DNA from: Spirochaeta thermophila DSM 6192
Lineage (GTDB): Bacteria > Spirochaetota > Spirochaetia > Winmispirales > Winmispiraceae
Direction: 5' to 3'
Assembly (NCBI RefSeq): GCF_000147075.1
Contig: NC_014484.1
Coordinates: forward strand, 1,009,501-1,073,500
Length of the DNA stretch: 64,000 nucleotides
Translations under genes and position numbers: made by a program
Shown: positions 1 through 64,000 of the stretch, piece after piece
How positions within the stretch are numbered: position 1 is the stretch's first letter
Layout: each line of letters starts with the position of its first letter
The notes under the pieces: generated by a model
Databases searched by the model: none
Seen by the model: the letters and a program-made list of their open reading frames with translations, nothing else
Told to the model about the DNA's origin: nothing

Positions 1-936
1 ACCGGATCCCTCCAGGACCTCATCATCCCGGTGGGGAGCAAGGACCCCGCCTCCGCCACTACGGAGGTCTTCCTCGCCTGTAACCTCGACAAGCGGCTCC
101 CCGAGATTCCTCCCGGCGCCGGTCCCGAGACGGTGCGTGAAGGCACCTGGGTGGCCACCTACGACATCTATGACAGTTTCGGTAACCCGCATACCCTCAG
201 GATCGAGTTCACCAAGGTGGTGGGTGAACCCAACCGGTGGCGTGCGACGGTCACGGTGGATCCCGATGCAGAGACGCCCACGAACACCCTGGTGGACGTG
301 GGTGAGACCAATAATGCCACCAATACCTTCATCATTCAGTTCGACAATCTTGGGACGATTCAGTCCGTGGAGGACGAGGCGGGAGACGTCCTCGATGCGG
401 GGGCTCTCCAGGTGCAGGTGGGGTTCGATGTGCCCGAGGCCACGATCCCGCCGGGTGAGGCGGCCGTACGGCAGACCTTCAACCTCAATCTCGGTCAGGT
501 GGGGAGTGTGGTGGACGCCGTGACCCAGTTCGCGGAACGCAGCTCCACCAAGGTCTTCCGGCAGAACGGCTACACCATGGGGTATCTGGAAGGGTTCAAG
601 ATCGATCAGAATGGGGTCATCACCGGCGTCTACTCCAACGGTAACAACCGTCCGCTGGGTCAGATCGCGCTTGCCACGTTCGTGAACCCTGGCGGTCTCG
701 AGAAGGAGGGTGAGACCATGTTCCGGGTCTCCCTCAACTCCGGGGATCCCAATGTGGGACCGCCGAACTTTGCGGGAAAGGGGAAGCTCATCGCAGGGGC
801 GCTCGAGATGAGCAACGTGGACCTCGCCGAGGCCTTCACCGATATGATCGTGACGCAGAGGGGATTCCAGGCCAATTCCCGGACCATCACCACGTCCGAC
901 CAGATGCTCCAGGAGCTGCTGACGCTCAAGCGATAG
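1..936 (+). CDS. flgE: Flagellar hook protein FlgE, C-terminal part (5' truncated by window)
   Basis: The reading frame is open from base 1, so the gene starts upstream of the window; about 311 residues are visible. FlgE polymerises into the flagellar hook outside the cytoplasmic membrane, in the periplasm in spirochaetes. The C-terminus carries the axial-protein signature: a segment beginning LEMSNVDLAEAFTDMIVTQR followed by GFQANSRTI and a terminal helix, as in FlgE/FlgG/FlgK. The preceding region with the GYLEGFKIDQNGVITGVYSN stretch is the usual hook-protein middle domain. It is the first gene of the run followed by flbD, motA and motB. Family assignment is firm; the start cannot be judged. 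Confidence 0.95.
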   Translation, partial: TGSLQDLIIPVGSKDPASATTEVFLACNLDKRLPEIPPGAGPETVREGTWVATYDIYDSFGNPHTLRIEFTKVVGEPNRWRATVTVDPDAETPTNTLVDVGETNNATNTFIIQFDNLGTIQSVEDEAGDVLDAGALQVQVGFDVPEATIPPGEAAVRQTFNLNLGQVGSVVDAVTQFAERSSTKVFRQNGYTMGYLEGFKIDQNGVITGVYSNGNNRPLGQIALATFVNPGGLEKEGETMFRVSLNSGDPNVGPPNFAGKGKLIAGALEMSNVDLAEAFTDMIVTQRGFQANSRTITTSDQMLQELLTLKR

Positions 937-956
937 CGTCGTAGAATAGGAGGGGT

Positions 957-1154
957 ATGATCAAGGTCACGAAGCTCGACGGTACGGTCTTCTACGTGAA
1001 TCCTCACCACATCGAGTACATCGAGCTCAATCCCGATACCACCCTCATCATGCTCTCGGGCAAGCGTCTGGTGGTCCGTGAGGACTACCAGACGATTTTC
1101 GATAGGATCATCGAATACCGCAGGAAGATCGGCCTGTTCTTCAACGAGGAGTGA
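957..1154 (+). CDS. flbD: Flagellar protein FlbD
   Basis: A 65-residue protein beginning MIKVTKLDGTVFYVNPHHIE, typical of the small FlbD family found between flgE and motA in spirochaetes and Firmicutes. Its exact function is not settled; it is generally treated as a flagellar accessory or regulatory protein. A good ribosome binding site (aggagg) precedes the ATG. It sits 20 bases after flgE and 3 bases before motA, so it is almost certainly in the same transcript. Confidence 0.9.
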   Translation: MIKVTKLDGTVFYVNPHHIEYIELNPDTTLIMLSGKRLVVREDYQTIFDRIIEYRRKIGLFFNEE

Positions 1155-1157
1155 CGA

Positions 1158-1946
1158 ATGGATCTGGGTACGATACTTGGCGTCGTCGTGGGACTCGGAC
1201 TCGTGATCTTCGGTATTGTGGTGGCGGGGGTGCCACTCGGTGTGTACGTCGACATCGCCTCGGTCCTCATCGTGTTCGGCGGTTCCTTCGGAGCGATGCT
1301 CGTGGGGAACCCGCTCGCGCGGATGCTGGGGATCATGCAGTACGTCTCACATGCCCTCAACGTCCCCAACTGGCAGGAGGGGAGGGTGATCAACGACCTG
1401 GTGGCCTACGCCGAGCGGGCGAGGCGGGAGGGACTCCTCGCCCTCGAAGACAACCTCGACGAGATCGAGGACGAGTTCATGCGCAAAGGGCTCCAGCTGG
1501 TGGTGGACGGGATCGACCCCGAGATCATAAAAACCGTGCTCTACACCGAGCTCAACGAGATGCAGTCCCGGCACGAGGTGGGCGCCAAGATCTTCGACGA
1601 CTGGTCCAAGATCGCGCCCGCCTTCGGGATGATAGGAACCCTCATCGGTCTCATCGCGATGCTCAAGAACCTCGCAGGCGGGGATACCTCTGCGATCGGG
1701 CAGGGAATGGCCACCGCCCTCATCACCACGCTCTACGGCTCGCTCTTCGCGAACCTCTTCCTCATACCACTCAAGAACAAGCTCATGGACAGGGACCGGG
1801 ACGAGACCTTGGTGAGGGAGATCATGATAGAGGGGATCCTCTCCATCCAGGCAGGGGACAATCCCCGGGTCTTGCTCGAAAAACTCCTCTCGTTCCTACC
1901 ACCAAAGGAGCGAGAGGCGGTCCGCCAGGAGGTGGGGAGGGACTGA
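1158..1946 (+). CDS. motA: Flagellar motor stator protein MotA
   Basis: A 262-residue stator subunit that with MotB forms the ion channel driving flagellar rotation in the inner membrane. Four membrane segments are visible (about 4-24, 31-50, 150-172, 186-206) with a large cytoplasmic loop between the second and third rich in Glu and Arg, where MotA contacts FliG. The conserved proline region is present in the third segment (WSKIAPAFGMIGTLIGL). The gene is immediately followed by motB with one base between stop and start, the usual arrangement for equal expression. Confidence 0.95.
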   Translation: MDLGTILGVVVGLGLVIFGIVVAGVPLGVYVDIASVLIVFGGSFGAMLVGNPLARMLGIMQYVSHALNVPNWQEGRVINDLVAYAERARREGLLALEDNLDEIEDEFMRKGLQLVVDGIDPEIIKTVLYTELNEMQSRHEVGAKIFDDWSKIAPAFGMIGTLIGLIAMLKNLAGGDTSAIGQGMATALITTLYGSLFANLFLIPLKNKLMDRDRDETLVREIMIEGILSIQAGDNPRVLLEKLLSFLPPKEREAVRQEVGRD

Positions 1947-1947
1947 C

Positions 1948-2679
1948 ATGGCGAAGGAGATGCAGAAAAAGAAGAAGTGTGACGAGGGGGCTCCCGACTA
2001 CATGCTCACCTACGGTGACATGGTGACCCTCCTCCTCACCTTCTTCGTCATGATGTTCACCACTGCGACGATCGACGGATATCAGCTCAGACTCATCCTC
2101 TCCGCGTTCCCTGGGCTCGGGAGCCGGGAGGGAGGAAACACCCTCTCGGTGGGCCGTCTTGCCGAGCTCGGCAATACCGTGATGAGCCTTCCCTCCATGG
2201 AACGGGGGCGGGCCCTCGATCAGGCGAGGAAGAAGGCCATCTCGGCCTTCCAACCCGAGATACGGGCCAAGACCGTGCGGGTGAAGCAGGATGAGCGGGG
2301 GCTTGTGATCACCCTGGCGGCCGACGCCTTCTTCAGGAGTGCGAGTGCCGAGCTCAACATAGAGGCCGCCCGGGAGACCCTCATAAAACTCTCCAATCTC
2401 CTCACCTCCCCGGAGCTGGAGGGGAGGAAGATCCGCATAGAGGGCCACACGGACGATGTGCCCACCGATCCCGCGGGGCCGTGGCCCAGCAACTGGGAAC
2501 TCTCCTCGGCGAGAGCCATCAACGTACTCCACTTTCTCTCCGACTACGGGGTGGACGAGAATCACTTCCAGGTGATGGGGCTCGCCGACACCGTACCCCT
2601 CGCAGACAACTCCACTCCCGAGGGGAGGGCCTACAACCGGAGGATCGACATAGTCATACTCTCGGAGGGACATCTGTAG
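1948..2679 (+). CDS. motB: Flagellar motor stator protein MotB
   Basis: A 243-residue partner of MotA. After a short Lys-rich cytoplasmic start, a single membrane helix (about 19-42) carries the ion-binding aspartate in TYGDMVTLL (Asp24). The C-terminal half is an OmpA-like peptidoglycan-binding domain with the motif RIEGHTDDVP and a terminal NRRIDIVI, which anchors the stator to the cell wall. An AT-rich gap of 54 bases separates it from fliL and holds a possible internal promoter. Confidence 0.95.
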   Translation: MAKEMQKKKKCDEGAPDYMLTYGDMVTLLLTFFVMMFTTATIDGYQLRLILSAFPGLGSREGGNTLSVGRLAELGNTVMSLPSMERGRALDQARKKAISAFQPEIRAKTVRVKQDERGLVITLAADAFFRSASAELNIEAARETLIKLSNLLTSPELEGRKIRIEGHTDDVPTDPAGPWPSNWELSSARAINVLHFLSDYGVDENHFQVMGLADTVPLADNSTPEGRAYNRRIDIVILSEGHL

Positions 2680-2685
2680 AAAACC

Positions 2686-2714
2686 TTTTCAATTCTCTGA
2701 TTTTCTGGTAGAAT
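2686..2714 (+). promoter_or_regulatory. Candidate sigma70 promoter for fliL and downstream genes
   Basis: In the AT-rich motB-fliL gap there is TTTTCA, a 17-base spacer and TAGAAT (2709-2714), giving a start near 2721, just ahead of the fliL ribosome binding site (gataggagggg). Box matches are 4/6 and 5/6. This would let the switch and export genes be transcribed apart from hook and stator genes. Prediction from sequence only. Confidence 0.4.
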
Positions 2715-2733
2715 TTGAAGATAGGAGGGGAAG

Positions 2734-3276
2734 GTGAGCGACATCTTCGACGATGAAACGCAGGAACCCGGAGCCGTAGAGGCGGAATCGAAACAGGTGG
2801 GGTTCCTTCCCAGTATCGTGATCCAGATCCTCAAGTACGTGGCACTCGGGCTGCTCGCCACGGTCTTCGTGGTCACGGTGGTCATCATCACCTTGCGTGT
2901 CCTGAACGTCTCGAGCCAGTCACAGAATCCCCCCGAGATTTCGCCCGAGTACCAGGCCGCCCCTCCCGTGCTCGCGTGGTACGAGATAGGGGAGATACGG
3001 GCCCGGACTTCGGACGAGGCCCAGTACACCCTGCTCGCGGTCGTCTACCTGGGCTACAAGGTGAACGACAAGGCCCTTCAGACCGAACTCAACGAGCGGA
3101 GACCTTATCTGCGCGACCTCATCCGGAGGTTTTTCTCCTCCAAGCGGGCCGAGGAACTGCGCCCCCAGTACGAGGAGATGATAAAGGAAGAGCTCAAGGC
3201 CAAGATAAACGATGTCCTCACGAGCGGTATGGTGCAGGATATTGTATTCGATACCTTTACTCTGGTAGAATTCTAG
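2734..3276 (+). CDS. fliL: Flagellar basal body-associated protein FliL
   Basis: A 180-residue single-pass membrane protein. An acidic cytoplasmic N-terminus is followed by one membrane helix (about 32-57) and a periplasmic FliL domain ending in a segment where the family has its conserved TDFLVE-like end (here FDTFTLVEF). FliL surrounds the stator and affects its assembly and torque. The start is GTG, chosen because a strong aggagggg lies at the right distance. It lies between motB and fliM, as in treponemes. Confidence 0.9.
   Translation: MSDIFDDETQEPGAVEAESKQVGFLPSIVIQILKYVALGLLATVFVVTVVIITLRVLNVSSQSQNPPEISPEYQAAPPVLAWYEIGEIRARTSDEAQYTLLAVVYLGYKVNDKALQTELNERRPYLRDLIRRFFSSKRAEELRPQYEEMIKEELKAKINDVLTSGMVQDIVFDTFTLVEF
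3242..3271 (+). promoter_or_regulatory. Weak candidate promoter ahead of fliM
   Basis: TTGTAT, 18 bases, then TAGAAT (3266-3271) at the very end of fliL. The -10 box is embedded in the same 12-base string, TCTGGTAGAATT, that occurs around the fliL candidate promoter at 2704. It overlaps fliL coding sequence, so the match could be chance. Confidence 0.2.
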
Positions 3277-3304
3277 AAGGGATGACGGGAGGAGGGGAAC
3301 GTAC

Positions 3305-4330
3305 ATGACCGAGGTCCTCTCGCAGGAAGAAATAGATCAGCTTCTCTCGGCGATCTCTGCTGGGGAGATAGAAACGGAGGAAGTCCAGCGGATTCCCGAG
3401 CAGAGAAAGATAAAGATCTATGACTTCAAGCGGCCCGACAAGTTCTCGAAGGAGCAGATTCGTACCATCTCGATCATGCACGAGACCTTCGCCCGTCTCA
3501 CGACCACCTCTCTGAGCGCCCAGTTGCGAAGCCTCGTCCAGGTCCACGTGGCCTCGGTCGATCAGCTCACCTATGAGGAGTTCATACGTTCCATCCCCAA
3601 TCCCACCACGATAGGCATCATCAACATGGATCCCCTCAAGGGTTCCGCGATCCTCGAGATAGACCCCACCATCACCTATTCCATCATAGACAGGCTTTTC
3701 GGGGGACCGGGGGACGGCTCGGTGGTCCCCCGGGATCGAGACCTTTCCGACATCGAGACCACGGTGATGGAGGGGATCATGGTCCGCATCCTGGGGAACA
3801 TGCGGGAGGCCTGGAGTCAGGTGATAGACCTGAGACCCAGACTCGGCCAGATCGATACCAACCCCCAGTTCGCCCAGATCGTTCCCCCCACGGAGATGGT
3901 GGTCCTGGTCACCCTCGAGACGAAGGTGGGGGACGTGGAGGGGATGATGAACTTCTGCATCCCCTACCTCACGATCGAGCCCATCATCTCCAAACTCTCG
4001 GCACAGTACTGGTATTCCTCGGTGAGAAAGGGCGGCACCACCGAGAACCTCGCGATCCTCAAGGAACGTATCTCCAGCGTCGAGGTGAACCTCGTGGTGG
4101 AGGTGGGTTCCATGAACCTGAAGATGCGGGACATCCTCAGCATTCAGAAGGGGGATGTCATCATGCTTCCCACGAGGGTGAAGGAGCCGCTCGTCCTCAA
4201 GATTGAGAACCGTCCCAAGTTCTACTGCAGGCCGGGGCGTGTCGGGAAAAAACTTGCAGTCCAGCTCGTGGAGAAGATCGAAGAGTCCCAGGAAGTCGAG
4301 GAGCTGACTGCGGAAGGAGAGGAACTATGA
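3305..4330 (+). CDS. fliM: Flagellar motor switch protein FliM
   Basis: A 341-residue C-ring protein. The N-terminal peptide (MTEVLSQEEIDQLLSAI) is the CheY-phosphate binding motif; the middle CheC-like domain contains FGGPGDG near residue 135 for FliG contact; the C-terminus is a SpoA (FliN-like) domain from about residue 255. It overlaps the fliY start by four bases (ATGA), which suggests translational coupling of the two switch proteins. Confidence 0.95.
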   Translation: MTEVLSQEEIDQLLSAISAGEIETEEVQRIPEQRKIKIYDFKRPDKFSKEQIRTISIMHETFARLTTTSLSAQLRSLVQVHVASVDQLTYEEFIRSIPNPTTIGIINMDPLKGSAILEIDPTITYSIIDRLFGGPGDGSVVPRDRDLSDIETTVMEGIMVRILGNMREAWSQVIDLRPRLGQIDTNPQFAQIVPPTEMVVLVTLETKVGDVEGMMNFCIPYLTIEPIISKLSAQYWYSSVRKGGTTENLAILKERISSVEVNLVVEVGSMNLKMRDILSIQKGDVIMLPTRVKEPLVLKIENRPKFYCRPGRVGKKLAVQLVEKIEESQEVEELTAEGEEL

Positions 4331-5379
4331 GTGATGGTTCCCTTACACAGGAAGAGATCGATGCCCTTCTCCAGGGAAGCGTGAACTTCTCGACGCCCGA
4401 GGGGGGGCCTGCCCCTTCGTTGTCCCCCGAGGAACTCCGGAAGTTCAGGGCGCTCCTGCAGAACACCGTGGCCTCGCAGGCGGCCAATCTCTCCATGCTC
4501 ACGGGGAAACAGGTGGAGGTCCAGCCTCCGGAGGTGAAGGCGGTCCAGGCGGAGACCTTCATACGAGGGCTCCCGGAGCAGGTGGTGAAGGTGGACATAC
4601 CGTTCACCGAGGGTACGAGAGCTGCTCACGGGTATGTGCTCGACAGGGAGGTGTCCACCCTCATCGCCGGCCTGCTCATGGGACAGGAGAACGTGGAGCT
4701 CACCGAGGCCGCCGTCTCCGCCCTTCAGGAGGGGCTTTCCCAGATGAACGGGCCCGTGGTCACCTCGCTGGGTGACGTGTCGGGGATGACCATCCTGACC
4801 GCCCCTGCGCAGGGAGCCGAATTTTCCAGGGATCAGTTGAATCTCGACGTCCCGGAGGTCGTGACGGCGGAATATCCGGTGGTCATCGACGGGGTTGGGC
4901 ACAAGGTGATCGAATTCTTCGACGTCCCATTCGTGCGATCTCTGGTGAATCCCTCTCGACCTTCTCCCTCTCAACCTGCAAACCAGGCTTCTACTTCTGC
5001 ACAGGGGGCTACCATGGCGCAGTCACAGGGACAACCAACGGTCTGGGGGCCGGGAGCCCCTCAGGTCCAGCAGGTGCAGTTTCCCTCGTTTCCGGAGGGG
5101 GCCCTTGGTCCCGAACAGCAGGCGAACATCTCGCTCCTCATGGATGTATACATGGAGCTCACGGTGGAGCTCGGGAGGACCAAGAAGATGGTGAAGGAAA
5201 TCCTCGCCATGGGCGAGGGGACGATCATCGAGCTCGACAAACTGGCCGGTGAGCCGGTTGACATACTCGTGAATCACAAGCTCATTGCACGTGGTGAAGT
5301 GGTGGTCATAGACGAGAACTTCGGTGTGCGGGTCACGGAGATCATATCACCGCTGGAGCGTCTCAATGAGCTGACGTAG
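4327..5379 (+). CDS. fliY: Flagellar motor switch protein FliY (FliN with CheC-like domain)
   Basis: A 350-residue protein with an N-terminal FliM-like EEIDALLQG motif, a CheC/FliM-like middle domain (about 40-210), a Pro/Gln/Ser-rich linker (about 215-260) and a C-terminal SpoA/FliN domain (about 265-345). FliY replaces or supplements FliN in the C-ring of spirochaetes and Bacillus and in Bacillus can dephosphorylate CheY-P. The CheC-type stretch around LTEAAVSALQEGLSQMNG differs from the classical phosphatase consensus, so phosphatase activity is uncertain. Coupled to fliM. Confidence 0.9.
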   Translation: MSDGSLTQEEIDALLQGSVNFSTPEGGPAPSLSPEELRKFRALLQNTVASQAANLSMLTGKQVEVQPPEVKAVQAETFIRGLPEQVVKVDIPFTEGTRAAHGYVLDREVSTLIAGLLMGQENVELTEAAVSALQEGLSQMNGPVVTSLGDVSGMTILTAPAQGAEFSRDQLNLDVPEVVTAEYPVVIDGVGHKVIEFFDVPFVRSLVNPSRPSPSQPANQASTSAQGATMAQSQGQPTVWGPGAPQVQQVQFPSFPEGALGPEQQANISLLMDVYMELTVELGRTKKMVKEILAMGEGTIIELDKLAGEPVDILVNHKLIARGEVVVIDENFGVRVTEIISPLERLNELT

Positions 5380-5412
5380 CGACTACTTCATACTGGGAGG
5401 GGAACAGAACAG

Positions 5413-6051
5413 ATGAAGTCTCATCCGATCCATGTGAAGCGACTGATAGGTGGTATAGTAGCAACGCTGATCTTCAGTACGACCTTTCTCCCTGCACAGG
5501 AGACGACCACTCCTCCCCCGGCCCCCCAGGAGGTTTCCGAATCGGAACTCGTCTTTCCCTCTGATGCGCCCGAGGTGGGAGAGACCGGGGGTGGCGCACC
5601 TTCTCCTCAACCTGCGGTGGGCTTCACCCTCTGGGACGGCGTCCGGATGCTCCTTCTGCTCGGGGTGGTGCTCGCAGCCATATACGCGGTGTTCTACTTC
5701 CTTCGGAAGATGAGTGTCGCCCGCGGGAGTGGGGAGGATCTCATCAGAGTGGTGGACACCAGGGTCCTCCAGGGGACCCGTGCGGTTCATGTGATCGGGG
5801 TGGGGAACAGCTATTTCCTCGTGGGGTCGAGTGAGAACGGTGTGACGCTCATCGCCCGAATCGAGGAGAAGGAGACCCTCGACCGGATAGAGCTCATCGC
5901 CTCCAGGCAGGAGACGGGGCGAGGAGGGCGTTTCTCCGATTTCCTCGACCGTCTCTTCCCGCCGAAGCATCCTGCATCTTCGGAGGAGGGGCCGGCTCCC
6001 CGGGCGATGACCTTTCTCGAGAAACAGAGAGAGAGGTTGAAACGGCTGTGA
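5413..6051 (+). CDS. fliO: Flagellar biosynthesis protein FliO (FliZ)
   Basis: A 212-residue membrane protein with a signal peptide (1-29), a Pro/Glu-rich extracytoplasmic stretch, one membrane helix (about 79-97) and a basic cytoplasmic tail. FliO helps FliP assemble into the export gate. Larger than E. coli FliO and like the spirochaetal protein often named FliZ. Its stop overlaps the GTG start of fliP by four bases. Confidence 0.85.
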   Translation: MKSHPIHVKRLIGGIVATLIFSTTFLPAQETTTPPPAPQEVSESELVFPSDAPEVGETGGGAPSPQPAVGFTLWDGVRMLLLLGVVLAAIYAVFYFLRKMSVARGSGEDLIRVVDTRVLQGTRAVHVIGVGNSYFLVGSSENGVTLIARIEEKETLDRIELIASRQETGRGGRFSDFLDRLFPPKHPASSEEGPAPRAMTFLEKQRERLKRL

Positions 6052-6824
6052 AACGGATAGGGTTCCTCGTCGTGTTCATGCTCGTCCTTCCGGGTCCGCT
6101 CGGGCTCGTGGCGCAATTGGGTCCTGAAGAGGACCAAGCACTCAATATCCCCTTCGTCGATCTCACCATCCGCGAGCCTCAGAGCGATCAGGAGGTGGCG
6201 CTCTCCATCCAGCTCCTCCTCCTGCTTACGATACTCACCCTTGCCCCGTCCATCCTCGTCCTTACCACCTCGTTCTTGAGGATCGCCCTGGTGTTGGACT
6301 TCATCCGAAGGGCCCTCGGTCTGCAGCAGGTGCCGCCCACACAGGTGCTCATGGGGATCTCCCTCTTTCTCACACTGTTCGTGATGTGGCCCACGTTCCA
6401 GGAGGTGTACGACGATTCCTTCGTCCCTCTCTCGAGGGGAGAGATAGGTGTAGAGGAGGCCTACGGCAGGGCGGTCGGCCCTTTGAGGATTTTCATGTAC
6501 CGGCAGATGCAGAACGACGTGGAGCCCATACGGCTCTTCATGCGGATGAGCGGTCTTCCCAGGCCCGACACCCTGGCGGATGTGCCCACCCACATCCTCA
6601 TCCCTGCCTTCATCCTCCATGAGCTGACCGTGGCCTTCAAGATAGGGATCATACTCTATATCCCCTTTATCATCATCGACATGGTGGTGGCTTCCACCCT
6701 CATGTCGATGGGGATGATCATGCTCCCGCCGGTGATGATCTCCTTCCCGTTCAAGCTGCTCCTCTTCGTACTCGTGGACGGGTGGACGCTCATCACACAG
6801 CAGTTGCTCGGAAGTTTCGTCTGA
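6048..6824 (+). CDS. fliP: Flagellar export gate protein FliP
   Basis: A 258-residue core protein of the flagellar type III export gate with a cleavable signal sequence and four membrane segments. The family signature is clear: a first long helix ending TSFLRIALVLDFIRRALG, then QQVPPTQVLMGISLFLT and the C-terminal MVVASTLMSMGMIMLPPVMI. The GTG start overlaps fliO. FliP forms a pentamer with FliQ and FliR, encoded next. Confidence 0.95.
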   Translation: MKRIGFLVVFMLVLPGPLGLVAQLGPEEDQALNIPFVDLTIREPQSDQEVALSIQLLLLLTILTLAPSILVLTTSFLRIALVLDFIRRALGLQQVPPTQVLMGISLFLTLFVMWPTFQEVYDDSFVPLSRGEIGVEEAYGRAVGPLRIFMYRQMQNDVEPIRLFMRMSGLPRPDTLADVPTHILIPAFILHELTVAFKIGIILYIPFIIIDMVVASTLMSMGMIMLPPVMISFPFKLLLFVLVDGWTLITQQLLGSFV

Positions 6825-6835
6825 GGAGGTGAGAG

Positions 6836-7105
6836 ATGGGACTGGGAGAGGCGATCTATTTGCTCAGGAGCGGGATCTACGAACTCATCGTGATAGCGGC
6901 GCCCCTCCTCCTGGTGGGCATGCTGGTGGGCCTCATCGTGTCGATCTTCCAGGCCACCACCTCCATCCAGGAGCAGACCCTCACCTTCGTCCCCAAGATC
7001 CTCGCCATACTCCTGGTGCTCCTCCTGCTCGGCCCGTGGATGCTCTCTTCTCTCTCCCAGTTCACGGTCCATCTCTTCCAGATGATCCCGGAGATGGGAG
7101 GATAG
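6836..7105 (+). CDS. fliQ: Flagellar export gate protein FliQ
   Basis: An 89-residue protein of two membrane helices (about 15-38 and 50-75) with the family motif VGLIVSIFQATTSIQEQTL. FliQ packs around the FliP5R1 complex. The ribosome binding site (tgaggagg) is clear and spacing to both neighbours is about a dozen bases. Confidence 0.95.
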   Translation: MGLGEAIYLLRSGIYELIVIAAPLLLVGMLVGLIVSIFQATTSIQEQTLTFVPKILAILLVLLLLGPWMLSSLSQFTVHLFQMIPEMGG

Positions 7106-7117
7106 AGGAGGTGACGG

Positions 7118-7900
7118 GTGTTCACTGATCTTGTCGTCCGTGCCGAGCTCTTTCTCCTCGTGTTCGCACGGGTGTTCAGTCTTCTTGCGATCAGTCCCCT
7201 TTTCTCCTCCTCGGGCATTCCCGGTATTGCCCGGGTGGGACTCGCCTTTTTTACGAGTGCCGCGGTCTTCCCCTGGGCCTCGTCTCTCTACACCATTCCG
7301 GAGACCGGGCTGGGATATGCGTTCCTCCTGCTGGGTGAGGTGCTCGTGGGACTCATCACCGGCTTTTTCGTACTCCTCTACTTTTCGCTCTTCCAGATCG
7401 CGGGTGAGTTCTTCGGTTTCCAGATGGGGTTCAACGCCGCCTCGGTGTACGACCCTCTCTCCCAAGAGGAGCTCCCCCTCATGGGCCAGGTCATGAGCAA
7501 CGTGGCGGTGCTCGTGTTCCTCGTGACCGGCGGGTTCCTCAAGTTCTTCCTCTCGGGAGTCTACTATTCGATCAAGGCCTTCCGATCGGCGGACATCCTC
7601 GTCTACAGGGAAGATTTTTTCGATGTCTTCCTCCACGGGCTTGCGGGTATCTTCCAGTACGCATTCGTCCTTGCCCTTCCGCTCATCTCGGTGCTTCTCC
7701 TCGTTTCCGTGAGTATGGGGCTGCTCGGAAAGGCCGCCCCCCAGATGAATCTCCTGCTCATGGGATTCCCCATCTCCATCGGGGTGGGGTTCGTCCTGCT
7801 CCTGGTGATCCTCCCTTTCGTGGCGGAGATGATGAGCAGGATATTCGACTACATGTTCTATGCCCTGGTGGAACTTTTCTCGCCGGGAGGTGGTTCATGA
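7118..7900 (+). CDS. fliR: Flagellar export gate protein FliR
   Basis: A 260-residue membrane protein with six predicted helices, matching FliR in length and in landmarks such as LGEVLVGLITGFFVLL and FQIAGEFFGFQMGF. FliR joins five FliP copies to form the export pore. The start is GTG (preceded by aggaggtgacgg) and the stop overlaps flhB with ATGA. Confidence 0.93.
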   Translation: MFTDLVVRAELFLLVFARVFSLLAISPLFSSSGIPGIARVGLAFFTSAAVFPWASSLYTIPETGLGYAFLLLGEVLVGLITGFFVLLYFSLFQIAGEFFGFQMGFNAASVYDPLSQEELPLMGQVMSNVAVLVFLVTGGFLKFFLSGVYYSIKAFRSADILVYREDFFDVFLHGLAGIFQYAFVLALPLISVLLLVSVSMGLLGKAAPQMNLLLMGFPISIGVGFVLLLVILPFVAEMMSRIFDYMFYALVELFSPGGGS

Positions 7901-9060
7901 CGAAGAAGACCGCCCTCGAGGCGATGTGGCATGAGGATGCCGGTTCCATCTCCCGTTTCGTACACGTGCACCTCCAATGGTTCGCGGCGGAGGACGAGGG
8001 GCGAACCGAGGAACCAACCGAGCACAAGATCCGCAAGGCACGCGAAGAGGGGAAGGTGGCCAAGACACCCGAGCTCCCCTCCACCTTGGTGATGCTCTTC
8101 ACCCTCATCACACTGGCCCTCCTCTCTTCCTACCTGTTCTCCACCATGGTCTCGATGTTCCAAACCTTCTTCTCGAGCATCTCTTCTCCGGAGCCCACCC
8201 ATACGGGCAGGTTCTTCGTCCTGTTTCTCCAGTTTTTCCTCAAACTCACGCTTCCTTTCTTCGTGGTCGCCCTGTGTGCCGGAGTGGCGGGAAACGTGCT
8301 CCAGGTCGGATTCCTCTTCACGGTGAAACCCATCACCCCCGATCTCCAGCGCATCGTTCCCAACTTCTCCCGGTTCGCCAAGAGGGTGCTCTTCTCGACG
8401 GAGGCCCTCTTCAACCTGGGTAAGACGATCCTCAAGGTGGCCGCGATAGGGTTCCTCGCCTATCTCAATATCCGGATGGAGCTTCCACGGCTCGTGAACC
8501 TCCTCCGTGTTCCGCTCCTCCAGGGGATCAGGTTCCTGGGTGCGCTCGTGTTCCGGATCCTCTTCGAGGCCACGGTGGTCTTCCTCGCCATCTCGATCGT
8601 GGACTATCTCTTCCAGAGACGGCAACACCTCGAGTCCCTCAAGATGTCCCGGGAGGAATTGAAGGAGGAACGGAAGATGTACGAAGGGGATCCCCTCGTG
8701 AAGAGCCGTCTCCGACAGAGGATGAGGGAGATCCTCACCAGGAACATGATCCGCCGGGTGCCGGAGGCCGATGTGGTCATCACCAACCCCACCCACTACG
8801 CCGTGGCGCTCGAGTACGAGCGGGCGAGAATGGAGGCGCCCACGGTGGTGGCCAAGGGAGCGGACGAACTCGCCCTCCGGATGCGGGCCATCGCGAGGGA
8901 ACACGGAGTCCCTCTGGTCGAGAACAGACCCCTCGCGCGGGCCCTCTACCAGGAGGTGGAGGTGGGTGATACCATCCCCGAACAGTACTACGCCGTGGTG
9001 GCGACCATTCTCGCGAAGGTGTACGCCGTGGATGCCCGCCGGCGGGAGAAGGTGATGTAA
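7897..9060 (+). CDS. flhB: Flagellar export switch protein FlhB
   Basis: A 387-residue protein: four membrane helices in the first half and a cytoplasmic domain with the autocleavage site NPTH at residues 297-300. Cleavage between Asn and Pro changes export specificity from hook to filament substrates. The first 30 residues (before the FAAEDEGRTEEPTEHKIRKA stretch) are longer than in many FlhB proteins. The ATGA overlap with fliR supports the listed start, but a later start cannot be excluded. Confidence 0.95.
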   Translation: MTKKTALEAMWHEDAGSISRFVHVHLQWFAAEDEGRTEEPTEHKIRKAREEGKVAKTPELPSTLVMLFTLITLALLSSYLFSTMVSMFQTFFSSISSPEPTHTGRFFVLFLQFFLKLTLPFFVVALCAGVAGNVLQVGFLFTVKPITPDLQRIVPNFSRFAKRVLFSTEALFNLGKTILKVAAIGFLAYLNIRMELPRLVNLLRVPLLQGIRFLGALVFRILFEATVVFLAISIVDYLFQRRQHLESLKMSREELKEERKMYEGDPLVKSRLRQRMREILTRNMIRRVPEADVVITNPTHYAVALEYERARMEAPTVVAKGADELALRMRAIAREHGVPLVENRPLARALYQEVEVGDTIPEQYYAVVATILAKVYAVDARRREKVM

Positions 9061-9072
9061 AGGGAGGCTGCT

Positions 9073-11157
9073 ATGGCCGATGTCCAGCAGATGCTCAGAA
9101 ACGTGTTCATCACCCAACGATCCGATGTGCTCGTAGCCATTGGTGTCATCGTGGTGGTGATGATGCTCGTCATCCCCATGCCCGCCGTCCTCCTCGACAC
9201 CCTGATGGCCCTCAACCTGGTCATAAGCCTCCTCACCATCCTCATCGTCCTCTCCGTGAGGCGGGCCCTTGAGTTCTCGGTGTTTCCCACTCTCCTCCTC
9301 GTGTTGACCGTGTTCGGACTGGCCCTCAACGTCTCTTCCACCAGGCTCATACTCACCCAGGGGAGCGGGTTCCAGGGGCGGCTCATCCGGGCGTTCAGCA
9401 CCTTCGTGGTCGGATCCGCGGGGACCGAAGGCCTCGTGGTGGGGTTCATCATCTTCATCATCATCATCGCCGTACAGTTCATCGTCATCACCAAGGGGGC
9501 CACGAGGGTAGCGGAGGTGGCGGCTAGGTTTACCCTCGACGCCCTCCCCGGGAAGCAAATGGCTATAGAGGCCGAGTACAACTCGGGTGCGATCACGGAG
9601 GAGGAGGCGGCCCGCAAAAAGGCGGAGCTCCAGAGGGAGGCCGACTTCTACGGGGCCATGGACGGTGCCTCCAAGTTCGTGTCAGGGAACGTGAAGGTGG
9701 GGCTCCTCATCACCTTCATCAACGTCCTCGGCGGGATGATCGTGGGGATGGCCATTCACGGGGAACCGCTCGACGTGGCCCTCCGCACCTACATCTCGCT
9801 CACGATAGGTGACGGCCTGGTCTCCCAGTTTCCGGCCCTCCTGGTCTCAACCGCCACGGGCCTCATCGTCACCCGGGCCATCTCCGATGGGACCTTCGGC
9901 CAGGATGTCTCCTCCCAGTTCTCCCAGGAGGGGAGGATCTACTGGATGGCCGCGGGATTCCTCCTCTTCCTCTCGCTCCTGCCCGGTTTCCCCTGGTACG
10001 TGCTCGTTCCCATGGCGGGCCTGCTCGCCTTCGTGGGTTTCAGGCTCGCACAACGCCCTGTCAGGGAGGCCGAAGCGGCCGCTGCCGAGGCGGCGGCCGC
10101 CCGTCCCGTCCCTCAGCAGCCCGAGATATCCCCGGTGGTGCCCCTCGACCCCATCGCCCTCGAGATCGGGTACGCCCTCATCCCCCTTGTGGATCGTGAG
10201 CAGGGAGCGGAGCTCCTGGAGCGTATCACCCGTATCAGAAAGGAGACGGCCCTCGAGCTGGGGATCGTGATCCCGAGGATACGTATCGTCGACAACATGC
10301 GGCTCGAACCTTCCGAGTACTGCGTGAAGATCAAAGGGGTGGAAGTAGGCCGGGGAAGGATCAAGATGGGGGCCTACCTGTGTATCAATCCCGGGGGAGT
10401 GACCGAGGAGATTCCCGGAGAGGAGACCCGGGATCCCGCCTTCGGACTTCCGGCCAGGTGGATAAAGGAAGAGGACCGCGACAGGGCAGAACGGGCTGGT
10501 TACACAGTGGTGGATCCTCCCTCCATCATCGCCACGCACCTCACCGAGATCATCAAACAGCACGCGGCCGAGCTCCTCGGACGCCAGGAGATCCAGTCGA
10601 TGCTCAACGCCCTCAGGGAGGACTACCCCGCGGTGGTGGACGACGTCCAGGAGGTGCTCACTCTCGGTGAGATCCAGAAGGTGCTCCAGGGCCTCCTCAG
10701 AGAGCAGGTCTCCATCCGGAACCTCGTGAGCATCCTGGAGACGATCGCCGACTACGCCCGCATGACGAAGGATGTCACCTTCCTCATAGAGAAGGCCCGA
10801 CAGGCGATTGCCAGACAGATCTGCGCACAATATACTGACGAGCACCGTGTGTTGCGGGTCCTCACCCTGGATCCCGCGCTCGAACAGATGATCATCGATG
10901 CGAGGGTGGAGACCGCAGGGGGGGTGGTGACCGCCCTCGAACCCGGGGTCTATCGAAAGTGGATCAATGCGGTCATGAATGCAGTGCGGCAGGTCCAGGA
11001 GCAGGGATACCTTCCCATCGTCCTCTGTCAGGAGGCCGCGAGGCCCCTGGTGAAGCAGAGCACCCTCCGGGACGTCCCCGATCTGGTGGTGCTCTCGGTC
11101 CCGGAGATCCCTTCGGAGGTGAGGGTGGAGGCACTGGGTGAGATCAGGATCGATTGA
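9073..11157 (+). CDS. flhA: Flagellar export protein FlhA
   Basis: A 694-residue protein. About eight membrane segments fill the first 340 residues, including the conserved FHIPEP-type cytoplasmic loop (TKGATRVAEVAARFTLDALP then GKQMAIEAEYNSGAI). The C-terminal domain, from about 350 onward, forms the nonameric ring that receives chaperone-substrate complexes. Length and all blocks agree with the family. It is followed 16 bases later by flhF. Confidence 0.97.
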   Translation: MADVQQMLRNVFITQRSDVLVAIGVIVVVMMLVIPMPAVLLDTLMALNLVISLLTILIVLSVRRALEFSVFPTLLLVLTVFGLALNVSSTRLILTQGSGFQGRLIRAFSTFVVGSAGTEGLVVGFIIFIIIIAVQFIVITKGATRVAEVAARFTLDALPGKQMAIEAEYNSGAITEEEAARKKAELQREADFYGAMDGASKFVSGNVKVGLLITFINVLGGMIVGMAIHGEPLDVALRTYISLTIGDGLVSQFPALLVSTATGLIVTRAISDGTFGQDVSSQFSQEGRIYWMAAGFLLFLSLLPGFPWYVLVPMAGLLAFVGFRLAQRPVREAEAAAAEAAAARPVPQQPEISPVVPLDPIALEIGYALIPLVDREQGAELLERITRIRKETALELGIVIPRIRIVDNMRLEPSEYCVKIKGVEVGRGRIKMGAYLCINPGGVTEEIPGEETRDPAFGLPARWIKEEDRDRAERAGYTVVDPPSIIATHLTEIIKQHAAELLGRQEIQSMLNALREDYPAVVDDVQEVLTLGEIQKVLQGLLREQVSIRNLVSILETIADYARMTKDVTFLIEKARQAIARQICAQYTDEHRVLRVLTLDPALEQMIIDARVETAGGVVTALEPGVYRKWINAVMNAVRQVQEQGYLPIVLCQEAARPLVKQSTLRDVPDLVVLSVPEIPSEVRVEALGEIRID

Positions 11158-11173
11158 GGAGGCGGATATTCCT

Positions 11174-12331
11174 ATGGAATTTTTCACCGAGCAGGCGCCC
11201 ACCCGTGCGGAGGCGCTCCAGAAGATCAGGACCAAGTACGGGGACAGGGTGAGAATCCTCTCTCAGCGCACCGTACGCCTTGGGGGCTTCCTCGGACTCT
11301 TCCCCCGGGAAGGGGTGGAGATCACCGGCTACGTGGTCCCCGAGGGAGTACGTACCCCCTCCTCCCCGAGGCGTTCCTTCGACGAGGAGCGGAGGCGAAT
11401 CCTGGAGCTCGCGAAGTCTGAGCAGTCTCCCCGTGACCAGATCCTCGAGAAGGTGCTCTCGGAGCTCGCCCAGATCAAGGAGAACATCCAGAGGGGGACG
11501 GTACGAGAGGATGAGAAGGAACATGAACACATCAGACGTCTTCGGGCCATGCTCGAGGAAGCGGAATTCACCGATCGCTACATCGAGAAGACCATCCGAC
11601 GGATCAGGGACGAACTCACCCTCCAGCAGATCGAGGATTTCGCCCTCCTCCAGAAACTCGTCGTTCAGTGGGTAAGGGAATCGATACGGATCTACCCGCT
11701 CAAATTCACCAGGAGACCTGAGATCTTCATCCTGGTGGGCCCCACGGGGGTGGGGAAGACCACCACCATCGCGAAACTGGCGGCCATGTACGGCTTGGGG
11801 CTCGAGGACAACATCCGCTACGACGTGCGGATCATCACCATCGACAACTATCGGATCGCCGCCCGCCAACAGATAGAGACCTATGCCAACATCATGGGCA
11901 TCCCCGTCGCCTGTGTGGAAAGCTACGAAGAACTCGAACGCCAGGTGAGGCTCTTCCAGGATGTGGACATCATCTTCGTGGACACCATAGGAAAGAGCCC
12001 CCGTGATTACCGGAAACTCGCCGACATGAAGGACATGCTCGAGGCCTGCGGCAGCCGTGCCCAGACACATTTGGCCTTGAGTGCCACCACGAAAACAGCC
12101 GATATATATACCGTCCTGCAGCAGTTTGAGCCGTTCAACTACACGTCGGTGGTGCTCACCAAGCTCGATGAGACCACCACGGTGGGGAACATCATCAGCG
12201 TGCTGGAGGAGAAGGGAAAACCCATATCCTTCATCACCAACGGACAGGCGGTTCCCCACGACATCGCGGCGGCGACACCGGCCAAACTTCTGGCTGCAGT
12301 ACGCGGCTTCATACTGGAAGATATGGAGTAG
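11174..12331 (+). CDS. flhF: Flagellar SRP-like GTPase FlhF
   Basis: A 385-residue SRP-family GTPase that sets flagellar position and number at the cell pole. Domains: a basic N-terminal region, an N-domain helical region, and a G-domain with the P-loop GPTGVGKTTT at about 189-198, then DTIGKSPRD and TKLDE motifs. I chose the ATG at 11174, preceded by gaggaggcgg, over an upstream in-frame start at 11138 that overlaps flhA. FlhG, its usual antagonist, is encoded next. Confidence 0.93.
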   Translation: MEFFTEQAPTRAEALQKIRTKYGDRVRILSQRTVRLGGFLGLFPREGVEITGYVVPEGVRTPSSPRRSFDEERRRILELAKSEQSPRDQILEKVLSELAQIKENIQRGTVREDEKEHEHIRRLRAMLEEAEFTDRYIEKTIRRIRDELTLQQIEDFALLQKLVVQWVRESIRIYPLKFTRRPEIFILVGPTGVGKTTTIAKLAAMYGLGLEDNIRYDVRIITIDNYRIAARQQIETYANIMGIPVACVESYEELERQVRLFQDVDIIFVDTIGKSPRDYRKLADMKDMLEACGSRAQTHLALSATTKTADIYTVLQQFEPFNYTSVVLTKLDETTTVGNIISVLEEKGKPISFITNGQAVPHDIAAATPAKLLAAVRGFILEDME

Positions 12332-12334
12332 ATC

Positions 12335-13198
12335 ATGGCAGACCAGGCCGAATCTCTACGGGAGTTGATGCGAGGTCGGATGGTCCCTCTCTCGCAGAGT
12401 CGTACACGGATCATCGCCGTGACCAGCGGTAAGGGAGGGGTGGGGAAGACCAACGTCGCCACCAATCTCGCCATCGCCTATGCCCAGCTGGGGAAGAAAG
12501 TGGTACTCATGGATGCCGATCTGGGCCTGGCGAACGTGAACGTGGTGCTCGGCATCATTCCCAAGTACAACCTCTATCACCTCATAAGGCGGCAGAAGAC
12601 CCTGGAGGAGATCATCGTCGATACGCCGTACGGTATCAAGATCATCGCAGGGGCATCGGGATTCGCGAAGATCGCGAACCTCTCGGACGACGAGCGTGAG
12701 CATTTCATCGAAGAACTGGTGGGACTCTCCTTCGCCGATGTCATCATCATCGATACCAGCGCGGGGGTGACCCAGAACGTGATATCCTTCGTGGCGGCTG
12801 CCGACGATGTGGTCGTGGTGACCACCCCCGAGCCCACCGCCATCACCGACGCCTACGGGATCATCAAGATCATCGCGACCGAGATAGAGAACATCAACAT
12901 GGGACTGAAGCTCGTGGTGAATCGGGTGAAGAGTGTGGCAGAGGGACGACGGGTGGCGGAGCGGGTCACCACCATCGCGGGACAGTTCCTCAACGTGAAG
13001 ATCGACTATCTCGGATTCGTGTACGAAGACGGTTCGGTACAGGATGCGGTACTGAAACAGCGCCCCTTCATCGTCCTCGATCCCAGGGGGAAGGCCTCCA
13101 TATGTGTCAAACACCTCGTGAGCAGACTGGAGAAGGTGGAATACCGTGAGGGGAAAGGACTCGGAGGCTTTTTGCGAAATCTCCTCGGCAGGGGGTGA
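12335..13198 (+). CDS. flhG: MinD-like ATPase FlhG (YlxH)
   Basis: A 287-residue ParA/MinD-family ATPase that limits flagellar number with FlhF. The deviant Walker A motif SGKGGVGKTNVATNLA lies near residue 31, followed by MDADLGLANV and the DTSAGVT switch motif. An N-terminal peptide containing LRELMRGRM precedes the Walker motif, matching the family's DQA-L-R element thought to activate FlhF. Three bases separate it from flhF. Confidence 0.93.
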   Translation: MADQAESLRELMRGRMVPLSQSRTRIIAVTSGKGGVGKTNVATNLAIAYAQLGKKVVLMDADLGLANVNVVLGIIPKYNLYHLIRRQKTLEEIIVDTPYGIKIIAGASGFAKIANLSDDEREHFIEELVGLSFADVIIIDTSAGVTQNVISFVAAADDVVVVTTPEPTAITDAYGIIKIIATEIENINMGLKLVVNRVKSVAEGRRVAERVTTIAGQFLNVKIDYLGFVYEDGSVQDAVLKQRPFIVLDPRGKASICVKHLVSRLEKVEYREGKGLGGFLRNLLGRG

Positions 13199-13256
13199 GG
13201 GGGCTTTGCTTGACGGAGGCACCGTTTTCGTCTAACCTGGTAACGGTTGGATTTAT

Positions 13257-13913
13257 ATGAAGATAACGTATGCCCTGGCGGGAGGAGGGAGCGTGGCGGC
13301 CTTGTCCCTCCTCATAGGACTCTTCTCCGGTAATCCTCTCGGGGTGGCGATGCTCCGGGCGCTGGGAAGTGGAGTCCTTTTCGGCGGGGTGCTGTACGTC
13401 GTCTGGGAGGTGGTGCGGCGGTTTCTCCCGGAGCTGGTTCAGGAGGAAGAGTCCGCCCCTTCGTCGCTCCCTGAGAAATCGGAGGAGGAACAGGACCACG
13501 TGGTCGATATCGTGCTCGAGGACGAGGCCTCCCCGTCCCCACGGACGGTTCCCGGGGAACAGATGGGGATCGGAAGGGAGGATGATCTGGAAGAATCGGT
13601 CCGATCCTTCGGGGAGGGGGGTGGAGAGAGGGAAAGTCAGGGGGACGGGGAAGGGATGCCGGACTCCTCTCCCCTCGGTCCGGATCGGGAGGATGCGGGA
13701 CTCGACGAGTTCCCTGAGATCGATGATCTGGAAGAGGATTTCTTCGAAGAAGTGTCCGCCGAGGAGGAGGGCCCGGAGGAGGATGGTACGGATCCGCTGT
13801 CATTCGAGTCTTCTCAGTCGATCTCGGGGGGCGGAGGAGGCATGGGGGATCAGGATCCACAGGTCATCGCTCAGGCGATACGCACCCTATTGAAAAAAGA
13901 TGAGAAAGGGTAA
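13257..13913 (+). CDS. Conserved spirochaetal membrane protein of the flagellar operon
   Basis: A 218-residue protein with one or two membrane helices near the N-terminus (about 5-26 and 32-55) and a long, very acidic, low-complexity tail rich in Glu, Asp, Ser and Gly. No catalytic motif is visible. It lies between flhG and fliA, the position of an uncharacterised gene in treponemal flagellar operons. The gap before it holds TTGACG at 13210 with a poor -10 (TAACCT), so a promoter is only possible. Function unknown. Confidence 0.75.
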   Translation: MKITYALAGGGSVAALSLLIGLFSGNPLGVAMLRALGSGVLFGGVLYVVWEVVRRFLPELVQEEESAPSSLPEKSEEEQDHVVDIVLEDEASPSPRTVPGEQMGIGREDDLEESVRSFGEGGGERESQGDGEGMPDSSPLGPDREDAGLDEFPEIDDLEEDFFEEVSAEEEGPEEDGTDPLSFESSQSISGGGGGMGDQDPQVIAQAIRTLLKKDEKG

Positions 13914-13919
13914 CGGTTC

Positions 13920-14708
13920 ATGGATGAACGCAGCCTGGCGCAGAGGACAGAAGACGAGCTCTGGAAGGAATATCAGAAGACAAGGGATCCCCAGATCCGT
14001 GAGTACTTCATCAAGCAGTACGCCCCACTCGTGAAATACGTTGCGGGAAAGATCGCGGTGGGGCTCCCCAGCAGCGTGGAGTTCGACGATCTGATCGGCT
14101 TCGGGACGTTCGGACTCCTCGATGCGATCGAGAAATTCGACCCCGAAAAACATGTGAAGTTCAAGACCTATGCGGTCACCAGGATAAGAGGCGCCATCTA
14201 CGACGAACTCCGTGCAATGGACTGGGTCCCTCGTTCGGTACGGCAGAAGAGCAGGGAGATAGAGGACGCCCTCCACAGGCTCGAGAGTTCCCTGGGGAGG
14301 GCCGCCACCGACGAGGAACTCGCCCGGGAGATGAATATGAGCTCGCGTGAGCTCCAGAAGACACTCCAGAAGATCAGTTCCACTTCCATCCTCTCCCTGC
14401 AGGAACTCTGGTACACAGGAGACGAGAACGATCGGGTGGCCATTGCGGATATGCTCGAAGCCCCCCAGGCCTATGATCCGGCCGCCCGCGTGGAGCGGGA
14501 GGAGATAAAGCGGGTGGTGGCGGAAGCCATAAAAGAGCTTCCTGAAAAGGAAAAGAAGGTCCTCGTGCTCTATTACTACGAAGATTTGACTTTGAAGGAA
14601 ATCGGGGCTATCCTTAATGTGACGGAGTCCAGAGTGTCTCAGCTCCATACCAAGGCGATCAGCCGGCTCAGGGTGAAGCTGAGGAACATACGTAAAGGTA
14701 TCTTCTAG
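13920..14708 (+). CDS. fliA: Flagellar RNA polymerase sigma factor FliA (sigma28, WhiG type)
   Basis: A 262-residue sigma factor of the FliA/WhiG class. Region 2 (GFGTFGLLDAIEKFDPEKH, then FKTYAVTRIRGAIYDELR), region 3 and region 4 (the LTLKEIGAILNVTESRVSQL helix-turn-helix) are all present. It directs late flagellar genes. Its gene is inside the early flagellar run, so it should be made with the export apparatus. Confidence 0.95.
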   Translation: MDERSLAQRTEDELWKEYQKTRDPQIREYFIKQYAPLVKYVAGKIAVGLPSSVEFDDLIGFGTFGLLDAIEKFDPEKHVKFKTYAVTRIRGAIYDELRAMDWVPRSVRQKSREIEDALHRLESSLGRAATDEELAREMNMSSRELQKTLQKISSTSILSLQELWYTGDENDRVAIADMLEAPQAYDPAARVEREEIKRVVAEAIKELPEKEKKVLVLYYYEDLTLKEIGAILNVTESRVSQLHTKAISRLRVKLRNIRKGIF

Positions 14709-14716
14709 GGGGACCG

Positions 14717-16660
14717 GTGATTTCCCTTGATCAACTCCGTGATTACATGAAGACACAACTGGAAGAGGACAAGAGGAGGAAACTCGTCCAGGTCACGGGC
14801 CAGACACTGGAGGAGGCACTCCAGGAGGCGGCGATAGAACTCGGTTGCAGGATAAAGGATCTGGAATATGAGGTCATAGAGAAAGGATCGTCCGGTTTCC
14901 TGGGTATGGGGAAGAAGTCATGGCTCGTCGTGGCCTCCCTGGCGGTACAGAAGGTGAAGGAAGAGGTGCGTGAAGAGGAAGCCGGACTGGGCATCGAAGA
15001 GATGGCACCGCTTCCCAAGGATCGGGATGGACAGGCCTTCGTGAGACTCTCCCCCGACGGTGTGTATCTCTGTGTGATCCCTCCCGAGGGGAAGGGAAAA
15101 CCGGTCACGGAACGGGCGGCGCTCGAGGCGATCGCCCGGAGGACGGACGCCTCCGTGGACGTGAACCTCGTGAGCAAGGTGGTACGGAAGGCCGACGGGC
15201 AGTTCGTGAGGATCGCTCCTTACAGCTACAATCCCGCACACGATGCGGTTCTCAGTGTGAACATAACCGATGGGGAGATGCGGGCCTATCTCCTCGCTCA
15301 GCCCCCTCGGGAGGGCGGTACCGATCCCACCGCGGAGATGATCCGGGATTTCCTCAAGATGAACGGAGTGGAATACGGCCTCAAGGAGGATGTGATAGAG
15401 GAGTTCGAGAGGAATCCGCGCTATGGACAGGAGATACTGATCGCGGAAGGGACGCCGCCGCGGCATGGCGAGGATGCAAAGATCGTGTACAACTTCGAGA
15501 CCAACCCCTCTCGGATCCGTCTCAAGGAGCGCGACGGACGGGTCGACTACAAGGACCTCAACCTCGTCCAGAACGTAGTGGCGGGTCAGGTGCTCGCGAA
15601 GAAGATTCCTCCCGGGAAGGGCGTGCCCGGCAAGACGGTCACGGGTACGCTCCTCCCCGCACGCGATGGGAAGGATCTGCCCATCCCCGTGGGCAAGAAT
15701 GTGAAACTCTCCGAGGATGGGATGGTGGCGGTGGCCGAGATCAACGGCCAGGTGATGATCACGGGCGGAAAGATCTCCGTGGAACCGGTGTACACCGTGG
15801 AAGGGGATGTGAGCCTGAAGACCGGGAACATCCTCTTCCTCGGTACGGTGATCGTGAAGGGGAATGTCGAGGACGGATTCTCGGTGAAGGCGAGCGGCAA
15901 TATCGAGGTGAAAGGAAGCGTGGGAAAGTGCGAGCTGGATGCAGAGGGTGATATCGTGGTCCACCAGGGGATCGCCGGAAAGTCGGCCGCTCTCATCAGG
16001 GCCGGGAAGAACGTGGTCTCCCGTTTCATCGAGAACGCGCGGGTGGAGGCGGGAGAATTCGTGCTCGTCTCGGATGGGATCATAAACTGTACGGTCTCGG
16101 CGAACAAGAAGATCATCTGCCATGGTCGTCGGGCGAGTATAGTAGGAGGAAAGCTCATCGCCACGGAAGAGATCGTGGCGAAGAACCTCGGCTCGGTGGG
16201 CGGCATAGAGACGATCCTCGAGGTGGGATACGATCCCAGGGCGAAGGAAAAGGAGGAGCATCTCTCCCAGGAACTCGAGAAACTGCAGGATGAGCTCAAG
16301 GAGATCATGCTGAACCTCGGAACGCTCGAGAACCAGCGTAAGACCCAGAAGCTTTCCGAGGAGAGACTCAAGGTGTACAAGGAGCTCCTCCTCCGTCGGA
16401 GGGAGCTCTCCCTCAAGGTGGAGAACCTGCAGAAGGAGATAGAGGATACCCGCGCCTATCTGTCTCAGCTCAAGACCAAGGGGAGGATCTCGGCTTCGGG
16501 GACCGTGTTTCCGGGTGTCAAGATCGTCATCAGGGATGCGGTGCTCCAGGTGAAGAACGAGTTCAAGGCGGTCACGTTCATCTCGGAGGCCAATATGGTG
16601 AAGGTGACGAAGTACGAGGAACCGGAGGATCTCGACAAACTGGATCTCCTCGAGAGGTAG
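14717..16660 (+). CDS. fapA: FapA (DUF342) family protein with N-terminal Jag-N domain
   Basis: A 647-residue protein. The first about 65 residues (TLEEALQEAAIELGCRIKDL, then GSSGFLGMGKKSWLV) form a Jag-N domain seen also in Jag/KhpB RNA-binding proteins. The remainder is the FapA/DUF342 polymer-forming beta-helix domain followed by a coiled coil (about 510-580). The family is linked to envelope and flagellar functions, but its biochemical role is unclear. GTG start, nine bases after fliA. Confidence 0.85.
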   Translation: MISLDQLRDYMKTQLEEDKRRKLVQVTGQTLEEALQEAAIELGCRIKDLEYEVIEKGSSGFLGMGKKSWLVVASLAVQKVKEEVREEEAGLGIEEMAPLPKDRDGQAFVRLSPDGVYLCVIPPEGKGKPVTERAALEAIARRTDASVDVNLVSKVVRKADGQFVRIAPYSYNPAHDAVLSVNITDGEMRAYLLAQPPREGGTDPTAEMIRDFLKMNGVEYGLKEDVIEEFERNPRYGQEILIAEGTPPRHGEDAKIVYNFETNPSRIRLKERDGRVDYKDLNLVQNVVAGQVLAKKIPPGKGVPGKTVTGTLLPARDGKDLPIPVGKNVKLSEDGMVAVAEINGQVMITGGKISVEPVYTVEGDVSLKTGNILFLGTVIVKGNVEDGFSVKASGNIEVKGSVGKCELDAEGDIVVHQGIAGKSAALIRAGKNVVSRFIENARVEAGEFVLVSDGIINCTVSANKKIICHGRRASIVGGKLIATEEIVAKNLGSVGGIETILEVGYDPRAKEKEEHLSQELEKLQDELKEIMLNLGTLENQRKTQKLSEERLKVYKELLLRRRELSLKVENLQKEIEDTRAYLSQLKTKGRISASGTVFPGVKIVIRDAVLQVKNEFKAVTFISEANMVKVTKYEEPEDLDKLDLLER

Positions 16661-16663
16661 GGT

Positions 16664-16996
16664 ATGGCCCTCCATCCCATCGACCTGCAGACGATGTTCA
16701 CGAGGCTCCACGAGGTTGGACGGGAGCAGGGGGGTGTGCGTGAGATACCGGTGCATCATCAGACCGTGCAGGGTGAGGAGCTGGTGAAACGGGCGCAGCA
16801 GGAGAGCCGATCGGTGAATGAGACGCGCCAAGTGGGGGAAGGGGTGGAGAAAGTGAAGGAGGAGAAAGGCCGCGAACAGGGGCAGGGCAAGGGGCGGTCG
16901 AAGGAGGAGCGGGAAGCGTCCCGTAGAGCGACCTCTTCCTCACCCGAAGTCGTGGAAGACCCCGACATCGGACGCCACGTGGATCTCCTGGGGTAA
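16664..16996 (+). CDS. Small hydrophilic conserved protein
   Basis: A 110-residue, highly charged, probably disordered protein beginning MALHPIDLQTMFTRLHEVGR. A central segment is rich in Glu, Lys, Gln and Arg and the end (VVEDPDIGRHVDLLG) looks like a conserved short motif. There is no signal peptide. It starts three bases after fapA and is followed eight bases later by the next gene, so it is in the same operon. Function unknown. Confidence 0.65.
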   Translation: MALHPIDLQTMFTRLHEVGREQGGVREIPVHHQTVQGEELVKRAQQESRSVNETRQVGEGVEKVKEEKGREQGQGKGRSKEEREASRRATSSSPEVVEDPDIGRHVDLLG

Positions 16997-17004
16997 GGTG
17001 ACAT

Positions 17005-17625
17005 ATGGAGTGGTTGTGGTTTCTTGGCGGACTCATCGGCGGGACCCTGTGGTCGGTCTTCCTCATAAACCGGAAGATCGAACAGAAAGTGGAGACGCTC
17101 GAGTTCATGAACAGGGTGCGACGGGAGCTCGAGGAGATCCTGGCAAGCTGTAACGAGACGACCGACAGGAATGTCTCGATCCTCGAGCACAGGGTCTCGG
17201 GCCTCAGGAAGCTCGTGGACCGTGCCGACAAGCGTATCCAGGTCCTTCAGGATCTGCTTCGGCGGTCAGAGGATCTCGCGCCCCGCGCCGTGCCTGAAAG
17301 CGGGGAGGCGGGGGAACCTGCGGACAGGACCACTCCTCCAGAGACAGAGAGATCCTCGGGGGAGGTGGGCGCACCCGGTACCACACGCTCGCCCGATACC
17401 CCGGAGGAACCCGTGGTACAGGGAGATATCCCTTCCCCTCGTGAGCCGAACCCCGTGCGGGAGATTCAGGGCCAGAAGGGGCTCTCTCCTCTTTCGGAGA
17501 CGGTCCTCTCCCTCTACAGGAATGGTCATCCCCCTGAGCGTATCGCCCGTGAGCTCGGACTCACGGTGGGAGAGGTGGATCTCATCATATCCCTCGAGAA
17601 GACCGTGTTCCTCAAGGATCGCTAG
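17005..17625 (+). CDS. Membrane-anchored coiled-coil protein with C-terminal helix-turn-helix
   Basis: A 206-residue protein with an N-terminal membrane anchor (about 3-22), a coiled coil (about 25-90), a Pro/Glu/Thr-rich linker and a C-terminal segment (LSETVLSLYRNGHPPERIAR, then ELGLTVGEVDLIISL) resembling a resolvase-like helix-turn-helix. The organisation recalls proteins annotated DUF6115 next to flagellar genes. Its stop shares the palindrome CTAG with the stop of the convergent tonB-like gene. Confidence 0.65.
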   Translation: MEWLWFLGGLIGGTLWSVFLINRKIEQKVETLEFMNRVRRELEEILASCNETTDRNVSILEHRVSGLRKLVDRADKRIQVLQDLLRRSEDLAPRAVPESGEAGEPADRTTPPETERSSGEVGAPGTTRSPDTPEEPVVQGDIPSPREPNPVREIQGQKGLSPLSETVLSLYRNGHPPERIARELGLTVGEVDLIISLEKTVFLKDR

Positions 17626-18488
17626 AAGCGGTAGGTGAACGACCCTTTGATGGGCCTTTCGGTGTTGTTGAAGAAGGTGGCACGGGAAAAACCGTAGAGC
17701 ACCGCTTCATCGATGTCGGAGTACCCCGAGGAACTCACGAGGGTCACTGCGAGGAGGGTGCTCCCCCTGGTATGGGAATCCACCGAGAATTGGATGGTCA
17801 CGGGGCGAAGACCTGGTCTGTGTCTGTATTCGGCTTGACCGATATCGTAACCAGCCCCCTTGAGTGCATCCCATAGGTCAGGGCGGTCATCGAGAGGAGG
17901 TTGCTCCACGAGAGAGAATGCCCCCCCGGCCTCTTGGTAGTAGCGCAGAAAGAGGGCTTTCGAGCGAAGGTCCTTCACCATGTTCTCACCCACGAAACGG
18001 GGGAGTTGTGAGGGGAGCGGCATGTAGAGATAGATCGGCACGTAGATGCTCCTCCCCACTTTCCCCGCTGCTTCGGAGAAGCCGAGTGTATAGGTGTTCC
18101 CCTCTTCCCTCCCGGTGATCACCGCCGGCGTGGGAGACGGGGGGGTGCTCGGAGTCGTGGTAGCGGCGGGTCGGGTGGTGGGAGGAACGGGAGGTGTGGT
18201 GGGGGCGGAGGTGGGGGTCGCTGCTGGCGGTTGGGTGGGGAGTGGTGTGGGGGCGGGGGATGGTGGTGGAGGTGTCTCGAGGGGGCGGGGGGGGGATGCG
18301 GGGCTCTCTTGCTGCCCCCTCGTGGTGAGGTGTACCTTCACAGGTCCCGCCACGTCGGAGAGTTCCTCGAGCCTCAGGAGTCCGGTTATCCAAAATCCAA
18401 GCAGGACCATGAGATAGATCGCCACCGTGAGTGCGAGGGAAAGCGCGGCTCTCTTCCTGTCTTCGCGGAGTCTGAGATCGGTCCTCAT
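17622..18488 (-). CDS. tonB: TonB-like energy transducer
   Basis: A 288-residue protein with one N-terminal membrane helix (about 15-38), a long Pro/Thr-rich spacer (about 60-125) and a C-terminal domain ending SFTYRF, the topology of TonB, which spans the periplasm and passes energy to outer-membrane transporters. It is encoded directly after exbD and exbB. Identification rests on architecture and context; the C-terminal domain is divergent. No TonB-dependent receptor is encoded in this window. Confidence 0.75.
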   Translation of the reverse strand: MRTDLRLREDRKRAALSLALTVAIYLMVLLGFWITGLLRLEELSDVAGPVKVHLTTRGQQESPASPPRPLETPPPPSPAPTPLPTQPPAATPTSAPTTPPVPPTTRPAATTTPSTPPSPTPAVITGREEGNTYTLGFSEAAGKVGRSIYVPIYLYMPLPSQLPRFVGENMVKDLRSKALFLRYYQEAGGAFSLVEQPPLDDRPDLWDALKGAGYDIGQAEYRHRPGLRPVTIQFSVDSHTRGSTLLAVTLVSSSGYSDIDEAVLYGFSRATFFNNTERPIKGSFTYRF

Positions 18489-18492
18489 CGCC

Positions 18493-18900
18493 TTATCGTT
18501 TCATCCTGGTACGGAGACCCACGTCCTGAAACCCCTGCCGCCGGAGACCGTCGAGGAGCGATATCACGAGCTGGTACTGGGCCTCCTTGTCGGCTTCCAG
18601 GATCACCTGGATCTCGGCATCCTGATGTTCGTCCTTCCAGGATGCGAGGAGCTTCTCCACGCCTTCAAGGGTGGTCCTCACCTCGTTCACGTAGATCTCG
18701 TCCTCCGCGATGGCGGTGATCACGAGCTCCTGCACGGTGAGTGGTTCGGCCGTCCCGGCAGTGGGGAGTTCGAGGGAGATCCCGGGAGTGGTCTTGAAGA
18801 CACTGGAGACCATGAAGAAGATGACGAGCTGGAAGACTACGTCGATGAGTGGAGTGAGATCTACGTTCACCTGCGGGCTGAGCCGACGTTCCAGTCTCAT
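18493..18900 (-). CDS. exbD: Biopolymer transport protein ExbD/TolR
   Basis: A 135-residue protein with a single membrane helix near residues 17-37 containing the conserved aspartate of the family (VDLTPLIDVVFQLVIFFMVS), followed by a periplasmic domain. Together with ExbB it forms a proton-driven motor. It overlaps exbB by four bases and is followed by the TonB-like gene after four bases, so the three are one operon. Confidence 0.93.
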   Translation of the reverse strand: MRLERRLSPQVNVDLTPLIDVVFQLVIFFMVSSVFKTTPGISLELPTAGTAEPLTVQELVITAIAEDEIYVNEVRTTLEGVEKLLASWKDEHQDAEIQVILEADKEAQYQLVISLLDGLRRQGFQDVGLRTRMKR

Positions 18901-19523
18901 GACGCCCCCTGCCGCTTCTTGCTCGCGTTGATCATGAGGATGAGGGAGTTGACCTGGTTTTCCATCTTGATGAGCAGGAGATTGACCTTGGTCACCAGGT
19001 AGTTGTAGAAGATGACCGCGGGGACTGCCACCAGGATACCTGCCACCGTGGTGATGAGGGCCTCCGAGATACCCGTCGCCAGTATGCCCGGGTCGGTGAC
19101 GGCGCCGAACTGACCGAGCACGCCGAAGGTCTTCATGGTACCGGTCACCGTACCCAGAAGGCCGAGGAGCGGTGCGATGTGGGCGATGGTCCCGAGGCCC
19201 GACAGGTTCTTCTCGAGGCGCGGAACCTCCTGGTTCGCCGCGTCCTTGATCACCTCCCGTTGGATGTGCTCGGGATGGTCCCTGTGCTCGATCCCCACCT
19301 TGATGAGTACGCTGAGGGGGGAATAGTTGGTGTCACAGATGTAGAGCGCCTCATCGAAGTGTCCCTTTTCCAGGGAGGATTTTATCCTGAGGAAGAGCTT
19401 TTCCTCGTCTACCCGGATCTTCCTGAAGTAGAGGATCCGTTCTATCACGATGGCGGTGCCGATGAAGGCGAGAAGGATGATGGCCCACAGGACAGGCCCT
19501 CCCTTGATCAGTACATTGAGCAT
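18897..19523 (-). CDS. exbB: MotA/TolQ/ExbB proton channel protein
   Basis: A 208-residue protein with three membrane helices (about 9-30, 110-135, 150-175), including the conserved GLLGTVTGTMKTFGVL segment. I chose the ATG at 19523 because aaaggggg lies just upstream; an in-frame TTG at 19556 lies close to the transcription start of the promoter at 19557-19585 and has no ribosome binding site. ExbB and ExbD energise the TonB-like protein in the inner membrane. Confidence 0.93.
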   Translation of the reverse strand: MLNVLIKGGPVLWAIILLAFIGTAIVIERILYFRKIRVDEEKLFLRIKSSLEKGHFDEALYICDTNYSPLSVLIKVGIEHRDHPEHIQREVIKDAANQEVPRLEKNLSGLGTIAHIAPLLGLLGTVTGTMKTFGVLGQFGAVTDPGILATGISEALITTVAGILVAVPAVIFYNYLVTKVNLLLIKMENQVNSLILMINASKKRQGAS

Positions 19524-19556
19524 CGGTCCCCCTTTCCCATACGATTTTTGAGACAA

Positions 19557-19585
19557 AGTATATCGCGGAGAGGACTATATGTCCA
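19557..19585 (-). promoter_or_regulatory. sigma70 promoter of exbB-exbD-tonB
   Basis: Read on the minus strand: TGGACA (19585-19580), a 17-base spacer, TATACT (19562-19557), giving a start near 19550 and a leader of about 27 bases holding the exbB ribosome binding site. The -35 box overlaps the stop codon region of the upstream gene, which shows that the exb genes have their own promoter. Confidence 0.65.
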
Positions 19586-20737
19586 TTGTCTCGCAAAAGA
19601 GGTCCCAGAAGAAGTATTCTTCGAAGAGCTCCTGGATCTTCGTCACCTTTCCGATGTCCTGGATCTGGAGCTTCGGGTTCTCGTACACGTCCTCTATCTT
19701 CTCCCGCACGGTGGCGGTGTCTAACGGCACGTAGATGGCGGGGATGTGTTCCTGCTCCAGGGTGAGGACGGTCCTGTCCTCGAGAGGTGTGGTGTCCCCG
19801 CAGGTGAGGATGAATCCTCCGATCGGTTTTCCAGCCTTTCGGTGTGCCTCCACGATGAGGGCCACCCTGTCCGGGGAACCTGCGCCGATGAGATAGAGCG
19901 CCCGGTCCGAGAGGTAGTGGTCCGGGTGGAGGTGGTCCTTGTCCTGGGTGATGATGATGATCTTCCCGCACGGCCTGTGCACTCCTCCCGGTTCACGTCG
20001 CCTATGGCGAGGGTACCGGGGAAGATGGTGCTGAGAAGGTGCATGGTGGGTCTGGAGAGGTCTTCCACCATGGGGAGGAATCCGAGGATCCGGATGGGCG
20101 GGGTGAAGAAGGGGAACCGCTCCTGGAGGAGTTCCTCCGTGATGTAGTGGCGCACTTGATCGATCTTCGAGGGGATGAGCTTGTTGAAGATCACTCCCCT
20201 CACATTGACGCCCTGACACATGAAGTAGTGGAGGTCGACTTCGAGCATGTCGAGAGCCTTCCCGATGCCTCCCCCCGAGAGGAAGACGACCTCCGCGCCC
20301 AGGATCTCAGCCACGCGGGCGTTGGACAGGCCGACGATGCCCCCCACGCCGGGATGACCGGTTCCCTCCGCCACGATGATCTTCTTGTGGGAGAGGGCTT
20401 CCATGGAGTCCAGGACCTTCCTGGTGAGTTTTTCCTCTTCTGCCTTCCTGTTGGGAGAATCGAGAAATTCCTTGGTGAACCCGCTTCCGAGTCTGACCGG
20501 GGAGACCACGCGCGGATCGAGGTCAGGGATCCCGCTGAATTCCTGGAGGATACGGGCGTCCTTGTCGATCATCGTCCCGTCCTCCAGGGGGACGAGCTCC
20601 TGTCCCACCGGCTTCATGTAGCCGAGCTCTTCGGGGGGGTATTTCTTCTGGAGGAGACCGATGAGCCCGAGCGCGGTGATCGTCTTGCCCGCGTGCTGTC
20701 TGAATCCGGTGATGTAGATGACTTTGGGTCTCTTCAT
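19575..20737 (-). pseudogene. BioD-like P-loop / DRTGG-domain protein, frameshifted
   Basis: Two overlapping frames make one protein of about 387 residues if a single base is restored near 19972-19975 (GGCC on the plus strand). The first part starts MKRPKVIYITGFRQHAGKT, a P-loop of the BioD/CobQ type as in the N-terminal region of long phosphotransacetylases. A DRTGG-like domain follows, interrupted after IGDVNREECTGR; it resumes with PCGKIIIITQDKD in the other frame and runs to the stop at 19575. The ATGA overlap with cimA fixes the start at 20737. Either a true null mutation or a sequence error. Substrate unknown. Confidence 0.75.
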
Positions 20738-22332
20738 TGCGTATTCCTTTGACTGAGGACGAAGATGTTGTAGTAGTAGTCGTAGCTGTCCACCAGGGCC
20801 TGCCACGAGGCCTCGATGATGTTCTCATGGACGCCCACCGTGTCCCAGGTATGGCCGTTGTGGTTACGGGAGGAGATGAAGACCCGTACCCTGGCACCGG
20901 TGGCCCTCTCCGGGTTGAGGACGCGTACGCGGTAGTCGGTGAGGGAAATCTCCTCGATGAAGGGGTAGTAGGGAAGGAGGGCGTCCCTGAGTGCGGCGTC
21001 CAGGGCCTCCACCGGTCCCACCTTCACCGCAGCCCCCATCACTTCGTTGTCCTCGGCACAGAGGAAGAGCTTTCCCACGGTCTTGGAGTCGGCGGAGCCG
21101 GCCTTGAATGATTCGAGGTGATAGTTGTCGAACTCGAAGAGCGGCTTGTAGAGCCCCAGTGTCTTCAGTATGAGGATCTCGAAAGAGGCCTCCGCCGCCT
21201 CGTACTCGTAGCCTTCGGCCTCTTTTTCCTTGAGGAGTCGGGTGAGCTGTTCCACCTCGGGGGAGTCCTTCGTGAAGGAACCGTAACGGGAGAGTTTCTT
21301 GAGGATGGTGGATTTGCCCGCGAGCTCCGAGATGAGGATGCGTCGTTCGTTCCCCACGAGCGAGGCGTCCATGTGCTCCATGAGGTGCTCGGCCTTGAGG
21401 AGGACATCCACGTGCTGGCCGGCCTTGTGGCTGAAGGCCGCTTCTCCCACATAGGGCTGCCTCTTGTCGGGGATGATGTTCGCCTTCTCCGCTACGAACC
21501 TCGAGACCGCGGTGAGCTTGGTGAGGTGCGGCCCTGCAGTGATGGGATACCCCATCTTGTAGTACAAGGTGGGCATGATGCTGCAGAGATTGGCATTGCC
21601 GCACCGTTCACCCCAGCCGTTTATGGTTCCCTGTACGTGGATGGCCCCTGAGAGAATGCCCATGAGGGAATTGGCCACGGCGTTCCCCGTATCGTTGTGG
21701 AAGTGGACCCCGAGCGGGGCGAGTTCCTTCTGGGGGAGAGCCCCCATGATCTGCGCGACCTCGTGGGGGAGGGTGCCGCCGTTGGTGTCGCAGACCACGA
21801 GACACTCGGCCCCGGCCTCGGTCCCTGCTCTGAGGACCTCGAGGGCGTAGTCGGGGTCGGCCTTGTACCCGTCGAAGAAGTGTTCGAGGTCGAAGAACAC
21901 GATCCTCCCTTTGGAGCGCAGGTAGGAGATGGAGTCGTAGATCATCTCGAGGTTCTCCTCGAGGGATGTCTTGAGCACCTTGGTCACGTGTTCCGTCCAC
22001 GCCTTACCCACCACGATGACGGCTTCGGTCTCCGCCTCCAGGAGGGCCTCGATGTGAGGGTCTCCTTCCGCCTTCCGGCCCGGCTTTCTGGTGGACCCGA
22101 AGGCCACGATCTTTGCGTGATCGAAGTGTTCATCTCGTGCCCTCCTGAAGAACTCCGCCTCCTTCTCGTTGGAGAGGGGGAATCCCCCTTCCACGTAATC
22201 GACCCCCAGTTCGTCGAGTTTGTGGGCGATCTGGATCTTGTCCTCGACAGTGTAGGTTATCTCGATCCCCTGCATGCCGTCCCGGAGGGTGGTGTCGTAG
22301 ATCACGACGAACGGTTTTTGCTCATGGGCCAT
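20734..22332 (-). CDS. cimA: (R)-citramalate synthase
   Basis: A 532-residue enzyme of the LeuA/CimA family that condenses acetyl-CoA and pyruvate to citramalate, opening the pyruvate route to isoleucine. The N-terminal TIM barrel has the family start (VIYDTTLRDGMQGIEITYTV), the HFHNDTGNAVANS metal-binding motif and GTINGWGERCGNAN. The C-terminal third is the LeuA-type regulatory domain. Architecture and the residue pattern fit CimA rather than LeuA. An ilv-type attenuator lies directly upstream, consistent with control by isoleucine supply. The ribosome binding site is ggagg. Confidence 0.9.
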   Translation of the reverse strand: MAHEQKPFVVIYDTTLRDGMQGIEITYTVEDKIQIAHKLDELGVDYVEGGFPLSNEKEAEFFRRARDEHFDHAKIVAFGSTRKPGRKAEGDPHIEALLEAETEAVIVVGKAWTEHVTKVLKTSLEENLEMIYDSISYLRSKGRIVFFDLEHFFDGYKADPDYALEVLRAGTEAGAECLVVCDTNGGTLPHEVAQIMGALPQKELAPLGVHFHNDTGNAVANSLMGILSGAIHVQGTINGWGERCGNANLCSIMPTLYYKMGYPITAGPHLTKLTAVSRFVAEKANIIPDKRQPYVGEAAFSHKAGQHVDVLLKAEHLMEHMDASLVGNERRILISELAGKSTILKKLSRYGSFTKDSPEVEQLTRLLKEKEAEGYEYEAAEASFEILILKTLGLYKPLFEFDNYHLESFKAGSADSKTVGKLFLCAEDNEVMGAAVKVGPVEALDAALRDALLPYYPFIEEISLTDYRVRVLNPERATGARVRVFISSRNHNGHTWDTVGVHENIIEASWQALVDSYDYYYNIFVLSQRNTQ

Positions 22333-22347
22333 GGTTCACTCCTCCAT

Positions 22348-22385
22348 AAAAAAATGAGCCGTCCCCTCGACCCGAGAGGACGGCT
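22348..22385 (-). terminator. Attenuator terminator of cimA leader
   Basis: On the minus strand the arms AGCCGTCC and GGACGGCT, extended inward by four more pairs around a GGGTC loop, make a 12-bp stem followed by seven T. It ends 15 bases before the cimA ATG, leaving room only for the ribosome binding site, as in amino-acid attenuators. Confidence 0.85.
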
Positions 22386-22417
22386 GGCTGTGCACCCAGA
22401 GGCATCACCACCCGCCC

Positions 22418-22474
22418 TCAGGGCGAGCTGATGATGAGGATGATGATGCCGGTGGATGCATTTCTCCACATCAT
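22418..22474 (-). CDS. cimA attenuation leader peptide (18 residues, Ile/Leu run)
   Basis: The 18-codon frame MMWRNASTGIIILIISSP ends in TGA 32 bases before the terminator stem. Five of its codons are ATC and one is CTC in a block of six, which would stall ribosomes when charged isoleucine or leucine tRNA is scarce. The block GGCATCATCATCC can pair with the downstream GGGTGGTGATGCC (the 1:2 hairpin of classical attenuators), and GGGTGGTG can partly pair with CAGCCAGCC just before and in the terminator arm (2:3). There is no Shine-Dalgarno; the ATG lies at the predicted transcription start. It is too short for routine gene calling. Confidence 0.65.
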   Translation of the reverse strand: MMWRNASTGIIILIISSP

Positions 22475-22481
22475 TGTAGTT

Positions 22482-22510
22482 CTTGTAGAGTAGGATGGAG
22501 AAAAAGTCAA
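22482..22510 (-). promoter_or_regulatory. Promoter of cimA leader transcript
   Basis: Minus strand: TTGACT (22510-22505), 17 bases, TACAAG (22487-22482). The predicted start is at 22475-22474, the A of the leader-peptide ATG or one base before it, so the leader peptide would be translated from a leaderless end. Confidence 0.55.
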
Positions 22511-22591
22511 GGGTGGCGTGAGGCGCCCCTCTCCATATCGGTGGGCACGGAGAGGTGTGGCAGGAGACCGGGTGCCCGTTTTCGGATCGTG

Positions 22592-22620
22592 TTGACATAT
22601 GGTTTTGTTCATACTACTAT
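22592..22620 (+). promoter_or_regulatory. tRNA-Val promoter
   Basis: TTGACA, 17 bases, TACTAT (22615-22620), with a start near 22627, 18 bases before the mature tRNA. The -35 is a perfect consensus. The same TACTAT -10 appears upstream of phoH at 54572. Confidence 0.75.
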
Positions 22621-22644
22621 CGGCCTTGACGTCGATACGTCCAT

Positions 22645-22716
22645 GGGCGATTAGCTCAGTGGGAGAGCGCCTGCCTTACAAGCAGGATGTCAGTGGTTCA
22701 AATCCACTATCGCCCA
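22645..22716 (+). tRNA. tRNA-Val (anticodon TAC)
   Basis: A 72-base cloverleaf. The acceptor arms GGGCGAT and ATCGCCC pair, the D-loop has TTAGCTCAGTGGGAGAGC, the anticodon stem CCTGC/GCAGG encloses CTTACAA (anticodon TAC, reading GTA and related valine codons), and the T arm contains GTTCAAAT. The 3' CCA is not encoded: the discriminator A is followed by TCC. Confidence 0.95.
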
Positions 22717-22738
22717 TCCCCCCGTGAGGGGGATTTTT
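22717..22738 (+). terminator. Rho-independent terminator after tRNA-Val
   Basis: TCCCCC and GGGGGA arms around a CGTGA loop followed by five T, beginning directly after the tRNA discriminator base. It separates the tRNA from the next gene, whose ATG is at 22760. Confidence 0.85.
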
Positions 22739-22759
22739 CATGTGACAAGGGGGCTTCCC

Positions 22760-23482
22760 ATGAGGAAGGTCGTGCTGCCCGTTGCAGGGACGGATGAGAC
22801 CTACACCCTTCGTCCCTCCAAGATCATTGCCCTGGGACTCAACTACAGGGAGCATATTGCAGAGAATATCACCGCTGAGATAGTGAGGTCCCAGGAGCTG
22901 CCGGAGGAGCCCATCCTTTTCAACAAGACCCCCAATGTGCTTATCGGGCCCGAGGATGCGATCGTACTCCCCGCGATGGCGGCCCGCTATGCTACCCCAG
23001 AGGATCCTGAGCGCACCGACTACGAGGCCGAGCTCGCGGTGATCATCGGGAGGGAGTGCAGGAACATCTCCCCTGAGGAGGCCCCAGGGGTGATCTTCGG
23101 CTACACGTGTTTCAACGACGTGAGCCAGCGGAACATCCAGAAGCGGGACAAGTCCGGCTGGTGGCGCGGCAAGTCCTTCGACACCTTCGGCCCCATCGGC
23201 CCCGTGATCGTGCCCGCCCGGGAGATCCCTGATCCACACGCCCTTCGGATTCGGTGTCGTCTCAACGGCAGGGTGGTCCAGGACGGGTCCACGGGGGACA
23301 TGATCTTCAGGATTCCTGAGATCATCTCCTTCATTTCCCGACATATGACCCTGGAGGAAGGGGACATCATCGCCACCGGCACCCCGCAGGGGGTGGGTCC
23401 CCTCCATCCAGGCGATGTGGTGGAAGTGGAGATAGAAGGAATCGGAGTGCTCCGCAACCCTGTGGTGGCGGAGACACCCTGA
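22760..23482 (+). CDS. Fumarylacetoacetate hydrolase family protein
   Basis: A 240-residue protein of the FAH fold. The family landmarks are visible: KIIALGLNYREHIAEN at the start, the metal-site YEAELAVIIGRECRN, GYTCFNDVSQRNIQ, and GDIIATGTPQGVGP near the end. The family cleaves C-C bonds or tautomerises/decarboxylates 2-oxo-acids (for example oxaloacetate or catechol-pathway intermediates); the substrate cannot be told here. I chose the ATG at 22760 (MRKVVLPV) with aaggggg upstream over 22724, which lies inside the tRNA terminator. Confidence 0.88.
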   Translation: MRKVVLPVAGTDETYTLRPSKIIALGLNYREHIAENITAEIVRSQELPEEPILFNKTPNVLIGPEDAIVLPAMAARYATPEDPERTDYEAELAVIIGRECRNISPEEAPGVIFGYTCFNDVSQRNIQKRDKSGWWRGKSFDTFGPIGPVIVPAREIPDPHALRIRCRLNGRVVQDGSTGDMIFRIPEIISFISRHMTLEEGDIIATGTPQGVGPLHPGDVVEVEIEGIGVLRNPVVAETP

Positions 23483-23503
23483 CGTGTATCCGCGTTGCGG
23501 ATA

Positions 23504-23540
23504 CGGCGGTCGCAGCAACCCGCCTCACCAAAACAAGGAG
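23504..23540 (+). promoter_or_regulatory. preQ1-I riboswitch (Thermoanaerobacter type)
   Basis: The stem GGCGG/CCGCC (23505-23509 and 23520-23524) encloses the ten-base loop TCGCAGCAAC, and the tail is AAAACAAGGAG. This matches from memory the structurally characterised Thermoanaerobacter tengcongensis preQ1-I aptamer, whose loop differs at one base and whose tail is AAAACAAGG. The tail contains the Shine-Dalgarno AAGGAG seven bases before the ATG at 23547, so ligand binding should hide it and repress translation. A separate hairpin, TATCCGC/GCGGATA, precedes it at 23487-23503. Confidence 0.9.
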
Positions 23541-23546
23541 TCCTCC

Positions 23547-24233
23547 ATGACAAACGAACTCCTCTGGTTTCTCATGCTCACTGCTACCTTTGTGAGTGTG
23601 ATCCTGCTCTACCGGACGATGGGGAAGGTCGGACTCTTCCTATGGATTCCGGTGAGCGTGATCATCGCGAACATCCAGGTGGTGAAGACGATCACGCTCT
23701 TCGGGCTTACCGCCACGCTCGGCAACATCGTGTATGCCTCCACCTTCCTCGTCACCGACATCCTCTCCGAGATCTACGGCACACGGGAGGCGAGAAAGGC
23801 GGTGGTGATGGGCTTCGTGAGCCTGCTCGCGATGATCGTGCTCACCCAGTTCGCCCTCTGGTTCGTGCCCGGTCCGGACGATTTCTCGCAGGAACACTTG
23901 GAGGCGATCTTCTCCCTCATGCCGAGGATCGTCCTCGCGAGCCTGGTGGCCTACCTCGTTTCCCAGTTCCACGACGTGTGGGCCTTCCACTTCTGGAAGG
24001 AGCGGTTCCCCTCCTGGCTCTGGTTCAGGAACAACGCGAGCACCATGGTGAGCCAGCTCCTCGACAGCGCGATTTTCTCGTTCCTCGCCTTTACAGGGGT
24101 GTACCCGTTCGGGGTGGTGGTGGAGATAGCCGTCACCACCTATCTGTTCAAGTGGATCGTGGCTGCCCTCGACACGCCTTTCCTCTATCTTGCCACGTGG
24201 CTCAGGCGACGAGATCTCGTCCCCGGGGAGTAG
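23547..24233 (+). CDS. yhhQ: Queuosine precursor transporter (YhhQ/QueT-type, DUF165)
   Basis: A 228-residue inner-membrane protein with about six helices and the DUF165 landmarks: NIQVVKTITLFGLTATLGNI, TDILSEIYGTREARKAV, VSQFHDVWAFHFWKER and RNNASTMVSQLLDSAIF. The family imports queuosine precursors (preQ0/preQ1). The riboswitch directly upstream independently supports the assignment. The start at 23547 follows AAGGAG, which is part of the aptamer tail. Confidence 0.93.
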   Translation: MTNELLWFLMLTATFVSVILLYRTMGKVGLFLWIPVSVIIANIQVVKTITLFGLTATLGNIVYASTFLVTDILSEIYGTREARKAVVMGFVSLLAMIVLTQFALWFVPGPDDFSQEHLEAIFSLMPRIVLASLVAYLVSQFHDVWAFHFWKERFPSWLWFRNNASTMVSQLLDSAIFSFLAFTGVYPFGVVVEIAVTTYLFKWIVAALDTPFLYLATWLRRRDLVPGE

Positions 24234-24256
24234 TGCTCGGTCTCCAGGGCACTACT
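24229..24256. terminator. Bidirectional hairpin between convergent genes
   Basis: The perfect inverted repeat AGTAGTGC (24229-24236) and GCACTACT (24249-24256) contains the TAG stops of both convergent genes, one in each arm. No strong T run follows, so termination strength is uncertain. Confidence 0.55.
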
Positions 24257-25028
24257 CCTTCCACGGGAAGAACATACCTTTGAGGGTTCGCTTGCCGACC
24301 CGTTCCCGCTCCTCGATGAGGAGGGTCTCCCAGGGGATCTTCTTCCGGTCGGCATCGGGGTGCGCTTCGAGGTACTCGTACTTGTACATACGGAGCTTGA
24401 GCGCGTCCTGGAGCCATACCATGAGGCCGGCCGGTCCCGGGACGAGGAGGGCGGTGAAGATGGAGATGAAGAGGATCACCGGGGTCGAGAGGATCAAAAG
24501 GATGCTCAGGCCCGGATTGTCCAAGGCGAGGAGAAAGGACTTCTTGAGGACTTTCCTCACCTTCGGTTCTATCTGACAGAGGAGGGGATAGAACCACACG
24601 CTCATGAGGGACCACCCGATGAGGGCCCACAGGAGGATCACCATGCCGATGAATCCTATGGCGCCTCCCCATGATGCGTAGAAGGGAAAGAAGAAGAAGG
24701 GGATGAGTACTGCGAGGGCGGTGAGGCCGCCGAAGACGAGGGACCCCTTCCAGGTGTGTGCGAGGTAGGAGACGAGGTCGCCGAACGAGGGGGTGCGGTA
24801 AAAGGCGATCTCCTTCGCGGCCATGGCGAGCACGCCCAGATAGAGGAAGGTGATGACGAGCCCCACCACTACCACGGCGGTCATCACCGGGAGGCCGAGC
24901 GGGCTCACCCAGTCGGGAACCACGGTCGGGATGGCGAAGGAGAGCAGGAAACCCAGGTTGAGGACCACCACGGTGATGAGATGATCCCACGTGTCGAAGA
25001 ACGCCTTTTTGATGAGAAAACCGATCAT
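24252..25028 (-). CDS. Predicted multi-pass membrane protein
   Basis: A 258-residue protein with about six membrane helices beginning MIGFLIKKAFFDTWDHLITV. The layout (a W-D-H-L start, helices, then a soluble tail rich in Lys/Glu with KIPWETLLIEERERVGKRTL) resembles DUF624/YesL-like membrane proteins only loosely; I do not assign it. The start at 25028 is favoured because a promoter lies six bases upstream and there is no ribosome binding site for a longer frame. Function unknown. Confidence 0.7.
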   Translation of the reverse strand: MIGFLIKKAFFDTWDHLITVVVLNLGFLLSFAIPTVVPDWVSPLGLPVMTAVVVVGLVITFLYLGVLAMAAKEIAFYRTPSFGDLVSYLAHTWKGSLVFGGLTALAVLIPFFFFPFYASWGGAIGFIGMVILLWALIGWSLMSVWFYPLLCQIEPKVRKVLKKSFLLALDNPGLSILLILSTPVILFISIFTALLVPGPAGLMVWLQDALKLRMYKYEYLEAHPDADRKKIPWETLLIEERERVGKRTLKGMFFPWKE

Positions 25029-25034
25029 GGTTCT

Positions 25035-25063
25035 ACTATAGAGGGTAGGGCTCACCGGGGCAA
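25035..25063 (-). promoter_or_regulatory. Leaderless-type promoter of the 24252-25028 gene
   Basis: Minus strand: TTGCCC (25063-25058), 17 bases, TATAGT (25040-25035), then six bases to the ATG. The predicted transcription start coincides with the start codon and no Shine-Dalgarno precedes it. Confidence 0.5.
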
Positions 25064-26566
25064 GAGGTCGAAGAGGGCGAGCGGCGGGTGCTTGAGGGTG
25101 CTCTCCTCCCATGTATAGAGAAGGAGTCTGCCTGTTCTGTAGTATATCTCCCGGCGGAAGGCATCCTGGATGAACCTGAAGGCGGGGGGAAGGACGAACT
25201 CCGTCACCACGTGGCCGAGTCTCCGAAGCCCGTGTATGCCTTGTCGCAGTATACCCACCTTCCGGAGGAGACCGAACTGTCTGAGGTTGCCGGTGACCAC
25301 GTCCATGGCGGTCTTCACCGGGGGACGCTGTATGGTCTCCTGGACACCCACGATGAATTCCACCGTGATGCTTCCCGAGAGGAGTTTCCCGCCGGGGATG
25401 CCGTAGAGGAGACTCAGGAGGAGCACGGAGAGGGCGTGTGCTCCTGTGAGCAGGTGGCCGGTCCTGATGTGGAAGAGGGGTTCCACTCCACCGGGGGCGT
25501 AGAGGGATCCCGTCCGGGAGTAGATGAGGAGGAGTTCGTCGAGATAGGAGCGGCTCTCCTGCGGGGGGATGATCATCTCTTGATAGGCCTTGCCTGCGGA
25601 GTGCAGGAGGGACTGCAGGGTGGTGGAGAGGTGTTGTAAGAACGAAGGAGCTTCCCTGTGGGTGAATACGGGGTCTTCAGGGAGTCCTATCTCCTTGAGC
25701 GTGCGCTGGTAGGCCTCGAGTGCCTCCGGGAAGATGGGGGTGGTCTCCGATTTCCAGAAGGTGGCGAGTCGTTCCTCTATACGCCTCGCCTGTTCCCGTA
25801 GGGTCTGAGGAGAGAGCTTCTCTATGCGATCGGATATGAGGGGGTTCTTCCGACCGTAGAGGAAGAGGCCGTAGTAGGAGATCTGGTAGAGGAGGGAGGC
25901 GTAGAAGAGCCGGTACATCCCCTCGATGAGGAGACTCGAGATGGTCGAGCGTACGCTGTAGAGGAGGATCGCCGGCAGTCCTATCACCGGAAAGGCGAGG
26001 AGGAGAAAGGTGAGCGCGATGATCTTTCCGAGGATGCGGCTCCTCCAGAGTATCCTGATCGGTTTCCACTTCATGAGGGCGGAGTAGAAGGCCTGCAGGT
26101 GACGGGTGCGGTAGAACCAGATGAGCCTGATCCTCTTGATGGTGGAGAACCACAGGGTCTTCCTGCTCCTGAGGATGAGGTCGTCGAGTGCGAGGTAGGT
26201 GCACTCGAGGAGTCTCCTTATGGAGAAGGAGTAGCGGAGGGTCCGGGGAGTTCGTGCCTGTTCGATATCGGGGTGGTAGTGCGTTTCGATGGTGAGGAGA
26301 AGTTCCTTGATGTCCTGCAGGAGGTTGAACTGGAGGAGGGAGTAGGTCTTTATCCTCTCTCGTATGTACTGTTCCATCTTCTGAAGGAGGATCCGGTCTT
26401 CCTCGTTCCATCCCGTCTCCAGTTGGGACTCCGCGAGGGGGAAGAACTTCCTCCTCGCCCGCAGGAGGACCACGGTGCTCACCAGGAACCGCATGAGGAG
26501 GGGGATGAGGAGGAGGGGGAGGGCGATGAGAAAGGAGTAGAGGAAGATCGTGATGAACGACTCCAT
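25052..26566 (-). CDS. Large hypothetical membrane protein
   Basis: A 504-residue protein with an N-terminal membrane helix pair (about 5-35), a basic helical region, a pair of helices near 185-225, and a long C-terminal helical domain with a Gly-rich patch (HALSVLLLSLLYGIPGGKLL) that could be membrane-inserted. No motif is recognised. A TTGAAG-N17-TAGTCT element ends six bases before its ATG. The gene lies tail-to-head with the 24252-25028 gene, 23 bases away, and both may be expressed from leaderless promoters. Confidence 0.7.
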   Translation of the reverse strand: MESFITIFLYSFLIALPLLLIPLLMRFLVSTVVLLRARRKFFPLAESQLETGWNEEDRILLQKMEQYIRERIKTYSLLQFNLLQDIKELLLTIETHYHPDIEQARTPRTLRYSFSIRRLLECTYLALDDLILRSRKTLWFSTIKRIRLIWFYRTRHLQAFYSALMKWKPIRILWRSRILGKIIALTFLLLAFPVIGLPAILLYSVRSTISSLLIEGMYRLFYASLLYQISYYGLFLYGRKNPLISDRIEKLSPQTLREQARRIEERLATFWKSETTPIFPEALEAYQRTLKEIGLPEDPVFTHREAPSFLQHLSTTLQSLLHSAGKAYQEMIIPPQESRSYLDELLLIYSRTGSLYAPGGVEPLFHIRTGHLLTGAHALSVLLLSLLYGIPGGKLLSGSITVEFIVGVQETIQRPPVKTAMDVVTGNLRQFGLLRKVGILRQGIHGLRRLGHVVTEFVLPPAFRFIQDAFRREIYYRTGRLLLYTWEESTLKHPPLALFDLLPR

Positions 26567-26572
26567 GGGGAA

Positions 26573-26601
26573 AGACTAGGGAAAAGGTGAGGGTTCTTCA
26601 A
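26573..26601 (-). promoter_or_regulatory. Possible leaderless-type promoter of the 504-residue protein
   Basis: Minus strand: TTGAAG (26601-26596), 17 bases, TAGTCT (26578-26573), six bases to the ATG at 26566. The -10 is weak (3/6), but the spacing is the same as in four other genes in this window that lack a Shine-Dalgarno. Confidence 0.35.
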
Positions 26602-26659
26602 GACTTGCACAGCGGGTCGTTTTACAGTAATGTGGAATGTGAGAGCAGGAATGTCAGGT

Positions 26660-27589
26660 ATGAGAGTGGCGGTGTTCTTTCACCCGGGGGACGAGGAGAT
26701 TGCCACGAAGGTGCTCAGGGTGATGAAGGAGCTGGGCATCTCGGGAGCGGCTTACAGGATCCATCCTTGGTGGAAGGATGATGCGGCGGACAGACTCCTC
26801 GGTGTGCTCAATGCGAGTACGCACATCCTCCTGGTCGTCCCCCCCTCCATAGACGAGCGGAGCGGCGATCTCTCCTGGTTGTTCTTCCTCGCCGGTTTCT
26901 GCGTGGCCAAGACCCGGTACGTCTACTATCTCGTACTCGAGGGGAGGGTGCACGTCCCCCCCTTTCTCCGGAGCATAGAGGGGATCACCTCGTTGGAGGG
27001 GGTGCGGTCGGCGTTCCTTCGTGGGAAAGAGGAGTGGTTGGCCGAACAGGAACAGGAGAAGGCGAGGCTTTTCCTCAAGGAGCAGGACATCCCTCTCTCC
27101 GCGGAAGGATTCATTGAGTGCGTGAAGAAGGAGAAGGTCGATGCACTGGAGAAGTTCTTCCTTCTGGGGTTCTCTCCCGATACGTGTGACAGGAAGGGGG
27201 TCCCGGCCCTCTGTCATGCGGTGAGGGTGCGGTCGCTCGAGGTGGTGAACCTGCTCCTCGCTCACGGGGCCGATGTGAATGCGGTCTCCGGGGACAGGGG
27301 GAACACCGCGATCATGGATGCGGCCGCGGACGGCAACAGGGAGATTGTGGTACGTCTCCTGCAGGAGGACCCGGATCTCGACGTGCAGAGCAAGAACGGG
27401 CAGACGGCGCTCATACTCGCCATCGGTCAGGGGGCCCTCGATATCGCCGAGTTGCTGGTGGACCGGGGCGCGGATGTCACGCTGAGGGATTCGCTCGGGA
27501 TGACTGCCCGCAGGTATGCAGAGCTCTTCCGCTATCACGATCTCGCACGGAAGATCAAGGAGAGGGAGTATGACTTCCAGAAGGCGTAA
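26660..27589 (+). CDS. Ankyrin-repeat protein with N-terminal TIR-like domain
   Basis: About 309 residues. Residues 1-130 (RVAVFFHPGDEEIATKVLRV, then STHILLVVPPS, SWLFFLAGF and VPPFLRSIEGITSLEG) follow the strand-helix plan of TIR/SEFIR-like domains, but the catalytic glutamate position after the conserved Trp is not evident, so NADase activity is doubtful. Residues about 160-300 form three to four ankyrin repeats (VVNLLLAHGADVNA, NTAIMDAAADGNREIVVRLL, QTALILAIGQGALDIAELLV). Start choice is uncertain: in-frame ATGs at 26630, 26651 and 26660; gcagga fits the last. It overlaps the next membrane gene by 20 bases. Partner and function unknown. Confidence 0.75.
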   Translation: MRVAVFFHPGDEEIATKVLRVMKELGISGAAYRIHPWWKDDAADRLLGVLNASTHILLVVPPSIDERSGDLSWLFFLAGFCVAKTRYVYYLVLEGRVHVPPFLRSIEGITSLEGVRSAFLRGKEEWLAEQEQEKARLFLKEQDIPLSAEGFIECVKKEKVDALEKFFLLGFSPDTCDRKGVPALCHAVRVRSLEVVNLLLAHGADVNAVSGDRGNTAIMDAAADGNREIVVRLLQEDPDLDVQSKNGQTALILAIGQGALDIAELLVDRGADVTLRDSLGMTARRYAELFRYHDLARKIKEREYDFQKA

Positions 27590-28352
27590 CGCATCCCCCA
27601 TCTTCCACCTCCTCATGAAGGATGGCTCGAGCCGGTTCCTCCATCCGTTCAACCGGCCTGAGGATGTCTTCCTCCTCGAGACTGTCGAGGTGGTGGGGTT
27701 CCTCGGGAATGAGCCCGATGTCTCGGCGCTCACGGCTTTCAGAAACCATCTCTATGGGCTCATCGAGGATGGGGTGAGGGAGTGGGTGCAGGAGAACCGT
27801 TTCGTGGTGCGGTTTCTCCTCTCGGCTCTGGTGTTCCTGGTGAGCTACTTCGTCCTTGCCTTTGCCATCAGGGATCCGCTCCCGGTGGTGGACGAGGCGG
27901 TGGTTGCGTTCGGCCTCTCGGTGGCGACGTTCGTGCTTCTGTTGAGGAGGGAGCTGCGGTCGTTCGAGGTGCTCGAACGGAAGGCGCGGCTCAGGAAAAA
28001 GGTGGACGGGATCCGGTTCCAGGAGCATCCGTTCCTCAGGAGGGTGGAGTCGGCGCTCTGGCGGCTCGAGGAGGAGGGGCCTGCTGCCCTGGAGGAGGCG
28101 GGTCTCCTCCTCAGGGACCGGTCGGAGACGGAGGAGAGGCTCCTCTCGGATCTGAACGCGTTCCTCCGCGGGAAGTTCTCCTCGTTCTCGTGGAAGCTGG
28201 TGCGCAGGAGTCTCCGCTCGTATCTGGCGGGGGGAGGGGCCCCGTCGCGCAGGGCGAGGAAGGCCTTCCAGAGCAAGGACGGTCCTCTCTTCCTCCTCCA
28301 CGTGGCGATCGAGGAGCCGGGCGGAGTGAGGGGAGGGGTGAACGGGCGTTAA
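27570..28352 (+). CDS. Hypothetical protein with two membrane helices
   Basis: A 260-residue protein: a soluble N-terminal part (FHLLMKDGSSRFLHPFNRPE), two adjacent membrane helices (about 83-102 and 111-128), then a basic coiled-coil-like C-terminal domain of Glu/Arg/Leu-rich helices. The start at 27570 has aaggagaggg upstream and lies inside the end of the ankyrin gene, so the two are translationally coupled. It shares the palindromic stop TTAA with the convergent outer-membrane gene. Function unknown. Confidence 0.7.
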   Translation: MTSRRRNASPIFHLLMKDGSSRFLHPFNRPEDVFLLETVEVVGFLGNEPDVSALTAFRNHLYGLIEDGVREWVQENRFVVRFLLSALVFLVSYFVLAFAIRDPLPVVDEAVVAFGLSVATFVLLLRRELRSFEVLERKARLRKKVDGIRFQEHPFLRRVESALWRLEEEGPAALEEAGLLLRDRSETEERLLSDLNAFLRGKFSSFSWKLVRRSLRSYLAGGGAPSRRARKAFQSKDGPLFLLHVAIEEPGGVRGGVNGR

Positions 28353-29599
28353 CCTTCTATCTGCTGAAGTTCGAGCATCCGTTTCTGGAGCTCGCGGCTC
28401 TCTTCGGCGAGGAGGAGGGTCTTTCGTGCCGGGGTGAAGTCGGGGTCGAGGGCGAGGGCCTTTTCACAGAGGGCTATGGTGGTCTCGAGGTCGCCCCGGG
28501 CGTAGGCTTCGAGGGCTTGGAGATAGTACCGGTCGACTTCGGCCTGGAGTGCGGCCCTCCCGTTGTCGCCGAGGTTGAGGGTGAGGTTCACGCTGAGCCT
28601 GTCGAGGGGGACGAACTGGGTGGTCATGTCCAGCACATAGGTGGTCTGGATGGAGAGGTCCTTCATGGTGAAGAGGGTGCCCATGGAGATGCGTGGATTG
28701 CCTCCTTTGAGAAGGAGGCCTGTCTGCATGGTGAGGAAGTCGGTGAGGGTGAGGGCCACCCCGGTGGCGTAGGAGGGGGCCTCGGCGGGTACGTCGGGGA
28801 TGAGGTTGAAGGGGAGGGTGAAGTCGAAGGCGATGGTGAGGGGGCGGATGGGTGAGTAGCCCAGTCCGGTGGTGAGGGCGGTGGGGAGGGGTTCCCTCGT
28901 GGGTGCGAGTATCTCGATGCCGAGGTTCTTGATCACGAGTCCGAACGAGAGGTTCTTGTTTCGGGAGGAATAGAACTTGAGGAAGTTGACCTTGGTGAGG
29001 ATCCCTATGTCCGCCATGAAGGCGAAGGCCGACTGGTCGGCGTAGAACACGGATGGGATGGATCTGATGGCGATCTTGGGGGTGATGCCTGCTGCGATGC
29101 CGAAGAAGTCATAGGAAGAGAAGAAGTTGTAGGCCACGTTGAAGCCGATCACGGTCTCGCTGTAGTATCCTGTGGCGAGGCGGTTGCCCCAGGCGTCGTA
29201 CTGGGTGAAGGGGACGTAGAGGAACTTGCCTGCAGCGCCGATGCCGAGGTCGTCGAAGCGGATGGTGTAGACGACGCCTTCTATGTTCGTGTCGGCGATC
29301 CAGTCGTTGTGGTAGAGCGCGAGCTCGGTGAGAGGGAGCGCGGCGGAGGCGGCGGGGTTGGCGTCGATGAAGCTCGCGTGACGGGTGAGGGCGGTGTAGG
29401 CGGTGCCCATGGCTTGGTACTCTCCGCCTATGGGGATGCTGAGCAAGGGGAATATGGTGAGCCCGGTGTTCGGATCGGAGAGGGCGGAGAGGGTTTCGGC
29501 GATGTTGCCGTAGGTGGTGGAGAATTCTTCCGGGAAAAGGGCTGGGGGCGTTGTGCCGATAAGGAGAAGGATGAGAGTATACAGGAGTGGGTGTTTCAT
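28349..29599 (-). CDS. Outer-membrane beta-barrel protein (UPF0164/PorV-like) with TPR tail
   Basis: About 416 residues. A signal peptide (MKHPLLYTLILLLIGTTPPA) is followed by a beta-rich domain with MGTAYTALTRHASFIDANPA, the N-P-A motif of FadL/UPF0164-type spirochaetal outer-membrane proteins, and ends with a single tetratricopeptide-like unit (ALEAYARGDLETTIALCEKA). I start at 29599, directly before the signal peptide; an ATG seven codons earlier (29620) also exists. A TATATT box nine bases before 29599 suggests a very short leader. Probably exported and outer-membrane associated. Confidence 0.78.
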   Translation of the reverse strand: MKHPLLYTLILLLIGTTPPALFPEEFSTTYGNIAETLSALSDPNTGLTIFPLLSIPIGGEYQAMGTAYTALTRHASFIDANPAASAALPLTELALYHNDWIADTNIEGVVYTIRFDDLGIGAAGKFLYVPFTQYDAWGNRLATGYYSETVIGFNVAYNFFSSYDFFGIAAGITPKIAIRSIPSVFYADQSAFAFMADIGILTKVNFLKFYSSRNKNLSFGLVIKNLGIEILAPTREPLPTALTTGLGYSPIRPLTIAFDFTLPFNLIPDVPAEAPSYATGVALTLTDFLTMQTGLLLKGGNPRISMGTLFTMKDLSIQTTYVLDMTTQFVPLDRLSVNLTLNLGDNGRAALQAEVDRYYLQALEAYARGDLETTIALCEKALALDPDFTPARKTLLLAEESRELQKRMLELQQIEG

Positions 29600-29691
29600 T
29601 CCATATTCAATATACTTCATCGGGGGAGGTTCTTCCAGTGCGGTGAGGATGTGGAAGGGGTGGTATACTTTGGCATGGTGAGGCAGGCCGC

Positions 29692-32633
29692 GTGAGGTAC
29701 ATGGGTGTGAGGCTGCTCCTGTGGTGTCTCCTCGTCTTCCTGGTGGGGGGGGTGGTGTATGCAGGTGGGCAGGGGGAGGATGCGCTCGAAACGGCCCGGC
29801 GTCTGATAGAGGAGAAGCGGTACAACAGGGCGATAGAGATCATCACGCAGGTGATGCGGGAGGATCCCGATCGGATGGAGGAGGCTGAGGCCCTTCTCGC
29901 ACGGGTGCGGATGGTGCGGGGGGATTTCAACGCCCTGTATGCCGAGCTCATCGAGGTGCTCTATGTCCAGAGGGATGTGGAGCGGGCCCTCAGGATCATC
30001 GAAGAGCTGGAGGGAATGGACGAGGAACCGGATCCGGCGGTGAGGGAGTCGCTCGCGAGGGCCAAGGAGACGGCCCGGTTCGTGTACAATCAGGATCGGT
30101 TCAGGGAGATCATGGAGGAGGGGGCCCGGCTCCTCAATGCAGGGAGATACGCCGAGGCGGTCCGGCTCTATCGGGAGGGGTTCGGGCTCTACCGGGAGGA
30201 GTTCTTCTCCTCGCAGTATGGGAATGTGATACTCGACGAGGTGGGCAGGGTGGTCTCACGGTTGGACGGGATCGTAGGCGGGCTCTCCGAGGTGCTGGCC
30301 GATTTTGATGATGCCTGGAAGGGGTATGCGGCTGTGGTCGAAGGGGGTGGGGTGGATGAGGTGGTGGAGGGGTATGAGGCTTTCAGAGAGGCTGCGTTCC
30401 GGCTGGCTGCTGCGAGGAGGGAGGTCTTCCGATTGGGGCGGGTGGTGGCGTGGGAGAACCTCCGGGTGATGGAGAGTGCAGGGCTGGAGCGGGAGGATTT
30501 CTTCCTGGGGTTCATGCAGCGGCTCGTCCTCGGACGGATGCAGGTGCGGGAACGGGAGGGGGTGCTGGGGGCCCTGGAGCGGGCCCTGCTCGAGGGGCTC
30601 GGAGGGGTAACGGCGGGGCTCGAGCGGAGGCTTGAGGGTGTGGTGGAGGAGGGGTTCGGAGGGGGGGCGGTGTGGGCGGATGTGGTGAGGCTCGCAGGGG
30701 TGATGGTGCGGGTGCAGGAGTGCTGGGGGGCCTCGGGGGTATGGGAGAGGGGGGGGATGGGGGAGTGGGAGCGGGAGGTCGTGGGGCGTGGGGGGAGGGT
30801 CGTGTTGCTGGGGAGGGCGTACGGGGCGGTGGCGAGGGCGATGGAGCGGTTGGGGGAGGTGCGGGGGTGGGGGAGCCTGAGGGGGATGTGGATGTGCGGC
30901 TCGCGGCGGTGCGGGAGCGGGTGGCCGGGGTGCGGGGGGTGATGGGGGAGCTCGAGGAGGTGGTGAGGGTCTTCGAGGGGCGGTTCGGGGCGTTCGGAGG
31001 GAGGGATGCGGCACGGGTGGTGAGGGGTGCGGTGCGGCACCTCGAAGGGGTGGCGGCGGAGGAGGAGAGGCGGGCGGTGCGGGTGGTGGTGGAGGCCCTG
31101 GCGAGGGATGTGGGGAGGATGGAGGAGGGGGTGAGGGAGGGGGCGGCGATGGTGCAGGGTGTGCGGGAGTTGCTCGAGGGGAGGGAGGAGGAGGTGGAGG
31201 TGGGGGGTACGCTCCAGACCGTGCTCGCGAAGTATCCTCGGGAGGCCCTTGTCCTGGCGGAGGAGGCAGAGCAGGCGCTGCAGGGATACCTGTCGTTCCA
31301 TGCATCCCGCAGCCGGGTGTACGCCGCTCTGGAGGAGTACCTTCGTACCGATGAGGGGGTGGAGAGGCTCGTTGCGGGTTTCGACTCGAGCGCAGAGGAA
31401 GCGCGTGCTCTCCTCGAGACGCTCCAGGGGCTCAAGGAACAGGCCCGTGAGCAGTCTCTCCTCGCGGAACGATACCGCAACGAGGGGCTGAAGAGGCTCC
31501 AGGACGCGGAGCGCTCGATCGAGCGCGAGGCCTACGACGAAGCTCGGACCCTGCTCTCCGAGGCGGGGGAACTCTTCGCCACTTCCTTCTCGCACCAGGA
31601 AGATCCGGACCTGAGGAGGGAGGTGGATGCGAGGCTCATCGCCCTGTCGGAGCGTATCGTGAGCGAAGAGAACCAGCGGATCATCCGTGAGGTGCGATCC
31701 CTCATCACCCAGGGGAGGGAGCAGTACCTCCTGGGCAACTTCGAGGAGGCGGAACGACTCCTGCTCCGAGCCCAGGCCAGGTGGCGGGTGACCCATACCG
31801 AGGACAATGAGGAGGTGGTCTACTGGCTCAAGTTCGTCCGGGCCGCCCTCGCTGTCCAGCGGGGCAGGATCATCTCTGAGACCGATCCTCTCTACAGCGA
31901 GATCACCCAGCTTCTCAACCTCGCGCGCCAAGACTACCAGGCTGCTTCGGGGTTCATGGCTGAGGGGAGGGAGAGCGAGGCGATGAGGCTGCTCGATCAG
32001 GCGGTGGAGAAGCTGCTCAGGGTGAGGATGGCCTTCCCCCTCAACAGGGATGCGAGCATCCTCCTCCTGAGCATCGAACAGTTGCGAAATCCCGACAACT
32101 TCGATGCGCTTTTCAGGAGGCGTATCGATGAGGCGATCGCCAAGCTGAACACGGCGCCGCAGGAGGCCTACGTGGAGCTCCAGGATCTGGCCGCCATACG
32201 TCCCGACTTTCCGGGGCTCAAGGATGCGATCTACCGGGCCGAGATCACCCTGGGAATACGGGTGCCTCCTCCTGATCCCAGGAATATCGCTCGATCGAAA
32301 GAGCTCTATGCGCAAGCTCTCGAGATCTTCAACCGGAACGATCGGGCGAACTTTCCTGTGGCCCTTGAGCAGCTCAATCAGGCGATCACCCTCGATCCGG
32401 ACAATCAGGATGCCATCGTGCTCAAGGACCGGATCCAGCTTGCCATGGGGGCTCAGACCACGGTCACCCTCCCCAGTTATGCGCTCAGGCGCTACAAGGA
32501 GGCCGAACAGAAATACGTGGAGGGGAGATACTACGAGGCCCTGGCCATCGTCCAGGAGCTTCTTGCCGATGAGAGGGCGAAACGGTATCCTCCCCTTTTG
32601 GAGCTCAAACGGAGGATAGAATCAAGGCTATGA
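29692..32633 (+). pseudogene. Secreted TPR/coiled-coil protein, frameshifted in a G run
   Basis: One long protein of about 980 residues split over two frames. The first frame has a signal peptide (LLLWCLLVFLVGGVVYAGGQ) and TPR-like helices (RLIEEKRYNRAIEIITQVMR). It is lost near GEVRGWG at about 30868-30875, inside a GGG-T-GGGGG tract. Adding one base there continues in the second frame as EPEGDVDVRLAAVRERV to the stop at 32633, with further TPR-like units (FNRNDRANFPVALEQLNQAI). The final ATGA overlaps the SpoIIE-type gene, so the downstream half is under selection with it. Real mutation or homopolymer error cannot be decided. A TATACT lies at 29664. Confidence 0.75.
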
Positions 32634-35600
32634 GACGTCTCCTCCCCCTCTGCGTGGTGGCGGTGAGCCTCTTCGTTCCCTGGGGTATGGGGGCTCAGGA
32701 ACTCTACTGGGAGGCCCCCCATGTGATGGGGAGGGAGGGTGCGCGATTCATCCAGGGGGATACGGGTGGGGGCCTCGCGGTGATCGGATGGGAGGAGTTC
32801 TACCGGAGAGGGTCCTCCCGTGTGATAGGGGTGTTCGTGAGTGCGTTCCGCGCAGGGGGGCAGTGGAGCGAGCCTTCCCTCGTGACGGAAGTCCCCTTCG
32901 TGGGGGATGAGACCGCCATCTATTCCCTCCTCGTGGATCGACGGGGAAGGGTGTTCGTGGCCCTCACGTACGACGAGCGGACCACACGCCTCTTCATCTC
33001 CGAGGACGGGGGTTCCTCGTTTTCCTCCTTCGACATGGGGGCCGGTTTCGATGTCTCGGTGGGACCGCGCCTCTTCGAGACCCAGGACGGAGGGTATCTC
33101 CTCTTCGTCAACCAGTCCATCGAGGACTCTCTCAGCCTGTTCTATGCCCGTTCGAGCGACGGACGGACATGGTCTTCCTTCGCCAAGCTGGAGGAGAGGC
33201 GGGAGTTGGAACTCAACTTCCTCCCCGCGCATGCCTCTTGGCGTGGGAGAGAGTACGTGGTCTACCAGTCGTTCGGCCTCTCGGAGCGGGGGACCTATCA
33301 GCTCTACTGCAAGGTGAGCACCGACGGAGGGAGGACGTGGTCTCCTGCCGTGCCCCTCACCCACGGTGAAGATCCACAGGTGCCCGACGCGGCCTTCCAG
33401 GACTTCGACAACCAGAGGCCTTTCCTCGCCGTGGTGGACGACAGACTCTACCTGATCTGGGAGCGCACCTACGCTCGCAACCCCACGCAGATCTACCTCC
33501 TTGAGCTCACTTCCGAGGGGGCTCCCGCCGGTCCCATGGAACGGATCTCCTCGGGGGACTATGCCCACTATGCCCCTCGCATCTTCCCCTATAGGGGGAG
33601 GCCTTACGTCCTGTGGTTGGACACGGGTAAGGGGGAGGAGCACGTGCGGCTTGCCTACAGGGTGGGACTGGATTGGAGATCGAGGGATCTCTCTCCCACA
33701 GGGGTGCGGGCCCTCTTCCCGTTTCCCCTCCTAATCGACGACGATCTCTTCATCTTCTGGGAACAGCGTCAGGGGCCGAGATCGCGCATCGTCTTCCTCG
33801 AGCCCGACAGGAGCGTCTCCCCGCCCAGGATAGCAGCCGAAGGGGTACGCGACGGTGCCCGATCGCGCACGAGGAGCGTGCGTATCCGCTGGAGCGTTCC
33901 TTCCGATTCCTCCGGGATAGCCGGTTTCAGCTACGTATGGTCGCAGGATCCCTCGGCACCGGTGCCGCACAGGCTCATGGTCCTCGAGGACACCACGGAG
34001 GTGACGGTGGAGGCAGTCGAAGACGGGCCGTGGTACTTCAGGATCATCGCCCAGGACTACGCCGGTAACTGGTCGGAGCCTGCCACGTTCTCCTACATTC
34101 TCGATACTTCGCCCCCGGGCAAGGTGGTCTTCGAGCCCCTCCCCTACGACGAGGAGGGATTCCTCCCCTCCAACACCTTCAGCGTGAGCTGGACTCCCCC
34201 ACCCGACGAGCCCGTGGCAGGTTATTCCTACCGGCTCGAGTACGTACGTCCGAATCGATCTGACGAGCTGGTATCCTTTCGAGAGGAGGGGCAGCCGGGA
34301 GATGAGGAACCTGTCCGCTGGATGGAGCCCGAGCTTCCGGAAGGGTGGAGCCCTTCGCCCCCTCCCGCCTATGTGATGACCGAGGATCCGATCCTCTCTT
34401 TCCGCAACCTCGACAACGGGTTGTGGGCCTTGAGTGTGAGGGCCGTCGATACCGTGGGAAACGCGGGTCCTCCGCAGGTGGTGTTCTTCCGGCTCAACAA
34501 GTACGTGCCGGTCACCTACATCACCTACGTGGATGCGCGCAAGGACGACCTCGGGCGTGTGGCCCTCACCATCCACGGCCGGGGATTCGCGGAAGGCGGG
34601 GAGGTGCACACGATCTTTCTCGACGAGGATGGGAAGGAGCCCTACCATTACGTCTTCTCGCTGGAGAGGGGTGAGTTCACGGTGAGATCGGACAGGGTGA
34701 TCGCCGGCCCTGTGATCGATAATCCCGATGAAGGGCGCTACTACGTGGGGGTCATCCACCCCACCCGTGGCCGTTCGATCACCGGGCGGCCCCTCATCGC
34801 TCTGGAACCGGGCGGCACGGTGAAGATCGGGTACTTCGGTGACTACTCCCTCCCGGTGACCCTCCTCCCGGTTCCTCGGTACAGTATCTCCTCGGGCACC
34901 GTCGCGGTAGTCCTCGTCATGCTGACCCTCCTCGTGGTGAGTGGGGTGGCGGGTTTCCAGCTCGCAGGGGTGATGAGGGAACAGTCCCTCCTCACCGCCC
35001 AGGCGCGTGCTCTCGTGAAGGGGATGCGGCTGCCGGGTCTGACGAAACAGGAGGTGGTGCGTATGCGACGAAGAGGAATGAGTCTCAGGGTGAAGTTCAC
35101 CCTCCTTTTCACCGTGCTCGTGATCACGGTGGTGCTCCTGGTGGCCATCCCGCTCGGGGCCTACATGATCTCCACGCAGGAGCGCAGTCTCGCCCGCGCC
35201 CTGAAGGAGCGCACGGAAGTACTCCTGGAGAGCCTCGCCAGCGGAGCCCGTACCTACCTGCCCTCGCAGAGCACCCTCGAATTGCTCCAGCTGCCTGCCC
35301 AGATCTCGGCCATGGAAGAGGCCCTCTCAGCCACCATCACGGGTTTCGCGGGTCTCGAACCCGACGCCCCTGAGATCGTGTGGGCCTCCAACGATTCCCA
35401 GATCGCCTCCAGGATCGACACCCCCGAGCTCGTACCCGGGGAGTCGGTGCTCACCGACGATGTCACGCCCTTGAGGATCGAGCTCGTCCGCACCCTGAAC
35501 GAGCGGGCGCGCGAGGCCTTGGGTGATCTCCCCCGACAGATCGACAGCCTCGGTCGTGAGGCCCTCGCCCTTGCCACGCGCACCGACGAGGCCTCCCGGA

Positions 35601-37222
35601 TGAGGCTCCAGGACCTCCAGGAGACCATCCGCACCCTCGACGCCCGCATGCGTGCGGTGCTCCAGCAGGTGGGCAATGTGGTCGGGAGCGTCCCCACCTT
35701 CGACCCCGAAGACCTGGACTATGGTACCACCACGTACACCTTCTTCAAGCCCGTGCTCTACAGGGTGCGGGGGGAGGACGCCTATGTCCGTGGGATGGTC
35801 CGGCTCACGATCTCCACCGAGAGGATCATCCAGGAGGTGGCCTCTTCCCGGGCCGCTCTCATCAGGATCACGGCCCTCATCACCGTGGCGGCGCTCCTCC
35901 TGGGCATAGGAGGGGCCCTCCTGCTCTCGGCCATCACCGTCAATCCCATCAAGAAGCTCGTCGCGGGGGTGGAGGTGATACGGGACACCGAGGACAAGGA
36001 GAAGCTCGCCGACCACGTGATAGAGGTGAAGTCGCGTGACGAGCTGGCCCTTCTCGCCGAGACCATCAACGAAATGACCCAGGGGCTTGTGAAGGCCGCG
36101 GCAGCCAACAAGGAGCTCATCGTGGGTAAGGAAGTCCAGAAGATGTTCATCCCCTTGAGAAAGGACGAGGCCGGGCGCAAACTCACCACCGCCGAGGAGG
36201 AAGACGAGCGCGTCTCCCTCTTTGGGTACTATGAGGGGGCAAAGGGCGTCTCGGGGGACTATTTCTACTATCAGAAGGTGGACCGTGAGCACTACGCGTT
36301 CATCAAGTGTGACGTGGCAGGGAAAGGGGTACCTGCAGCCCTGATCATGGTTGAGGTTGCCACCATCTTCCTCAACTACTGTCAGAACCTGGACGTGCGG
36401 AGAGATGGGGTGCACCTGGACAGGCTCCTCTCGGAGATCAACGATCTCATCGCAGGGAGAGAGTTCAAGGGCCGGTTCGCAGCCATGACCGTGGGACTCT
36501 ACAACGAGCGGACGGGGAGGTGTTTCGTCTCGAACGCGGGGGATACCCTTCTTCACTACTTCAGTGCCGCCGAGAGGCATCTCAAGGAGGTACGGCTCCC
36601 CACCGCGCCGGCGGCCGGGGTCTTCGACAGTTCCCTCGTGGAGATGCAGGGCGGGTTCAAGCAGATCTCACTCCAGCTCTCGCCCGGCGATATCCTCATC
36701 CTCTTCACCGACGGACTCGAGGAGGCCCAGCGGGTGATCAAGAATCCCGACTACACCCCCCACACCGTGACCGAGGAGGAGATTGCCTCAGGAAAGGTGC
36801 CCTCCTACCTGCGTCCCGGAGAGGAGACCGAAGAGTTCGGCCTCGAACGGATCCGAGCCGTGGTGGAGACGATTGCACGGAAGGGGACCTACCGACTCAT
36901 CCGGGTGCTCGATCCGGATCCCGTCGAGCTCGTCTTCGATTTTTCTTCCCTTTCCAGCACAGCGAGGGACATGGTGCTGGGCCTGCTCGCCGTGGAAAAG
37001 GTCTTCCGCCTCTACCGGGATCCCGCCACCGGTCCTTCGGATGTGGTAGTGGTGGACCGGGCCGTCGATGAGTACCTCAGGCGTACGTTTCTCCAGTATG
37101 GTCTCTACTTCAGGGATCCCGAGCCCGACCCCGAACGGCCTGAGTATCTTATCTATCGCAACCTGAAGGAAGACGAGCAGTACGACGACCTCACCGTGTT
37201 GGCCCTCCAGAGGAAGGGGTAG
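32630..37222 (+). CDS. Membrane sensor with HAMP and SpoIIE-type PP2C phosphatase domain
   Basis: A 1530-residue protein. A signal peptide (1-22) leads to a large extracytoplasmic part with sialidase/BNR-like repeats (ISEDGGSSFSSF, STDGGRTWSPA) and a fibronectin-like region (about 415-620). Membrane helices lie near 753-777, 820-845 and 1073-1100, with a second extracytoplasmic domain between the last two, then a HAMP region and a SpoIIE/RsbU-type PP2C domain (about 1195-1375; SGDYFYYQKVD, FIKCDVAGKGVPAALIM, FTDGLEEAQ). The C-terminal 130 residues look like an added domain. It probably dephosphorylates an anti-sigma-factor antagonist in response to an envelope signal. No cognate partner is seen nearby. 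Confidence 0.88.
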   Translation: MRRLLPLCVVAVSLFVPWGMGAQELYWEAPHVMGREGARFIQGDTGGGLAVIGWEEFYRRGSSRVIGVFVSAFRAGGQWSEPSLVTEVPFVGDETAIYSLLVDRRGRVFVALTYDERTTRLFISEDGGSSFSSFDMGAGFDVSVGPRLFETQDGGYLLFVNQSIEDSLSLFYARSSDGRTWSSFAKLEERRELELNFLPAHASWRGREYVVYQSFGLSERGTYQLYCKVSTDGGRTWSPAVPLTHGEDPQVPDAAFQDFDNQRPFLAVVDDRLYLIWERTYARNPTQIYLLELTSEGAPAGPMERISSGDYAHYAPRIFPYRGRPYVLWLDTGKGEEHVRLAYRVGLDWRSRDLSPTGVRALFPFPLLIDDDLFIFWEQRQGPRSRIVFLEPDRSVSPPRIAAEGVRDGARSRTRSVRIRWSVPSDSSGIAGFSYVWSQDPSAPVPHRLMVLEDTTEVTVEAVEDGPWYFRIIAQDYAGNWSEPATFSYILDTSPPGKVVFEPLPYDEEGFLPSNTFSVSWTPPPDEPVAGYSYRLEYVRPNRSDELVSFREEGQPGDEEPVRWMEPELPEGWSPSPPPAYVMTEDPILSFRNLDNGLWALSVRAVDTVGNAGPPQVVFFRLNKYVPVTYITYVDARKDDLGRVALTIHGRGFAEGGEVHTIFLDEDGKEPYHYVFSLERGEFTVRSDRVIAGPVIDNPDEGRYYVGVIHPTRGRSITGRPLIALEPGGTVKIGYFGDYSLPVTLLPVPRYSISSGTVAVVLVMLTLLVVSGVAGFQLAGVMREQSLLTAQARALVKGMRLPGLTKQEVVRMRRRGMSLRVKFTLLFTVLVITVVLLVAIPLGAYMISTQERSLARALKERTEVLLESLASGARTYLPSQSTLELLQLPAQISAMEEALSATITGFAGLEPDAPEIVWASNDSQIASRIDTPELVPGESVLTDDVTPLRIELVRTLNERAREALGDLPRQIDSLGREALALATRTDEASRMRLQDLQETIRTLDARMRAVLQQVGNVVGSVPTFDPEDLDYGTTTYTFFKPVLYRVRGEDAYVRGMVRLTISTERIIQEVASSRAALIRITALITVAALLLGIGGALLLSAITVNPIKKLVAGVEVIRDTEDKEKLADHVIEVKSRDELALLAETINEMTQGLVKAAAANKELIVGKEVQKMFIPLRKDEAGRKLTTAEEEDERVSLFGYYEGAKGVSGDYFYYQKVDREHYAFIKCDVAGKGVPAALIMVEVATIFLNYCQNLDVRRDGVHLDRLLSEINDLIAGREFKGRFAAMTVGLYNERTGRCFVSNAGDTLLHYFSAAERHLKEVRLPTAPAAGVFDSSLVEMQGGFKQISLQLSPGDILILFTDGLEEAQRVIKNPDYTPHTVTEEEIASGKVPSYLRPGEETEEFGLERIRAVVETIARKGTYRLIRVLDPDPVELVFDFSSLSSTARDMVLGLLAVEKVFRLYRDPATGPSDVVVVDRAVDEYLRRTFLQYGLYFRDPEPDPERPEYLIYRNLKEDEQYDDLTVLALQRKG

Positions 37223-37289
37223 GCATGGGTGTGAGGCTGTCTCCTGTTTCCGCTGAAAAACAGAGCCTTCCATGCCGATAGGAAGAAGG

Positions 37290-38237
37290 ATGAAGATACG
37301 CCACTACGTGCTCCTCTTCCTCTTCACCACCGTGCTCGCCGCCCTCAACTCGAGCCAGTTCGGGGATGAGGTGGTGCTCTACAACGCCTCCACCCAGCCG
37401 GCAGGCTTCCTTCTCGTGCACAACGAGGAGGAGATCGCCCGCCTTTCGGCCGCCTCGATCCCCGATCTCCTCTCCTTCCTCGAGGAGAGGGGGGAAGAGA
37501 TCGAGCTCCTCGCTCCAGGGGAGTGGGTCGAGATGAGACAGGCGCCCGCCCTGGTCACAGGGTACCTCATCGATCGTGAGACCTTCCAGGCGAGGTTGTT
37601 CCGCGCTCTCCTTCCGTCCACGCCCGGGTGGTATCCCCTCGACGAGGAGGTGATCCTCGGTGAGGCCGGTGCCCCCGTCGTGCTTCCCCTCTGGAGTGTG
37701 CCGGTGCCGTTCTCGCCGGTGCTCCTCGACGGCACGGTCCGGGACTGGAAGAGATACCCGCCCTCGTGGGGGGCTCCCGACGACGGCCTCCCCCTGCGCG
37801 CCTTCCGGGGCACGCGTGAGGGGGAGGAGGAGATCGCCCTTGAGGACGCACGGTTGTGGAGGACTCGCGACCTCCTCCCTGAGCGGATCTGGCTGGCACG
37901 GAATCACACCCACTGGTACCTCGCGGTCTCAGGTCTCCCCGCCGAAGCCGGGCTCTCCCTCTTCCTCTATGCCTACGGTCGGGACGAGGTCCCGATCCGG
38001 GTGCTCGAGATTCCCCTCTCCGGAGGATCCTACGGCTACCTCGCTTCCTGGGAGGGAAGAGCTGAGCCTGCAGGGGTCTGGTGTGCAGGGCCTGAGGTGA
38101 TCGAGGCGCGTTGGCCGGTGGACGAGGAGACGCCCCGGAGATGGGAGATCACCACCTACTATCACGAAGGTACCACCTACGAGGAGTTCCTCATCGCCGT
38201 GCTTGAGGCCGAAGACGTGGTGGAGCTTTCGCCGTGA
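37290..38237 (+). CDS. Hypothetical exported protein
   Basis: About 315 residues. It begins MKIRHYVLLFLFTTVLAALN, an uncleaved or cleaved signal sequence, followed by a mixed beta domain with several Trp/Tyr-rich strands and a late TTYYHEGTTYEEFLIAVLEA. I chose the ATG at 37290 after aggaagaagg rather than 37272. The four-base overlap with the zinc-ribbon gene indicates coupling. No family recognised. Confidence 0.7.
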   Translation: MKIRHYVLLFLFTTVLAALNSSQFGDEVVLYNASTQPAGFLLVHNEEEIARLSAASIPDLLSFLEERGEEIELLAPGEWVEMRQAPALVTGYLIDRETFQARLFRALLPSTPGWYPLDEEVILGEAGAPVVLPLWSVPVPFSPVLLDGTVRDWKRYPPSWGAPDDGLPLRAFRGTREGEEEIALEDARLWRTRDLLPERIWLARNHTHWYLAVSGLPAEAGLSLFLYAYGRDEVPIRVLEIPLSGGSYGYLASWEGRAEPAGVWCAGPEVIEARWPVDEETPRRWEITTYYHEGTTYEEFLIAVLEAEDVVELSP

Positions 38238-38569
38238 AGAGGAGCACGTTCTACTGTGAGTATTGTCACCAGCAGGTGAGCCCGCGGGACAGGATTTGCC
38301 CCCACTGCGGAAGGATCTTCACCGATGTGAGGTGCCCCGAGTGCGGATATACCGGGGGGGTGAAGGAGTTCCTGAAGGGGTGCCCGAGCTGCGGCTACCT
38401 GGGTGAGGTGCACTATCCGGAGGAGAGACGGGAGGAACCGTCGGATGGAGCCAGCTCCTTCGTGATGTTCGAGAAGAAGGAATCCCTTCCCGCTTCGCTT
38501 TTCTGGATCATCATGCTCCTCCTGGGTGCCACCTTCCTGGTGCTCGTCTACTTCTATCTCTCTCTCTAG
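38234..38569 (+). CDS. Small zinc-ribbon membrane protein
   Basis: A 111-residue protein with four CxxC knuckles in the first 60 residues (YCEYC, CPHC, CPEC, CPSC), consistent with two zinc ribbons, and a C-terminal membrane helix (about 88-109). GTG start overlapping the previous stop. The topology, a cytoplasmic zinc domain on a tail anchor, suggests a scaffold or regulatory role; this is inference only. Confidence 0.7.
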   Translation: MKRSTFYCEYCHQQVSPRDRICPHCGRIFTDVRCPECGYTGGVKEFLKGCPSCGYLGEVHYPEERREEPSDGASSFVMFEKKESLPASLFWIIMLLLGATFLVLVYFYLSL

Positions 38570-38577
38570 GAGGTGCC

Positions 38578-39114
38578 ATGAGGGTCTACGGCCTCCTTGT
38601 GATGTGTGTGTCCCTCCTCTGGATCGTTCCGGAGGAGGCGCCGCCTCCCCAGCCCATTCAGCGGGGGTTCCGTGGCATCCAGCTGGGTGAGGCCGTGGAG
38701 GTGGTGAAGGAGAAGCTCAAACGTGACACCTTCTTTTTCTACAGAGAGGAGCTCGATGTGAGTTTCAGCCCCGGCCGGGACGACATCATCATCCAGACCA
38801 GGGCCTGGAAGTATATCACGAACGCCCAGTTCCAGTTCTACAACGAGCGGCTCTCGCTCATCGTGCTTCAGCTCGATACCACGCAGCTCGACTACTTCGG
38901 GATGTACCGGAAGTTCGTGGAGAAATACGGCGACCCGGAGGAGTTCAGCCCCTCGCTCGCACGCTGGTCGGACGAGAAGACCATCCTCATCCTCGAGCGA
39001 CCGCTCACCGTGAAGTACCTCGACCGGGCCTCCCACGAGGAGCTCACCCAAGGCAAGGCTGTACTTCAGAGCACGGAGGACATGGCCCGTGAAGCGTTCA
39101 TGGATCTGTTCTAA
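38578..39114 (+). CDS. Hypothetical secreted protein
   Basis: A 178-residue protein with a short hydrophobic N-terminus (MRVYGLLVMCVSLLWIV) and a globular domain beginning RGFRGIQLGEAVEVVKEKLK. It contains the pattern NAQFQFYNERLSLIVLQLDT typical of small beta-alpha envelope proteins conserved among spirochaetes. Its 3' end overlaps the start of the DUF192 gene by 26 bases. Function unknown. Confidence 0.65.
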   Translation: MRVYGLLVMCVSLLWIVPEEAPPPQPIQRGFRGIQLGEAVEVVKEKLKRDTFFFYREELDVSFSPGRDDIIIQTRAWKYITNAQFQFYNERLSLIVLQLDTTQLDYFGMYRKFVEKYGDPEEFSPSLARWSDEKTILILERPLTVKYLDRASHEELTQGKAVLQSTEDMAREAFMDLF

Positions 39115-39532
39115 GGCGGCTGGCCTGGTCTTCACGCTCTCCGTCCTGTTCGGATGCGTGGGAGGAGAGGTGGCACACATCAGGATCGACGGGGTATCGC
39201 TCAAGGTGGAGGTTGCCGACACCCCGGCGGAACGGGAGCGCGGGCTCATGGGCCGCACGACCCTCGCGCCCTATGACGGCATGCTCTTCGTGTTCCCCAG
39301 GGCGTACCGGGCGGCCTTCTGGATGAAGGATACCCCGCTCCCGCTCTCGGTGGCATTCATCGACGAGGCGGGGGTGATCCGGGAGATACACCACCTTGTA
39401 CCGTTTTCGACAGTGCCCGTTCAGGCCTCAGTCCCTGTGCGGTACGCCCTCGAGGTGGAAGAGGGATTCTTCGATATGCACGGTATCAGGGTAGGGGACG
39501 TGGTCCATCTGCCTGAGCGGCTCAGGCAGTAG
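39089..39532 (+). CDS. DUF192 family lipoprotein
   Basis: A 147-residue protein. A lipobox (VLFGC, Cys23) ends the signal peptide, and the DUF192 domain follows with its hallmarks: ERERGLMGRTTLAPYDGMLF, FWMKDTPLPLSVAFID and a C-terminal YALEVEEGFFDMHGIRVGD. The family is widespread and of unknown biochemical function. The GTG start at 39089 lies inside the end of the previous gene, which is needed to include the lipobox. Confidence 0.85.
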   Translation: MKRSWICSKAAGLVFTLSVLFGCVGGEVAHIRIDGVSLKVEVADTPAERERGLMGRTTLAPYDGMLFVFPRAYRAAFWMKDTPLPLSVAFIDEAGVIREIHHLVPFSTVPVQASVPVRYALEVEEGFFDMHGIRVGDVVHLPERLRQ

Positions 39533-39535
39533 CCG

Positions 39536-39787
39536 TCAGCCTTCGAAGTCGAAAAGACCCAGTTCGGGCTTCTTCCGTTCGGGAGCGCTCTCGGGATCCT
39601 CCGGATTGTTGAGGAGGATCTCGATCTTCCGCTCCACCGCGGCGAGTTCCTTCTCGAGCTGGCGGGCGAGCGTGATCCCCTCCTCGAAGTAGGCGGTTGC
39701 CTCCTCGAGGGGGAGATCCCCCTCCTTGAGACGCTGGGCTATCTCTTCAAGGCGCGAGAGCCTGGTCTCAAAGTCCTTCTTCGGCAT
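39536..39787 (-). CDS. xseB: Exodeoxyribonuclease VII small subunit
   Basis: An 83-residue protein starting MPKKDFETRLSRLEEIAQRL, then EGDLPLEEATAYFEEGITLA, the complete XseB consensus, with a short extra tail ending FDFEG. It forms the small subunits of the nuclease that degrades single-stranded DNA. The ATG at 39787 overlaps the end of xseA by 20 bases, supporting coupled translation. Confidence 0.93.
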   Translation of the reverse strand: MPKKDFETRLSRLEEIAQRLKEGDLPLEEATAYFEEGITLARQLEKELAAVERKIEILLNNPEDPESAPERKKPELGLFDFEG

Positions 39788-41024
39788 CGTGCACCTCCGT
39801 TGTTGCTGACTCGTCTTCCGGCGGGGCCACCTGGGTGGTCCGTGCTTCGAGTTCCCCCCGGGCGAGGGTGATGGAGAGCCGCTGTCCCTCGAAGGCGGTA
39901 CGCGTGTCCCGTAGGATCTCCCTCGTTGCAGCGTCCCGTACGATGGCATACCCCCGGGAGAGGACGGCGCGAGGGGAATGCGCCTGGGTGATCTCTCGTG
40001 CCATCTCGATACGGTGTCGCAGTGTGATGAGATATTTCCGCATCGTACGAACGATGGACTGGTGTGCCTCGTCCCATCTTTGGAGATAGGGTGCCCGGTA
40101 GAGGGTGAAGAGACGGGCGAGTTGTTCCTCGCTCACCTTGCCGAGGCGGAATCTGAGGCGCTCGCAGAGACCGCGTGTCTCCCGAACCACCGTGAGGTGG
40201 GCGTGCTGCACGCGTTGGAGGAGCTCCTCCCGGTGGGCGCTCACCATCTCCGCCGCAGCCGAAGGGGTGGGTGCGCGTAGGTCGGCCGCGAGGTCGCTCA
40301 GGCTGTAGTCGATCTCGTGTCCCACGGCTGAGATGACGGGGGTCTCGCACGCGGCGATGGCCCTCACCACCACCTCCTCCGAGAAGGGAAGAAGGTCCTC
40401 GATGGAGCCGCCTCCGCGGGCCACGATGATGACGTCGCCGAGCCTCCAGAGATCGGCCCTGCGGATCTGTTCGGCGATGATGGGGGCGGCGTTTTCACCC
40501 TGCACAGGGGCGGGTACCACCACGATATCCACCCCTGCGTTGCGCCTCGTGAGGACGTTGATGATGTCCCGTATGGCGGCGCCCGTGGGAGAGGTGACCA
40601 CCGCGATGCGGGAAGGGAAGAGGGGGATGGGCCTCTTGCGCTCCTTGTCGAAGAGCCCCTCGGCCGCGAGCCTCTGTTTTCGCTTCTCGAGCATCTCCAG
40701 GATGGCCCCCATCCCCACCTGTTCCAGCTCCTCGCAGACGAGCTGGTAGGCGCCTCGCGCCTCGTACACGCTCAAGGCGCCCTTCGCGAGGACCATCATC
40801 CCGTCTTTGGGCTGGAACGAGAGGCGACGGTACCTGCTCTGGAACATCACCACGTTGAGTACGGCCCGCTCATCCTTGAGGCTGAAGTAGAGGTGCCCGG
40901 TGGACGAAGGCCGGCAGTTGGAGATCTCCCCCTGGACCGCCACGTAGGGAAAGGCATCCTCGAGGTAGCCCTTGATGAGCGAGGTGAGTTCTGAGACGGA
41001 GAAGACCTTCTGCGGTATGCTCAT
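39768..41024 (-). CDS. xseA: Exodeoxyribonuclease VII large subunit
   Basis: A 418-residue protein. The N-terminal OB-fold (FPYVAVQGEISNCRPSSTGH, then YFSLKDERA) binds single-stranded DNA and is followed by the catalytic domain with AVVTSPTGAAIRDIINVL and VGHEIDYSLSDLAADLRAPT. It degrades single-stranded DNA into acid-soluble oligonucleotides. I start at the ATG at 41024; a TTG at 41039 is possible. No clear ribosome binding site is visible for either. The C-terminus extends about 20 residues beyond the usual helical region. Confidence 0.92.
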   Translation of the reverse strand: MSIPQKVFSVSELTSLIKGYLEDAFPYVAVQGEISNCRPSSTGHLYFSLKDERAVLNVVMFQSRYRRLSFQPKDGMMVLAKGALSVYEARGAYQLVCEELEQVGMGAILEMLEKRKQRLAAEGLFDKERKRPIPLFPSRIAVVTSPTGAAIRDIINVLTRRNAGVDIVVVPAPVQGENAAPIIAEQIRRADLWRLGDVIIVARGGGSIEDLLPFSEEVVVRAIAACETPVISAVGHEIDYSLSDLAADLRAPTPSAAAEMVSAHREELLQRVQHAHLTVVRETRGLCERLRFRLGKVSEEQLARLFTLYRAPYLQRWDEAHQSIVRTMRKYLITLRHRIEMAREITQAHSPRAVLSRGYAIVRDAATREILRDTRTAFEGQRLSITLARGELEARTTQVAPPEDESATTEVHDAEEGL

Positions 41025-41077
41025 AGGTACTGGAAGCAAGACTACCCCATCTTCCCCCCACGGGGCAAGGAGCCCTC

Positions 41078-41106
41078 TTTACCCCCTGAGGGTTGGTGAC
41101 GATAAT
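41078..41106 (+). promoter_or_regulatory. Leaderless-type promoter of spiro-SPASM gene
   Basis: TTTACC, 17 bases, GATAAT (41101-41106), then seven bases to the ATG at 41114. No Shine-Dalgarno lies before the ATG, so the transcript probably begins at the start codon. Confidence 0.5.
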
Positions 41107-41113
41107 GTGAACA

Positions 41114-42607
41114 ATGAAGTACGACGTGGTGCTCACCGGCCTGCACTTCACCGAATATGCCCTTACGCCCCTCGCCTCGGGCCCTTCCGCCTTCGCCCGC
41201 GCCCTCGACCTCGCCCGCCGGCTCTCCCCCCGCCACCACCTCCTCCTCCCACCCACCCACCCACCCCTCCCCGACGGCGCCCCCACCCCCCTCACCGTCC
41301 CCCCCACCCAGCGCGGCCTCGCCGAGGCCCTCGCCACCCTCGCCGCGCGCACCGACGCCGAGGCCTTCCTCATCCTCCACGCCGACGCCCCCTTCACCCA
41401 CCACGGCCTCGCCACCCGCCTCCTCGACCAGCACGAACGCTACCTAGCCGACTACACCTTTGCCGAAGGCTACCCCGACGGGCTCGCGCCTGAGGTGATC
41501 TCACGCCGTGCCCTCTCGGCCCTCACCCGGCTCGCAGGCGACGAACCCCTCACCCGCAAGGCCCTCTTTCCCATCCTCCAGAAGGACATCAACGCCTTCG
41601 ACATAGAGACCGTCCTCTCGTCGCATGACGCCCGGCTCCTCCGCATCCCCCTCTTCGCCGACACCCGCCGTAACCACCTCCTCTGCGACCGGCTTGCAGC
41701 CCTTCCCCTCTGGGACAAGGACGCCGACGAGATCACCGCCTACCTCCTCTCCCACAAGGAGCTCCTCCGCACCCTCCCGGCCTACTATCAGATCCAGGTG
41801 GTCCGTGGGTGTCCCCAGGCCTGCGCCTACTGCCCCTATCCCCTCGAGGAAGACGTACGTGCGGTGCGCGCCTTCATGGAACCGGCACGCTTCGCCGGCC
41901 TGGTGGACCGCATCGCCGCGTTCTCCGACGATGCGGTGATCGGCCTCTCCCTCTGGGGCGAGCCCGGCCTCCACCCCGCCGTCGCCGAACTCGCCGCCTC
42001 CGTCCTCGCCCACCCGCGGCTCTCCCTCCTGGTCGAGACCTCCGGGATAGGCTGGGACCCTGCGGCACTCGAACGCACCGCCTCCCTCGATACCACCGGC
42101 AGGCTCATGTGGATCGTCTCCCTCGACGCCGTGGATCCCGCCCTCTACCGGAGCCTCCGCGGCGACGGCCTCGAGGAGGCCCTTCGCACCGTCGAAACCC
42201 TCCACCGCATCGTCCCGGACCACACCCATGTCCAGGCCGTGCGCATGAAGGAGAACGACGCCCACCTGCGCACCTTCTATCAGCGCCTCACCGAGCGCGG
42301 GTACAAGGTGATCTTCCAGCAGTACGACTCCTTCTGCGGCAGGCTCCCCGACCGCATGGTGGTGGACATCTCGCCCCTCACCCGCATCCCCTGCTGGCAC
42401 CTCGCCCGCGACATGGTGATCCTCTTCGACGGCACCGTACCCCTCTGCCGCGAAGACCTCGATGCGGCGCACCCCCTCGGCAACGTCTGGGAGGACGAGC
42501 TCGAGGAGCTATGGGAGCGGGGGAGGCCGTGGTACGAACGTCACGCGCGGGAGGAGTATCCCGAGCTCTGCGCGAGGTGCACCGAGTACTTCAACTTCAA
42601 CTTCTAG
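41114..42607 (+). CDS. Spiro-SPASM radical SAM protein
   Basis: A 497-residue protein. The first about 200 residues resemble a nucleotidyltransferase-like domain; the radical SAM core has the Cys233-x3-Cys237-x2-Cys240 cluster site (GCPQACAYCPYP). The C-terminal SPASM domain contains CWHLARDMVILFDGTVPLCR and ends CARCTEYFNFNF. The family, restricted to spirochaetes, has no established reaction. The neighbouring glycosyltransferase-like and cytidylyltransferase-like genes suggest sugar or glycan modification. Codons are strongly C-ending, unlike the G-ending genes 3 kb downstream. Confidence 0.9.
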   Translation: MKYDVVLTGLHFTEYALTPLASGPSAFARALDLARRLSPRHHLLLPPTHPPLPDGAPTPLTVPPTQRGLAEALATLAARTDAEAFLILHADAPFTHHGLATRLLDQHERYLADYTFAEGYPDGLAPEVISRRALSALTRLAGDEPLTRKALFPILQKDINAFDIETVLSSHDARLLRIPLFADTRRNHLLCDRLAALPLWDKDADEITAYLLSHKELLRTLPAYYQIQVVRGCPQACAYCPYPLEEDVRAVRAFMEPARFAGLVDRIAAFSDDAVIGLSLWGEPGLHPAVAELAASVLAHPRLSLLVETSGIGWDPAALERTASLDTTGRLMWIVSLDAVDPALYRSLRGDGLEEALRTVETLHRIVPDHTHVQAVRMKENDAHLRTFYQRLTERGYKVIFQQYDSFCGRLPDRMVVDISPLTRIPCWHLARDMVILFDGTVPLCREDLDAAHPLGNVWEDELEELWERGRPWYERHAREEYPELCARCTEYFNFNF

Positions 42608-42617
42608 AGGGATGCGC

Positions 42618-43535
42618 ATGACCGTACCGTACACCGTGGTAGGAGAAGGATCAGGCACCGTCCCGAACCACTCGGGCCTCACCGTGGCCCTCATGGTGCG
42701 CGGGCTCCTCGCCTCGCGGGAGGACCTCGCCCGCACCGCCCGACGGGTGCAGCCGGCCCGCATCCTCTTCCTCGAGGAGCGGCCCGTGCACTACGATGTG
42801 GATGCCCTGGTGAGCACGTACCCAGAACTCCGTGTGCTCTACTTCAAGGAGCAGGTCCCCCGGGGGCAGATGGTGGAGGTGGCCCTCTCAGAGGCCGCCA
42901 CCGACTATGTGCTCGTACTCGACGGGCCGGTGCACGATCTCAGGCTCCCCAGGCGCCTTCCCGTGCCTGAGGAGGATGTGGTGGTCTCGGTCCCGGCCTT
43001 ACGGTTCGCAGGAGAGCCCCTCCCCTCGGTCTACGCCCCTGCCTTCTCCCGGCGGCTCCTCAAGGTGCTCCCCTTAGGCAGGCCTGCAGGGGGGACTCCC
43101 ACCATCCTCATCCCCGGCTACACGGGGCTCTATCGTCGTGACCTGGTGGAAGCCGTGGGCGGGTTCGACCCCGAGATCCCACATCCCTACTGGCAGCGGC
43201 TCGAGTTCGCCTTCAGGTGTTTCCTCTTCGGCTACAGGCTCCTCTACTACCCACACGTCGAGGTGGAGCTCTTTTCCCAGCCCGCACCGGAGGATCTCAC
43301 GCCCGACAGTTCGTCCTTCAGGTTTTTCCTCAAGGTGCTCGCACCGAGGAGGAAGGAGGGGAAGATGCACCTCTCCCTGTGGAGGGCGCTCCACGCAGGG
43401 ATCCGGGCAGGGGTGGGGTGGCAGCGGGCGGTGAGGGAGTTCCGGGATGTGCGAAGGTGGCTGGAGGAGACGGAGGGCCTCTTCCGACAGGACGCCGTCA
43501 CCCTGGTGGCCTCCTGGGAGGTGGAGGAGGTATGA
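42618..43535 (+). CDS. Glycosyltransferase-like protein
   Basis: About 305 residues. The stretch IPGYTGLYRRDLVEAVGGFD, then PYWQRLEFAFRCFLFGYRLL, matches the second half of GT-A family 2 transferases, while the first half lacks an obvious DxD motif (the closest is LVLDGPVHD). I chose the ATG at 42618, six bases after gaggg, rather than 42612. It overlaps the next gene with ATGA. Activity not certain. Confidence 0.7.
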   Translation: MTVPYTVVGEGSGTVPNHSGLTVALMVRGLLASREDLARTARRVQPARILFLEERPVHYDVDALVSTYPELRVLYFKEQVPRGQMVEVALSEAATDYVLVLDGPVHDLRLPRRLPVPEEDVVVSVPALRFAGEPLPSVYAPAFSRRLLKVLPLGRPAGGTPTILIPGYTGLYRRDLVEAVGGFDPEIPHPYWQRLEFAFRCFLFGYRLLYYPHVEVELFSQPAPEDLTPDSSSFRFFLKVLAPRRKEGKMHLSLWRALHAGIRAGVGWQRAVREFRDVRRWLEETEGLFRQDAVTLVASWEVEEV

Positions 43536-44218
43536 CGGGCATCTTCCTCCAGGCCAGGATCGACTCTTCGCGGCTTCCGGCCAAGGCCCTCCTCGCGCTG
43601 GGGGGGAGGACCCTCATCGAGCACGCCATGGTGCGGCTGAGGCGGGTGCCGGCCGATGTGTACGTGCTGCTCACGGATGATGCGAGCCTTCCTTTTCTCG
43701 CTCCCTATGCCCAGGCCCGTGGGTTCGAGGTCTTTGCAGGGCCGAGGGATGATGTGCTCATGCGGTACGTCATGGCGGCCAAGGCCTATGGGGTGCGTAC
43801 GGTGGTCCGTGCCACGGGCGACAATCCGCTCGTCTCTGCAGTGGCGGCCTCGGCGGCGCTTGAGTTCCACTCCCGAGGGGGGGCCGATTATACGGGGTTC
43901 AGGGACATCCCGCTGGGTACGGGGGTGGAGGTGGTGGATGCGTCGGCTCTCTTCCGGGCCGCGGAGGAGACGGTCGACCCTTACGACAGGGAGCACGTGA
44001 CGCCATACGTGCGCCGGGGGGAGGGGGGACTGGTGGTCAACCTGGTCGATCCGCCTCCCTCGTGGGCTGCGCCGCACCTCAGGGTCACGGTGGACACCCT
44101 CGATGACTTCCTCTTCGTGTGTCGGATCATGAGCGAGGATCCGGATGTGGAGATCGAGGACCTGGTGGCGGGGTGGGGTGGGAAGGCGCGGGATGCGGTG
44201 GTGGGGGGGGTGTGGTGA
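43532..44218 (+). CDS. spsF: SpsF/NeuA-type cytidylyltransferase-like protein
   Basis: A 228-residue protein with the nucleotidyltransferase opening (IFLQARIDSSRLPAKALLAL), RATGDNPLVSA and DPYDREHVTPYVRR, the pattern of SpsF-type proteins that activate acidic sugars or act on polysaccharides. The ATG overlaps the previous stop and its own stop overlaps the next ATG, so this run is a tight operon. Confidence 0.8.
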   Translation: MTGIFLQARIDSSRLPAKALLALGGRTLIEHAMVRLRRVPADVYVLLTDDASLPFLAPYAQARGFEVFAGPRDDVLMRYVMAAKAYGVRTVVRATGDNPLVSAVAASAALEFHSRGGADYTGFRDIPLGTGVEVVDASALFRAAEETVDPYDREHVTPYVRRGEGGLVVNLVDPPPSWAAPHLRVTVDTLDDFLFVCRIMSEDPDVEIEDLVAGWGGKARDAVVGGVW

Positions 44219-45870
44219 TGGGGGTGAGGGTGGTGTGTGTGGCCCAGGAGGGGAAGGGGGTGGGGACGGGGCACAGGGTCAGGATGGAGCGGCTCGCGGA
44301 GGGGCTTCGGAAAGAGGGGGTTGAGGCAGGGGTGCGGGTGTGGGATGGGGGGAGGTGGGAGGGTGAGGGGGGGGAGGTGGTGTGGGTGGTGGATGTGCGG
44401 CGCTCGGAGCGTGGGTGGGTGAGGGCGCTCAAGGAGGAGGGGGTGGTGGTGGCGCTCGATCCGGATCCCGTGCTCGCCCGGGAGGCGGATGTGGTGCTCG
44501 CTGGGTTGCCGCAGGCGCACCGGGAGCGGGTGAACGTGCGGGTGGCGCCGGTGTGGTGGGAGGTGCCGCGGCGGGAGGGGAGGGGGCGCGAGATCCGGCG
44601 GGTTCTGGTGAGCTTCGGGGGGGAGGATCCGTGGGGGCTCACCGAGTGGGTGTGCGGTCTGGATGGGGGGGTGTGGGGGGGGTGTGAGGTGGAGGTGGTG
44701 GTGGGGCCGAGGTTCGGGAGGGAGGTGCGCACGGGGTGGCGGGTGGTGCGGCCTTCAGGGCCGCTCCACGAGCGCCTTGGGGACTACGATCTGGTGATCA
44801 CCTCGTTCGGGCTCACGGCGTACGAGGCGCGGAAGGCGGGGGTGGGGGTCCTGCTCCTCAACCCTACGGCCTACCACGCGGGACTGGGGAGGCGGGCGGG
44901 GTTTGCGGGGGGGCGGCCGGGGCGGGGGTGGGTGAGGCTGCTTGGGCGTGTGTTGAGGGGTGGGGAGGAGGGGGTGTGGGGGGAGGGGGTCGGGGGGAGG
45001 AGTGCGGTGGAGGTGGTGAGGGGGGTGGTGGAGGGGTGGGGTGGGGTGGGGTGTCCGGGGTGTGGGGAGCGGGGGAGGCGGGCGGTGTGGCGGGGGGAGG
45101 AGAGGACGGTGGTGCGGTGCGCGGGGTGTGGGCTGGAGTATGTGCTGGGGTTGGGGCCGGCGGAGCGGGAGTATGGGCCGGACTACTTCTTCGAGGAGTA
45201 CCGCGCGCAGTACGGGAGGACCTACCTGGAGGACTTTGCGTCCATAGTTGAGCGGGGGAGGGAGCGGGTGCAGGTGTTGCGGCGATGGGTGCCGGAGGGG
45301 GGGAGGGTGCTGGATGTGGGGTGTGCGTATGGGCCGTTCCTGGTGGCGGCGAGGGAGGGTGGGTATGTGCCGGCGGGGCTGGATGTGGGGGAGGATGCGG
45401 TGGCGTATGTGCGGCAGGAGCTGGGGGTGTGGGCGTGGGTGGGACGATTCGAGGAGTGGGAGGAGGAGGGGGAGTGGGATGCCCTCACCATGTGGTTCGT
45501 GATAGAACACTTCCGCAGGCTTTCGGAGGTCCTCGACAAGGTAGCCCGCCTCCTCAAAAAGGGAGGGATGTTCGCCTTCGGCACCCCGAACGCGCGCGGC
45601 CTCTCCTGGCTCCTCAGGAGGGATCGCTTCTATCGGGAGAGCCCCCGTGATCATCACCTCCTCCTTTCGGTGGGGGTGGTGCGCCGTCTCCTCGGACGGT
45701 GGGGGATGAAGGTGGTGGCCGTGAGACAGACAGGCCTCCACCCGGAACGTATCCCGGTCCTGGGACGCCTCTTTCCCCCGGGGACGCTGAGATGGAGGAT
45801 CACGGGCCGGCTCCTGGGTCTCCTGGGGCTCGGTGATACTATCGAGATCTATGCCAAGAAGTACGGATGA
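44218..45870 (+). CDS. PseG-like nucleotide-sugar hydrolase / zinc-ribbon methyltransferase fusion
   Basis: A 550-residue protein. Residues 1-260 follow the PseG/MurG-type fold (GTGHRVRMERLAEGLRKEGV, LVSFGGEDPWGLTEW, ITSFGLTAYEARKAGVGVLL). Cysteines 279/282 and 301/304 form a zinc ribbon. Residues about 330-550 are a SAM methyltransferase (RVLDVGCAYGPF near 366). This fusion joins an activated-sugar hydrolase or transferase with a methylation step. Codon use is extreme (GGG, GTG, CGG) up to about 45480 and then normal, so the two halves may differ in origin. Start at 44218, overlapping the upstream stop. Confidence 0.75.
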   Translation: MGVRVVCVAQEGKGVGTGHRVRMERLAEGLRKEGVEAGVRVWDGGRWEGEGGEVVWVVDVRRSERGWVRALKEEGVVVALDPDPVLAREADVVLAGLPQAHRERVNVRVAPVWWEVPRREGRGREIRRVLVSFGGEDPWGLTEWVCGLDGGVWGGCEVEVVVGPRFGREVRTGWRVVRPSGPLHERLGDYDLVITSFGLTAYEARKAGVGVLLLNPTAYHAGLGRRAGFAGGRPGRGWVRLLGRVLRGGEEGVWGEGVGGRSAVEVVRGVVEGWGGVGCPGCGERGRRAVWRGEERTVVRCAGCGLEYVLGLGPAEREYGPDYFFEEYRAQYGRTYLEDFASIVERGRERVQVLRRWVPEGGRVLDVGCAYGPFLVAAREGGYVPAGLDVGEDAVAYVRQELGVWAWVGRFEEWEEEGEWDALTMWFVIEHFRRLSEVLDKVARLLKKGGMFAFGTPNARGLSWLLRRDRFYRESPRDHHLLLSVGVVRRLLGRWGMKVVAVRQTGLHPERIPVLGRLFPPGTLRWRITGRLLGLLGLGDTIEIYAKKYG

Positions 45871-45948
45871 GTGTTCCCTCCTCACATCCTCATGCGAGCT
45901 GAAGATGTGCCGATTCTTGGAGTAAGAGGTGTAGTGTGGGAGGGGATC

Positions 45949-47559
45949 ATGGAAGACCAGAAGACCGTACTCATCCTCGGTGCAGGGGTCATGCAGCTTC
46001 CCGCGATCAAGATCGCCAGGCGCCTGGGATGGAGGGTGGCTGTGGCCGACGCCGACCCCTCTGCCCCAGGGGCACGGCTTGCGGATCTCTTCTTCCACGT
46101 CGATCTCAAGGATACCGAAGGGCTCCTCGCTGCAGCCCGGAAGCTCGCCTCTCAGGGAGGGCTTCACGGTGTGTTCACCGCAGGCACCGACTTCTCCACG
46201 AGCGTGGCCTACGTGGCCGAGAGGATGGGGCTCCCGGGCATACCCTACGAGGTGGCGTTGAGGGCCAAGGACAAGGCGCTCATGCGGGACCACCTCCACC
46301 GTGCGGGAATCCCGGTACCCCGATATGGGGTGCTCTCACGTGAGGAGAGAGCGAACCGCCTCCTCGAGGAGGCACGTCGGATCCCCTTTCCCCTCGTGGT
46401 GAAGCCCGCGGACAACATGGGGGCCCGTGGCGTGCGGCTGGTGAGGGACACCACTGAGCTTGAGGAGGCGTTCGAGAGGGCTGCGGCCTGTTCCCTCTCC
46501 GGGAAGGTGGTGCTGGAGGAGTTCCTCGAGGGTCCGGAGTTCAGTATCGACGCCGTGGTGTGGCGGGGAGAGGTGCACATCTGCGGCGTCGCCGACAGGC
46601 ACATCTTCTTCCCTCCTTATTTCGTGGAGATGGGCCACACCATGCCCACGGATACCCCCCCCTCGGTGAGGGCCGAGCTCGAGGAGGTCTTTGTCCAGGC
46701 CGTGAAGGCCTTGGGGATCACCGAGGGTGCGGCGAAGGGCGACGTGTTCTACACCGGCCGCGGCCCTGTCATCGGCGAGATCGCGGCCCGCCTCTCGGGC
46801 GGCTACATGTCGGGGTGGACCTATCCCTATGCCTCGGGGGTGGAGGTCACCGAGGCCGCCCTCCGCATCGCGGTCGGCCTCCCGCCGGGTGATCTTTCCC
46901 CCCGGTGGGAACGGGTGTGCGCCGAGCGGGCCTTTCTCTCCATACCCGGCGTGGTGCGATCGATAGAAGGCTTCCACCTCCTCAGGCTCGAGCCGGGGGT
47001 GAAGAAGACCTTCCTCAGGATCTCTCCCGGAGACAGGGTGCGCTTCCCGACGAACAACGTGGAGAAGTGCGGGAACGTGCTCGCCCTTGGCGAGACTCGG
47101 GAAGAGGCGGTCGCCCGCGCAGAAGGGAGCGTGTCCCGGGTGAGACTCGTACTCCTCCCCGGAGATACGGAGACCTCCTCCTTCCTTTTCGAAGACACCT
47201 CGTTCCCTTCCGCCTTCGGACTCGCTCATCACGAAGAGGTCCACCTCTCTCGTCTCTCGCCTCTGTACCGCAGCTTACCTCGGGTTTCCCCTCCCTGTCG
47301 GGTGAGGAACGTAGGACGGAACGCCTATGTGGACATCCTCCCTCTCAGGGTGAAACAGGACCGGGATTGGTACTGTCACACCATAGGGGAGATCCTGGAA
47401 GAGATGGACACATACCTCGCCTCGATGCCACCTCTCCCGCGGATTCTGGGGAGGGACTTCTGGATTGCCCTTCTCAAAGGTGGCTGGCAGGGCGCGAGGT
47501 GGTACGTGGACACCCTCCGCGAGGGAGTTGATCCGAGAACCCTGGAGCCTGTGGGATGA
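45949..47559 (+). CDS. ATP-grasp domain protein
   Basis: A 536-residue protein beginning VLILGAGVMQLPAIKIARRL, a Rossmann-like first domain, followed by an ATP-grasp fold with FPLVVKPADNMGARGVRLVR, VLEEFLEGPEFSIDAVVWRG and VIGEIAARLSGGY. The C-terminal 130 residues are extra. Proteins of this group ligate a carboxylate to an amine or thiol using ATP; the substrate is unknown. I start at 45949 (gaggggatc upstream). Four bases overlap the next gene. Confidence 0.85.
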   Translation: MEDQKTVLILGAGVMQLPAIKIARRLGWRVAVADADPSAPGARLADLFFHVDLKDTEGLLAAARKLASQGGLHGVFTAGTDFSTSVAYVAERMGLPGIPYEVALRAKDKALMRDHLHRAGIPVPRYGVLSREERANRLLEEARRIPFPLVVKPADNMGARGVRLVRDTTELEEAFERAAACSLSGKVVLEEFLEGPEFSIDAVVWRGEVHICGVADRHIFFPPYFVEMGHTMPTDTPPSVRAELEEVFVQAVKALGITEGAAKGDVFYTGRGPVIGEIAARLSGGYMSGWTYPYASGVEVTEAALRIAVGLPPGDLSPRWERVCAERAFLSIPGVVRSIEGFHLLRLEPGVKKTFLRISPGDRVRFPTNNVEKCGNVLALGETREEAVARAEGSVSRVRLVLLPGDTETSSFLFEDTSFPSAFGLAHHEEVHLSRLSPLYRSLPRVSPPCRVRNVGRNAYVDILPLRVKQDRDWYCHTIGEILEEMDTYLASMPPLPRILGRDFWIALLKGGWQGARWYVDTLREGVDPRTLEPVG

Positions 47560-48575
47560 AGAGAGGAGTCCTCTTCCTGCTCGTGTTCCTCGTTTCTCTC
47601 GTCGCCGTGTTCGGTGAGGAAGGGAACGCAGGTATATATCCACTCCTCTCCTTCCTCCACGATGTCGGAGGCCATCTCTACTGGGATCCCCTTGGGAGGA
47701 AAGGCCTCATCTCCACACCCTCCCATCTCCTCTCCTTCTCGCCGGAGAGTCCTGTGGCCTACCTGGATTACCGTACCCCTGTGAAGGTGACATTCACCGA
47801 ACGGAACGGCGCGATTTTCCTCACCGACGAGACAAAGGACCGCCTTCTCTCCCTCCTCGAGGAGGAACGGGGCCCTCGGATCGCCGCGATCATCCTCGAT
47901 CCCGGACATGGGGGCAAGGATCCGGGGACCATAGGCACCCACACCCTGTCCGACGGGAAGAAGCTCGTGATCCAGGAGAAGGAGGTGGTGCTCTCCATCT
48001 CCCTCCGGTTGAGGGATCTCCTCGAGAAGGCGTATCCCGACAAGCGCATCTTCCTCACCAGGGAATCCGACCGCTACCTCTCGCTGGAAGAGCGCACCGA
48101 ATTCGCCAACACCGTACTGAGCGACTATTGGGAGGATGCCGTTCTCTTCATCTCGATTCATGCGAACGCCTCTCTCAATCGAAACGCGAAGGGCTTCGAA
48201 GTGTGGTATCTCCCCGAGGACTATCGGAGAACAGTGGTGGATCCAAAGGATGTCGAGGCGGAGGAGGTCTTCCCCATCCTCAACAGCATGAAGGAGGAGG
48301 AGCTCTTCGTCGAGGGACTGCTCCTCGCACGAATGGTCTCCGACGGGCTCGAGTCGACGATCGGGAAGGTGAGTCCCAACAGGGGGCTCAAGGCCGAGAA
48401 GTGGTACGTGGTGAGGAACGCGCGGATGCCTGCGGTCCTCGTGGAGGTGGGATTCGTCACCGAACCCGAGGAGGCGAGGCTGCTCTCCACCCCTGCCTAC
48501 TTGCAGGATATCGCGCGCGGCCTCTATAATGGAGTCGCCCGATTCATAGAGCACTATGAATCGCTCTCATTCTGA
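47556..48575 (+). CDS. amiC: N-acetylmuramoyl-L-alanine amidase
   Basis: A 339-residue protein with a signal peptide (MKRGVLFLLVFLVSLVAVFG), a N-terminal beta domain and an Amidase_3 catalytic domain: IAAIILDPGHGGKDPGTIG with the zinc His, then Glu in QEKEVVLSISLRLRD, ISIHANAS and VEVGFVTEPEEARLL. It cleaves the stem peptide from peptidoglycan in the periplasm, typically during cell separation. It overlaps the ATP-grasp gene and runs straight into the GerMN gene. The exact paralogue name (AmiA/B/C) is not certain. Confidence 0.9.
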   Translation: MKRGVLFLLVFLVSLVAVFGEEGNAGIYPLLSFLHDVGGHLYWDPLGRKGLISTPSHLLSFSPESPVAYLDYRTPVKVTFTERNGAIFLTDETKDRLLSLLEEERGPRIAAIILDPGHGGKDPGTIGTHTLSDGKKLVIQEKEVVLSISLRLRDLLEKAYPDKRIFLTRESDRYLSLEERTEFANTVLSDYWEDAVLFISIHANASLNRNAKGFEVWYLPEDYRRTVVDPKDVEAEEVFPILNSMKEEELFVEGLLLARMVSDGLESTIGKVSPNRGLKAEKWYVVRNARMPAVLVEVGFVTEPEEARLLSTPAYLQDIARGLYNGVARFIEHYESLSF

Positions 48576-49090
48576 TGTCGTGCAAGGAAGGATCCGTGCG
48601 AAGGAACATCCTCACGAGGCCTGAGTATGCACTCGCGGCGTATATCGTGACATTCGTCCTCTCCGTCTTCCTCTACCGGGTATTCCCTCCCGAAGATGTG
48701 CGGGTGGTCACCTTCTTTCCCGGAGTGATCACGCCGCGCCTCGAAGGCGAGGTACACTATCTCCCCCGGGAGGAGACGAGGGAGGGGCAGGTGGAGGAGT
48801 TCATCCGGCACCTCTTCCTCGGTCCCAAGGAGGTGACGCACACCCCTCTCTTCACCCACGACACACGTATACTGATCCTCATCGTCACCGAGACCACGGT
48901 CTACCTCGATCTCAGCAAGGAGGCCTTTTTCTCCACGGAGAGATTGCAGGTGTCGTTCCGTCAGAGTTTGGAGGCCCTCAGGAAGAACGTATTCTTTAAT
49001 TTTCGATATATAAAAGAAATGAACATAACGATCGAGGGGCAGCTCCCCTATGAGTCTCCCTTCCTTGAGGATCTGGAGAAGGAAATGTGA
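48575..49090 (+). CDS. GerMN domain protein
   Basis: A 171-residue protein with one N-terminal membrane helix (about 18-38) and a GerMN domain (QVEEFIRHLFLGPKEVTHTP, then TTVYLDLSKEAFF), a sporulation/lipoprotein-type domain found near peptidoglycan amidases. ATG 48575 overlaps the stop of the amidase; a GTG at 48596 preceded by aaggaagg is an alternative start. Likely works with the amidase at the envelope. Confidence 0.8.
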   Translation: MSCKEGSVRRNILTRPEYALAAYIVTFVLSVFLYRVFPPEDVRVVTFFPGVITPRLEGEVHYLPREETREGQVEEFIRHLFLGPKEVTHTPLFTHDTRILILIVTETTVYLDLSKEAFFSTERLQVSFRQSLEALRKNVFFNFRYIKEMNITIEGQLPYESPFLEDLEKEM

Positions 49091-49119
49091 AAATTTTTTT
49101 TGTCTTTGCCAAAAAAACA

Positions 49120-49147
49120 TTGACAAACCAAACGTGATACGTATAAT
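49120..49147 (+). promoter_or_regulatory. Strong sigma70 promoter of flaA
   Basis: TTGACA (49120-49125), 16 bases, TATAAT (49142-49147), both perfect, giving a start near 49154 with the AAAAAGGAG ribosome binding site following. It is the best promoter match in the window and does not resemble a sigma28 promoter. Confidence 0.85.
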
Positions 49148-49183
49148 TCTAATTAGTAAGCCTTTATGAAAAAGGAGCACGGG

Positions 49184-50212
49184 ATGAAACGGATCTTTAT
49201 GCTTTTGGCGATGAGTCTTCTGGTTCTGGGGAGTCTGCAGGTCCTTGCGGAGGAAGCTGTCCTTATAGATTTTTCCACCCTCACGCCTGACTATCCCGCG
49301 GATAATCCCACGGAGAACAGTGCCACCCTCGTGGACTACAGTGTCTCTGCGGGTGCGGGGTTCAGCGAGGAGGATAAGGCCCTCATGAAGACCTCGCTCG
49401 CAATCAACAACTGGGAGGTCCACCTCAACTCTTCGGCCAGGTTCGTGGTCACCGAGGTGAACTCCTATGTCAGAGAGGCGAGGGTGAAGGACACGGCTCC
49501 CAAGTACGCCGGAGAGACGGTGATGGGCGTGCGGGTGGCCTTCCCGGATACCCCCTACAACGCCTGGGCGATCGTCCAGCCGCCCTTCGAGATCCCCGCA
49601 TATGCGGACAAGACCGTGGTGAATCCTGACGGGACCCTCAGCGTACCTCAGGAAGAAGTAGGAAAGGGGACTAAATTCCATGGATACGGGGTGGTCACCA
49701 ACGTGGGCGTCCTGAAGTCGGTCCATGTGAACGTTCGGGGACTCAACTTCCCACAGGGCCTCTCCCTCATCCTCCAGGATCAGAACGGCGAGCAGCAGGA
49801 GATCTTCCTCGGCTATCTGAACTTCGACGGCTGGAAGGAGCTCGTGTGGGAGAACCCGAACTACATCGAGGACGTGAGGAAGCGGGAACTCAAGACCTAT
49901 CCTCTCTATCCCAACCTGCGGCCTCTTGTGAAGCTCATCGGGTTCAGGATCTACAAGGATGGGAGCATGGCGGGTGGTGATTTCATCACCTACATCAAGG
50001 ATGTGCGCGTGGTCTACGACAAGGCCGTGCTCGATCTCGAAGAGGACATCGACCACGAGGCCATCTGGGGTATCCTCCAGTCGAGAGAAGAAGCGCGTCG
50101 AAACGCCGAACTCCGCAGACTCGGGAACCTCCAGGTGCTCCGCTATCTCGAGCGGAAGAAGATGCACGCCGAGGCCGGTACGGAGGCGGGGGCCGAGACG
50201 CAGACCCAGTGA
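49184..50212 (+). CDS. flaA: Flagellar filament outer-layer (sheath) protein FlaA
   Basis: A 342-residue exported protein with a signal peptide (MKRIFMLLAMSLLVLGSLQV, then LAEEAVL). The domain has the FlaA features: ETVMGVRVAFPDTPYNAWAI, KFHGYGVVTNVGVLKSVHVN and the repeated IYKDGSMAGGDFITYIKDVR. FlaA coats the spirochaetal periplasmic filament. The ATG at 49184 follows AAGGAG at six bases, so I prefer it to 49166. A sigma70 promoter drives it, and a rho-independent terminator follows. Confidence 0.9.
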   Translation: MKRIFMLLAMSLLVLGSLQVLAEEAVLIDFSTLTPDYPADNPTENSATLVDYSVSAGAGFSEEDKALMKTSLAINNWEVHLNSSARFVVTEVNSYVREARVKDTAPKYAGETVMGVRVAFPDTPYNAWAIVQPPFEIPAYADKTVVNPDGTLSVPQEEVGKGTKFHGYGVVTNVGVLKSVHVNVRGLNFPQGLSLILQDQNGEQQEIFLGYLNFDGWKELVWENPNYIEDVRKRELKTYPLYPNLRPLVKLIGFRIYKDGSMAGGDFITYIKDVRVVYDKAVLDLEEDIDHEAIWGILQSREEARRNAELRRLGNLQVLRYLERKKMHAEAGTEAGAETQTQ

Positions 50213-50249
50213 GATAGTCCGCGATCGGAATACGCGAGATCGGTATCCG

Positions 50250-50279
50250 ACAGCCACCCTGCGGGGTGGCTGTCTTTGT
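50250..50279 (+). terminator. Terminator after flaA
   Basis: ACAGCCACC and GGTGGCTGT arms with a CTGCGG loop, followed by CTTTGTCT. It lies 37 bases after the flaA stop. Confidence 0.8.
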
Positions 50280-50310
50280 CTGTATCCGGGAAGCCTGCGG
50301 GTTCTTTCTC

Positions 50311-50338
50311 TGGACAAACCACTGAAAGGTGGTATACT
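50311..50338 (+). promoter_or_regulatory. Leaderless-type promoter of 50345 gene
   Basis: TGGACA, 16 bases, TATACT (50333-50338), six bases, ATG at 50345. The predicted start is the A of the ATG. There is no Shine-Dalgarno. Confidence 0.55.
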
Positions 50339-50344
50339 GGGAAT

Positions 50345-50920
50345 ATGTCGGGATGGGTTACGAACGTACTTTCAGTCTCAGCGTTCAGGGAGGAAACCGA
50401 GGTATACGAGTTCATACGGCAGACGGTGAGGCCCCCCCAGGGGGGAGGGCCGGGATCGTTCGCCCCTCTCATCGAGTTTTCGAATCTGCGGGACGATGGA
50501 CATACCCGTTCGGGTGTCCTCGATGTGGAGTACCTCAACCTCAGTGTGATCTACAAACATGATCAGGTACGCCTCGTCTATCACTTCCTCACCTCGTGGA
50601 ATTTCTTCGCCCTCAACATCGACCTCTTCATCCCCTCCTTCCAGCATCTCCAGATCCTCCATCTTGCGATGGATCCTTCCACCGGTGTGACGAGACTCAC
50701 CGGATACCAGGGGGGGAAGGTCCTCTTCGAGAAGGAGGTGATGAGGGATCTGGGAAAGATGTATCTGGAAGATCTCGAACGACTCCCCTCGTCGGGACAT
50801 GTCGCTTCCCTCTCCTATGCCCAGATCGCCTCGATGAACCGTGAACAGTTCCGCCTCTTCCTTTCTTATTTGCGACAGGGCAGGCCTCTCGAGGGGGGGC
50901 CCCCTTCGGAGATAGGGTGA
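50345..50920 (+). CDS. Hypothetical protein
   Basis: A 191-residue soluble protein beginning MSGWVTNVLSVSAFREETEV. It contains a motif FAPLIEFSNLRDDGHTRSGV and a hydrophobic beta-alpha stretch (YHFLTSWNFFALNIDLFIPS), ending in helices. No signal peptide and no known family. The longer frame from 50276 would run through the flaA terminator and is rejected. Function unknown. Confidence 0.65.
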   Translation: MSGWVTNVLSVSAFREETEVYEFIRQTVRPPQGGGPGSFAPLIEFSNLRDDGHTRSGVLDVEYLNLSVIYKHDQVRLVYHFLTSWNFFALNIDLFIPSFQHLQILHLAMDPSTGVTRLTGYQGGKVLFEKEVMRDLGKMYLEDLERLPSSGHVASLSYAQIASMNREQFRLFLSYLRQGRPLEGGPPSEIG

Positions 50921-51030
50921 TGCTTCCCATCAGGAACCCACGTGTCCACTGTTCGGAGGAAATTCCCTGAATTGCGAGCCGGCATGTGGTATGTTGTAGG
51001 GTAACATCCCTGAATCCTAGGAGGTCAACG

Positions 51031-51609
51031 ATGAGAAGGTGTGGTGTTGTTGTGGTGTTCTTGTGCGTCGTGGGAGGCATGGCCTTCGCCCAGGAGACTG
51101 ATGGGGCGATGGAGGCCCTCATGGGGCCGGGTGATTTCGGTATCTACGCAGGGGTGGGGTGGGGGTTCTTCTGGGGCGCCGTCGATGTCTCAGGTGGAGT
51201 GGAGGTGATCTTCCATCAGATCGATCTCGGGGAAAAGGTCCCCCTCACCTTTGGTGGTGCCGCACGGGTCTCGTACTATGGGTGGACCGATGACTACTTG
51301 GGAGACGACTATCACTACGCCTACCTTGGAGGAGGGGTCTTTGCGACCGCCCATCTGGGGTTCACGGAAGAGAGCGCCCCTGAGAACGTGAAGTTCCTCG
51401 CCAACACGGACTGGTATGTGGGCCTCGGCCCGCAGTTCACTTCGTACTCGTGGGGATGGACGGGGGAACAGGACCATGAGTTCAGGATCGGGATCGGGAC
51501 GCTCGCTGGTGTGAGCTACTTCCTCACGCCCAACTTCGCGATCAACCTGGAAGGCGGCTACTATGGGTGGTACGGTTCAGGCCTCATCGGGGTGCTCATC
51601 AAGTTCTAG
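51031..51609 (+). CDS. Small outer-membrane protein
   Basis: A 192-residue protein. A signal peptide (MRRCGVVVVFLCVVGGMAFA) precedes alternating aromatic beta strands (YAGVGWGFFWGAVDVSGGVE) and a C-terminal strand ending LIGVLIKF, a common end of outer-membrane beta barrels. The ribosome binding site is aggagg. It has its own terminator, built from tandem repeats, downstream. Confidence 0.75.
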   Translation: MRRCGVVVVFLCVVGGMAFAQETDGAMEALMGPGDFGIYAGVGWGFFWGAVDVSGGVEVIFHQIDLGEKVPLTFGGAARVSYYGWTDDYLGDDYHYAYLGGGVFATAHLGFTEESAPENVKFLANTDWYVGLGPQFTSYSWGWTGEQDHEFRIGIGTLAGVSYFLTPNFAINLEGGYYGWYGSGLIGVLIKF

Positions 51610-51610
51610 T

Positions 51611-51667
51611 CGCCCCTCCGGAGAAGGAGAGCCCGCCCCTCCGGAGAAGGAGAGCCCGCCCCTCCGG
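51611..51667 (+). repeat. 23-bp tandem repeat, about 2.5 copies
   Basis: A 23-base unit beginning CGCCCCTCCGGAGAAGGAGA repeats at 51611, 51634 and partly at 51657. The last copy plus GGGCTCTCC forms the terminator hairpin, so the array looks like a duplicated terminator arm. Confidence 0.8.
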
Positions 51668-51678
51668 GTGGGCTCTCC
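51649..51678. terminator. Bidirectional terminator between convergent genes
   Basis: GGAGAGCCC (51649-51657) pairs with GGGCTCTCC (51670-51678), extended inward by GCCC/GGGT to a 13-bp stem with a short loop. It lies between the + gene ending at 51609 and the - gene ending at 51683. The T tracts are poor on both strands. Confidence 0.6.
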
Positions 51679-51682
51679 TCGT

Positions 51683-52765
51683 CTACGGCCGCTTTCTCCC
51701 GACGTGCCGGAGGGCCCGGATGAGGAGGGCGTTGTCGCGGGCCGTTCTCGTCCCTATGCGTATGTAGGAAGGAAGCCCGAAGGACGAGCAGTCCCTCACC
51801 ACCACTCCCAGTGTCTGGAGGGCTGCGGTGATCCCGGAGGAGTCTCCCACGTGTGAGAGAAAGAAGTTGCACTCCGAGGGTATGGTGGGATATCCGAGGG
51901 ACTCGATGGCGTGGCGGAGATCACGGGCGAGGTTGCGGGCGGCCCGCCATTGCCTGGCGAAGACATCCGTGATCCGGATGGCGGCACGGCCCGCCTCCTG
52001 GGCAGGGATGTTCACCGACCAGGGGGGTTGCGCCTTCTTGAGGGTGGAGATGATGTCCGGATGGGCGACGATGTAGCCCAGGCGTAGGGGAGTCAGGAGA
52101 TAGTCCTTGGTCATGGATCGGAGTACGGCGAGGTGACCGCTCCGCACGAAGGGTTGGAGCGGCGAAAGGGGGCCCGAGGGGAGGAAGTTGGCGTACGCCT
52201 CGTCGAGGATGAAAAGCGTGCCCGTCGATTCACAGACCGAGAGGATTTCGCGCACCTGTTCCTGGGTGAGGTGTGTGGCGGTGGGGTTGTTGGGGCTGCC
52301 GATCCAGAGGAGCCGGGGGCGGATCCTACGGATGTCGTCCTCGAGACGTTCCGTGTGGAGCCCGAAGAGGGCTCTCTCCTCGAGGCGATGATGGTGGACA
52401 CGTGCTTCCATGAGCAGTGCAGCCCGCTCGTATTCCTGATACGTGGGAGACACGATGAGGACGGAATCCCCCGGCGAAAGATAGCAGAGGGAGAGCAGGA
52501 GTATCCCCTCGGAGGTACCGTTGAGGGCCATCAGCCAATCGCTCGGGACGGACAGGTGGGTGCTGAGGGCGTCGATGAGGAGGGCCGCGGCGGTGTCCGG
52601 ATACGCGTGACGTATGCCCCGGATGACCGCACGCCGTATCACCCGAGGGATGGGGAAGGGATTGAGGTTCACGCTGAAGTCGAGGAGGCGTGAGGATCCT
52701 CCATGGAGTCCTCCGTGGATGATCCGTGGAACGTCCTGGAGCGCCTTGCGAGGTGTGATGCTCAT
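51683..52765 (-). CDS. Class I/II PLP aminotransferase (HisC/CobD-like)
   Basis: A 360-residue PLP enzyme. An opening HGGLHGGSSRLLDFSVNLNP is typical of CobD/HisC-like proteins, ALNGTSEGILLLSLCYLSPG is the cofactor-phosphate loop, ILDEAYANF (Asp188, Tyr191) and SMTKDYLLTPLRLGY with the PLP lysine at about residue 220 are present. CobD decarboxylates threonine phosphate in cobalamin synthesis; HisC transaminates histidinol phosphate. No cob or his genes are nearby, so the substrate is undetermined. Confidence 0.85.
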   Translation of the reverse strand: MSITPRKALQDVPRIIHGGLHGGSSRLLDFSVNLNPFPIPRVIRRAVIRGIRHAYPDTAAALLIDALSTHLSVPSDWLMALNGTSEGILLLSLCYLSPGDSVLIVSPTYQEYERAALLMEARVHHHRLEERALFGLHTERLEDDIRRIRPRLLWIGSPNNPTATHLTQEQVREILSVCESTGTLFILDEAYANFLPSGPLSPLQPFVRSGHLAVLRSMTKDYLLTPLRLGYIVAHPDIISTLKKAQPPWSVNIPAQEAGRAAIRITDVFARQWRAARNLARDLRHAIESLGYPTIPSECNFFLSHVGDSSGITAALQTLGVVVRDCSSFGLPSYIRIGTRTARDNALLIRALRHVGRKRP

Positions 52766-52845
52766 ACGCCAACGATACCACAGGGGAGATGTGATGGAAA
52801 TACGGGGGTGGTCTTCATTCGCGGATGGGGATATACTCCTGTATC

Positions 52846-53229
52846 GTGAGGAGAGTGCGGATCGTCCTTCTCCTGATGCTCATAGCGGGATCGGTGGCCG
52901 GCCTCGAGGGTACCACTGGATCTCCGTTCACCGACAAGGGGCGTCACTTCTGCATGGGAGCGGGACTCACCCTGCTCGGTGGAGGCATGGGAGCGCTTTG
53001 GGATGGAACTGGGCTCCCTCTGGGGGCGGGGATGGGGATCGGTGCGGCGATCGGGAAAGAGGTGTGGGACGGGCTCTCGGGGGGCGATGTGGAGTGGCGG
53101 GATGTGGTGGCGACCTGGATGGGGGTGGCCTGGGCCGCCTGTGCATGGGGGATGGCGGAGGGGGATGCCCGACCGGATGGTCTCGCCCTCATGGGGGGTG
53201 TACTGGTCCTTACCGCGGCTCTGTGGTAA
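52846..53229 (+). CDS. Small membrane protein, YfiM-like
   Basis: About 127 residues from the GTG at 52846; an ATG at 52825 lies before a TATACT box at 52832-52837, which favours the GTG. The protein has a hydrophobic N-terminus (IVLLLMLIAGSVAG), then DKGRHFCMGAGLTLLGGGMG and AAIGKEVWDGLSGGDVEWRD, which resemble YfiM/DUF2279 proteins with a membrane-embedded His/Glu pair. Function unknown. Confidence 0.6.
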   Translation: MRRVRIVLLLMLIAGSVAGLEGTTGSPFTDKGRHFCMGAGLTLLGGGMGALWDGTGLPLGAGMGIGAAIGKEVWDGLSGGDVEWRDVVATWMGVAWAACAWGMAEGDARPDGLALMGGVLVLTAALW

Positions 53230-53263
53230 ACCTACGAAAAACGGTATCGCGGAGGGAGGATTC

Positions 53264-53836
53264 ATGTATCACGTACGAACGGTGGCTGTCTTCTGCGGGG
53301 CTTCCGAGGGGAGAGCGGACGGGTATAGACGGCTCGCGGAGCGGGTGGGCGAGGTGCTTGCGGAGGAGGGTCTTGAACTCATATACGGTGGTGGGGACGT
53401 GGGGCTCATGGGAGCGGTGGCTCGGGGCGCACTGCGGAAAGGAGGGCGGGTCACCGGAGTGCTCCCCCGGTTCATGGAGGGATGGGTGGAGCGGATGGAG
53501 GGAGTGACGTATGTGGTGGTGGGGGGGATGGCCGAACGGAAGGTATTCATGGAGGAGAAGGCGGACGGATTCGTGGTGCTTCCGGGCGGGATCGGTACCA
53601 TGGACGAGTTCTTCGAGGTGTACACCCTCCTCCAGCTGGAACAGCATGCGAAACCTGTCATGCTCCTCAACTTCCAGGGGTTCTACGACCCTCTCCTCTC
53701 ACTCATCGAGAGGATGGTGGAAGAAGGCTTTCTCAAAGCCTCTTTCAGGGATCTCCTGTGTGTGAGTGAACGCCCAGAGGACATCCATGCCGTGTTCAGC
53801 GCGTGGAATCCGCCCCGTATGCGAGGAACGGGATGA
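53264..53836 (+). CDS. LOG family (lysine decarboxylase-like) nucleotide phosphoribohydrolase
   Basis: A 190-residue protein with the LOG family pattern: VAVFCGASEGRADGYRRLAE, ELIYGGGDVGLMGAVARGAL, MAERKVFMEEKADGFVVLPG and GGIGTMDEFFEVY. These enzymes release the base from nucleoside 5'-monophosphates (cytokinin-type in plants; general nucleotide salvage in bacteria). The start at 53264 has ggagggagg upstream. It overlaps the DUF434 gene with ATGA. Confidence 0.88.
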   Translation: MYHVRTVAVFCGASEGRADGYRRLAERVGEVLAEEGLELIYGGGDVGLMGAVARGALRKGGRVTGVLPRFMEGWVERMEGVTYVVVGGMAERKVFMEEKADGFVVLPGGIGTMDEFFEVYTLLQLEQHAKPVMLLNFQGFYDPLLSLIERMVEEGFLKASFRDLLCVSERPEDIHAVFSAWNPPRMRGTG

Positions 53837-54552
53837 ACGATGCGTTCGAGGATCTCTTTTCCCCTGCCTTTCTCGAAGCGGCACGGGACTATCTCTGGCT
53901 GCTCGACAGAGGTTATCCCGAAGGGGATGTGGCGAGGCTCGTGGGGAATCGATTCCGCCTCTCCCGGGATCAACGGATGATCCTTTACCGCGGCGTGTTG
54001 CCGAGTTCCGTCTCCAAGGCCCACAGGGAAAAGCAGGTGCCTCTCGTGCGGATCCTGGAAAGGGGGAGCCTCCTCGTGGACGGATACAACATACTCCTCA
54101 CCCTCCTCACGTATCGCCTCGGCAGGCCTGTCTTTCTTTCCACTGACGGTTTCCTCAGGGATATAGGCGGCATCCACGGTCATATCCACCACGTGAAGAT
54201 TCTCGAGGAGGTGGTGGAAGCCCTTTTCTCCTTCTTCGAGACCGAGCTCCCCGGGGTGGGAATCCGCATCCTCCTCGACAGACCGGTCTCCCATAGCGGA
54301 GACCTGGCTTCCGCTCTTCAACGACGTTTCGATGTCCGAGGACTTGCAGGCGAGGTCTCGGTGTGTGATTCTGCGGATTACGAATTGAAGCGTGCCGGTG
54401 TGCTCATCGCGACGAGTGATTCCGCCGTCCTCTCCCGTGCAGGGGAGGCGTTCGATCTCGCCTTTCACGTGCTCTCTTACAGGTACCACCCGAAGAGACT
54501 CCCTGATCTTGGCAGGTTGCTCTCTCTCGAAAGGAAAGGGTCTTCCTCTTGA
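53833..54552 (+). CDS. DUF434-type protein
   Basis: A 239-residue protein starting MNDAFEDLFSPAFLEAARDY. Motifs such as FLEAARDYLWLLDRGYPEGD, LLVDGYNILLTL and the DRPVSHSGDLA segment agree with the DUF434 family, thought to be RNA-associated or nuclease-like, but its activity is unknown to me. Coupled to the LOG gene by an ATGA overlap. The phoH promoter begins at its last codons. Confidence 0.75.
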   Translation: MNDAFEDLFSPAFLEAARDYLWLLDRGYPEGDVARLVGNRFRLSRDQRMILYRGVLPSSVSKAHREKQVPLVRILERGSLLVDGYNILLTLLTYRLGRPVFLSTDGFLRDIGGIHGHIHHVKILEEVVEALFSFFETELPGVGIRILLDRPVSHSGDLASALQRRFDVRGLAGEVSVCDSADYELKRAGVLIATSDSAVLSRAGEAFDLAFHVLSYRYHPKRLPDLGRLLSLERKGSSS

Positions 54553-54577
54553 CGGGGTGAGCGCTTCTGCCTACTAT
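54549..54577 (+). promoter_or_regulatory. Promoter of phoH operon
   Basis: TTGACG, 17 bases, TACTAT (54572-54577), starting near 54584, about 11 bases before the phoH ATG. The same TACTAT -10 drives tRNA-Val. Confidence 0.6.
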
Positions 54578-54594
54578 GTAGGATCAAACAGAAG

Positions 54595-55566
54595 ATGGTA
54601 AACGAGCGATCCAAAAAGGGTTACACCATCGTCGTCGAGGACAACGCCCTCCTCGCAGGGATATGTGGGACACACGACGAAAACCTCGTGCTTTTCGAGC
54701 ACATCCTGGGTGCGCCCATCCGCACGAGGGGCAACGAGATCACCATCCTTTCCGACGATGCCGGGAAGATCCGCGCCCTCAAAAAAGTGGTGGAGGAACT
54801 CCGCTACCACGTGCAAAGAGGACATCTCCCGGGAAGATATCTCATAGAGTCCCTCTTCGATTCGGCCTTCAGAGATGCGGAGGAGGAGACCCAGCTCCTC
54901 AAGGATGTCTCCATCTCCATACGAGGGGGACAGACCACCATCTTCCCCCGAACTTACAATCAGGCGGTGTACATCCAGGCGATGCGGGAGCATACTATGG
55001 TCTTCGCCATAGGACCTGCGGGTACGGGGAAGACCTTCCTGGCGGTGGCCCATGCCCTCGAGGAGCTCATCTCGCGGAAACGAAAGAAACTGGTGCTCAC
55101 CCGTCCGGTGGTGGAGGCAGGAGAGCGCCTCGGATTCCTTCCCGGTGACCTCCTCCAGAAGATCAATCCCTATCTCAAGCCGCTCTACGATGCCATCGAT
55201 GCCCTCATCCCCCTCGAGATGTACCAGAAGATGGAGGAACAACGGATGATCGAGATCATTCCTCTGGCGTATATGAGGGGGAGGAGTCTCGACAACAGTT
55301 ACATCATCCTCGACGAGGCCCAGAACACCACCAGGGAACAGATGAAGATGTTCCTCACCCGGCTCGGTCAGAATTCGAAGGCGGTGATAACGGGTGACGT
55401 GACCCAGATAGATCTGCCCGACCCCGGAAGGTCCGGGCTCCTCCATGCGGAATCCATCCTGCAGGGGATAGACGAGATACGGTTCTCCTACTTCACGCGG
55501 GAGGATGTGGTGCGGAATCCCCTTGTCAAGAAGATCATAGAGGCATATGAAAGAGACCCCTCGTAG
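54595..55566 (+). CDS. phoH: PhoH-like ATPase (YbeZ)
   Basis: A 323-residue ATPase with an N-terminal KH-like part, Walker A GPAGTGKT at about 140-147, Walker B YIILDEAQNT and the terminal DLPDPGRSGLLHA element. PhoH/YbeZ works next to YbeY in RNA processing and ribosome maturation. Here it starts the operon phoH-pgpH-ybeY-corC-like, the usual order in many bacteria. Confidence 0.93.
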   Translation: MVNERSKKGYTIVVEDNALLAGICGTHDENLVLFEHILGAPIRTRGNEITILSDDAGKIRALKKVVEELRYHVQRGHLPGRYLIESLFDSAFRDAEEETQLLKDVSISIRGGQTTIFPRTYNQAVYIQAMREHTMVFAIGPAGTGKTFLAVAHALEELISRKRKKLVLTRPVVEAGERLGFLPGDLLQKINPYLKPLYDAIDALIPLEMYQKMEEQRMIEIIPLAYMRGRSLDNSYIILDEAQNTTREQMKMFLTRLGQNSKAVITGDVTQIDLPDPGRSGLLHAESILQGIDEIRFSYFTREDVVRNPLVKKIIEAYERDPS

Positions 55567-57787
55567 CCCATTCCTCTCGTTTCTTTTTCGGGTGGTGGGA
55601 CGGCTTCGACGTCTCCCGCTGGATGTCCTCTGGGGCGCGGCCGTCGTGCTTTGTCTCTCTCTCATCCAGGTGGGAGGGTTGCGTGTGCTCGACCTTCTCG
55701 AGCGTCCTTCATACGACGACTTCGAGGTGGGCAGAGTGGCGGAGCGGGATGTGGTGCTGGACCGTGATGTGGTGGTGGTGGACGAGAAGGCCACTGCGAT
55801 AAGGCTCAGCGCCATGGAGAGACTGGTTCCCCCTGTCTTCGTCCTCGACAGGAAGGTCACGGAGATCATGCAGAGGGAGTTCGCCGCTGTACGGGAGCTC
55901 GTCCTGGATCCTGCGTCCAGGGGGCCTTCTTCCGAGGCGGATGTGAAGGGGGCGTACTTCCGTTTCCAAGCGCGACTCCCGGGGATGCTCTCTGAAGAGG
56001 AGTTCACGCTCCTGTTCGAAGCGGCCGCACATCCTCGATGGAGGGAGGCCCTCTCCTCCCTCATGCAGCGGGTGGAGGAACAGGGTGTGTTCAGACTCCC
56101 GGATTCGGAAGTGCTCGGGTACGCGGATACCGTGGAACTCCGCATCCCTTCAGAAGGCGAGACCTTCCGGGCCCTCTCCCGGAGTATGGGAGACGTTCTC
56201 ACGAGATCCCGGCTTTCCGAGGTGATCGAGGAGTACCGGACCAAGTATGGGTTTACGGATCGGGAGGTGGAGGCTCTCGAGCTGTTCGTCTCGAGGTTCA
56301 TCCGGGAAAACGTGGTGTATGACAGGAGGGCATCGGAAGAGAAGCGCGATGCAATATTGAGCAATGTGGAACCCGTAGTGCGCGAGTTCAAGAAGGGCGA
56401 CGTGATCGTGAGGAAGGGATTCGTGCTCACAGAGGACGATGTGGCCACTCTCAACTTGCTCAAGAGATACCGCGTCTTTACGGTCCCCCGTTCGTTTCTC
56501 TGGGAGTTCGTCTTTTCATCGGCGGTCCTCTTCCTGGGATTCCTCCTCCTCCGCATGGCTCCCGATCTCCAGTCCAGCGCTGCCGCAGGGTTCTGGAGGT
56601 TCTTTTCCGCCCTCCTCGTCCTTCTCATCCTCCTTGGGTTCGGACTTCGGATCCTCTTCCCCCCTCCAGAGGGCGTCTCTCCCGGAGTGCTTCTCCTCCT
56701 CCCGGTCTGCGCCCTGTTCCTCCCCGTGTTCTGGGGCCGTGAGCGATCGCTTCTTGCCGTGGGATTCCTGTCTGTCTTCTTCCTTCCTTTTTTCGGGTTC
56801 GATATGCATGCCTATCTCTTCTCGCTCGCCATGGGTATGGGTGGAGTGCTTCTCGTGCACGGGGTGAGACAACGCATGGATCTCATCCGGTCCTCCCTGA
56901 TCCTCACTGTGGTGAGCATTCCCGTCACCGGGGTGCTCGGAGGGCTCGCTTCCCTCTCTCTCACGGATGTGGGGACGTTCATGGGATATGGTGCGGCGAA
57001 CGTCCTCGTTTCGGGGATGCTCGTCACCATGCTCCTCCCGCTCATCGAGCACCTCCTCAACGCGCCTACGAGGTTCCGACTCCTGGAACTCTCGGATCTC
57101 AACACACCCCTCCTCAAACGGATGCTCGCCGTAGCCCCGGGTACCTACAGCCACAGCATGATGGTCGCCCAGTTGGCCGAGGCCGCTGCAGAGGTGGTGG
57201 GGGCCAACCCCCTTCTCGCGCGGGTGGGTTCCTACTACCACGACATAGGGAAGATCGAACAGCCAGAGTACTTCGTGGAGAATCAACGAGGAACGAATCG
57301 ACACGACGACCTCAATCCTTCGCTCTCCTCCGCGGTCATCAAGGCTCATGCAAAGCGGGGGGTGGAGATCGCGAAGAAGATGGGGTTTCCACAGGCGGTG
57401 ATCGATATCATCGCCCAGCACCACGGAGACGATCTCATCAAGTACTTCTATCAGGAGGCCGTAAAGAAGAACGGGGGCGAGGTGAGTAGGGAGGACTACT
57501 CGTATTCAGGAGATCGGCCTCTCACCAGAGAAGCGGCCATCGTGATGTTGGCCGATGCAGTGGAGGCTGCGGTACGCGCCCTCTCGGGCAAACCTTCGCA
57601 TGCAGCCATCGAGAAGCGGGTGCACGCGGTCATCTTCGAGAAGTTGAAGAACGGCCAACTCGACGACGCCCCTCTCACCATCAAGGACCTCACCCGCATA
57701 GAGGAGACGTTCGTGAGAATCCTTGCCGCCAGCGTCCATACGAGGATAGAATATCCCGATACGAAGAAGGATCCCCGGAGTGAGTGA
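55547..57787 (+). CDS. pgpH: 7TM-HD family phosphodiesterase (PgpH-like)
   Basis: A 746-residue protein. One N-terminal helix is followed by an extracytoplasmic 7TMR-HDED domain, a block of about seven membrane helices (about 320-500) and a C-terminal HD domain with GSYYHDIGKIEQPEYFVENQ (His565, Asp566) and QHHGDDLIKYF. Members hydrolyse c-di-AMP. The ATG lies 20 bases inside phoH; the ybeY GTG overlaps its end. The family and order (phoH-pgpH-ybeY) are well established. Confidence 0.92.
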   Translation: MKETPRSPFLSFLFRVVGRLRRLPLDVLWGAAVVLCLSLIQVGGLRVLDLLERPSYDDFEVGRVAERDVVLDRDVVVVDEKATAIRLSAMERLVPPVFVLDRKVTEIMQREFAAVRELVLDPASRGPSSEADVKGAYFRFQARLPGMLSEEEFTLLFEAAAHPRWREALSSLMQRVEEQGVFRLPDSEVLGYADTVELRIPSEGETFRALSRSMGDVLTRSRLSEVIEEYRTKYGFTDREVEALELFVSRFIRENVVYDRRASEEKRDAILSNVEPVVREFKKGDVIVRKGFVLTEDDVATLNLLKRYRVFTVPRSFLWEFVFSSAVLFLGFLLLRMAPDLQSSAAAGFWRFFSALLVLLILLGFGLRILFPPPEGVSPGVLLLLPVCALFLPVFWGRERSLLAVGFLSVFFLPFFGFDMHAYLFSLAMGMGGVLLVHGVRQRMDLIRSSLILTVVSIPVTGVLGGLASLSLTDVGTFMGYGAANVLVSGMLVTMLLPLIEHLLNAPTRFRLLELSDLNTPLLKRMLAVAPGTYSHSMMVAQLAEAAAEVVGANPLLARVGSYYHDIGKIEQPEYFVENQRGTNRHDDLNPSLSSAVIKAHAKRGVEIAKKMGFPQAVIDIIAQHHGDDLIKYFYQEAVKKNGGEVSREDYSYSGDRPLTREAAIVMLADAVEAAVRALSGKPSHAAIEKRVHAVIFEKLKNGQLDDAPLTIKDLTRIEETFVRILAASVHTRIEYPDTKKDPRSE

Positions 57788-58226
57788 GATCGTGGTGATA
57801 TGGAAAGATATCCCTCCCTCCCCGTGGCAAGAGGTGGTCGCTTCCTTCGTCGCACGGGTGCTCGAGGAAGTGGGGAAAGAGTCCGGAGACATCGCGGTGG
57901 TGATGTGTTCCGCGGAGTTCATCCAGGAACTCAACAGGACGTTCAGGGGAAAGGACGAACCCACCGACGTGCTTTCCTTCCCCAATTCCGAGGGGGGATC
58001 TCGTATCCAGGGAGATATCGTGATCGCGCCGGAGGTGGTGGTGCATCAAGCCGCTGACTGGGGTGTGCCTGCACATGAGGAGCTTCTGAGGGTGATCCTC
58101 CATGGGCTCCTCCACCTCTCGGGCATGGACCATATGAGCACCGATCCCTCAGAGCCGATGCTCGTATACCAGGAGGACATTCTTTCACGTGTCAAGGAGG
58201 AATACCGGTTTGAAATCCGAACGTAG
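57780..58226 (+). CDS. ybeY: Endoribonuclease YbeY
   Basis: A 148-residue metallo-RNase for rRNA maturation and quality control. The zinc motif HGLLHLSGMDH gives His108, His112 and His118; NRTFRGKDEPTDVLSFP is the other conserved block. GTG start overlapping pgpH by eight bases. The 3' end overlaps the following gene. Confidence 0.95.
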   Translation: MSEIVVIWKDIPPSPWQEVVASFVARVLEEVGKESGDIAVVMCSAEFIQELNRTFRGKDEPTDVLSFPNSEGGSRIQGDIVIAPEVVVHQAADWGVPAHEELLRVILHGLLHLSGMDHMSTDPSEPMLVYQEDILSRVKEEYRFEIRT

Positions 58227-59019
58227 GGGTTTTTCTCTCTTCTCTCTCTTCGGGCCGAAGAAGAGGGAACAGCCGCCGCCCGAGGTGGAGGCTGAAAAAC
58301 AGGACATGATCAGGGGTATAGAGGAACTCTCCGAGACCACCGTGAAGGAAGTGATGGTCCCCCGTATCGACGTGGTCTTCGTGGACATAGAGAGTCCTCT
58401 GGAGGAGCTGCTCGAAAGGGTCGCCGATTCCGGACATTCCCGTCTCCCGGCATACGAGAAGACGATCGACAACGTGGTGGGGATCCTGTATGTGAAGGAT
58501 CTCCTGAAGCTCCTCGTCAAGAATCAACCCATCGAGATAGGGAAGCTCGTACGGCCCGCCTACTTCATCCCGGAGAGCAAACGCCTCGATGACCTCCTCA
58601 GGGAGATGAAGCGAAGGAGGGTTCACATCGCCATCGTGGTCGACGAGTACGGTGGGGTATCGGGTATCGTATGTCTGGAGGACATCATAGAAGAGATCGT
58701 GGGGGACATACAGGACGAGTTCGACAATGAAGAGGAGGAGGTGGTTCAGCTCGACGAGAGGACCTTCCTCTGTGACGCTCGGATCCTCCTCGAGGAGCTC
58801 GGCGACATCCTGGGGATCGAACTGGAGAGTCCTGAGACCGACACCCTCGGGGGGTTCGTGTTCGAGCTTCTCGGTAAGATCCCGGTGTGCTATGAACGCG
58901 TGATTTACAACGATATAGAGTTCATCGTGCAGGACCTCGAGGGGCACAAGATCAAGAAGGTGAAGGTGGTGCTCCCGGGAAGGTCGGGCGGAAAGGACGC
59001 GCGGGGGGAGGATGGATGA
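58210..59019 (+). CDS. CBS-pair / CorC_HlyC transporter-associated protein
   Basis: A 269-residue protein with two CBS domains (VMVPRIDVVFVDIESPLEEL, then FIPESKRLDDLLREMKRRRV) and the CorC_HlyC C-terminal domain (LGGFVFELLGKIP). It lacks the membrane DUF21 domain, as in CorC/TlyC. I favour a TTG start at 58210, which has AAGGAGG eight bases upstream, over the GTG at 58189 that has none. It overlaps the end of ybeY and is coupled to the TPR gene by ATGA. Confidence 0.85.
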   Translation: MKSERRGFSLFSLFGPKKREQPPPEVEAEKQDMIRGIEELSETTVKEVMVPRIDVVFVDIESPLEELLERVADSGHSRLPAYEKTIDNVVGILYVKDLLKLLVKNQPIEIGKLVRPAYFIPESKRLDDLLREMKRRRVHIAIVVDEYGGVSGIVCLEDIIEEIVGDIQDEFDNEEEEVVQLDERTFLCDARILLEELGDILGIELESPETDTLGGFVFELLGKIPVCYERVIYNDIEFIVQDLEGHKIKKVKVVLPGRSGGKDARGEDG

Positions 59020-60980
59020 GGTACCGGCTCTTTCTCCTGTTCATGCTGATCGTCTCTCCTCTGGCAGGGGAAGAGACATCCCTCCAGCTTTTCCGACAGG
59101 GGGAAGAGGCCCGGATCCAGGAAGACTACCACAGGGCGATCGAACTCTACCAACAGGCGATCCAGAAGAATCCGGCGTTCGTCCAGGCCTACAAGGGACT
59201 GGCCGAAGCGTACTTCTCCCTCGGTCAGTACGAGGTGGCCCTGGCAGGAGCGGAGAAGGCGAAGAGCCTCGATCCCCGCTCCACCGATAACCACCTCCTC
59301 TATGCACGGTGCCTTCTTGCACTGGGAAGACTCGAAGAGGCCGAGCGGATCTATCGTGACATCCTTTCCCGGGAACCTCAGAACGTGGAGGCCGGCATGG
59401 GGATCGCGGAGCTTTCGCTCGCGAGAGGGCAGGTGGCCTCAGCCCTGAGGGAGTACGAGCGCACCCTCAGGATGTTTCCGGAACACAAGAAGATTCTCAC
59501 CATACTCGCCTTTCTCTACGAGTATAGAGGGGAACGGGACAAGGCCGCTTCGTATCTCGAAGAGGCCCTTCGTCTCTATCCATCGGATCCGGAGGTGCAC
59601 CTCCTCGCCGCCTCCTCCCACCTGAGAAAGGAGGAATGGGACGAGGCCGAGAGGGAGGCCCGACGCGCCCTCACCCTCGATGAGAATGCGGTGGAGGCCT
59701 CCTATCTCCTCGCCCAGGTCGCCACGGGGAAGGGACGGTTTCAAGAGGCACTCGATCACCTCGACGGTTTCCTCGGCGCTCGACCGGATTCCCGGGAGGG
59801 ATGGTACCTCAAAGGCGTGATCCTGGACCGACTCGATCGTCCTGAGGAGAGTCTCAGGGCCTTCCGGGAGGTGTTGGAGCGATATCCCGACGACGAGGTG
59901 GCCCGCTACGCCATGGAGAGGATATTGCTCGAGCGGTTTCCCGTTTCGGCCCCTGAGAGACGAGCGGCGGCGGGCTATCACTTCACGAGAGCAAGGGAAT
60001 ATGCCGAAAAGTTCTATTTTCGGAGGGCCTATCACTTCCTGAGGAGGGGTTTGCGCCTCTTCCCCTACGACGCTGGGGCGAATCTCGAGTTTGCGGAACT
60101 TCAGCGGAGGATGGGATTCCCCCACAAGTACGTGGACAGGCTCGAATTCATGGTCTCTTCCGGCATCGCGGATCAACACGTGGAGGACCGTCTGGAAGTG
60201 GCCCGCCGGATGCTCGAGGAGGACGTCCCTTCCCGTTGGGGGGTGAACCCCTTCGACCTCACCCCTCCCTCCATCGGCATACTCGTGGGGCTTTCCTCCA
60301 GGTCCACAGATCTGCACCCGTTTTCCCTCCCTTACCTCCTCGCCGGGTTGCGTTTCGCATTGGGCGTGGATGAGCGGCTCACGGTCAAGGTGGAGGACGA
60401 CCATCCTCTCTCCTGGGAGGAGGCCTTCGGCCGGGCCAGAGGGGACGGGGCGGACTTTTTCCTCCTCCTCGACTGCGTGGAGACCGACAGGGTGGTAGAG
60501 TGGAGGGCCAGACTCTATCTCGGTTCGAGCGGCCTGCTCAAGAAGGAGTTCAGGATACGGAAGTACGGGAACGACCGCCTGAAAGAATCCCTCCTCCGGG
60601 TGGCCGAGGAAGTCTCTGCAGCCGTTCCTCTCTACGGAACGATCGCGGACCGTAGGTTCTCCTCGGTCCTTCTCAACATAGGACGCGTCCATGGGGTGGA
60701 GGAGGGGATGGAGTTCGTGGTGCTCGATCCTGCTACGGTACGGCTCGAAGGGGTGAGCGGAGGGTTCACCTGGGATCCGGAAGGTGTCCTGGGAAGGGTG
60801 AAGGTCGAGGCGGTGAGCGATCTGGTGAGTGAGGGGAGCCTCACGCTTTCTTCGATATACGACAGGGTGAACCGGGGTGACATGGTGGTGGTTCCCCCTG
60901 TGGCAGAGGCCGAAGAGGAGCAGCCGCCCGCCCCGCCCGACCCTCTCCTCTACCGCATCTTCCAGCTCTTCTTTCCGTGA
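59016..60980 (+). CDS. Exported TPR protein
   Basis: A 654-residue protein. A signal peptide (MRYRLFLLFMLIVSPLAG) is followed by about nine tetratricopeptide repeats (AIELYQQAIQKNPAFVQAYK, ASYLEEALRLYPSDPEVHLL and similar) over residues 20-360, then a beta-rich domain (about 390-640) with conserved VLLNIGRVHGVEEGMEFVVL, a glycine-loop pattern seen in envelope proteins. A Pro/Glu linker precedes the end. Likely a periplasmic scaffold; partner unknown. ATGA start. Confidence 0.82.
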   Translation: MRYRLFLLFMLIVSPLAGEETSLQLFRQGEEARIQEDYHRAIELYQQAIQKNPAFVQAYKGLAEAYFSLGQYEVALAGAEKAKSLDPRSTDNHLLYARCLLALGRLEEAERIYRDILSREPQNVEAGMGIAELSLARGQVASALREYERTLRMFPEHKKILTILAFLYEYRGERDKAASYLEEALRLYPSDPEVHLLAASSHLRKEEWDEAEREARRALTLDENAVEASYLLAQVATGKGRFQEALDHLDGFLGARPDSREGWYLKGVILDRLDRPEESLRAFREVLERYPDDEVARYAMERILLERFPVSAPERRAAAGYHFTRAREYAEKFYFRRAYHFLRRGLRLFPYDAGANLEFAELQRRMGFPHKYVDRLEFMVSSGIADQHVEDRLEVARRMLEEDVPSRWGVNPFDLTPPSIGILVGLSSRSTDLHPFSLPYLLAGLRFALGVDERLTVKVEDDHPLSWEEAFGRARGDGADFFLLLDCVETDRVVEWRARLYLGSSGLLKKEFRIRKYGNDRLKESLLRVAEEVSAAVPLYGTIADRRFSSVLLNIGRVHGVEEGMEFVVLDPATVRLEGVSGGFTWDPEGVLGRVKVEAVSDLVSEGSLTLSSIYDRVNRGDMVVVPPVAEAEEEQPPAPPDPLLYRIFQLFFP

Positions 60981-60989
60981 GAGGGAGCA

Positions 60990-61018
60990 TTGACACGGAA
61001 TGGCGTTTTCCGTATAGT
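60990..61018 (+). promoter_or_regulatory. Promoter of gap
   Basis: TTGACA, 17 bases, TATAGT (61013-61018), starting near 61025. It is a strong sigma70 promoter, fitting a highly expressed glycolytic gene. Confidence 0.8.
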
Positions 61019-61043
61019 CGAATATGTAAAGAATTATCCATAA

Positions 61044-62081
<1,038 letters not shown>

Positions 62082-62089
62082 AACCTATC

Positions 62090-62130
62090 GGGGGACGTCC
62101 CTCCTGGGATGTTCCCCGCGTTCCTTTTTT
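62090..62130 (+). terminator. Intercistronic terminator between gap and pgk
   Basis: GGGGGACGTCCC (62090-62101) and GGGATGTTCCCC (62106-62117) make a 12-bp stem with two G-U pairs and a TCCT loop, followed by GCGTTCC and a T-rich tail. It should lower pgk-tpiA transcription relative to gap. Confidence 0.75.
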
Positions 62131-62190
62131 CTTTATGTTTTCGTGCGCCATGAAGCGCGCATGTCCATTTCCGAGAGAGGAGGGAACACC

Positions 62191-63369
62191 ATGGAATTGA
62201 AGACCGTGAAGGATATAGAGGTGAGGGGCAAGAAGGTTCTCGTGCGTGTGGACTTCAATGTGCCTCTCAAGGACGGAGTGATCACCGACGACACCCGCAT
62301 TCGTGCTGCGCTTCCCACCCTGCAGTACCTGCTCGACCAGGGGGCTGCGCTCATCGTCATGAGTCATCTCGGGAGACCGAAGGGTGAGCGGAAGCCGGAG
62401 TACAGCCTTTCCCCCGTGGCCGAGCGTCTCGGAGAACTCCTGGGCCGGGAGGTGAAAATGGCGCCGGATTGTGTGGGGCCGGAGGTGGAGCGGATGGCCG
62501 AGGCGCTCACGCCGGGTGAAGTCCTCCTCCTCGAGAACGTGAGATTCCACAAGGAAGAGACCAGCAACGACCCCGATTTTGCGAAAAAGCTCGCCTCCCT
62601 CGGCGAGGTGTATGTGAACGACGCCTTCGGGAGTGCGCACCGGGGCCATGCCTCCACCGAAGGGATCGCTCACCTTCTTCCCGCGGCGGCGGGATTCCTC
62701 ATGGAGAAGGAGGTCAAGTTTCTCTCCTACGTCCTCGAGAATCCCGAGAAGCCGTTCGTTGCGGTCATCGGCGGGGCGAAGGTCTCTACGAAGATCGGTG
62801 TCCTCGAATCCCTCCTCTCCAAGTGCACCGCCATGGTGATCGGCGGAGGTATGGCCTATACCTTCCTCAAGGTGCAGGGCCACTCCATCGGGAACTCGCT
62901 CTACGAGGAGGAGTCCGCCGACACCGCACGTTCCTTCCTCGAGAAGGCCGGGGAGTTGGGAGTGGAGGTGATCCTCCCCGAGGATCACCTGGTGGCCTCG
63001 GAGTTCTCTGAGCAGGCGAAGGCGGAGTACGTGGATGCGGTGGATATCCCTGAGGGTAAGGTGGGCATGGACATCGGCCCCCGCACCGTGGAGAAGGCGT
63101 GTGCGCGCATCCGTGGGGCGAAGACGGTGGTGTGGAACGGTCCCATGGGGGTCTTCGAGTTCCCGGCATTTGCAGAGGGCACCAGAAAGGTGGCCGAGGC
63201 GATCGCCGAGTGCAAAGGCACCACTGTGGTGGGCGGAGGTGATTCGGTGGCGGCGGCGAATGCCTTCGGTGTGGCCGACAAGATGACGCATGTCTCCACC
63301 GGTGGTGGAGCCTCTCTGGAATTCCTGGAGGGCAAACCCCTTCCCGGTATCGAAGTGTTGAAGAAGTAA
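62191..63369 (+). CDS. pgk: Phosphoglycerate kinase
   Basis: A 392-residue two-domain kinase. N-domain: [31 protein letters not shown] and [21 protein letters not shown]-domain: [36 protein letters not shown] and [15 protein letters not shown]. It makes ATP from 1,3-bisphosphoglycerate. The ATG at 62191 follows gagaggaggg, so upstream in-frame starts are rejected. Confidence 0.97.
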
Positions 63370-63380
63370 GGAGCAGTACC

Positions 63381-64000
63381 GTGACTGAGAGACGGCCTTT
63401 CATCGCAGGAAACTGGAAGATGCACAAGACGACAGGGGAGGCTCGCGCCCTTGCGGAGGCCCTTGTGGAGAACCTCAAGGACTGCCCCCACAAGGTGATG
63501 GTCGCTCCTCCCTTCACTGCCCTCTCCGCGGTGCGGGAGGTGCTGAAGGGATCCCCTATCCTCTTGGGGGCACAGAACATGTGTTCCGTGAGGGAGGGCG
63601 CCCACACCGGTGAGATCTCCGTCCTCATGCTCAAGGATCTCGATGTCTCGGTGGTGATACTGGGCCATTCCGAACGACGTCTCATCTATGGAGAGACCGA
63701 CAGGCTCATCAACGAAAAGGTACGCCTCGCGCTCGAAGAGGGGATGGAGGTGATCCTCTGCGTGGGGGAGACCCTCGAACAGAGGGAGGCCGGCAAGGCA
63801 GAACAGGTGGTCGAGGAGCAGGTGAAGCGAGGGCTCGATGGGGTGGCCCCGGAGGATCTCTCCCGTGTGACCATCGCGTATGAACCGGTATGGGCCATCG
63901 GTACGGGGCGGACCGCGCGACCTGAAGATGCCGATGCGATGCACAGGCACATCCGCAGGACCGTTGCAGGTCTACACGGTACGGATGCGGCGGAGGCCCT
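63381..64000 (+). CDS. tpiA: Triosephosphate isomerase (3' truncated by window)
   Basis: About 206 residues visible, beginning with GTG (aaggagcagtacc upstream). Motifs: FIAGNWKMHKT with the catalytic Lys, LGHSERR with the catalytic His and YEPVWAIGTG with the catalytic Glu. It interconverts dihydroxyacetone phosphate and glyceraldehyde-3-phosphate. The last part of the gene lies beyond base 64000. Confidence 0.96.
   Translation, partial: MTERRPFIAGNWKMHKTTGEARALAEALVENLKDCPHKVMVAPPFTALSAVREVLKGSPILLGAQNMCSVREGAHTGEISVLMLKDLDVSVVILGHSERRLIYGETDRLINEKVRLALEEGMEVILCVGETLEQREAGKAEQVVEEQVKRGLDGVAPEDLSRVTIAYEPVWAIGTGRTARPEDADAMHRHIRRTVAGLHGTDAAEA

Follow-up and report, generated by a model that had tools for sequence, protein, structure and literature searches.

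A predicted leaderless isoleucine attenuator upstream of cimA in Spirochaeta thermophila and related leader peptides in Spirochaetia

Introduction

Ribosome-mediated attenuation of transcription is textbook knowledge. A survey carried out in 2010 noted that leader-peptide systems were then known in Proteobacteria and Actinobacteria only, and added Firmicutes to this list (PMC2965389). In 2023, Narunsky et al. put forward the ilvB-OMG motif, which occurs in various phyla, and the Leptospira ilvB motif, which has seven representatives, as BCAA uORF attenuators (PMC10272879). Leader peptides that lack a 5' untranslated region have also been described. The RNA of Sinorhizobium meliloti trpL begins with the leader ATG (PMC7298713), and leaderless initiation has been discussed for Corynebacterium ilvBNC (PMC11857589). 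In spirochaetes, predicted leaderless genes account for a few per cent (PMC3160421). Our search of the open-access literature found no report of cimA attenuation, of isoleucine-gene leader peptides in spirochaetes or of the class-wide family described below.

Here, we analyzed a 64,000-nucleotide stretch of DNA (the window, bases 1009501–1073500 of the single 2,472,645-base chromosome of Spirochaeta thermophila DSM 6192), in which an initial annotation had proposed an ilv-type attenuator upstream of the citramalate synthase gene cimA. DNA located 5' of cimA or its operon was compared in 94 spirochaete genomes. Coordinates given without a prefix are window positions.

Results

Organization of the cimA leader

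Features of the region upstream of cimA are listed in Table 1. The promoter TTGACT-N17-TACAAG and the 18-codon Ile/Leu frame ending in TGA, both named in the initial annotation, were present base for base on the minus strand, as were the two blocks thought to pair with each other, GGCATCATCATCC and GGGTGGTGATGCC. The terminator, its seven T and their placement just before the cimA ribosome-binding site were also as described, except that the GC-rich stem, which sits between the leader ORF and cimA, has 13 pairs and a 3-nt loop instead of 12 pairs. Two elements absent from that annotation were seen here, namely the antiterminator (2:3) and the outer half of stem 1:2. Seven nucleotides (AACTACA) separate the -10 box from the leader ATG. 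This promoter was not listed by a simple promoter scan because TACAAG is without the final T that the scan demands, and the promoter call thus rests on position and conservation.

The upstream neighbor is a divergent tRNA-Val gene (22644–22719, plus strand), and therefore the terminator is not explained by any upstream gene. Four terminator-like sites were found between 22300 and 22800, versus a shuffle mean of 0.2. The pattern TTGAC-N29–34-ATG-N3–33-Ile3 occurred three times in the 2.47-Mb genome; the two other matches were rejected, as neither is followed by a terminator and the cimA copy alone has one.

Table 1. Positions of the cimA leader features in the window and of Trp-run leaders in other spirochaetes
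Feature	Position	Strand	Details
cimA, citramalate synthase, 532 aa	20734..22332	minus	TIGR00977 equivalog, 626 bits vs cut-off 450
cimA RBS GGAGG	22345-22341	minus	cimA ATG at 22332
Promoter	22482..22510	minus	-35 TTGACT 22510-22505, 17-nt spacer, -10 TACAAG 22487-22482
Leader ORF, MMWRNASTGIIILIISSP followed by stop	22418..22474	minus	ATG 22474 at about +1 (predicted leaderless), 18 codons, TGA 22420-22418
Control codons ATC ATC ATC CTC ATC ATC (IIILII)	22430..22447	minus	read from sequence
Strand 1	22438..22460	minus	TGCATCCA 22460-22453 and GGCATCATCATCC 22450-22438; pairs with strand 2 in MFE fold
Strand 2	22391..22417	minus	GGGCGGGTGGTGATGCC 22417-22401 and TGGGTGCA 22398-22391; adjoins leader stop codon; partner is strand 1 or strand 3
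GGGTGGTGATGCC, part of strand 2	22413-22401	minus	read from sequence
Antiterminator 2:3	22376..22419	minus	22419-22412 with 22383-22376; 22410-22407 with 22388-22385
Intrinsic terminator 3:4, AGCCGTCCTCTCG-GGT-CGAGGGGACGGCT	22357..22385	minus	arms 22385-22373 / 22369-22357; part of MFE fold
Terminator T7 tract	22348..22354	minus	read from sequence
Trp-run leader, G048	L215:1228-1424		other spirochaete
Trp-run leader, G028	L216 3130-2940	minus	other spirochaete

Competing RNA structures and their conservation in close relatives

The MFE of the entire leader was -65.3 kcal/mol (z = -5.7), whereas shuffled sequences averaged -44.4. The MFE fold contains the terminator together with a helix between strand 2 (GGGTGGTGATGCC + TGGGTGCA) and strand 1 (TGCATCCA + GGCATCATCATCC), the strand that includes the first Ile codons. 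In the 2:3 alternative, positions 22419–22407, starting from the stop codon, pair with 22388–22376 and take in the terminator 5' arm. The energy of this helix was -28 kcal/mol (z = -3.0; z = -4.4 in the duplex test), and strand 3 of the cimA leader was the best of 44 partners tested for strand 2. Since strand 2 is able to pair with either strand 1 or strand 3, the 1:2 and 3:4 helices would compete with 2:3, which is the classical attenuator logic.

We found that the leader was retained in the nearest relatives of this genome (G000), namely G001, a member of the same genus, and G002, a member of the same family whose CimA is 79% identical and whose leader peptide is MNTKLNGIIIRIISCSRGGW. All 19 pairs of the 1:2 stem were kept between G000/G001 and G002, four of them with two-sided changes; this was reached by 7 of 500 shuffles, and slid registers gave 0–2. 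Two of the four changes involve the first and last bases around third positions of Ile codons. The nine-pair core of 2:3 was invariant in G000, G001 and G002. The initial annotation had suggested comparing related spirochaetes for the peptide frame and for covarying stems, and both comparisons favored its reading: besides the changes in 1:2, the Ile-rich frame is kept upstream of cimA and is not lost while the hairpin stays. The attenuator of G001 has hardly changed; the sequence just before its promoter, however, is unrelated and carries no tRNA-Val (window 22511–22800 versus L085), so the conserved block starts just upstream of the -35 box.

Occurrence of leaders in Spirochaetia

Such an arrangement had been called unusual for a spirochaete, but leaders were present in 55 of the 94 genomes (53 leaders and two set aside as duplicate or truncated). 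In the other 39, no leader was detected by the method used, partly owing to contig ends. The 53 leaders that remained after duplicate removal represent 21 families and 32 genera of the class, and their targets are cimA (27 leaders), leuA of leuA-cimA operons (14) and ilvB (12). Scanning for an Ile-rich ATG frame with an adjacent terminator, with promoters ignored, gave hits in 49 of 110 oriented spirochaete loci, versus one on the opposite strand, none in shuffles and one in 78 non-spirochaete cimA loci. Ile and Leu make up 21% and 12% of the leaders, respectively; the Ile run is conserved in G002 plus 51 other leaders, and terminator arms of the GCCGTNCTTCC type recur among the homologous leaders.

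Immediately 5' of cimA, a leader was not obvious in two of the spirochaete records, L005 and L006. L005 has a leuA-like frame just before cimA, and therefore a leader there would sit further upstream. No leader was detected directly 5' of cimA in G028 (L093:1460-1515), where cimA itself appears to begin ~35 nt after TTGACA in a leaderless-like manner. RNAalifold did not yield a consensus fold for an alignment of 43 leaders, owing to drift in register from one leader to the next. Per-sequence duplex tests, a swap test and pair counts in close relatives were used in place of a consensus fold.

Predicted leaderless start

Spacing was measured from the first T of TTGAC to the leader start codon, and closeness to 36 was part of the criterion by which the start was picked from the in-frame codons. 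It came to 35–39 nt in 48 of 53 leaders, 41 nt in one and 45–48 nt in four. When this criterion was dropped and the first ATG was taken in whatever frame, counting from 18 nt past the start of the -35 box, it was found at 35–39 nt in 40 of 53. A distance of 35–41 nt in 49 of 53 leaders, together with the 17-nt spacer, places +1 at or beside the start codon. Besides, a Shine-Dalgarno match of at least 5 nt preceded none of the 53 leaders versus 47 of the 53 downstream genes. The spacing and the absence of Shine-Dalgarno sequences strongly suggest that the leader RNAs start leaderless. A leader ATG at +1 had also seemed unusual in the initial annotation, but leaderless attenuator peptides have already been reported (PMC7298713).

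Codon content and downstream genes

Ile codons outnumbered Leu codons in 26 of 27 cimA leaders, whereas Leu outnumbered Ile in all 14 stand-alone leuA leaders (Fisher P = 4e-11; the leader of this genome was counted and that of the near-identical congener G001 was left out). Among 19 relatives in which stand-alone leuA was examined, 14 had a Leu-rich leader and terminator. The stand-alone leuA of S. thermophila (L002:1186-1396, G000:C1 about 2297030-2297240) is preceded by TTGACA, the peptide MMNSGLSRILGLLLSLLLLLGTRGAGGPEPA and a terminator, i.e., the same design with a Leu run and a predicted leaderless start. In two relatives, the Trp-run leaders SSWWWLG and SGSWWPSV were found before trpE, with the same leaderless spacing and then a terminator. 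Thus, with Ile before cimA, Leu before leuA and Trp before trpE, codon type tracks the operon product, and the Leu-run leaders at stand-alone leuA support a role in amino acid sensing, as judged from codon content.

No leader-plus-terminator of this kind was found at the hisG loci of nine spirochaetes or at ilvB and trpE of this genome. The trpE gene of S. thermophila (L251, G000:C1 about 236600-236720) has a strong TTGACA-TATAGT promoter and a leaderless 11-codon frame, MCFYLKKRKIP, which ends at the trpE RBS and is without a terminator; the frame at the same trpE position in G001 reads VRFYKKKRTIP. Elsewhere in the genome (L246, G000:C1:2210750-2210803, minus strand), a leaderless-type promoter precedes a frame of 25 codons, MNIIIANKRKSMACTSGALGWRRER, that has no terminator, and the next gene resembles a helix-turn-helix DNA-binding protein.

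Modeling of the switch

Ribosome positions were modeled with 13 nt assumed to be protected beyond the A site. With a ribosome at the Ile run, the terminator 5' arm was at least half sequestered before the 3' arm exists in 51 of 53 leaders (first Ile) and 48 of 53 (last Ile), versus 2 of 53 with a ribosome at the stop codon, a contrast that is partly trivial because less RNA is free at the stop. When the intervening region was shuffled in the last-Ile case, 0.73 was observed versus 0.57 (Wilcoxon P = 2e-7, ignoring relatedness). In the cimA leader of this genome, the first-Ile stall is clearer, with 10 of 13 terminator-arm bases sequestered, and the last-Ile model gave no gain over shuffles (46% versus 57%). 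In the alignment-free swap test, own strand 2/strand 3 pairs had -19.2 kcal/mol and swapped partners -14.9 kcal/mol (z = -10 versus permutations). Equilibrium modeling showed that the terminator wins in most states, and thus antitermination would have to be kinetic, which is normal for attenuators.

Discussion

The cimA leader is very probably a ribosome-mediated transcription attenuator with a leaderless peptide, induced by Ile shortage. The ilv-type reading given in the initial annotation is supported because orthologous leaders in 32 genera retain the Ile codons, the spacing expected of a leaderless start, the possibility of antiterminator pairing and the terminator. Sequence comparison also establishes the ORF, the three competing helices (as predicted pairings), the promoter-ATG spacing and the switch to Leu codons before leuA. 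In the mechanism we propose, RNA polymerase would start at the leader ATG or within one nucleotide of it, and a ribosome would load at the 5'-terminal AUG. When charged Ile-tRNA is ample, the ribosome would reach the TGA and cover strand 2, the 3:4 terminator would form and transcription would stop before cimA. When Ile-tRNA is scarce, the ribosome would stall in the Ile run over strand 1, leaving strand 2 free for strand 3; no terminator would then form and cimA would be transcribed. If the leader is untranslated, 1:2 would form and termination would occur by default. The precise 5' end of the transcript, initiation at a leaderless AUG, ribosome stalling and the response to Ile starvation are predictions of this scheme, and so are terminator efficiency and the kinetics of the switch.

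Other explanations were weighed against this attenuator. The attenuator could be real, with the peptide translated from a longer 5' UTR begun at an upstream promoter; the four leaders with 45–48 nt between the -35 box and ATG would fit such a transcript, and TACAAG is a weak -10 box at a site that is absent from the promoter scan list. However, the TTGAC-to-start distance is nearly constant in 49 of 53 leaders, and no Shine-Dalgarno sequence precedes the leaders, yet one is present before 47 of 53 downstream genes; a read-through mRNA would have an AUG without it. We consider a longer 5' UTR improbable. Sensing of isoleucine or another signal by a ligand-binding riboswitch, T-box or protein-binding leader, with the ORF being secondary, appears very unlikely even though T-boxes and riboswitches are established regulators of BCAA genes in other phyla. 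No Rfam family was near threshold at the cimA leader or in 14 related loci, and Rfam searches at gathering and relaxed thresholds yielded tRNA and sub-threshold noise, with no match to a T-box, riboswitch or known leader. What the relatives keep is the codons and the competing stems, not an aptamer, and codon type follows the downstream gene.

Intrinsic terminators are common and short ORFs arise by chance, so that one might consider a constitutive terminator or chance hairpin next to an incidental hydrophobic ORF, with no regulation at all. This is extremely unlikely: no same-strand gene immediately upstream needs a terminator, just the divergent tRNA-Val being there, and conservation of the ORF, codon identity, spacing and pairing far exceeds that in controls.

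For the attenuator itself, a broader reading is that the leaders form one class-wide Spirochaetia system in which starting without a 5' UTR is itself part of how the switch works and a single design carries Ile codons at cimA/ilvB, Leu codons at leuA or Trp codons at trpE. We put this forward tentatively, as a possibility that falls somewhat short of being probable. If true, only RNAs begun exactly at the leader promoter would be translated and antiterminated, and upstream read-through would always be terminated. Our data would extend classical amino acid attenuation to the whole spirochaete class, for which, in the literature searched, the phylum had previously offered only the small Leptospira ilvB motif, and would tie attenuation to isoleucine synthesis via citramalate. 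The more than 60 predicted leaderless microgenes provide a natural series in which codon content can be compared with the downstream operon case by case, and this offers a direct way to test how leaderless translation begins and how it is coupled to transcription. These spirochaete genomes should also encode dozens of small peptides and short terminated RNAs that have escaped annotation.

Comparison with known systems

The spirochaete leaders share with the enteric ilv, leu, his and trp attenuators the control codons for the pathway amino acid, strands 1–4 with 1:2, 2:3 and 3:4 pairing, and a U-tract terminator before the first structural gene. Unlike in the enteric systems, the leader ORF is located at the promoter-proximal end without a Shine-Dalgarno sequence, strand 2 begins from the stop codon or earlier, and the target is citramalate synthase. 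Sinorhizobium meliloti trpL (rnTrpL/peTrpL) is similar in being an amino acid operon attenuator with ATG at the RNA 5' end (PMC7298713), but it responds to Trp rather than Ile and belongs to Alphaproteobacteria. The Corynebacterium ilvBNC leader (ilvB-II motif) likewise combines a BCAA-rich uORF with a terminator/antiterminator (PMC10272879), but it is an actinobacterial element found at ilvB only, and Rfam searches on the spirochaete leaders matched no such family. The Leptospira ilvB and ilvB-OMG motifs are also proposed BCAA uORF attenuators, the former in the same phylum (PMC10272879). The Leptospira motif precedes ilvB and its frames are rich in BCAA and Thr, whereas the Spirochaetia leaders are Ile-rich and precede cimA, leuA or ilvB, a distinction drawn from their descriptions. 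Leaderless leader peptides and BCAA uORFs in this phylum are therefore not new as such; what is unusual is the lineage-wide leaderless form and the citramalate target.

Follow-up and report, generated by a model that had tools for sequence, protein, structure and literature searches.

The question raised by this locus is whether the short stretch ahead of a transporter gene in Spirochaeta thermophila is a preQ1-I riboswitch like that of Thermoanaerobacter tengcongensis (Tte), what it controls, and how an element so close to a Firmicute one came to stand in a spirochaete. The window, that is, the whole stretch of DNA analysed, comprises 64,000 nucleotides of strain DSM 6192 (NC_014484.1, positions 1,009,501 to 1,073,500), and the features described below lie on its forward (+) strand. 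An upstream cistron of the fumarylacetoacetate-hydrolase (FAH) family (PF01557; 22724–23482, the true start possibly being a later codon) ends with a TGA stop at 23480–23482. Three nucleotides past this stop begins a perfect 8-bp hairpin, P0 (GTATCCGC GTT GCGGATAC; 23486–23504), which ends where P1 starts, its 3′ arm adjoining P1 with a linker of 0. The aptamer proper (23505–23538; Tte numbering n corresponds to 23504 + n) consists of the P1 5′ strand GGCGG (23505–23509), the loop TCGCAGCAAC (23510–23519), the P1 3′ strand CCGCC (23520–23524), and L3 with the 3′ tail, TCACC AAAACAAGG (23525–23538), in which the tail AAAACAAGG alone occupies 23530–23538 and the P2 3′ strand includes G33-G34 at 23537–23538. 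The Shine-Dalgarno sequence AAGGAG (23535–23540) has its first four bases within the aptamer, and the ATG at 23547 follows 6 nt past the end of the Shine-Dalgarno sequence and 8 nt past the last aptamer base. A sequence-only reading of this DNA had set the element at 23504–23547; this span contains the aptamer but has to be trimmed at both ends, as 23504 is part of P0 and 23547 the first base of the ATG.

The gene behind the element (23547–24233, 228 aa) encodes a queuosine-precursor transporter of the YhhQ/QPTR family, matching TIGR00697 with 237.1 bits against a cut-off of 50.95 and also PF02592, in line with the DUF165-type transporter that had been read from the letters. A promoter scan of 22500–24400 returned a single promoter-like site, at 22592–22620, before tRNA-Val and the FAH gene; a promoter of the transporter's own was therefore rejected for this region, and the transporter and FAH genes are assumed to form an operon. 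The FAH gene is preceded by the tRNA-Val gene (TAC; 22644–22719) and a terminator-like hairpin (region 22592–22734). In the sister genus an FAH-like gene likewise stands upstream of the element, with a tRNA before it.

On sequence comparison the element is confirmed as a preQ1 class I, type II aptamer, a known class, complete at 23505–23538. It has a P1 of about 5 bp closed by the conserved G5-C16 pair, the loop base U6 (23510), the specificity base C15 (23519), an A-rich 3′ tail (AAAACAA, 23530–23536) and a queuosine-linked gene downstream (TIGR00697 and PF02592). By the typing rules of section 4 of PMC11625349, the dinucleotide AC before the P1 3′ strand (23518–23519) places the element in type II; type I would have UC at this place, and type III a UU loop start with a pyrimidine-rich loop, whereas the window loop begins with UC and holds GCAG. 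The Tte construct printed in PMC10639078 corresponds to letters 224–257 of a Thermoanaerobacter thermocopriae locus (L005), to which the window element is identical in 25 of 34 bases overall and in 21 of 24 outside P1. Within P1, the pairs C-G, U-A and G-C of Tte are replaced by G-C, G-C and C-G, so that three of five pairs differ and pairing is kept. An unpaired core that is conserved around a stem that covaries is what would be expected of a functional aptamer.

Covariance searches gave different answers depending on the model. A match to the Rfam preQ1 family, which had been proposed as a check, was not obtained: searching 241 bases at the locus with RF00522 gave nothing at E ≤ 10, and in the whole genome the model found only four chance places of 13–14 bits, none of them at the locus; at its gathering score it reported nothing in the window or in 30 loci (20 + 10), a set that includes the window's own locus (L014). 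Read to the letter, this is the outcome that the sequence-only reading had named as refuting it. The T. thermocopriae copy, whose aptamer is identical to that of Tte, scored 24.4 bits against a gathering score of 39, so the miss at the window is uninformative and lies with the model rather than the element; RF00522 was rejected as a detector or membership test, considering that the Tte sequence itself falls under its cut-off. We built a model, R3, from five Firmicute loci with the window excluded. These loci had been collected with a pattern based on the loop and tail of Tte and the window; it retrieved six stretches, one of which (L007) was dropped with a P1 that was unpairable by eye; because the loci were picked by a motif-based pattern, the independence of R3 is partial. 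R3 matched the element with 51.7 bits (E 4.9e-9 in the window search and 1.9e-7 genome-wide, where no other place reached E ≤ 10), and this match is not due to chance. The earlier assignment to the Tte kind is supported.

Relatives of the element recur through the window's phylum. Model R1 (five sequences including the window; threshold E ≤ 0.01) had matches in 24 of 392 genomes of the phylum, one of them false (G028/L034, inside a SecA-like frame), and model R2 (28 sequences) in 68 of 195 genomes of family f7 and in 42 of 394 of the class. A profile search found TIGR00697 in 279 of 385 genomes of the phylum; as far as R1 and R2 detect, most of these transporters stand without the element. In 94 of the 107 matches inspected, the first frame downstream was a homologue of the window's or of L023's transporter (BLAST), and the rest comprised three QueF-like frames, two short QueT-like ones, four matches for which no frame was found and four that were false or doubtful; the inspected set did not extend to the lowest-scoring R2 matches in G299, G491 (two), G498, G561, G639 and G268. 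The two short Firmicute membrane proteins behind aptamers, which had no match in NCBIfam, we take to be QueT-like. L034 (in the SecA-like frame), L103, L108 and L008:312-342 were dropped from the counts, and the kept set numbers 103, with L032 and L078 being one place counted twice. The dropped match L008:312-342, on the (−) strand of a Peptococcaceae bin, is a weaker second aptamer-like match of 24.8 bits, and the frame behind it is presumably ParB-like.

All 103 kept elements can form the five pairs of P1, five of them using one G-U pair, and nine fully Watson-Crick sets occur: GGCGG/CCGCC, AGCGG/CCGCT, GGCAG/CTGCC, CGCGG/CCGCG, GGTGG/CCACC, CTGGG/CCCAG, CCGGG/CCCGG, TGCGG/CCGCA and GCAGG/CCTGC. 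The first loop base is U and the last C in 103 of 103, and the dinucleotide before the P1 3′ strand is AC in 96, UC in six and CC in one; since P1 and tail are features on which R1 and R2 select, these conserved-base counts are partly circular and are supportive rather than proof. Several variants were observed among the relatives. Aptamers with UC before P1 stand upstream of a QueF-like gene in L035, L110 and L111; in L035 the QueF gene was checked as TIGR03139 and overlaps a downstream TIGR00697 transporter gene. L091, L094 and L109 carry long inserts in the second aptamer loop, with an extra hairpin seen by eye, and L095 has a hairpin-like insert between P1 and the tail. In L018, L019, L065–L069 and L071 the tail reads AAAACGACGGAGG, and the Shine-Dalgarno sequence has moved outside the aptamer, the loop still being Tte-like.

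Taken together with the gene downstream, we hold it very probable that 23505–23540 acts as a preQ1-I type II riboswitch lowering translation of the transporter gene that starts at 23547. The translational control proposed earlier is supported by the anatomy, with the Shine-Dalgarno sequence lying inside the tail. The ligand, the pseudoknot and the sign of control we infer as follows. With ligand bound, P1 (GGCGG/CCGCC) would be formed, C15 (23519) would be the pairing partner of preQ1, and the A-rich tail would lie docked against P1. Pairing of the loop with the start of the Shine-Dalgarno sequence (C9-G33, as in Tte) would lower 30S binding. Both C9 and G33 of Tte are present in the window; the folding tools handled nested pairs only and did not predict P2. 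Across the relatives, complementarity between the loop and the Shine-Dalgarno region had a mean of 3.01 as compared to 3.05 in shuffled loops and gave no covariation signal for P2; being no higher than in shuffled loops, it is unfit as evidence for P2. Because the product of the gene probably brings the ligand or a precursor of it into the cell, the switch would provide end-product feedback on salvage. Each of the three genomes in the window's family has TGT and QueA, and none has QueF. With the QueC profile, each of the two members of the window's genus showed a pair of short partial matches, and the sister genus two longer weak ones, all within frames of 365–527 aa; none was taken as QueC. 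This suggests that the precursor is imported, not synthesised, in this family, which would make the transporter the natural point for feedback.

The same gene content bears on which ligand the aptamer meets in the cell. With QueF, which converts preQ0 to preQ1, absent from the family, the physiological ligand of a real aptamer might be preQ0 or queuine brought in by the transporter, or both, rather than preQ1. YhhQ relatives are described in PMC11570991 as carrying preQ0 and preQ1 in Escherichia coli and queuine in Chlamydia, and the affinity of Tte for preQ0 is given in PMC10622847 as ~17-fold below that for preQ1. We nevertheless consider this unlikely, as QueA, found in 3/3 genomes, is required after insertion of preQ1 and not after insertion of queuine, and the bases of the window pocket are those of Tte. 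That the element is a plain hairpin near the Shine-Dalgarno sequence, operating with no ligand at all, is scarcely credible: RNA folding indicates that P0 and P1 form next to each other with no ligand needed, as such a hairpin would, but the conserved part of the element is its unpaired loop and tail bases and the covarying part is P1. The sequence-only reading had raised horizontal transfer or strong conservation to explain the likeness to Tte. Recent acquisition of element and transporter from a thermophilic Firmicute could be argued from the closest aptamer across phyla, in a Clostridiales bin (L006), which is identical in 32 of 34 bases; the transporter of L006, however, falls in the opposite half of a tree in which that of the window lies within a 20-row clade of eight families, all of its own phylum, with support of 100/98. 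This tree covers 93 transporters behind such elements (92 different), thus aptamer-bearing genes only, is midpoint-rooted and has a bootstrap that is not settled; the Firmicute transporters L006, L008 and L010 group in its other half with families f2 and f7. Moreover, the element precedes the transporter in each of the family's three genomes, i.e. the window, a second genome of the genus (L011/L015) and one of the other genus (L013/L016, with the loop TCGCAGACAC), and the sister genus has the same gene order and a transporter that is 69% identical. Given this shared position, the phylum-wide relatives and a clade apart from the Firmicutes, recent transfer is unsupported and we regard it as highly improbable. 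The near-identity to Tte appears to fit better with a constrained aptamer or an old spread.

Whether the switch extends upstream into P0 is a further question. In the sister genus (G001) the hairpin reads GCAA-ttc-TCCCGC GTT GCGGGA-TTGC, also with a linker of 0, and in comparison with the window two or more pairs have both of their bases exchanged, whichever end the count starts from; the comparison covers only two distinct sequences. In L005 of T. thermocopriae, GTGAGCA AAA TGCTCAC adjoins P1, although the folding program prefers another P1 fold there; the last four bases of the 3′ arm of this hairpin are the ucac with which the smFRET Tte construct begins before CUGGG, as printed in PMC10639078. 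P0 was rejected as a genome repeat, having one exact copy and six one-mismatch places as compared to two in a reversed-pattern control. Stems of at least 5 bp with any loop length occurred at linker 0 in 28 of 93 records (104 records without L034, L103 and L108, near-copies removed), as compared to 7.8 in shuffles and 11–24 of 93 at other linkers, and local hairpins with 5-bp stems in 8 of 89 at linker 0 and 7 to 11 of 89 at linkers 11–19 (103 records, all four matches dropped, near-copies removed). Because the excess is not confined to linker 0 and local hairpins show no enrichment there, P0 was rejected as a feature shared across the family.

Another upstream form was found in 16 of the 103 elements, belonging to f7 and to a single f3 genome (L043, L041, L046, L022, L050, L052, L051, L048, L023, L025, L026, L054, L057, L083, L086 and L090), in which CAGCGG lies no more than 75 bases upstream and CCGC immediately precedes P1. 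The flanks had not been a selection criterion, yet in every one of the 16 the CAGCGG loop is closed by a stem of 5 to 13 pairs; in the alignment of the 16, seven of the eight pairs of this helix 1 have changed on both sides. For the whole structure, 91.3% of cells in the 16 aligned sequences are paired, as compared to 81.1% when shuffled and at most 65% when slid. Helix 2, in which the invariant AGCGGY loop would pair with RCCGC before P1, is nearly invariant, with one compensatory cell, and its pairing had entered into the selection. When the extension of helix 2 was assessed by permutation, p was 0.037 for Watson-Crick pairs and 0.36 with G-U allowed. The comparative evidence leaves the AGCGGY hairpin of these 16 genomes well supported, and its pairing with RCCGC, possibly as a tandem pseudoknot, only suggestive. 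In L046, L050 and L023 the AGCGGY hairpin looks like an intrinsic terminator.

These two forms raise a tentative possibility, to which we give less than even credence, that many preQ1-I switches of the phylum are not 34-mers on their own but the 3′ half of an extended coaxial RNA whose upstream helix adjoins P1 with linker 0, namely the P0 hairpin in the window's family and the second helix of the AGCGGY/RCCGC pseudoknot in the 16 genomes; such a helix might tune affinity or couple a second signal, and would have been cut off in minimal Tte constructs. For P0 we lean towards the simpler explanation of an intercistronic or message-protecting hairpin with no role in the switch. Its start 3 nt after the upstream stop codon and the local hairpins of the relatives, as frequent at linkers 11–19 as at linker 0, point in this direction, whereas the sister genus, where compensatory pairs go with an unchanged linker of 0, and the hairpins in the same placement in L005 and others point towards a role. 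If the adjoining helix does matter, work on the most intensively studied small aptamer has left out part of the fold it has in nature.

The element belongs to a branch of a known class that recurs through the phylum, is missed by the standard Rfam model and combines a Tte-type pocket with yhhQ-type genes; since the current Rfam model does not report this branch, genome annotation underestimates the class in the phylum. Among the titles retrieved on preQ1 in spirochaetes or Treponema and on queuosine riboswitches, none reports preQ1-I in spirochaetes, the class survey cited as ref. 69 of PMC11625349 lying outside this scope. The phylum list for types I and II in PMC11625349 does not name spirochaetes, and riboswitches are called rare in spirochetes in PMC2258182. 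PMC11625349 describes yhhQ-type genes for type III, a type that occurs almost only in Pseudomonadota.

Compared with known systems, the element is closest to type II Tte, with which it shares the 34-nt register, nine of ten loop bases, the tail AAAACAAGG, AC before the P1 3′ strand and the overlap with the Shine-Dalgarno sequence. It differs from Tte in the three replaced P1 pairs, in its position inside an apparent operon, 22 nt past a stop codon, and in the gene controlled, which is QueT-like in Tte and a YhhQ-type transporter in the window. With the type I system of Carnobacterium antarcticum it has the H-type layout and the A-rich tail in common, whereas that aptamer has UC before the P1 3′ strand, where the window has AC, and binds two ligands. 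The type III system of Escherichia coli likewise controls a yhhQ gene and has AAGG in the tail and the AC specificity motif; in place of the UU start and pyrimidine-rich loop of type III, the window carries the purine-containing loop of Tte.

Follow-up and report, generated by a model that had tools for sequence, protein, structure and literature searches.

In Helicobacter and Campylobacter, the pseudaminic acid pathway runs through PseB, PseC, PseH, PseG, PseI and PseF together with Maf, a family of the flagellin-glycosyltransferase type, and in its textbook form PseH acylates the 4-amine of a UDP-4-amino sugar with acetyl-CoA. Campylobacter jejuni also decorates its flagellin with a di-O-methylglyceroyl pseudaminic acid, an O-methylated hydroxy-acid amide whose acyl group sits on N5 and is linked to the aminopeptidase-like Cj1295 (PMC3068675). 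In Bacillus subtilis, the legionaminic sps genes (SpsC, D, E, F, G, M) serve the spore crust, and SpsD is described as a putative acetyltransferase (PMC7439481). Among spirochaetes, Treponema denticola bears a flagellin glycan of 450.2 Da that is reported to be indispensable to the assembly of filaments and to motility (PMC9481697), at glycosylation motifs VEVSQL and DRIAS (PMC7431986), and in Leptospira flagella putative glycans lie where core and sheath meet (PMC13144727). A literature search at the level of listings and selected passages found nothing naming genes for the unusual acyl group or for T. denticola glycan biosynthesis, and no publications on "spiro-SPASM" or on radical SAM proteins combined with spirochete, flagellin and glycosylation.

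The window analysed here, 64,000 nucleotides of Spirochaeta thermophila DSM 6192 (NC_014484.1, positions 1,009,501 to 1,073,500), contains a gene block that provides a short gene list for the acyl group of such a flagellin glycan and ties spiro-SPASM to a biological process. We consider it likely that genes 1, 3, 4 and 5 of this block form the specialised part of a pathway to a CMP-activated, O-methylated, N-acylated nonulosonic acid of the pseudaminic type, which Maf would deliver to serine or threonine residues of FlaB. The features are as follows.

38234..39532, + strand: upstream syntenic markers (zinc-ribbon protein, 178-aa protein, DUF192 protein; Pfam)
41114..42607, + strand: gene 1, spiro-SPASM, single open frame (TIGR04321, 591.9 bits against a cut-off of 250)
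42612..43535, + strand: gene 2, GT-A fold protein (predicted fold; no Pfam or NCBIfam match)
43532..44218, + strand: gene 3, SpsF/NeuA-type cytidylyltransferase (PF02348, E 9.8e-22)
44215..45870, + strand: gene 4, PseG/SpsG-like hydrolase domain, zinc ribbon and SAM methyltransferase (PF13489, E 8.9e-17)
45949..47559, + strand: gene 5, predicted ATP-grasp carboxylate-amine ligase (PF18603 LAL_C2, E 2.1e-17; ATP-grasp_4, E 7.2e-15)
47556..48575, + strand: gene 6, N-acetylmuramoyl-L-alanine amidase (PF01520, E 1.9e-46)
48575..49090, + strand: GerMN/Germane-like protein (PF10646, 22.6 bits against 23, just below the Pfam cut-off)
49166..50212, + strand: FlaA flagellar filament outer-layer (sheath) protein (PF04620, E 8.4e-82)

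As the preliminary description had it, the genes are adjacent: genes 1 to 6 are all single open frames on the + strand in one tight block, with 4-base overlaps at 43532-43535, 44215-44218 and 47556-47559, 4 bases between genes 1 and 2, and a 78-base gap upstream of the ligase ATG, for which an alternative GTG start is possible at 45871. Among 52 named loci whose sequence extends 7 kb or more downstream, 39 show the complete order 1-2-3-4-5-6; these 52 were chosen for their kinship with the spiro-SPASM of the window and are not a random sample. The order is also complete in 12 of 20 loci taken by place, and it is not a product of chance. The full order is broken in 13 of the 52 named loci, all with room downstream, and four loci (L032, L033, L040 and L042) hold genes 1-2-3-6 without genes 4 and 5 in place. 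Genes 3 and 4 are fused in some relatives (e.g., L112 and L260), the zinc-ribbon and DUF192 markers recur in the same order at L205 and L206, and FlaA is syntenic also in Borreliaceae-like loci.

The enzymes encoded by genes 3 to 5 can be assigned with differing precision. Gene 3 scores 78.3 against 22.6 bits for PF02348 (CTP_transf_3), has 6oew as its best solved relative (E 1.3e-20), and carries the G-loop residues R9, S12, R14 and K18, invariant in 33 of 33; by these family criteria it is predicted to be a CMP-nonulosonate-type cytidylyltransferase. Gene 4 combines a GxGHxxR motif in its hydrolase domain with zinc-ribbon cysteines C280, C283, C302 and C305. It had been labelled PseG-like, and as PseG it fails the curated equivalog cut-off (TIGR03590, 16.2 bits against 153.55), so that only "PseG/SpsG-like" is justified. 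Gene 5, with 63.6 against 29.4 bits for LAL_C2, 55.4 against 27 bits for ATP-grasp_4 and a match to the L-amino acid ligase 3vot (E 6.2e-22), resembles an L-amino acid ligase of the ATP-grasp type and is a predicted carboxylate-amine ligase. Outside Spirochaetia, the ligase is fused to an FMN alpha-hydroxyacid dehydrogenase in 14 of 15 loci examined (the exception being L173). This dehydrogenase was rejected as a universal member, its profile matching 19 of 46 genomes and nothing in the window's genome. Both the ligase fusion and the fusion of genes 3 and 4 count in favour of the proposed pathway.

Across spirochaetes, the block had been proposed to be specific and co-inherited, and genes 1, 3, 4 and 5 indeed travel with NeuB, Maf and flagellin. 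Among genomes scored as positive for spiro-SPASM (TIGR04321, E<=1e-46), flagellin is present in 80 of 80, Maf in 55 of 55 (0 of 8 negatives), the zinc-ribbon methyltransferase in 37 of 37 (0 of 7 negatives), the ATP-grasp ligase in 55 of 55 (0 of 3 Borreliaceae-like genomes), NeuB at E<=1e-47 in 59 of 59 (0 of 6 Borreliaceae-like), and a PseC-like aminotransferase in 44 of 44 (0 of 3 Borreliaceae-like). The PseC-like matches lie below the equivalog cut-off in all genomes but one; in the window's genome an aminotransferase relative is present at 350.5 bits, under the TIGR03588 cut-off of 423.5. The NeuB/PseI-type synthase of this genome (G000:C1:2132488-2133255, E 5.3e-49) sits elsewhere among other neighbours, and its clustering with the block was rejected. 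A further 90 genomes gave no or a weak spiro-SPASM match (E 1e-12 or larger), and the 78 of these searched for flagellin comprise 42 without it, 24 Borreliaceae-like genomes and 12 flagellated assemblies, 10 of them less than 90% complete; G315 (93%) and G319 (96%) are fairly complete and flagellated without a strong match. Through at least four independent losses, the unit is absent both in the Borreliaceae-like family and in lineages that have no flagella. Supported branches of an rpoB tree of 29 rows, from which the G056 row was dropped for its branch length (10), force four losses of the unit, three of them with loss of flagellin; a sign test over four independent pairs gives p 0.25, and four pairs cannot reach significance. 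Two aflagellate genomes (G226 and G370) keep a strong NeuB and one (G385, E 5e-89) an ATP-grasp relative, and these families must therefore also serve elsewhere. Within Spirochaetia the block genes were not found scattered and separately inherited; outside, they are partly scattered yet still co-occur.

Comparisons of gene neighbourhood and of presence and absence across genomes support the nonulosonate-type chemistry suggested for the block at the outset. From the observed homologies, co-occurrence, joint losses and acceptor-site change, we infer the individual reactions, their order and that the product is the glycan of T. denticola. The PseC-like aminotransferase and a putative PseB-type dehydratase, presumably also encoded outside the block, would supply a UDP-4-amino sugar, to whose 4-amine the ATP-grasp ligase, in place of PseH, may join the carboxylate of a polyhydroxy acid. 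The methyltransferase would then O-methylate the acyl chain. The PseG-like domain would remove UDP, NeuB condense the sugar with phosphoenolpyruvate, and gene 3 form the CMP-sugar for transfer by Maf to flagellin. Spiro-SPASM may add a radical modification in lineages like this one and would work without one elsewhere.

Set against the described systems, this scheme shares NeuB/PseI, PseC-like, PseG-like, cytidylyltransferase and Maf components alongside flagellin with the Helicobacter and Campylobacter pathway. In contrast to that pathway, the ATP-grasp ligase and zinc-ribbon methyltransferase are universal in the positives, spiro-SPASM has no counterpart, and PseH (TIGR03585) exceeds its cut-off in none of 52 genomes, with no match whatever in the window's genome or the T. 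pallidum-sized G049. SpsE/F/G-type enzymes are shared with the sps system, the SpsF and SpsG relatives being adjacent or fused here; the ligase, however, stands instead of SpsD, and the block would serve flagellin rather than a spore crust. The C. jejuni sugar is likewise an O-methylated hydroxy-acid amide on flagellin, albeit one linked to Cj1295 and not to an ATP-grasp ligase. The structure that we take to be that of the T. denticola glycan computes to a mass of 450.185 and would presumably call for an acid-amine ligase, an O-methyltransferase and nonulosonate enzymes. The gene set fits this glycan of 450.2 Da on that assumed structure, with the ligase replacing PseH: Treponema has genes 1 and 2, the 3+4 fusion (L260, L112), the ligase, NeuB and Maf. 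Its spiro-SPASM (L004), unlike that of the window, is without the radical cysteines.

Whether the product decorates the flagellum or the envelope was left undecided in the preliminary description; co-occurrence and joint loss with flagellin favour the flagellum and speak against the envelope. The acceptor sites point the same way. In 6 of 6 Borreliaceae-like flagellins, Glu and Asp occupy the positions of the two reported acceptor serines, whereas in other flagellins the second serine is kept in 14 of 14 and the first in 12 of 14, and the acceptor-site serine is conserved in the three flagellins of the window's genome (L191-L193). The loss of the whole unit, together with acidic residues at both sites, explains why Borrelia-type spirochaetes differ. 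That the block instead makes an acidic glycan of lipopolysaccharide, lipoprotein or a wall polymer, co-occurring with flagellin through shared ancestry only, would accord with the downstream amidase, with the retention of the GT-A gene 2 beside it in aflagellate genomes, and with the di-N-acetylated nonulosonic acids that Leptospira is reported to express (PMC3438082). In Leptospira biflexa, the assay of the same study reportedly identified no nonulosonic acid, which counts against a flagellin sugar. Nevertheless, three of the four forced losses of the unit coincide with loss of flagellin, Maf is present or absent together with the unit, the acceptor serines are replaced in a flagellated family without it, and gene 2 and the amidase remain where genes 1, 3, 4 and 5 go; an envelope product is accordingly very unlikely.

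The behaviour of gene 2 also revises its membership. This GT2-like gene had been counted in the unit, a placement that we reject: in 5 of 5 negative loci examined the amidase comes immediately after it, genes 1, 3, 4 and 5 having left no trace, and outside Spirochaetia it is absent or weak. Because it is kept in genomes without the others, gene 2 adjoins the unit but does not belong to it. Sequence profiles find no solved relative for it; its AF2 model (pLDDT 90.5) aligns with a polypeptide GalNAc-transferase (VIA-align Z 19.6, 265 aligned, 3.7 A). The amidase is a conserved neighbour outside the sugar unit.

Spiro-SPASM itself consists of a cytidylyltransferase fold devoid of the nucleotide-binding G-loop residues (residues 1-226) followed by a radical SAM barrel and SPASM domain (residues 218-497), with Pfam Radical_SAM, SPASM and NTP_transf_3 all above cut-off and an AF2 model of pLDDT 93.8 and pTM 0.91. 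The suspected kinship of the N-domain with SpsF/NeuA is borne out by structure comparison (6oew, VIA-align Z 20.8, 218 aligned, 3.0 A), by hhalign to gene 3 (E 2.8e-8, 184 columns) and by a direct profile match to it (8.6e-7). In an alignment of 55 sequences, no conserved Arg or Lys occupies the G-loop-aligned positions, while Asp91, Pro93, Tyr114, Gly119, Pro121 and Gly123 are invariant. The N-domain thus appears to be a catalytically dead cytidylyltransferase copy with its sugar-side motifs kept, and with such a domain the most probable ligand of spiro-SPASM is the pathway's nonulosonate or the CMP-activated sugar, bound beside the Fe-S (SPASM) site. The barrel and SPASM/twitch architecture is common to BtrN (4m7t, Z 21.9, 232 aligned, 2.8 A), BlsE (Z 20.8), viperin (18.9) and DesII (18.3), to which spiro-SPASM adds the N-terminal fold and from which it differs in that many members have no radical cluster site.

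The window protein has an intact CxxxCxxC motif (C233, C237, C240), as do 105 of 139 distinct spiro-SPASM proteins, a convenience sample made up of the highest scorers, proteins related to that of the window, and hand-picked families. The triad is absent from the other 34, among them proteins from T. pallidum-sized and T. denticola-sized genomes (the latter L004); the four SPASM cysteines are all retained in 32 of the 34. Triad-less relatives still pass the TIGR04321 cut-off (516.7, 622.3, 460.2 and 529.8 bits), although two gave no match to Pfam Radical_SAM. Radical chemistry is therefore not the shared function of the family, and the radical enzyme modifying a sugar that was first envisaged does not hold as a general role, its cluster cysteines being gone in several lineages. 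We tentatively put at a little short of an even chance a "de-radicalised" SPASM family whose common job in flagellin glycosylation is non-radical: the dead cytidylyltransferase domain would hold CMP-nonulosonate beside the Fe-S SPASM site and would probably serve Maf or gene 3 as a scaffold, a sensor or a partner in transfer, and the ancestral radical reaction would survive only in some lineages as optional sugar tailoring. A working radical enzyme whose sugar reaction, such as an acyl-chain deoxygenation akin to AprD4, DesII or BtrN, is an essential pathway step would explain the triads that are intact and the sugar and nucleotide enzymes among the fold neighbours (BtrN, BlsE, viperin, DesII), but it is unlikely given the triad-less proteins with SPASM cysteines retained and the elaborate glycan that T. 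denticola nonetheless bears (PMC9481697). We also rejected the idea that spiro-SPASM generally carries out a radical 3-deoxygenation of the acyl chain, since glycan-bearing treponemes are without the cysteines.

SPASM domains are common among peptide maturases, and the best VIA-align rows for spiro-SPASM are such enzymes (SuiB, Z 23.6, 266 aligned, 2.8 A; SkfB, 20.3), which would suit a maturase that acts on flagellin or some other protein and shares the operon for expression only. Nevertheless, its N-domain is a cytidylyltransferase relative of gene 3 alongside, a search of the protein for a leader-peptide-binding domain identified none, and the small-molecule enzymes BtrN and BlsE are close in Z, making a maturase improbable. 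For the non-radical role, the best spiro-SPASM tree has eight changes and implies that the radical cluster was lost at least four times, a count taken from SH-aLRT alone on a quick tree with no bootstrap and a long-branch warning. One of the losses is in a T. pallidum-like genome which, at about 1.1 Mb, has otherwise shed genes, and it is in itself unusual for a radical SAM protein to keep its SPASM site yet drop the radical cluster.

Six genes lie on the + strand of the window at 41114-48575, with 4-base overlaps at three junctions. Four of them (genes 1, 3, 4 and 5) very probably constitute a spirochaete-specific flagellin nonulosonate unit, a predicted function, situated beside an unrelated pair made up of gene 2 and an amidase. 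The features are as follows.

Gene 1, in the block, + strand: spiro-SPASM protein (TIGR04321, 591.9 bits against a cut-off of 250)
Gene 2, 42612-43535, + strand: GT-A fold protein by predicted structure
Gene 3, in the block, + strand: CTP_transf_3 cytidylyltransferase; closest solved relative 6oew, a Leptospira borgpetersenii protein
Gene 4, in the block, + strand: PseG/SpsG-like half (16.2 bits against the PseG model, under its cut-off of 153.55), zinc ribbon and Methyltransf_23 domain
Gene 5, in the block, + strand: ATP-grasp ligase with an L-amino acid ligase C-terminal domain
Gene 6, 47556-48575, + strand: Amidase_3 protein
FlaA, 49166-50212, downstream of gene 6

Of 392 Spirochaetota genomes, 318 match TIGR04321 at E<=0.001 and 289 exceed its cut-off; 14 control genomes taken from other phyla include no match above that cut-off. 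Among the genome families, f4 (flagellated) is probably Borreliaceae, f11 (no flagellin) probably Sphaerochaetaceae-like and f29 probably Brachyspiraceae-like. When positive genomes are defined for the presence/absence panels by a TIGR04321 match at E<=1e-46, flagellin is present in 80 of 80. Ninety genomes have no or a weak spiro-SPASM match; the flagellin search covered 78 of these, the remaining 12 all being Borreliaceae-like, and divided them into 24 Borreliaceae-like genomes (all flagellated), 42 without flagellin, and 12 other flagellated assemblies, 10 of which are under 90% complete. NeuB at E<=1e-47 occurs in 59/59 positives and 0/6 Borreliaceae-like genomes, and 15 aflagellate genomes yield a strong match in two, a weak aldolase-like match in 10, and none in three. 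Maf is found in 55/55 positives and 0/8 negatives; the zinc-ribbon methyltransferase, either fused or, in genomes of the f25 and f49 type, apparently free-standing, in 37/37 and 0/7; the ATP-grasp ligase in 55/55 positives, 0/3 Borreliaceae-like and 2/5 aflagellate genomes (one weak, one at E 5e-89); and the PseC-like aminotransferase in 44/44, 0/3 and 4/5, respectively. PseH is over cut-off in none of 52 genomes. The co-occurrence that the preliminary description asked for is seen across flagellated spirochaetes for genes 1, 3, 4 and 5, with NeuB, Maf and flagellin alongside. In the aflagellate genome G385 (C1:1810595-1815159), the ATP-grasp relative at E 5e-89 adjoins a PseC-like aminotransferase, a pairing that suggests reuse of the two enzymes for another glycan. 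The T. pallidum-sized genome G049 (loci L111, L157 and L179) retains spiro-SPASM, a fusion of genes 3 and 4, the ligase, NeuB, the PseC-like enzyme and four Maf matches; with such a set kept in ~1.1 Mb, selection for flagellin glycosylation seems strong in this genome.

An rpoB tree was built for 29 genomes, with one bad-sequence row left out; its well-supported branches force four losses of the unit and three of flagellin. Three of the four unit losses coincide with flagellin loss, and the fourth is that of the Borreliaceae-like family, where flagella are kept and NeuB, Maf, the ligase and the PseC-like enzyme are all missing. A sign test on the four pairs gives p 0.25, four pairs being unable to reach significance. 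In all five negative loci (two Borreliaceae-like, two Sphaerochaetaceae-like, one of family f8), gene 2 leads directly into the amidase and the profiles of genes 1, 3, 4 and 5 find no match; the Borreliaceae-like ones share the window's flanks, with zinc-ribbon and DUF192 genes before the pair and FlaA after it. Because they persist together in loci devoid of genes 1, 3, 4 and 5, gene 2 and the amidase are a separate pair, and the sugar unit has moved in or out. The proposal of a co-inherited five-gene cassette therefore holds for genes 1, 3, 4 and 5, by shared occurrence and joint losses, but not for the GT2-like gene 2, which stays next to the amidase after the unit is gone. The pairing recurs throughout Spirochaetia, Borreliaceae-like and aflagellate genomes among them (window 42612-43535 with 47556-48575; L205-L209). 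Gene 2 itself has no family match, and is present in 7/8 Spirochaetia positives, 5/6 negatives and, weakly, 3/20 other-class genomes. The structure predicted for it (pLDDT 90.5) adopts a GT-A fold whose closest matches are polypeptide GalNAc-transferases (VIA-align Z 19.6, 265 aligned, 3.7 A, 10% identity), a modeled likeness that is one of fold only and says nothing on function.

Gene order was read in 100 loci, 80 of them named and 20 taken by place. Among named loci, 52 extend 7 kb or more downstream, and 39 of these show the full order 1-2-3-4-5-6; so do 12 of the 20 taken by place. Genes 3 and 4 form a single open frame in L111 of the T. pallidum-sized genome, in three other Treponemataceae-like loci (L112-L114), in L048, and in the T. 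denticola-sized genome (L260). In other classes, spiro-SPASM adjoins a cytidylyltransferase-PseG fusion (L122, L124) or the separate genes (L123), and is solitary in L120. Five loci from Treponema MAGs (L032, L033, L040, L042, L045) read 1-2-3-6, without the intervening PseG-methyltransferase and ligase.

The textbook pseudaminic acid pathway has neither an acid-amine ligase nor an O-methyltransferase; in contrast, the block has both, and PseH is missing. To our knowledge, the flagellin glycan of T. denticola is the only one solved from a spirochaete. It is reportedly a pseudaminic-type nonulosonate, mono-N-acetylated, with a 2-methoxy-4,5,6-trihydroxyhexanoyl group on N7, a structure whose computed residue mass is 450.185. 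The same calculation gives 436.17 for the residue expected without the methyltransferase step and 316.13 for Pse5Ac7Ac. A T. denticola flagellin glycan of 450.2 Da, important for assembly, is described in PMC9481697. Judging by sequence, the block would supply the acid-amine ligase and O-methyltransferase that such a structure requires. In most of the non-Spirochaetia genomes read, an FMN alpha-hydroxyacid dehydrogenase-type domain is joined to the ligase, as would suit a ligase substrate that is an alpha-hydroxy (later alpha-methoxy) acid; this dehydrogenase was not found in the window genome. In ligases L160-L172 and L174, the FMN_dh-type domain mostly bears a CxxCDGxxCRGxxPGMGG-like signature, and a separate FMN_dh gene lies two genes past the cassette in the T. 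pallidum-sized genome (L111:15341-16222). Methoxy-acyl pseudaminic acid on C. jejuni flagellin (PMC3068675) is a precedent for the proposed product, and putative glycans at the sheath interface are described for Leptospira FlaB1 (PMC13144727). Against the flagellin-nonulosonate model stands L. biflexa, where an assay detected no identifiable nonulosonates (PMC3438082), unless a modified sugar escapes that assay.

The flagellins themselves offer a further view of the acceptor. T. denticola FlaB carries the motifs VEVSQL and DRIAS, both serines of which are substituted in Borrelia burgdorferi, according to PMC7431986. Among 20 flagellins read at these positions, all six Borreliaceae-like ones have IE(I/V)EQL...NRIAD, and both acceptor positions are therefore acidic. 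The 14 others, three of them from the window genome, all retain the second serine; 12 of them retain the first, and the two Brachyspira-like proteins have Asn there.

The spiro-SPASM protein is the one strange component in an otherwise known sort of system. Its model (pLDDT 93.8, pTM 0.91) supports the suspected SpsF/NeuA-type N-domain, which matches 6oew (Z 20.8, 218 aligned, 3.0 A) and, by profile comparison, gene 3 (E 2.8e-8, 184 columns); the C-terminal part matches SuiB (Z 23.6), BtrN (21.9), BlsE (20.8), viperin (18.9) and DesII (18.3). The cytidylyltransferase G-loop residues are invariant in 33/33 gene-3 proteins; in 55 spiro-SPASM proteins the G-loop counterpart has no conserved Arg/Lys and the sugar-side motifs are invariant. 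Both radical and SPASM sites are kept in 105 of 139 distinct proteins (raw 151), CxxxCxxC is gone with all four SPASM cysteines kept in 32, and it is gone with an incomplete SPASM set in two. Even without the triad, members reach 460-622 bits with TIGR04321. Pfam Radical_SAM has no match in T. pallidum-like and T. denticola-genus spiro-SPASM, with SPASM over cut-off in both, and the Brachyspira-like member matches SPASM only. Supported branches require the triad to have been lost four times or more, and the best quick tree, which carries long-branch warnings, puts the number at eight. Because the triad was lost in several lineages that kept the protein and its SPASM cysteines, the role common to all spiro-SPASM proteins cannot be radical chemistry; with 34/139 lacking CxxxCxxC, radical SAM modification of the sugar fails as a general role. 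The radical site is intact in the window protein, which could, from its sequence, be an active radical enzyme.

Elsewhere in the window, two long + strand ORFs (29692-30942 and 30672-32633) overlap in different frames within a G-rich stretch of strong GC skew, and resemble a single repeat-rich gene interrupted by a change of frame or, alternatively, a frameshift in the deposited sequence.
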